A stretch of DNA of 13,335 bases from Candidatus Woesearchaeota archaeon (lineage in GTDB: Archaea; Nanobdellota; Nanobdellia; Woesearchaeales; GW2011-AR15), in contig JAMPXQ010000022.1 in the NCBI GenBank assembly GCA_023701075.1, positions 1-13,335 on the forward strand, read 5' to 3'. Shown piece by piece: positions 1-13,335 of the stretch. The translations under genes and the position numbers were made by a program. The first letter of the stretch is position 1, and the number at the start of each line of letters is the position of its first letter. The notes under the pieces are model-generated. The model saw only the letters and a list, made by a program, of their open reading frames with translations, made no database searches and was not told the DNA's origin.

Positions 1-405
1 ATCGCAAGCAAAGAGAATGCCAGACATATTGAAGAGGCGGCACATATATTTGAGGTCAATGAAACTCCTTCCGGCTGTGTACATCCCAAATACCCTAAAA
101 GCCTTGCTTACCTCCCTTTAAGGCTTGTTGGACTTGGTGATTACCACAATGGACTATCGTGGCTTTGGCTTGGCGCCATCAGCTCTGCTGCCAAAAAGAA
201 GATCGGGATGGACAATGAAGCTAAAGAGATGCTTGACAAAATAGGAGCTCTCATCTCAAAATATGGAGAAGTCTTTGAGGTCTATGAAAAAGGAATGCCT
301 GTGAAGAGGATGCTCTATAAGTCTGAAAAACCTTTTGCATGGTCCAGCGGTCTTTTCATCTATGCCTATTCTAATATCTTGAATGACAAGAAGAAGATAA
401 AATAA
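1..405 (+). CDS. C-terminal part of a six-hairpin glycosidase-like protein (amylo-alpha-1,6-glucosidase/invertase-like), 5' truncated
   Basis: The reading frame is open from base 1 to the TAA at 403-405, giving 134 visible residues; the start lies outside the window. The visible part contains YHNGLSWLWLGA near residues 54-65, then an alpha-helical stretch, YGEVFEVYE, and a final KSEKPFAWSSGLFIYA. A Y-H-N-G-x-x-W core followed by a helical hairpin ending in PFAWSSG is typical of the last helices of (alpha/alpha)6-barrel glycosidases, such as the glucosidase part of glycogen debranching enzymes and alkaline invertases. Such enzymes act on alpha-glucans or sucrose-like sugars in the cytoplasm. 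The exact substrate cannot be read from this fragment, and catalytic acids may lie upstream. It converges on the minus-strand gene at 412 with only 6 bp between stop codons. Confidence 0.6.
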   Translation: MASKENARHIEEAAHIFEVNETPSGCVHPKYPKSLAYLPLRLVGLGDYHNGLSWLWLGAISSAAKKKIGMDNEAKEMLDKIGALISKYGEVFEVYEKGMPVKRMLYKSEKPFAWSSGLFIYAYSNILNDKKKIK

Positions 406-411
406 TCTTAT

Positions 412-1239
412 TTAGGATCTTAATATGCTAGCCAGGATTATCAACAGAATGACAAACAACAAGAACCCTACAAGCAGATATAGGAAATATGCATATAGGA
501 AATTCTGAAGATAGCTCCTTCCATTAGGGTAGACGTGCACATAGAACACCCTTGAACTTGCTATCCCTCCTTTTTCATCATCTGCCTTGAATACCACTTC
601 CTCGGCACCGATATAATCCCATCTTGGCCTTAATACAGCTTTCCCTTCCTCACTAATTTTTACAGAGACGCCTGAAGATTCTACACTGTATGTTAAATCA
701 TCCTTGTCTGGATCATAGAACCATTCCTTGAGATTCAATGTCGCTGATGAACCCTGCATTATCCTAATATACTGCGGTGAACTACATTCAGTCTCACTGA
801 AATAATATCTGCACTGAGTATTATCTGCTCCTGATACGTCCATGACCAGCTGGAGATTTGCCTTCTGGTTCCCTGAAGTCACTGTAAGATATGGATAGAG
901 CCTGCCTATTGAACCGCAATCCGGCTGCAGCTTCAAATTTATCTGCCTTGATTCCTTTGATTTCAATGTCAGCTGCTGGATGTGATAAACAACCCCTTTG
1001 AAATTATTCAAATCAAATGAATATGTATGCTCATATAAGGATGGATTCTTGAGAATGAATGAGAAATTCCCTGGTGAACAGGAAGATACCAACGCTTCTG
1101 AAACAATCGGCTGTATAGATATAGGCGGAAGATCTGTCCTGACATCTAGAATATACTTATTTACAACAAAGACATGTGAATTTGCACCTAGAACTAGAGG
1201 CATCAAAAATACTAACATGAACAATATTGTCTTTTTCAT
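412..1239 (-). CDS. Secreted, C-terminally membrane-anchored surface protein with a cadherin-like Ig domain
   Basis: This is a protein of about 275 residues. It starts with a Sec-type signal (MKKTILFMLVFLMPLVLG, cleavage near residue 19-21) and ends with a long hydrophobic segment (about residues 245-271) and a short basic tail, so the bulk should face outside. Near residues 145-240 is a cadherin/dystroglycan-like beta domain with the hallmark DPDKDDLTYSV, followed by a G-A-EEVVFKADDEKGG stretch. Before it is a second beta-rich region with an N-x-S/T site (NFSF) and several Cys. A TTG codon at 1252-1254 would add five residues, but the ATG at 1239 is preferred: it follows a G-rich GGTGGGGGAG ribosome site at short spacing and directly begins the signal peptide. 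It lies downstream of the S-layer-like gene, separated by a T8 run, so it may be independently transcribed. Function unknown beyond a surface role. Confidence 0.8.
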   Translation of the reverse strand: MKKTILFMLVFLMPLVLGANSHVFVVNKYILDVRTDLPPISIQPIVSEALVSSCSPGNFSFILKNPSLYEHTYSFDLNNFKGVVYHIQQLTLKSKESRQINLKLQPDCGSIGRLYPYLTVTSGNQKANLQLVMDVSGADNTQCRYYFSETECSSPQYIRIMQGSSATLNLKEWFYDPDKDDLTYSVESSGVSVKISEEGKAVLRPRWDYIGAEEVVFKADDEKGGIASSRVFYVHVYPNGRSYLQNFLYAYFLYLLVGFLLFVILLIILASILRS

Positions 1240-1277
1240 ACGCTCCCCCACCAAAGCTAGTTTATTTAGTTATTAAG

Positions 1278-1290
1278 CATCAATAATATA
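1278..1290 (-). promoter_or_regulatory. Possible TATA region for the small surface-protein gene
   Basis: On the minus strand an AT-rich segment containing CTATATTATT lies about 40-50 bp before the ATG at 1239. It would give a short leader containing the GGTGGGGGAG ribosome site. The segment also lies in the A/T-rich tail after the upstream gene's T8 run, so it may only be composition. Confidence 0.3.
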
Positions 1291-1295
1291 GTAAA

Positions 1296-1307
1296 TAAAA
1301 AAAATAT
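1296..1307 (-). terminator. Poly-T termination tract after the S-layer-like gene
   Basis: Directly after the TAA stop (1308-1310), the minus strand reads ATATTTTTTTTATTTAC, with an uninterrupted T8 at 1297-1304. Archaeal RNA polymerase terminates at such U-rich tracts without needing a hairpin. Confidence 0.5.
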
Positions 1308-2675
1308 TTAATAGTATGTCTGTCCTGAGACTTCGTCCTTCTCTTCGCTGCCTTTTAGCTTGTTAAAGCCGACAATAAGGCCCAAGATTATCAATAGGAC
1401 TACTAGGACTACTAGGCCGATCTCCAGAGCTGATTTCATGTCCATCTTGCCGAAGCTGAATGAACCTGATGTCTTCTCTCCTTCGACAACATTTGCTGTC
1501 AATGGGATCTGCTTTGAGTCTCCGCTTGTCTCAACACCTACCATGAAGATCTTCTCTCCTGGCTGTGCGTCTTCCTTTGGTGTGACATATAGGTAAACTG
1601 TCTTTGTCTCGCCTGCTTTCATTATGACGAAAGCTCCTGGGTCCATCCTGAATGTTGCCCATGAATCTAGGCCTGAGACCTTAAGTTCGTATGACCTGTC
1701 TGTTGCACCGTTGTTCTGGATTATTATTGGGTAGACACTTCCTGTTGTGCCTTTGACTACATCCTGCTTTCCTGGAACTGTGACAACAGTCTTATCTGTA
1801 CCGCTTGTTCCTGTACCTGTGCCTACATTTGCACCGCAGTTCTCGTCTTCGACAACTTCTATCTTCTCTTCCTTCACAATCTCTTCATCGCCATCTGCAT
1901 AGCTCACTGTTGCTCTAACAACATATGTGCCTGCGTCTGCGCATGCTGGGATCCTTAGGAACATGTCTTCTGATGTTGTGGACTCATCTGCTTCCAACTC
2001 ATCAATGTATTCTGTTGCTTTAAGGCCAAGGGAAGGCATGCTGACTTCAATCCTTAGTGATTCTTCTGTGTCTTCTCCCATGTTCCTTACTCTCACTGAT
2101 GAGAAAAGGCCTCTTCCTGCCATAACTGCAGAATCTGGGTCTAGGACAATGTCCTGGATAACAACTGAATCTCTCTGTGGTTCTACTTTCAAGTTATATA
2201 CCCTTGAAAATCCTGTGTGGAACTTGTCTGCAATCTCAATCCTCAATTTCAATTCGTCGCCAGTGTCATATTCAAAGTCATCTGGCAATCTCAAGGATAG
2301 TGTCTTCCTGTATGAGACGCTTGCTTCTGTATCAAATGTTGATGTCAGGTCAAAGATATCTTCACTGTGAGCTTTGCTCCTGTGGTATCCTGCCAAATAT
2401 GCGAATATCTGAACATCTTCTGCATCCTGAAGTGATGTGAACTCAATCTCTACATCGAGCTCTTCGCCCCTTTCGAATGCTTTTAGAACTGTAACATCGT
2501 TCTTAACTATCCTGCCGTTAACTTTGACAGTGCAGTCTAAAACATCCAATTCTGGTGTGTTTGATTCATTCCCATAACATGGGTTGACATCACAGTCTAC
2601 TGCTGCAAATGCTGCGCCTAGTGTTAAAATGGCTAGCACCATTGTCATAAAGACAAACATCATTTTGCTCTTCAT
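1308..2675 (-). CDS. S-layer-like major surface protein with Ig/CARDB-like and NEW3-like domains and a C-terminal TM anchor
   Basis: 455 residues. A signal peptide (about 1-24, ending LGAAFAA) is followed by a small Cys-containing segment, an N-terminal beta domain (about 40-165), an Asp/Glu-rich CARDB-like Ig domain (about 170-275), a Gly/Thr linker (GTGTGTSGTD), a NEW3-like beta domain (about 293-397, with VPGKQDVVKG, IIIQNNGATDRSY and LYVTPKEDAQPGE), a single TM helix (about 418-440) and a short charged tail ending YY. This is the layout of an extracellular wall or S-layer-like protein held by a C-terminal helix. The start is fixed by a strong GGAGG about 10 bp upstream and by the signal peptide. 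A good BRE/TATA promoter upstream, resembling that of the Cys-rich surface gene, suggests strong and coordinated expression. Identity as the actual S-layer subunit is inference; it could be another abundant adhesin-like protein. Confidence 0.8.
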   Translation of the reverse strand: MKSKMMFVFMTMVLAILTLGAAFAAVDCDVNPCYGNESNTPELDVLDCTVKVNGRIVKNDVTVLKAFERGEELDVEIEFTSLQDAEDVQIFAYLAGYHRSKAHSEDIFDLTSTFDTEASVSYRKTLSLRLPDDFEYDTGDELKLRIEIADKFHTGFSRVYNLKVEPQRDSVVIQDIVLDPDSAVMAGRGLFSSVRVRNMGEDTEESLRIEVSMPSLGLKATEYIDELEADESTTSEDMFLRIPACADAGTYVVRATVSYADGDEEIVKEEKIEVVEDENCGANVGTGTGTSGTDKTVVTVPGKQDVVKGTTGSVYPIIIQNNGATDRSYELKVSGLDSWATFRMDPGAFVIMKAGETKTVYLYVTPKEDAQPGEKIFMVGVETSGDSKQIPLTANVVEGEKTSGSFSFGKMDMKSALEIGLVVLVVLLIILGLIVGFNKLKGSEEKDEVSGQTYY

Positions 2676-2750
2676 TTTCTTATTCCTCCATTCACCTATG
2701 AGTTTATTTTAATTCCTAATTCAATGATTCTAATGCATTGATGATTTAAG

Positions 2751-2770
2751 CATATATTTAAACCTTTCGC
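2751..2770 (-). promoter_or_regulatory. BRE/TATA promoter of the S-layer-like gene
   Basis: The minus strand reads GCGAAAGG followed by TTTAAATATATG, a textbook archaeal BRE plus TATA box. The TATA centre (about 2757) predicts transcription starting near 2731 and a leader of about 56 nt that contains GGAGG before the ATG at 2675. The same GCGAAA-TATA layout, with a similar upstream sequence, precedes the Cys-rich gene at 6928. Confidence 0.75.
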
Positions 2771-2837
2771 TTTTGTTAGTATTATGTAGTGAAAATTAGT
2801 TGTTGTCATTGCATAATGATTAAAATATTTAATTATT

Positions 2838-2935
2838 TGCCCTTGGCAACCTAAGTTCCCACCATTAGTGCGGAGCAATCAGTTAGGTGACTACACAAGG
2901 CTGCCATTTTCTTCCCACCCAAAACAGCTGTTATT
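2838..2935 (-). ncRNA. Candidate small RNA (or very short ORF) in the 346-bp gap
   Basis: This stretch is visibly richer in G+C than its A/T-rich flanks. A minus-strand TATA-like box (2955-2966, TTTTTAAATATA) would start transcription near 2934. On that strand GGCAGCC (2899-2905) can pair with GGTTGCC (2845-2851) using one G-U wobble, and CCTAA can pair with TTAGG inside it. The wobble works only on the minus strand, because the plus copy would have an A-C mismatch. The sequence TTCCCACC (plus-strand reading) occurs twice, at 2856-2863 and 2912-2919. An ATG at 2940 opens a 29-codon frame that stops at 2851-2853, but the TATA spacing of about 20 bp is short for a leaderless start. No tRNA, SRP RNA or box C/D signature was recognised. 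The rest of the gap (2676-2837 and 2936-3021) holds the promoter of the downstream gene and A/T-rich sequence with nothing else recognised. Confidence 0.3.
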
Positions 2936-2952
2936 GTCATGAGTAATTGAAA

Positions 2953-2970
2953 GCTATATTTAAAAACTAG
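2953..2970 (-). promoter_or_regulatory. TATA-like element reading into the candidate small RNA
   Basis: The minus-strand reading CTAGTTTTTAAATATAGC contains a good TATA core (TTTAAATA). It lies beyond the stop of the M23 gene (3022) and about 280 bp before the S-layer-like start, too far to be that gene's main promoter. It lacks the GCGAAA-type BRE seen at the two surface-gene promoters. Confidence 0.4.
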
Positions 2971-3021
2971 TTTTAGTATCACTTAGAAATAGTTACATAA
3001 AAGAGACAAAATAACTAATAA

Positions 3022-5022
3022 TTAACCTGTCCCTGTGAAATAGCTCTCGTCTATCTCAAGAACGCTATGACTTAGAACGTCAGTATAGCACATAGATGCA
3101 TCAAGCAACGCCACTAGATCTCCTGAAAGACATGTGTCCGGCAGAAGCGCTGGATTGATAGATCTGACTCTTGGGCATACGCCTTCCACCTTCTCACTTT
3201 CTTCGCATATCCTAAGTTCCAGGTGCAAATGGCCGCCCTTGCTATCCCCACTATTATCTGAAATTCCAATGACAGTTCCTTTAACCACTTCTTCACCTAT
3301 GCAGACATCAATCTGCGGCTCTAGATGAAAATACAACAGCTGAATAGATTTCCCACCAATGGATTTGGCACACTCAAGCACTATTGCATTTCCAGGATTA
3401 GTAACTGCACCATCATAAGGAAGCTTCTCGGCCATAGTCTCCGGATACGATTCGTATGGCTGCCTAGGTATTACCTTCTGATAGATAGTCCCAATAATAT
3501 ATTTTTGATTTAGGGACCCAACATTACATCCGCCTAGATTAAGAGGTGCATTGAATGCATCAACTACTGAACCATCACATGCTGCGACTACCGGGACATG
3601 CTCTATCACAAAGTCTGTCCCTGCGTGGATATAATCTGTTGCTCCAGAGATATAAAGAGGATCACCAAAACAATAAGATATTCCCTGCGAATAGAGCGGT
3701 GTCTGCCCTGATACCTTTGTCTGCTTATTATAGCTTAATATATCCGATCTATACTTGCTTTCCAAAACAAACGGCATGCCCAGGAATGGACTATCTGAAT
3801 CACATTCCTTGATATAATCTATTGTAAATTCCCCTCTGCCCTGCACTGTCAGATAAGTAGTATCTCCCATCTTCTGCTCTGAAACTGCCACATCGCCTGA
3901 AACTGATGCAACTGAACCTTTTGGAACATTTGAAAGGGCAATTGTCTGCGCCCCATCTACTGTGCCTGAGACTGACTGAACCGAAGATTGCGAGGAAAGT
4001 GTCTGCTCTAAATAGGCAGTATTCATACCAGGATAATCAGACTTGATCTCTGATCCCTGTTCCTGCTTTGCGGCATCATTCTTCTTCAACACACTTGTAT
4101 GATCCTCTGACTTCTTTCCACCATTATCTGCCTTCCCCAGATAGACAATTCCATCCTTCTCTTCACTGACAGGGACTGTGCTTGTTGCTTCGGATATCCC
4201 AAAAGCAGAAAAAACATCAGTCAATGCGACTAAAGTATTAGCCTTTGTATTTTTTATTGTAGGGAGGGCCTTCCATTCATTTGGCGCAGAAGAATAAGCT
4301 ATAGCAAGGTCTTTTTTTTCGTCTATCATTGTATCATCATATTTTATCTCAACAACAAATGGCTTATCCAACCTTGCGCCAGATGGACTTGCTTCATAGA
4401 TGAAATTACCCTCTAAAAAACTGACTTTTGGCTTAGCTTCTGTCTTGATGGATGCCAATACTACCGGCACATCCTCCTTTTTTAGTGCTGTACCTGTACT
4501 CAACACTATCGATGCCTTATCATCCGAAGATATCAAATTTATATCTTTTGTCGCCATTCCTTTATCCAGCCTTTCTAATTTCACTTTCTTGAAACTATAG
4601 CTGAAAGAACTTATGCCGGCCATGTGATCACCTGACCTCACCATAACAGGCAACTTTACGAAGAATGCCAACATCTCTGATGTCTCATTCAAATCAACAG
4701 ACAACTTCGCCAAATCATAAGTAACATTAAGGTTCCCCTTAAATCCGTTCAGGCAAGAGGAGAATGTGTTCGCTATATAGCCTTTAATCTTACTAAGATC
4801 ATACCCATAAAAATCAATAGCTTTCTTTGCCTGCAACTCCATGCATTTATCAGCAAACTGGCTATACCCTTTCAATTCCTTATTGAAATCAAGATTAGAC
4901 TTGGAATCTGATTTAACCACAGAAAGATTCTCTTTTCTTGCCCCCATAAATACTAATACAGCCAATAATACCAACAACAGCCCTATTATCACTGCAATAG
5001 AAGCTGAAAAACCTTTACCCAT
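3022..5022 (-). CDS. Membrane-anchored M23-family (LytM/lysostaphin-type) zinc metallopeptidase
   Basis: 666 residues. An N-terminal hydrophobic helix (about 6-28) follows MGKGFSAS, which resembles a class III (pilin-like) signal with the processing site after KG, though it may simply be a signal anchor. The middle contains a beta domain with WKALPTI and a Ser/Lys/Gln-rich linker (about 290-345). The C-terminal third carries the full M23 set: H466-A-G-T-D470, then YFHLE with H566, then GGH598LH600LEL. By family analogy H466, D470 and H600 bind zinc, and H566 and H598 assist catalysis. M23 enzymes usually cut glycine- or D-amino-acid-containing cross-links in bacterial peptidoglycan; archaea lack murein, so the target may be bacterial walls or self surface proteins. 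The domain after the HxH motif extends by about 65 residues. A TATA box 26 bp before the ATG and no Shine-Dalgarno suggest a leaderless mRNA. Confidence 0.85.
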   Translation of the reverse strand: MGKGFSASIAVIIGLLLVLLAVLVFMGARKENLSVVKSDSKSNLDFNKELKGYSQFADKCMELQAKKAIDFYGYDLSKIKGYIANTFSSCLNGFKGNLNVTYDLAKLSVDLNETSEMLAFFVKLPVMVRSGDHMAGISSFSYSFKKVKLERLDKGMATKDINLISSDDKASIVLSTGTALKKEDVPVVLASIKTEAKPKVSFLEGNFIYEASPSGARLDKPFVVEIKYDDTMIDEKKDLAIAYSSAPNEWKALPTIKNTKANTLVALTDVFSAFGISEATSTVPVSEEKDGIVYLGKADNGGKKSEDHTSVLKKNDAAKQEQGSEIKSDYPGMNTAYLEQTLSSQSSVQSVSGTVDGAQTIALSNVPKGSVASVSGDVAVSEQKMGDTTYLTVQGRGEFTIDYIKECDSDSPFLGMPFVLESKYRSDILSYNKQTKVSGQTPLYSQGISYCFGDPLYISGATDYIHAGTDFVIEHVPVVAACDGSVVDAFNAPLNLGGCNVGSLNQKYIIGTIYQKVIPRQPYESYPETMAEKLPYDGAVTNPGNAIVLECAKSIGGKSIQLLYFHLEPQIDVCIGEEVVKGTVIGISDNSGDSKGGHLHLELRICEESEKVEGVCPRVRSINPALLPDTCLSGDLVALLDASMCYTDVLSHSVLEIDESYFTGTG

Positions 5023-5041
5023 ACAATAATCAATGAACAGA

Positions 5042-5056
5042 AGATATATAAAAAAT
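5042..5056 (-). promoter_or_regulatory. TATA box of the M23 peptidase gene (leaderless)
   Basis: The minus strand reads TTTTTTATATATC, with the TATA core TTTATATA at 5045-5052, centred 26-27 bp before the A of the ATG at 5022. No Shine-Dalgarno sequence lies between them, so transcription should begin at or next to the start codon. The gene is therefore separate from the Cys-rich gene just upstream. Confidence 0.65.
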
Positions 5057-5077
5057 ATTAGATTAAAAAATAAGAAA
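5057..5077 (-). terminator. T-rich tract after the Cys-rich gene
   Basis: Immediately after the TGA stop (5078-5080) the minus strand reads TTTCTTATTTTTTAATC, a T-rich run with T6 at 5065-5070. It is a plausible archaeal terminator just before the next gene's TATA box. Confidence 0.4.
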
Positions 5078-6928
5078 TCAAATCAATTTCACTTCCCTAT
5101 AGATAATCCTCTTATAGGCATCATTGCTCACTGAAGCCCTCAGTGAATAGAAACCTTCAGCTTCCGGTGCTTTGATGACCATATATATCTGCTTACTCTT
5201 TCCCGGCTCAAGCTTCGCGATAAGACCTGTCTTTCTTTCCATGCTGCCTATGTCCAATATTATCTTTAGGTCTTCCATGGTCTCTACATTGTTGTTTGTT
5301 ACAATGACTATCGCCTGGAACTCCTCACCCGGAACTATCACTGTCTCATCATAGACAAGCTCTACAAACAATGCCTGCCTTGGCGAATAGACTCCTTTGT
5401 CTTTTGTATTCTCATCACAGTCATCATCCCTGTCATTATTTGGGATCTCTTCTGCATTAGGATGGATCTCATCATTCCAATCGTTGCAATCTTCATCTGC
5501 ATCGTAGCCGTCTCCATCCTTGTCTTCATCACATGCATTCCCAAAACCATCATTATCGCTGTCTACCTGAGTAGGGTTTGGGACTCCTACGCATGTATCC
5601 ACATCATCGCATGCGCCGTCCTTATCCACATCTATGCAGTCATCGCACCTGTCATCAATCCTATCATCATCACTATCCTGCATATCAAGATCATCATACC
5701 TGCATGCACCGTCTCCACATGAGTAATCCCTGTATATTTTCCCTGTCCTTGTGCAGACACGCCCTGAACATAATCCATCATATGGGTTTTCGCAGGTCTT
5801 GCAATCTTCATATGTGAAATCATAGCATCCATCTTTTGCGTTGCAATCATGCTGCACAAATGAGTGATCTTTCTCTATACATATAGCCTGCATTAGGATA
5901 TCTGAATTAAGGCAGTAATCATATATGTCTCCTGGATCGTATGCACAATATAGATACTCTCCTTCCATACATGTCTCTTCATCATGGACATATTCTTTCA
6001 CATACGGATCCCTTTTTGTATGCTCTTCACAAAAATCCTTTCCGCATTCATCTACAACAACTTTGCTGCCTGTTTCATAGCATGCATCGTCTTTACATCC
6101 TCTTTTTACATCTTCTTTTACAATATTCTCTCCATCGCAATATTCCTTACTCTCACTCTCGCCGCATTCGTCAACCTTATGCTCGCCGCCTGTTTTTTCC
6201 TCGAAGCAAAGCCCTGTAGACTGCCTGCAGCCCCTTACTGTGCATTCTTCACTTGAATAGACATCACCATTCTCACAATAGGTATCTCCACTGCACTGTG
6301 TGACACCACAATCGATTGTCTTCTTCTCTGAATAAGTATAGTCATCACAATAATCATCATTTCCTGCAACATCCTTACAGAATCCTTCTGTTATCTCTAT
6401 CTCCTTCACTGAATCATCTGACTGGCAGTAATAGTCCGGCTCTGCTATCTCCTTGAAATAGCAGCCTTCCTTAAGACCCCATTCAGTGCATGAATCTGAA
6501 TCAAAATTCCCGCATACTATCAAATCATTGCCATCACACATAGTATCTCCTGATGTACAGTCATTCGTACATGTCTGAGGAGCACATTTCGTTATAGGGT
6601 TCCCGCATGAGCCGCAGTATGATGTAACACACTGCCCCGGTGCAGGGTGAAGATCCGGGCAATCGCAAGCTGCTGTGGCTGCTGAGAGCTTCTTTGCATA
6701 TGGCTCGCCACCTGTATATGGGCACCATCCCATGTAAGCTTTGCCTACATCTGCCTTTGCTGCATCCTTTGTCATCTCTACGACATCATATGAGCCCCAG
6801 CTAATGACGTTACTGCAGCCAGGGTTTCCTCCTGTACCTATGACACAACCTGATGCCTGCACCATTGCAGTCGCAAAAAGTATCACTAACAATGATATCA
6901 TCCATATTACAGCTTGTTTTATCTTCAT
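5078..6928 (-). CDS. Large secreted Cys-rich protein with thrombospondin type 3/MopE-like calcium repeats and a C-terminal Ig-like domain
   Basis: 616 residues with a signal peptide (about 1-25, ending MVQASG) and no C-terminal TM helix, so it is probably released or held by other surface proteins. The region from about 28 to 415 contains more than 40 Cys in repeated CxxxxC-type spacings with short recurrent units such as DECG, EYCDGENIV and KDDACYETGSK, suggesting a string of small disulfide-bonded modules. From about 415 to 507 is an Asp-rich block, DSDNDGFGNACDEDKDGDGYDADEDC in part (shown here as overlapping motifs DSDNDGFG, DEDKDGDGYD and DEDC), typical of thrombospondin type 3 calcium repeats. 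It ends in the MopE-like NDEIHPNAEEIPNN. The last 100 residues form a CARDB-like Ig domain. Such proteins occur as adhesins or surface scaffolds; the partner is unknown. The start follows a weak GAGGG site and the signal peptide begins directly. A 26-bp palindrome sits at its predicted transcription start. Confidence 0.8.
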   Translation of the reverse strand: MKIKQAVIWMISLLVILFATAMVQASGCVIGTGGNPGCSNVISWGSYDVVEMTKDAAKADVGKAYMGWCPYTGGEPYAKKLSAATAACDCPDLHPAPGQCVTSYCGSCGNPITKCAPQTCTNDCTSGDTMCDGNDLIVCGNFDSDSCTEWGLKEGCYFKEIAEPDYYCQSDDSVKEIEITEGFCKDVAGNDDYCDDYTYSEKKTIDCGVTQCSGDTYCENGDVYSSEECTVRGCRQSTGLCFEEKTGGEHKVDECGESESKEYCDGENIVKEDVKRGCKDDACYETGSKVVVDECGKDFCEEHTKRDPYVKEYVHDEETCMEGEYLYCAYDPGDIYDYCLNSDILMQAICIEKDHSFVQHDCNAKDGCYDFTYEDCKTCENPYDGLCSGRVCTRTGKIYRDYSCGDGACRYDDLDMQDSDDDRIDDRCDDCIDVDKDGACDDVDTCVGVPNPTQVDSDNDGFGNACDEDKDGDGYDADEDCNDWNDEIHPNAEEIPNNDRDDDCDENTKDKGVYSPRQALFVELVYDETVIVPGEEFQAIVIVTNNNVETMEDLKIILDIGSMERKTGLIAKLEPGKSKQIYMVIKAPEAEGFYSLRASVSNDAYKRIIYREVKLI

Positions 6929-6959
6929 TTTTGACCCTCTTTTTTGAGTTAATCTTGAT

Positions 6960-6985
6960 TATTTATTACTATGTAGTAATAAATA
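6960..6985. promoter_or_regulatory. 26-bp palindrome, candidate operator at the Cys-rich gene's transcription start
   Basis: Arms TATTTATTACTA (6960-6971) and TAGTAATAAATA (6974-6985) are perfect reverse complements around a 2-bp TG spacer. The palindrome begins directly after the minus-strand TATA box and covers the predicted start of transcription (about 6964). That position fits a repressor-binding site; a hairpin at the 5' end of the mRNA is the alternative. Confidence 0.6.
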
Positions 6986-7002
6986 CTATATAAATGTTTC
7001 GC
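6986..7002 (-). promoter_or_regulatory. BRE/TATA promoter of the Cys-rich surface gene
   Basis: The minus strand reads GCGAAACATTTATATAG: a GCGAAA BRE at 6997-7002 and a TTTATATAG box at 6986-6994. Transcription should begin near 6964, giving a leader of about 37 nt before the ATG at 6928. Confidence 0.7.
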
Positions 7003-7030
7003 TTTTTGTTATTTTATAGTAGTAAATTAA

Positions 7031-7039
7031 GTATATATT
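7031..7039 (+). promoter_or_regulatory. TATA box of the geranylgeranyl reductase gene
   Basis: GTATATATT is centred about 27 bp before the ATG at 7062, but only about 15 bp before the upstream ATG at 7050. The spacing favours a leaderless transcript starting at 7062. The two divergent promoters are packed into about 120 bp. Confidence 0.55.
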
Positions 7040-7061
7040 GGATTGAAATATGATACTAATC

Positions 7062-8147
7062 ATGAGAATAGATATCATCGGTGCCGGCCCCAGCGGTTCA
7101 TATGCTGCTTACCTACTAGCTAAAAATGGGCATGATGTATCTGTGTTTGACAAAAAACAAGACATAGGAAAACCTGTGCAGTGCACAGGGATACTGAGCG
7201 AGCATTTCCTAAAGATAATGAAGCCAAGCAAAGAATTTGTGCTAAATGAAGTCACTACTGCCAGAATCTATGCACCTAATGGCAAATCAGTAAATGCCAG
7301 AATAAAGAAGAACTATGTTGTCTGCAGGAAAAAATTTGATTCTTATATAGCAAACCTGGCCAAATCAACCGGAGCTAAGTTCCATATGGAACATAGTTTC
7401 CATAGCCTTGCAAAAGGGAACAGGATAAGCACTATATTATATAATAAGGGAAAAAAAGTGAAATCAAGCTGCGATATATTAATCGGAGCTGATGGACCTC
7501 TAAGCCCTGTCTCAAAAGCTGCAGGAATATACAAAAATAGGAAATTTGTCATAGGGAGCCAAATTGAGGCTGTGAAGAAAAATGATAACTGTGTCGAATT
7601 CTACCCTTATATAGGGTGCTATGCATGGATTGTCCCTGTGAATGAAAAAGTCGTAAGAATCGGTGTCTCTGGATATAAGGATACTGTAAAGGAACTCAAA
7701 GAGATATGCAAGACTAAAAAAATCGGACTCACTCTTGAGAACCAGTCCGGGATCATACCTATATTTGACCCGAGCGTGAAAACACAAGAGAAGAACATAT
7801 TCATACTTGGAGATGCTGCAACCATGGTAAAAGCAACTACAGGAGGAGGGATAAACCAAGGGCTCATGGCTGCAAGGATACTATCTGAATGCATAAAAAA
7901 CAGAAAGAATTTTGACATTGCCTGGAGAAGCAAGATGCACCTAAACCTCTATTTCCACCTCATAGCACATAAGATAATGCAGAAGTTCTCAATAACTGAC
8001 TGGAATTTCCTAATAGAGGAATTCTCCAAGCCTGACCTTAGGAAGATACTCCATGATGAAAGCAGAGATGACATCATGAAAATGATGATGAAAATAGCGA
8101 TAAAGAGACCTAAACTCTTCATATTCGCCAAATACCTGGCAATATAA
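7062..8147 (+). CDS. Geranylgeranyl reductase-family FAD-dependent oxidoreductase (archaeal lipid saturation)
   Basis: 361 residues from the chosen start. An N-terminal Rossmann motif (IIGAGPSGSYAAYLLA, G7-G9-G12) is followed by the family hallmark KPVQCTG (C41 in context), the GADGPLSPVSKAAG second FAD motif (about 142-155), the YPYIGCYAWIVPV strand (about 181-193) and FILGDAATMVKATTGGGINQG (about 247-267) in overlapping motifs FILGDAA and TTGGGI. This is the signature of archaeal (di)geranylgeranylglycerophospholipid reductases, which saturate isoprenoid double bonds of membrane lipids at the membrane surface. The protein is somewhat shorter than typical family members (about 390-400) with a trimmed C-terminal helical part. 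An ATG at 7050 would add four residues; the TATA spacing favours 7062. Exact substrate (lipid, or another polyprenyl compound) is not settled by sequence alone. Confidence 0.85.
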   Translation: MRIDIIGAGPSGSYAAYLLAKNGHDVSVFDKKQDIGKPVQCTGILSEHFLKIMKPSKEFVLNEVTTARIYAPNGKSVNARIKKNYVVCRKKFDSYIANLAKSTGAKFHMEHSFHSLAKGNRISTILYNKGKKVKSSCDILIGADGPLSPVSKAAGIYKNRKFVIGSQIEAVKKNDNCVEFYPYIGCYAWIVPVNEKVVRIGVSGYKDTVKELKEICKTKKIGLTLENQSGIIPIFDPSVKTQEKNIFILGDAATMVKATTGGGINQGLMAARILSECIKNRKNFDIAWRSKMHLNLYFHLIAHKIMQKFSITDWNFLIEEFSKPDLRKILHDESRDDIMKMMMKIAIKRPKLFIFAKYLAI

Positions 8148-8174
8148 AGCATTGACAACTTCTCCCTAAACTCC

Positions 8175-8189
8175 CTTGGAATTTCCAAG
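8175..8189. promoter_or_regulatory. 15-bp perfect palindrome upstream of the NAC operon promoter
   Basis: CTTGGAATTTCCAAG has two 7-bp perfect arms around a single T. It is centred about 25 bp before the TATA box of the NAC operon, where an activator or repressor could bind. It could also be a remnant of a reductase terminator hairpin, but no T-run follows. Confidence 0.45.
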
Positions 8190-8202
8190 ACCAACAATAA
8201 TG

Positions 8203-8211
8203 TTTTTAAAT
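8203..8211 (+). promoter_or_regulatory. TATA box of the NAC operon (leaderless)
   Basis: TTTTTAAAT is centred 26 bp before the ATG at 8233, with pyrimidine-rich sequence and no Shine-Dalgarno between them. This places the start of transcription at the start codon and decides between the candidate ATGs. Confidence 0.65.
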
Positions 8212-8232
8212 TATCTTCCTTTCACTTTTCCC

Positions 8233-8562
8233 ATGATGCCAGGAATGAACCCAAAAGATATGCAAAAAGCCATGAAAAGGCTAGGTATACAGCAGGAAGA
8301 CTTAGACGCGATAGCTGTCATTATCAGGACTAAGAAAGAAGACATAATAATAAGAAACCCTTCTGTGCAGAGAGTGAATATGGCAGGACAGATCTCCTAC
8401 CAGATATCAGGAGAAGAAGAGAAGAGGACATTAGAACCTGAGATCAATGAAGACGATATAAAAACGGTGATGGAACAGGCCAATGTGAACAAGGAAAAGG
8501 CCTTGGCTGCACTCAAAGAGCATGATGGGGATTTGGCTGCTGCCATCTTATCCTTCAAATGA
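8233..8562 (+). CDS. nac: Archaeal nascent polypeptide-associated complex protein (NAC alpha homologue)
   Basis: 109 residues, usual for archaeal NAC. It opens with MMPGMNPKDMQKAMKRLGI, then the NAC beta-barrel core (about 27-62) with the conserved IIRNPSVQRVNMAGQISYQISG pattern (in parts IIRNPSVQRV and MAGQISYQISG), and ends with a UBA three-helix domain (about 70-109, EINEDDIKTVMEQANVNKEKALAAL). Archaeal NAC forms homodimers that bind ribosomes and shield emerging chains. In-frame ATGs upstream (8176, 8200) would add a peptide encoded across the palindrome and TATA box, so the ATG at 8233 is chosen; 8236 is a near alternative. Its TGA overlaps the ATG of the next gene (ATGA), making it the promoter-proximal gene of a five-gene operon. 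Confidence 0.93.
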   Translation: MMPGMNPKDMQKAMKRLGIQQEDLDAIAVIIRTKKEDIIIRNPSVQRVNMAGQISYQISGEEEKRTLEPEINEDDIKTVMEQANVNKEKALAALKEHDGDLAAAILSFK

Positions 8563-8978
8563 GCTTAAAAGAAGATGCAATCAACCATATGCAGACGGCT
8601 GAATATGTACTAGGCATGACTTATAACCTCAGCGATGACCCAAAGATCCTCAAGACTGTGCTTTTCAACATATACAAATCCCTGAAATGCACCATGGCAT
8701 ATGCCTGCGGCGAAGACAATGATTATGACAGGCTCATCAGAAAGACAAGGACTGTACTTCTCAAGAACAATCTCAGCCTGGATTATATGAAATACCTCAA
8801 GGAGATAGGTGAAGTGATGAAAAAACAGAAAGAATGCGAAGTGGAATTTTCAAGAAGAAATAAATATGTGTTTGCATCACTAGATTACAAATTGCATGAA
8901 CTCAAGAAGAAAGATGTAGAAGAATATTTATTAACGGGCAAACTTTTCATGAACCAAACACTGGATGTGATAAAATGA
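8559..8978 (+). CDS. Uncharacterised helical protein, first of two tandem paralogue-like genes
   Basis: 139 residues, no signal peptide and no TM segment, so cytoplasmic. It is mostly predicted alpha-helical (an N-terminal helical bundle to about residue 95), then a charged EFSRRNKYVFASLDYKLHEL stretch that may form a beta-hairpin, and a final helix. No known family was recognised. The last 39 residues after the EFSRR motif align without gaps to the last 39 residues after EFRR in the next gene, including D, K, E, K, M and the terminal IK, so the two are probably diverged tandem duplicates. It overlaps NAC by ATGA at its start and the next gene by ATGA at its end; without its own ribosome site, translation probably depends on re-initiation after NAC. 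A HEPN-like fold is conceivable, but no RX4-6H motif is seen. Confidence 0.85.
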   Translation: MSLKEDAINHMQTAEYVLGMTYNLSDDPKILKTVLFNIYKSLKCTMAYACGEDNDYDRLIRKTRTVLLKNNLSLDYMKYLKEIGEVMKKQKECEVEFSRRNKYVFASLDYKLHELKKKDVEEYLLTGKLFMNQTLDVIK

Positions 8979-9421
8979 TTGAGTCTTATGATGATGCTAA
9001 AGAAGAGCTTAAACGAATCGACCATCTGATATATGTAACACTCAAATATACAAGGACCGTAGATGTGCTTTTCAGCGTCGTCGAACGGATGGTAGGGTGC
9101 TATGAGCTCCTGGTGAGCGCACTTGCGAAAAAAGCAGTCATAGACAAGCTGATAGATGAAGAGCCGGACAACCCAATCACAAAGGCACATGAAGTATCCA
9201 GGATTTATGCCAACAAGATGATAAAACTGAATGTGGATAGATATCTCCTCTTCAGGAAGCTAAGAAGGCTGGAACATGACAAGCTGAACGAATTCAGAAG
9301 GCATGTCACTATGATTGTAGAGATAGATGGGAAGGAGATAAAGATAGACATAGACAATATCACCGAGAATTTCCATGACCTCAAGAAGATGATGGAATTT
9401 GTCGAGAAGACAATAAAATAA
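8975..9421 (+). CDS. Uncharacterised helical protein, second of two tandem paralogue-like genes
   Basis: 148 residues, cytoplasmic by composition. Helices cover about residues 5-105 (with HLIYVTLKYTRTVDVLFSVV near the start), followed by a clear strand-turn-strand VTMIVEIDGKEIKIDI and a final helix (HDLKKMMEFVEKTIK). The order helical bundle, hairpin, helix matches the preceding gene, and both carry a VLF motif in the second helix and an EF(S)RR motif before the hairpin. The start ATG overlaps the previous TGA and has a GGATGTGA sequence just before it. The gene is followed after 16 bp by the MinD-like ATPase, so it may act as that ATPase's partner or regulator. That role is inference from position only. 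Confidence 0.85.
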   Translation: MIESYDDAKEELKRIDHLIYVTLKYTRTVDVLFSVVERMVGCYELLVSALAKKAVIDKLIDEEPDNPITKAHEVSRIYANKMIKLNVDRYLLFRKLRRLEHDKLNEFRRHVTMIVEIDGKEIKIDIDNITENFHDLKKMMEFVEKTIK

Positions 9422-9437
9422 GAGGTGAACATCTTTC

Positions 9438-10214
9438 ATGACTAAGTTCATCGTTGTTGCTTCCAGCAAGGGCGGTGTAGGAAAGACAACTACGGCCATC
9501 AATCTAGGGACTGCCCTCACAATTTTCGGGAGGGACGTCATTGTCGTGGACTGCAATCTGAGCACACCTAATGTCTCACTCTACCTTGGAGCTGCTTCTG
9601 TCCCAATAACACTACATGATGTCTTAAACCGGGGGAAAAAAATAACTGATGCGCTCTATATGCATAGCCATGGCCTAAAGATAATCCCTGCAAGCACCAG
9701 CATGAAAGACAGAAGAGAGATAGACTATGAAAAACTCCAGAGAGTCATCAAGGAGCTTTCAGGCACCTGTGATTTTGTAATAATAGATAGCTCTGCCGGC
9801 CTGAATGATGAGGCCATAAATGCAATCAAGATGGGTGATGAGATACTTGTCGTATCAACACCTGAACTTCCTGCGATAAGCGACGCCCTAAGGACCATGA
9901 AACTGGCCAAGGACCATAACAAGAAAGTATCTGGTGTCATCCTCACAAGAGCCTATGATGATGAACTTGAACTGAGCAAGAAAGACGTCGAAGCAATCCT
10001 TGAGACAAAGGTCATAGGGATAATACCTGAAGATGAGACAATGAGGGAAGCAGTGAAGATGAAAAATCCTGTCACCCATACGCATCCAAATGCCCCTTCT
10101 TCTCTTGGATACAAGAAACTTGCTGCTGAACTCATAGGGGAGAAATATGTGGAATCAAAAGAGAAGGAAGAGAGCACTGCTGATTCCTTCCTAAAGAGGC
10201 TGGGATTAAAATGA
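9438..10214 (+). CDS. MinD/ParA-family deviant Walker A ATPase with C-terminal membrane-targeting-like tail
   Basis: 258 residues. The deviant Walker A SSKGGVGKTTT is at 9-19 (signature K11, P-loop K16), the switch I segment VVDCNLSTPN at 36-45 and the Walker B IIDSSAGL at 115-122. The length and the ending SFLKRLGLK resemble MinD, whose C-terminal amphipathic helix binds the membrane. The protein therefore most likely cycles between cytoplasm and membrane with ATP. At position 40, where E. coli MinD has the Asp important for hydrolysis, this protein has Asn. No MinC or MinE homologue is visible, so cell division-site selection should not be assumed; archaeal MinD-like ATPases position various complexes. 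The start follows a strong AGAGGTGA ribosome site, the clearest inside the operon, and the gene overlaps the next by ATGA. Confidence 0.9.
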   Translation: MTKFIVVASSKGGVGKTTTAINLGTALTIFGRDVIVVDCNLSTPNVSLYLGAASVPITLHDVLNRGKKITDALYMHSHGLKIIPASTSMKDRREIDYEKLQRVIKELSGTCDFVIIDSSAGLNDEAINAIKMGDEILVVSTPELPAISDALRTMKLAKDHNKKVSGVILTRAYDDELELSKKDVEAILETKVIGIIPEDETMREAVKMKNPVTHTHPNAPSSLGYKKLAAELIGEKYVESKEKEESTADSFLKRLGLK

Positions 10215-10609
10215 ACCTTTTTGAATGGACAACACATTATATCGATTACCTCAATTCATTCAAGAGAGACCTGCTGAGCAAAAAAGAGGCCGGAGACCAT
10301 ATTGAATGCGAATACAAAGCAAAAGGGAAACTTGACTATATCATATGCGAAAACCTTGATGAGAATATCATCCCAAAAGTGCAGGAAGGAAGCATCGCAC
10401 TTGTCACCCTGAACAGGAAGGACAATGCGAAATTCATGATTGCGAACTGGAATAAGTTCATCACAAACAAGAACCTGAAAATAATATTTGCAAATCCAAC
10501 AGTAAATGCGCAATGGACAATCATGCCTTACCTGCATAACAATTTCACTGACCCTGCAGCTCTCAAGACCGGCATCAAGACACTGTTTGAAAGCGTCGCT
10601 GAAGCATAA
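10211..10609 (+). CDS. Orphan 132-residue alpha/beta protein translationally coupled to the MinD-like ATPase
   Basis: 132 residues with no signal peptide or TM helix. An N-terminal helix rich in aromatic and basic residues (MNLFEWTTHYIDYLNSFKRD) is followed by alternating strands and helices: LDYIICENL, SIALVTLNRK, NLKIIFANPT and WTIMPYLHN, then a final helix. It looks like a small alpha/beta fold, but no nucleotide-binding loop or catalytic motif is visible. Its ATG overlaps the TGA of the ATPase, which usually means equal and coupled synthesis, so it is a good candidate partner or effector of that ATPase. No family was recognised. The operon seems to end here, with a hairpin-like inverted repeat about 25 bp later. 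Confidence 0.8.
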   Translation: MNLFEWTTHYIDYLNSFKRDLLSKKEAGDHIECEYKAKGKLDYIICENLDENIIPKVQEGSIALVTLNRKDNAKFMIANWNKFITNKNLKIIFANPTVNAQWTIMPYLHNNFTDPAALKTGIKTLFESVAEA

Positions 10610-10634
10610 ATTACAATCGGCAAATAGAATGCCC

Positions 10635-10656
10635 AATCGACCATAATGGTTCGATT
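10635..10656. repeat. Imperfect inverted repeat between the NAC operon and the oligoendopeptidase gene
   Basis: Left arm AATCGACCAT (10635-10644) and right arm ATGGTTCGATT (10646-10656) pair except for one extra base in the right arm, around a single A. It lies after the operon's last stop and just before the TATA box of the next gene. It could be a terminator hairpin for the operon or an operator for the peptidase promoter; no strong T-run follows. Confidence 0.45.
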
Positions 10657-10663
10657 ATAACAA

Positions 10664-10674
10664 ATAATTTAAAC
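10664..10674 (+). promoter_or_regulatory. TATA box of the M3 oligoendopeptidase gene
   Basis: AATAATTTAAAC, centred near 10670, predicts transcription from about 10696. The resulting 20-nt leader contains GAGG (10704-10707), 8 bp before the ATG at 10716. Unlike the NAC and reductase genes, this one has a Shine-Dalgarno leader. Confidence 0.5.
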
Positions 10675-10715
10675 AGGATGGGTTAATAATTCTTGATATT
10701 CATGAGGATTTTTAG

Positions 10716-12530
10716 ATGGAAAGAAAAGAACTGAAGACTACATCCACTGAGTGGAACCTAAAACCACTGTTTCGAAGCGATGATGACAAAACCATGGCTA
10801 CAGAGAGAGCCATCATAGAAAAAAAAAGCTACTCATTCATAGACAAATGGAAGGCAAAAGAAGACTATCTCAAAGACCCAAAGATCTTACGCCTGGCACT
10901 TGATGAATATGAAGAACTAGAAAGAAATCATCTTGGCGGATGCAAAGAAAGCTACTATTTCTCGCTTAGGAGCAGCCAGGAACAGGATAATCCTAAGATA
11001 AAAGCAAAGCTTGCAAAGATAATAGAATTCCACCAAAAAATCGAGAATGACATCCAGTTCTTTGAGATGAACATAGCCAAGATCCCAAAAGAGAACCAAG
11101 AAGCGTTCCTCAAATCCAAAGACCTTGAGAAATACAGGCATTACCTAGAGATGTCTTTTGCTAATGCGAAATACCTCCTTAGCGAACCTGAAGAGAAGAT
11201 ACTAAACCTCAAGAGCCAGACGTCATATTCCAACTGGGTGAGGATGACATCAGGATTCATCTCAAAAGAAGAGCGAAGAGTGCTGCTTGAAAACGGAAAG
11301 AAGAAAACTGCAAATTTCTCCCAGATAATGACACTTATGGACTCCAAGAAAAAAGATGTCAGGGATTTTGCTGCAGATGCATTCAACGACATCCTAAAAA
11401 AGCATGCTGACACTGCTGAAGCTGAACTCAATTCTATCCTTGAAGACAAGAAAGTGAATGATGAACTAAGAAAAGTAGAAAGGCCTGACAAAGCCAGACA
11501 TATCTCAGATGATATAGAGACAAGCGCAGTAGATTCCATGCTTGATGCCGTATCCAAAAGATATGATATAGCAAAGAGGTACTATAAATTGAAAGCAAAG
11601 CTCCTTCGAACAAGGAAACTGAAGTATCATGAGAGGAACCTGGAATATGGGAAGATAAACAAGAAATTTGGCTATACTGAATCTTTGAATCTTGTCCGTG
11701 AGACATTCAATAAACTAGACACTGAATTTGCGGGCATACTTGAATCATTCATAAAAAATGGGCAGCTTGATGCCTACCCAAAAAAAGGAAAAGCTCATGG
11801 AGCTTTCTGCGCCGGACCTGGAATAAACCTGCCGACTTATGTCCTACTAAACCATGATAATAAACTGAGCGATGTCCTCACAATCGCACATGAGATGGGA
11901 CATGCCATAAACAATGAGCTGATGAGAAAGAAGCTCAATGCACTGAACTATGATACACCGCTCTCAACTGCTGAAGTCGCAAGCACTTTCATGGAAGATT
12001 TTGTCCTAAATGAGATAGTTCATGATGCTGATGAAGGATTAAGATTATCAATACTCATGATGAAACTGAATTCCGACGTCTCATCAATATTCCGACAGGT
12101 CGCCTGCTACAGGTTTGAGCAGGAACTGCATTCTGAATTCCGAAAGGAAGGATACCTGCCTAAAGAGCACATTGGAAAGATTTTCCAAAAACATATGTCA
12201 TCTTACATGGGACCTTATGTAGAGATGTCGAAAGGCAGCGAGAACTGGTGGGTATACTGGGGGCATATTAGGCATTTCTTCTATGTATATTCATATGCAA
12301 GCGGACTCATCATATCAAAATCGCTCCAGAATTCTGTTAAAAAAGACAAGAGATTCATACTGAAAGTGAAAGAATTCCTAGGAACTGGAGAATCTGAGTC
12401 TCCAAGAGACATATTCCTAAAACTAGGCATCGACATCAATAACGAGACTTTCTGGAATCAGGGAATCAGAGAAGTTGAGGAACTGCTTGATGAGACTGAA
12501 AGGCTGGCAAAGAAACTTAGGAAGATATAA
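10716..12530 (+). CDS. pepF: M3-family oligoendopeptidase (PepF-like zinc metallopeptidase)
   Basis: 604 residues, normal for PepF-type enzymes. The N-terminal half is helical and begins with the typical STEWNLKPLF. The zinc motif is H392-E-M-G-H396, with the third ligand E420 in the conserved AEVASTFME context 28 residues after the first His. Near the C-terminus, WGHIRHFFYVYSYASG (about 515-530) carries the conserved His/Tyr residues that line the M3 active site. These cytoplasmic enzymes cut short peptides of about 7-17 residues inside a closed channel, as a late step of protein turnover. No signal peptide is present. All expected catalytic residues are seen, so it should be active. The gene stands alone with its own promoter and converges on the RNase P RNA. 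The exact peptide specificity cannot be read from sequence. Confidence 0.92.
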   Translation: MERKELKTTSTEWNLKPLFRSDDDKTMATERAIIEKKSYSFIDKWKAKEDYLKDPKILRLALDEYEELERNHLGGCKESYYFSLRSSQEQDNPKIKAKLAKIIEFHQKIENDIQFFEMNIAKIPKENQEAFLKSKDLEKYRHYLEMSFANAKYLLSEPEEKILNLKSQTSYSNWVRMTSGFISKEERRVLLENGKKKTANFSQIMTLMDSKKKDVRDFAADAFNDILKKHADTAEAELNSILEDKKVNDELRKVERPDKARHISDDIETSAVDSMLDAVSKRYDIAKRYYKLKAKLLRTRKLKYHERNLEYGKINKKFGYTESLNLVRETFNKLDTEFAGILESFIKNGQLDAYPKKGKAHGAFCAGPGINLPTYVLLNHDNKLSDVLTIAHEMGHAINNELMRKKLNALNYDTPLSTAEVASTFMEDFVLNEIVHDADEGLRLSILMMKLNSDVSSIFRQVACYRFEQELHSEFRKEGYLPKEHIGKIFQKHMSSYMGPYVEMSKGSENWWVYWGHIRHFFYVYSYASGLIISKSLQNSVKKDKRFILKVKEFLGTGESESPRDIFLKLGIDINNETFWNQGIREVEELLDETERLAKKLRKI

Positions 12531-12576
12531 TCCGACCTATTATACATATAAGAAACATAGAAGATATATAGCAAAT

Positions 12577-12582
12577 AAAAAA
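12577..12582 (-). terminator. T6 terminator after the RNase P RNA
   Basis: On the minus strand the closing P1 arm CTGCCCTAC is followed directly by TTTTTTATTTGC, a strong archaeal poly-U termination tract. Confidence 0.6.
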
Positions 12583-12908
12583 GTAGGGCAGGTGTAAGCC
12601 ACCTTCTGTCAGCCTTCCTAGTTTCCCAGGAGCAGGCTGCCTTGACATTCAACTAAGCCTCTCAAAGGAGTTGCACAAGCCGGGGCTCACCGTTTCATCC
12701 GTTCCTATCAAGACGTCTGCAGGTTATCTTCGCCTTGTCACCAAGACTTTCGCTAGCATCATTCCATAATCGATAGGTGGTCTCGTTTCTGAGTGGTTGC
12801 CTTCCGTTTTCCGAAACTCACTTCCATGAGCAGCCACATTAAGTGGGTGGACTTTCCTCACAGGCCTTTAAGTGAATAAAAGCCTGCGAAAGTCAAGCAC
12901 TGCCCTAC
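12583..12908 (-). ncRNA. rnpB: RNase P RNA (catalytic RNA for tRNA 5' maturation)
   Basis: About 326 nt on the minus strand. The ends pair perfectly to form P1: GTAGGGCAG at the 5' end and CTGCCCTAC at the 3' end. The universally conserved core is present: GAGGAAAGTCCACC (12846-12859, P4 5' side) and ACAGAAGGTGGCTTACA near the 3' end (about 12593-12609, P4 3' side). GCAGGC/GCCTGT forms a P3-like stem, and GATGAAACGGTGAGCCCCG fits the P15 region that contacts the tRNA CCA end. The RNA works with several proteins in archaea to remove tRNA 5' leaders. The full set of conserved elements argues for a functional gene. A poly-T tract ends it, and a TATA box lies about 26-28 bp before its 5' end. Confidence 0.95.
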
Positions 12909-12930
12909 TAAACAAGCGTGAAAATGAACC

Positions 12931-12941
12931 AATTAAAAAAA
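12931..12941 (-). promoter_or_regulatory. TATA box of the RNase P RNA gene
   Basis: The minus strand reads TTTTTTTAATT, centred about 26-28 bp before the predicted RNA 5' end near 12908-12910. It lies just after the stop of the upstream membrane-protein gene. Confidence 0.5.
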
Positions 12942-12967
12942 GTATTGATATATCAGATAAAGCTAGA

Positions 12968-13288
12968 TCATTTCTTTTTCCCTAATCTTCTCTCTATCCT
13001 ATCCAATCTTGCTATTATATCTTTAGTGTATGGGTTCCTCTCGCTTGTCTTCCTCTGCTCTGCCTCGAAGAAAAAAGTATATTCAAGGTATCCAAAGATC
13101 AGCATGCTGATAATGCCTAGCACAAAAAGCGGAATTATCCAGTCCTTTATCTCCAAATCTATCCCATATTTCTCAAGATCTGAAAGGAGGAGGAAAAGTA
13201 TCATTGCTGAATTTATCAGGCTGATATAGCTTGCTGTCCTTGCAAAATAGACTTTCAGGCTGATCAGGAAATCCCTTATCTTCTTCAT
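12968..13288 (-). CDS. Small uncharacterised membrane protein with two TM helices and a basic C-terminal helix
   Basis: 106 residues. After a short amphipathic N-terminus (MKKIRDFLISLKVYFA), two hydrophobic segments lie at about residues 20-36 and 50-68 (IIPLFVLGIISMLIFGYLEY). A charged cytoplasmic-type tail follows, ending DIIARLDRIERRLGKKK and likely forming a coiled-coil or amphipathic helix. No family was recognised. The start is supported by GGAGAGGAAG before the ATG and by the ATGA overlap with the preceding gene's stop, so the two are probably one operon and may form a complex. Its stop lies about 27 bp before the RNase P RNA promoter. Confidence 0.75.
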   Translation of the reverse strand: MKKIRDFLISLKVYFARTASYISLINSAMILFLLLSDLEKYGIDLEIKDWIIPLFVLGIISMLIFGYLEYTFFFEAEQRKTSERNPYTKDIIARLDRIERRLGKKK

Positions 13289-13335
13289 AGCTTCCTCTCC
13301 AACTCCCTTATCTTGCGATACCTGACAAGGTTACC
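13285..13335 (-). CDS. C-terminal end of an upstream gene, cut by the window edge
   Basis: The minus-strand frame is open from the window edge to the TGA at 13285-13287 and encodes GNLVRYRKIRELERKL, a basic, helix-forming tail with coiled-coil-like spacing. The stop overlaps the ATG of the membrane-protein gene (ATGA), the same coupling style as in the NAC operon. Too little is visible to name the product. Confidence 0.5.
   Translation of the reverse strand, partial: GNLVRYRKIRELERKL

What the first reader, a model, noticed from the sequence alone, without database searches (positions are those of the whole stretch)
8233..10609. NAC, two paralogue-like proteins, MinD-like ATPase and an orphan protein in one coupled operon
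Seen: five same-strand genes, with ATGA overlaps at 8559, 8975 and 10211 and a 16-bp gap before the ATPase, all behind one good promoter. Known: NAC works at the ribosome exit site, and MinD-family ATPases bind membranes through a C-terminal helix. Inference: the operon may form a system linking nascent-chain handling to membrane delivery or to placement of a complex, with three uncharacterised proteins as specific parts. No such system is known to me by name.
Basis: partly seen in the sequence, partly recalled or inferred. Interest (0 to 1): 0.7.

Follow-up and report, generated by a model that had tools for sequence, protein, structure and literature searches.

The report
Nanoarchaeal NAC–Sec61 operon with HEPN pair
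A set of neighbouring genes that includes a ribosome-exit chaperone, two related uncharacterised helical proteins and a MinD-like ATPase, and that in many relatives starts with a piece of the protein-export channel, is kept together across a large group of tiny archaea, which points to an undescribed helper system for newly made proteins.

The parts
8203..8213 (+). TATA-like promoter element, TTTTTAAATTA
   Evidence: read by eye; about 25 bp before ATG 8233; not tested
8233..8562 (+). NAC: alpha-NAC domain plus C-terminal UBA (TTG 8176 is an alternative, less likely start)
   Evidence: TIGR00264 E 1.7e-32; PF01849 45.2 bits and PF19026 35.6 bits, both over cut-off
8559..8978 (+). P2: fast-evolving partner, homologous to P3 (HEPN-like by homology)
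   Evidence: hhalign of family profiles with P3 E 6.2e-8; separate clade from P3, support 1.0; profile A6, which includes this sequence, finds it in G000 at E 2.7e-36
8975..9421 (+). P3: HEPN-fold protein, near-universal in the phylum, strongly conserved
9438..10214 (+). Archaeal MinD-type SIMIBI ATPase with KGGVGKT P-loop and C-terminal SFLKRLGLK tail
   Evidence: TIGR01969 E 1.6e-73; A. fulgidus MinD-1 1hyq E 1.2e-49; P-loop and tail listed
10211..10609 (+). P5: lineage-specific alpha/beta protein, possible restriction-endonuclease-like fold without a conserved active site

Best explanation
The operon encodes a co-translational factor that works at the ribosome tunnel exit and the Sec61 translocon of Nanoarchaeota-type DPANN archaea. 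Shown: the gene set Sec61beta-NAC-P2-P3-MinD recurs as a block across the class, P2 and P3 are ancient duplicates, and P3 is predicted to have the HEPN fold. Inferred: P2 and P3 form a heterodimer. It sits with NAC on the translating ribosome, probably touching RNA through P3's conserved charged set (first helix and first turn, plus the EFRRH loop). NAC's UBA domain may help to recruit it. The MinD-type ATPase, through its C-terminal tail and its ATP cycle, and in the window's order the membrane protein c3, bring or hold the complex at the membrane near Sec61. In the window's genus Sec61beta lies elsewhere and c3 was not found, so there MinD would be the only membrane link encoded in the operon, with P5 as an added partner.
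For: Conserved block in 79 families: NAC 58, P2 61, MinD 46 of the 71 P3-bearing genomes within 5 kb; P2 always within 156 bp upstream, MinD within 300 bp downstream in 42. Sec61beta on the same strand within 3 kb upstream of NAC in 98 of 116 NAC-bearing loci, all but five of them within 150 bp (redundant set), and in 10 of 16 loci from other orders; PF03911 over its cut-off beside the operon in G223 and G068. P2 stop overlaps P3 start in 44 of 55 loci, as expected for translationally coupled partners. P3 model with HEPN fold. P2/P3 homology and one ancient split. Near-invariant P3 residues H17 105/105, K24 106/106, E106 106/106, R108 104/106. P3 of four genomes in two families carries a 111-129-residue Lys/Arg-rich tail, net +19 to +26, as in ribosome- or RNA-bound proteins. 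The S13 gene is found within 6 kb in 21 of 112 loci, followed in many by S4, S11 and RpoD.
Against: No interaction, ribosome binding or RNA binding has been measured. MinD is not found within 5 kb of P3 in 25 of 71 genomes, and 22 of these still have P2 beside P3. 13 of 84 distinct MinD sequences have an altered P-loop, eight of them without the signature lysine. Many lack the C-terminal tail. c3 was found only in the window's order (the two weak hits outside it were dropped) and not in the window's genus. P2 is not within 5 kb in 10 of 71. Seven families sampled have a single P2-like gene and no P3. SRP54 is present in 24 of 25 genomes, so the need for another targeting route is unproven. A published pull-down with Picrophilus NAC named elongation factor 1-alpha, CsaA, L12 and others (PMC7264160, passages); the passages I saw name no MinD or HEPN protein, in an organism of another phylum. 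Conserved order can reflect co-expression alone.
Confidence: 0.4

Rival explanations
1. The genes are a housekeeping co-expression cluster: a translation and secretion super-operon whose products do not form one machine. MinD and P5 are passengers.
For: Ribosomal S13 lies within 6 kb in 21 of 112 loci and a THUMP methyltransferase in 38. MinD, P2, c3 and Sec61beta are each lost or moved in some lineages.
Against: NAC, P2 and P3, and often MinD and Sec61beta, stay together in most of the 79 families sampled while the outer neighbours change. P2 and P3 overlap in 44 of 55 loci.
Confidence: 0.3
2. The P2-P3 pair is an RNase or RNA clamp for surveillance at the translocon, comparable in logic to Ire1, whose KEN nuclease belongs to the HEPN superfamily (PMC3710099, passages) and which acts in a complex with Sec61 (PMC4456659, abstract).
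For: HEPN fold, Sec61beta and NAC as neighbours, near-invariant charged residues in P3, basic tails in four P3 proteins.
Against: The RX4-6H catalytic motif of HEPN RNases is not among the conserved columns of P2 or P3. No substrate is known.
Confidence: 0.12
3. MinD is the core: the operon positions a complex or the division or polar machinery in the cell, as MinD4 and MinD2 do for motility and shape in Haloferax (PMC11588486, passages), and NAC and the HEPN-like pair are its cargo or adaptors.
For: MinD belongs to TIGR01969 and follows P3 within 300 bp in 42 of 71 genomes.
Against: P3 persists without MinD within 5 kb in 25 of 71 genomes, with P2 in 22 of them. NAC and Sec61beta have no positioning role known to me.
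Confidence: 0.1
4. P2-P3 is a domesticated HEPN toxin-antitoxin relic.
For: Foldseek's 13 best matches are chains of MntA-HepT-type toxin-antitoxin entries (5yep assigned from recall).
Against: No nucleotidyltransferase antitoxin was recognised next to them, though most neighbour clusters were not profile-searched. P3 is near-universal and nearly always single-copy, unlike toxin systems.
Confidence: 0.04

Closest known systems
Nascent polypeptide-associated complex (NAC)
   Same: The first gene is an archaeal NAC with UBA domain.
   Different: NAC is not known to me to work with HEPN-fold proteins or a MinD ATPase; the extra genes are the new element.
SRP and GET membrane-targeting pathways (SIMIBI NTPases)
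   Same: A SIMIBI ATPase, a tunnel-exit factor and a membrane side sit in one conserved context.
   Different: SRP54 is still present in 24 of 25 genomes. MinD scores below the ArsA/Get3 Pfam cut-off. c3 matches no insertase family in Pfam; no search was made for Get1/Get2 or Oxa1 genes elsewhere in the genomes.
Ire1-Sec61 complex
   Same: A HEPN-superfamily domain working next to the translocon.
   Different: P2 and P3 are small, have no kinase domain, and lack a conserved RX4-6H motif; the parallel is in the idea only.
HepT/MntA-type HEPN proteins
   Same: Predicted fold of P3.
   Different: No MNT partner recognised, near-universal single copy, no conserved RX4-6H, no Pfam sequence match.
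DPANN-specific dark-matter families of Makarova et al. 2019 (PMC6393860, section 5 read): cls.004340 (NEQ484, alpha helical, house-keeping context) and cls.004259 (NEQ050, MNT fused to HEPN)
   Same: P3 or P2 could be the same as, or related to, one of these.
   Different: Could not be tested: the sequences are not held under those names. A text search of the paper found no mention of NAC, MinD, Sec61 or 'nascent'.
Archaeal MinD (TIGR01969; Haloferax MinD1-4)
   Same: Family membership, P-loop.
   Different: Operon context. PMC11588486 (passage) states that only Euryarchaeota encode MinD; here 62 of 80 genomes of this phylum match TIGR01969 at E <= 1e-30, 35 over its cut-off, and a Nanoarchaeum equitans protein (Neq119) is called MinD in PMC3149612 (passage).

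Membership tests
NAC | Sequence over the curated archaeal NAC model | tested here: met
   TIGR00264 112.1 bits, cut-off 80
NAC | C-terminal UBA domain | tested here: met
   PF19026 35.6 bits, cut-off 27
NAC | Binds ribosomes at the tunnel exit | not testable with these tools
   needs biochemistry
Archaeal MinD | Sequence over TIGR01969 cut-off | tested here: met
   247 bits, cut-off 201.75
Archaeal MinD | Deviant Walker A KGGxGK[TS] | tested here: met
   window has KGGVGKT; 71 of 84 distinct sequences, its own among them, match
Archaeal MinD | C-terminal membrane-binding amphipathic tail | tested here: inconclusive
   window ends SFLKRLGLK, plausible by eye; many relatives lack it
HEPN superfamily (P3) | HEPN fold | tested here: met
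HEPN superfamily (P3) | Conserved RX4-6H RNase motif | tested here: not met
   no R and H at that spacing among columns at least 90% conserved in 106 sequences; unaligned RX4-6H strings occur in the second half of 51 of 106 P3 and 36 of 92 P2
HEPN superfamily (P3) | Sequence-profile match to a Pfam HEPN family | tested here: not met
   only DUF5785 at E 0.04, below cut-off
HEPN-MNT toxin-antitoxin system | Adjacent MNT nucleotidyltransferase | tested here: inconclusive
   none among the window's seven genes scanned; none recognised among neighbour clusters, most of which were not profile-searched
GET pathway | Get3/ArsA-type ATPase | tested here: not met
   PF02374 19.4 bits, cut-off 24.3; best named family is archaeal MinD
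PD-(D/E)XK nuclease fold (P5) | Fold | tested here: inconclusive
PD-(D/E)XK nuclease fold (P5) | Conserved D...(D/E)XK residues | tested here: not met
   invariant columns are N68 N72 W80 P96 W102 P106 H109 G121

The most novel reading that the evidence does not exclude
A phylum-wide pair of HEPN-fold proteins (P2-P3) is a new class of ribosome and translocon factor. It works with NAC and Sec61beta and acts on RNA at the tunnel exit or the membrane, with an active or binding site different from the RX4-6H site of known HEPN RNases and a MinD-type ATPase as its membrane switch. It would be a co-translational targeting or surveillance pathway beside SRP, and a DPANN counterpart in logic to Ire1 at Sec61.
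Probability: 0.2. Interest if true: 0.87.

Novelty: new variant of a known kind. Interest (0 to 1): 0.65.

Why it matters
P3 is near-universal in this phylum, very strongly conserved and without a Pfam name, and its partners now suggest where in the cell to look. If true, archaea with very small genomes keep a second dedicated module between ribosome exit and translocon beside SRP, which bears on how NAC, an archaeal and eukaryotic factor, took on targeting roles. It gives a small set of proteins that can be made and tested directly.

Tried and rejected
Searches that gave nothing or little: P2 alone found only one relative; direct BLASTP of P2 with P3; profiles of P2, P3, P5 and c3 against PDB sequences (nothing credible); Pfam on the 44 c3 sequences (2 match DUF1761, best E 1.3e-6; 8 match RecX_HTH1, best E 6e-4; the rest scattered and weak). 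Literature searches listed no paper that I recognised as describing this operon. I judged most from titles and abstract starts. The library holds open-licence PMC papers only, so this is not proof of absence.

Rows dropped before counting: the weak P3 hits in G146, G147 and G167, which coincide with better P2 hits, and all second hits (74 of 80 genomes became 71). From, P2-profile hits that lie on P3, so G004 and G222 count as lacking P2 (71 of 80 became 69), one stray hit in G156 and one short piece in G212. From, weak c3 hits in G018, G046, G072, G099, G104, G156 and G158; the G158 hit lies beside P3, so c3 is slightly undercounted. MinD was counted only at E <= 1e-30, which missed the MinD beside P3 in G016 (found). 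The 80 genomes were picked's table, one per family by completeness (family f1 twice); six families of lower completeness (f82-f87) were left out because of the 80-handle limit, and f80 and f81 had no listed handle. L002-L081 are the best 80 of 266 hits, so they lean towards close relatives. The 112- and 116-locus counts hold duplicates of some genomes.

Full report
What is there. The first is archaeal NAC with a UBA domain and the fourth an archaeal MinD. P2, P3 and P5 have no usable family name. The window is contig C76 of a 1.26-Mb draft genome, 76% complete. Its genus-mate G077 has the same P3 coordinates and about the same size as the record 'Archaeon GW2011_AR15' (L003), so this is an AR15-related archaeon near the Woesearchaeota (inference from coordinates and record titles).

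P3 is a core gene of the phylum. A protein search found 583 proteins, the window's own included (120 listed), and a profile search found it in 246 of 279 genomes drawn evenly from the phylum, nearly always as one copy (a few of the weakest hits are P2-like, as searches show for G146, G147 and G167). P2 evolves fast; its own search found one relative, but a profile from neighbouring loci hits 71 of 80 genomes, 69 once hits that lie on P3 are set aside.

Gene order. In 112 loci (with duplicates) NAC was found in 101, P2 in 98, MinD in 86 and P3 in all, on one strand in the order NAC, P2, P3, MinD with few exceptions. In the 80 named-record loci alone: NAC 72, P2 68, MinD 61, all four 51, P5 15. 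To reduce bias I took 80 genomes from 79 families and searched each whole genome for each gene. P3 was present in 71. NAC lay within 5 kb in 58 (one, G026, on the other strand), P2 in 61 (all within 156 bp upstream), and MinD in 46 (42 within 300 bp downstream; G166 on the other strand, G046 on the upstream side). By order: 55 P3-bearing genomes of the window's order had NAC 45, P2 47, MinD 33, c3 36 (two on the other strand); 16 of other orders had NAC 13, P2 14, MinD 13, c3 0. An unlinked gene would be expected in about 1% (my estimate from 10 kb in 1.1 Mb; no simulation was run). Four further genomes of family f73 were looked at: two have the full Sec61beta-NAC-P2-P3-MinD block, one NAC-P3-MinD, one Sec61beta-NAC-P2-P3.

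Parts missing from the window. A short ORF with the PSSGAGxxRYFD pattern lies on the same strand within 3 kb upstream of NAC in 98 of 116 NAC-bearing loci, all but five within 150 bp. It is Sec61beta: one example scores 19.5 bits against PF03911, under its cut-off of 27, but the copies beside the operon in G223 and G068, both of the window's family, are over the cut-off. In the window's genome and in G077 the Sec61beta gene lies elsewhere. 57 of 112 loci carry c3, about 172 residues with four apparent membrane helices, downstream of MinD or directly of P3 (helices judged by eye). Of 44 c3 proteins scanned, 2 match DUF1761 (best E 1.3e-6) and 8 RecX_HTH1 (best E 6e-4); no other Pfam name recurs convincingly. 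c3 was not found in G000 or G077 (G000 is incomplete). In the window's order 22 P3-bearing genomes have no MinD within 5 kb, and in 12 of these c3 follows P3 within about 250 bp. Ribosomal S13 is found within 6 kb in 21 of 112 loci (20 on the same strand), S4 in 19, S11 and RpoD in 17 each (S13 checked by Pfam, the others named by eye).

Active site. HEPN RNases carry RX4-6H, and HEPN domains without it are thought to bind RNA or to use other residues (PMC3710099, passages). In 106 distinct P3 sequences the columns at least 90% conserved include E11, K13, R14, D16, H17, L23, K24, Y25, T26, R27, T28, D30, R38, E106, R108 and V111. None of them forms RX4-6H. They fall mostly in helix 1, the first turn and the loop before the hairpin (positions), so a shared pocket or face is plausible, but I had no coordinates to measure it. 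E, F and R of the EF-R loop recur in P2 (E96 77/92, F97 90/92, R99 82/92). Four P3 proteins, three of family f13 and one of f31, end in Lys/Arg-rich tails of 111-129 residues, net +19 to +26, as is common in ribosome-bound proteins (general knowledge).

MinD. Of 84 distinct MinD sequences from the loci (a few are fragments, and one lies elsewhere in its locus), 71 match KGGxGK[TS]; the other 13 are altered, eight of them without the signature lysine. The window's protein ends in SFLKRLGLK, like a membrane-binding tail; many others stop earlier. MinD is thus common but not required.

How it may work. The steady members are P3, P2, NAC and, next to them, Sec61beta. These say tunnel exit and translocon. 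MinD and c3 are the changeable members, and both may face the membrane. I therefore propose a P2-P3 heterodimer that joins NAC on the ribosome, and a MinD and/or c3 link to the membrane near Sec61. Steps shown: gene order, homology, fold prediction, conservation. Steps inferred: heterodimer, ribosome and RNA contact, membrane recruitment. SRP54 was found in 24 of 25 genomes tested (the one without, G099, also shows no NAC and no P2), so the module would work beside SRP.

Known or new. No paper listed in my searches describes the operon as far as I could see. Makarova et al. 2019 list two DPANN families that might be P2 or P3; I could not test this. The parts are of known kinds and the combination is not, to my knowledge, a named system. 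Hence 'new variant of a known kind' for the likely reading; the RNA-acting reading would be categorically new.

Noticed in passing
window 3022-5022 (-): Large surface-type protein with a Peptidase_M23 domain (PF01551, 39.9 bits).
   Followed up: partly
window 5078-6928 (-): 616-residue Cys- and Asp-rich secreted-type protein with calcium-repeat-like stretches (by eye); no Pfam match at E 0.001.
   Followed up: partly
window 412-2675 (-): Two surface-type proteins with Ig-like domains (Big_9; NPCBM_assoc and FixG_C).
   Followed up: partly
window 7050-8147 (+) and 10716-12530 (+): Geranylgeranyl-reductase family protein (TIGR02032) upstream and M3-family oligoendopeptidase downstream. The reductase was found in 6 of 112 loci, three of which are this same locus; the others are L002, L003 and L005.
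   Followed up: partly
L113, L114, L115, L116: P3 orthologues with long Lys/Arg-rich C-terminal tails.
   Followed up: partly
L022, L027, L028, L048, L061, L113, L115, L116: MinD proteins beside P3 that lack the signature lysine of the P-loop while GK[ST] remains.
   Followed up: no
G000:C87:8237-8359; G077:C1:351052-351174: Sec61beta genes away from the operon in the window's genus, unlike G068 and G223 of the same family.
   Followed up: partly
38 loci, e.g. L018:9562-10782, L025:2114-3178: THUMP-domain methyltransferase near the operon, in several loci followed by an HTH (MBF1-like) gene.
   Followed up: no
80-genome sample: TIGR01969 MinD matches in 62 of 80 genomes at E <= 1e-30 (35 over the cut-off), against a published statement that only Euryarchaeota encode MinD (PMC11588486 passage).
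   Followed up: partly
G008, G035, G099, G146, G147, G153: Six of 80 genomes, 92-100% complete, with no NAC found; five of them also lack P3.
   Followed up: no
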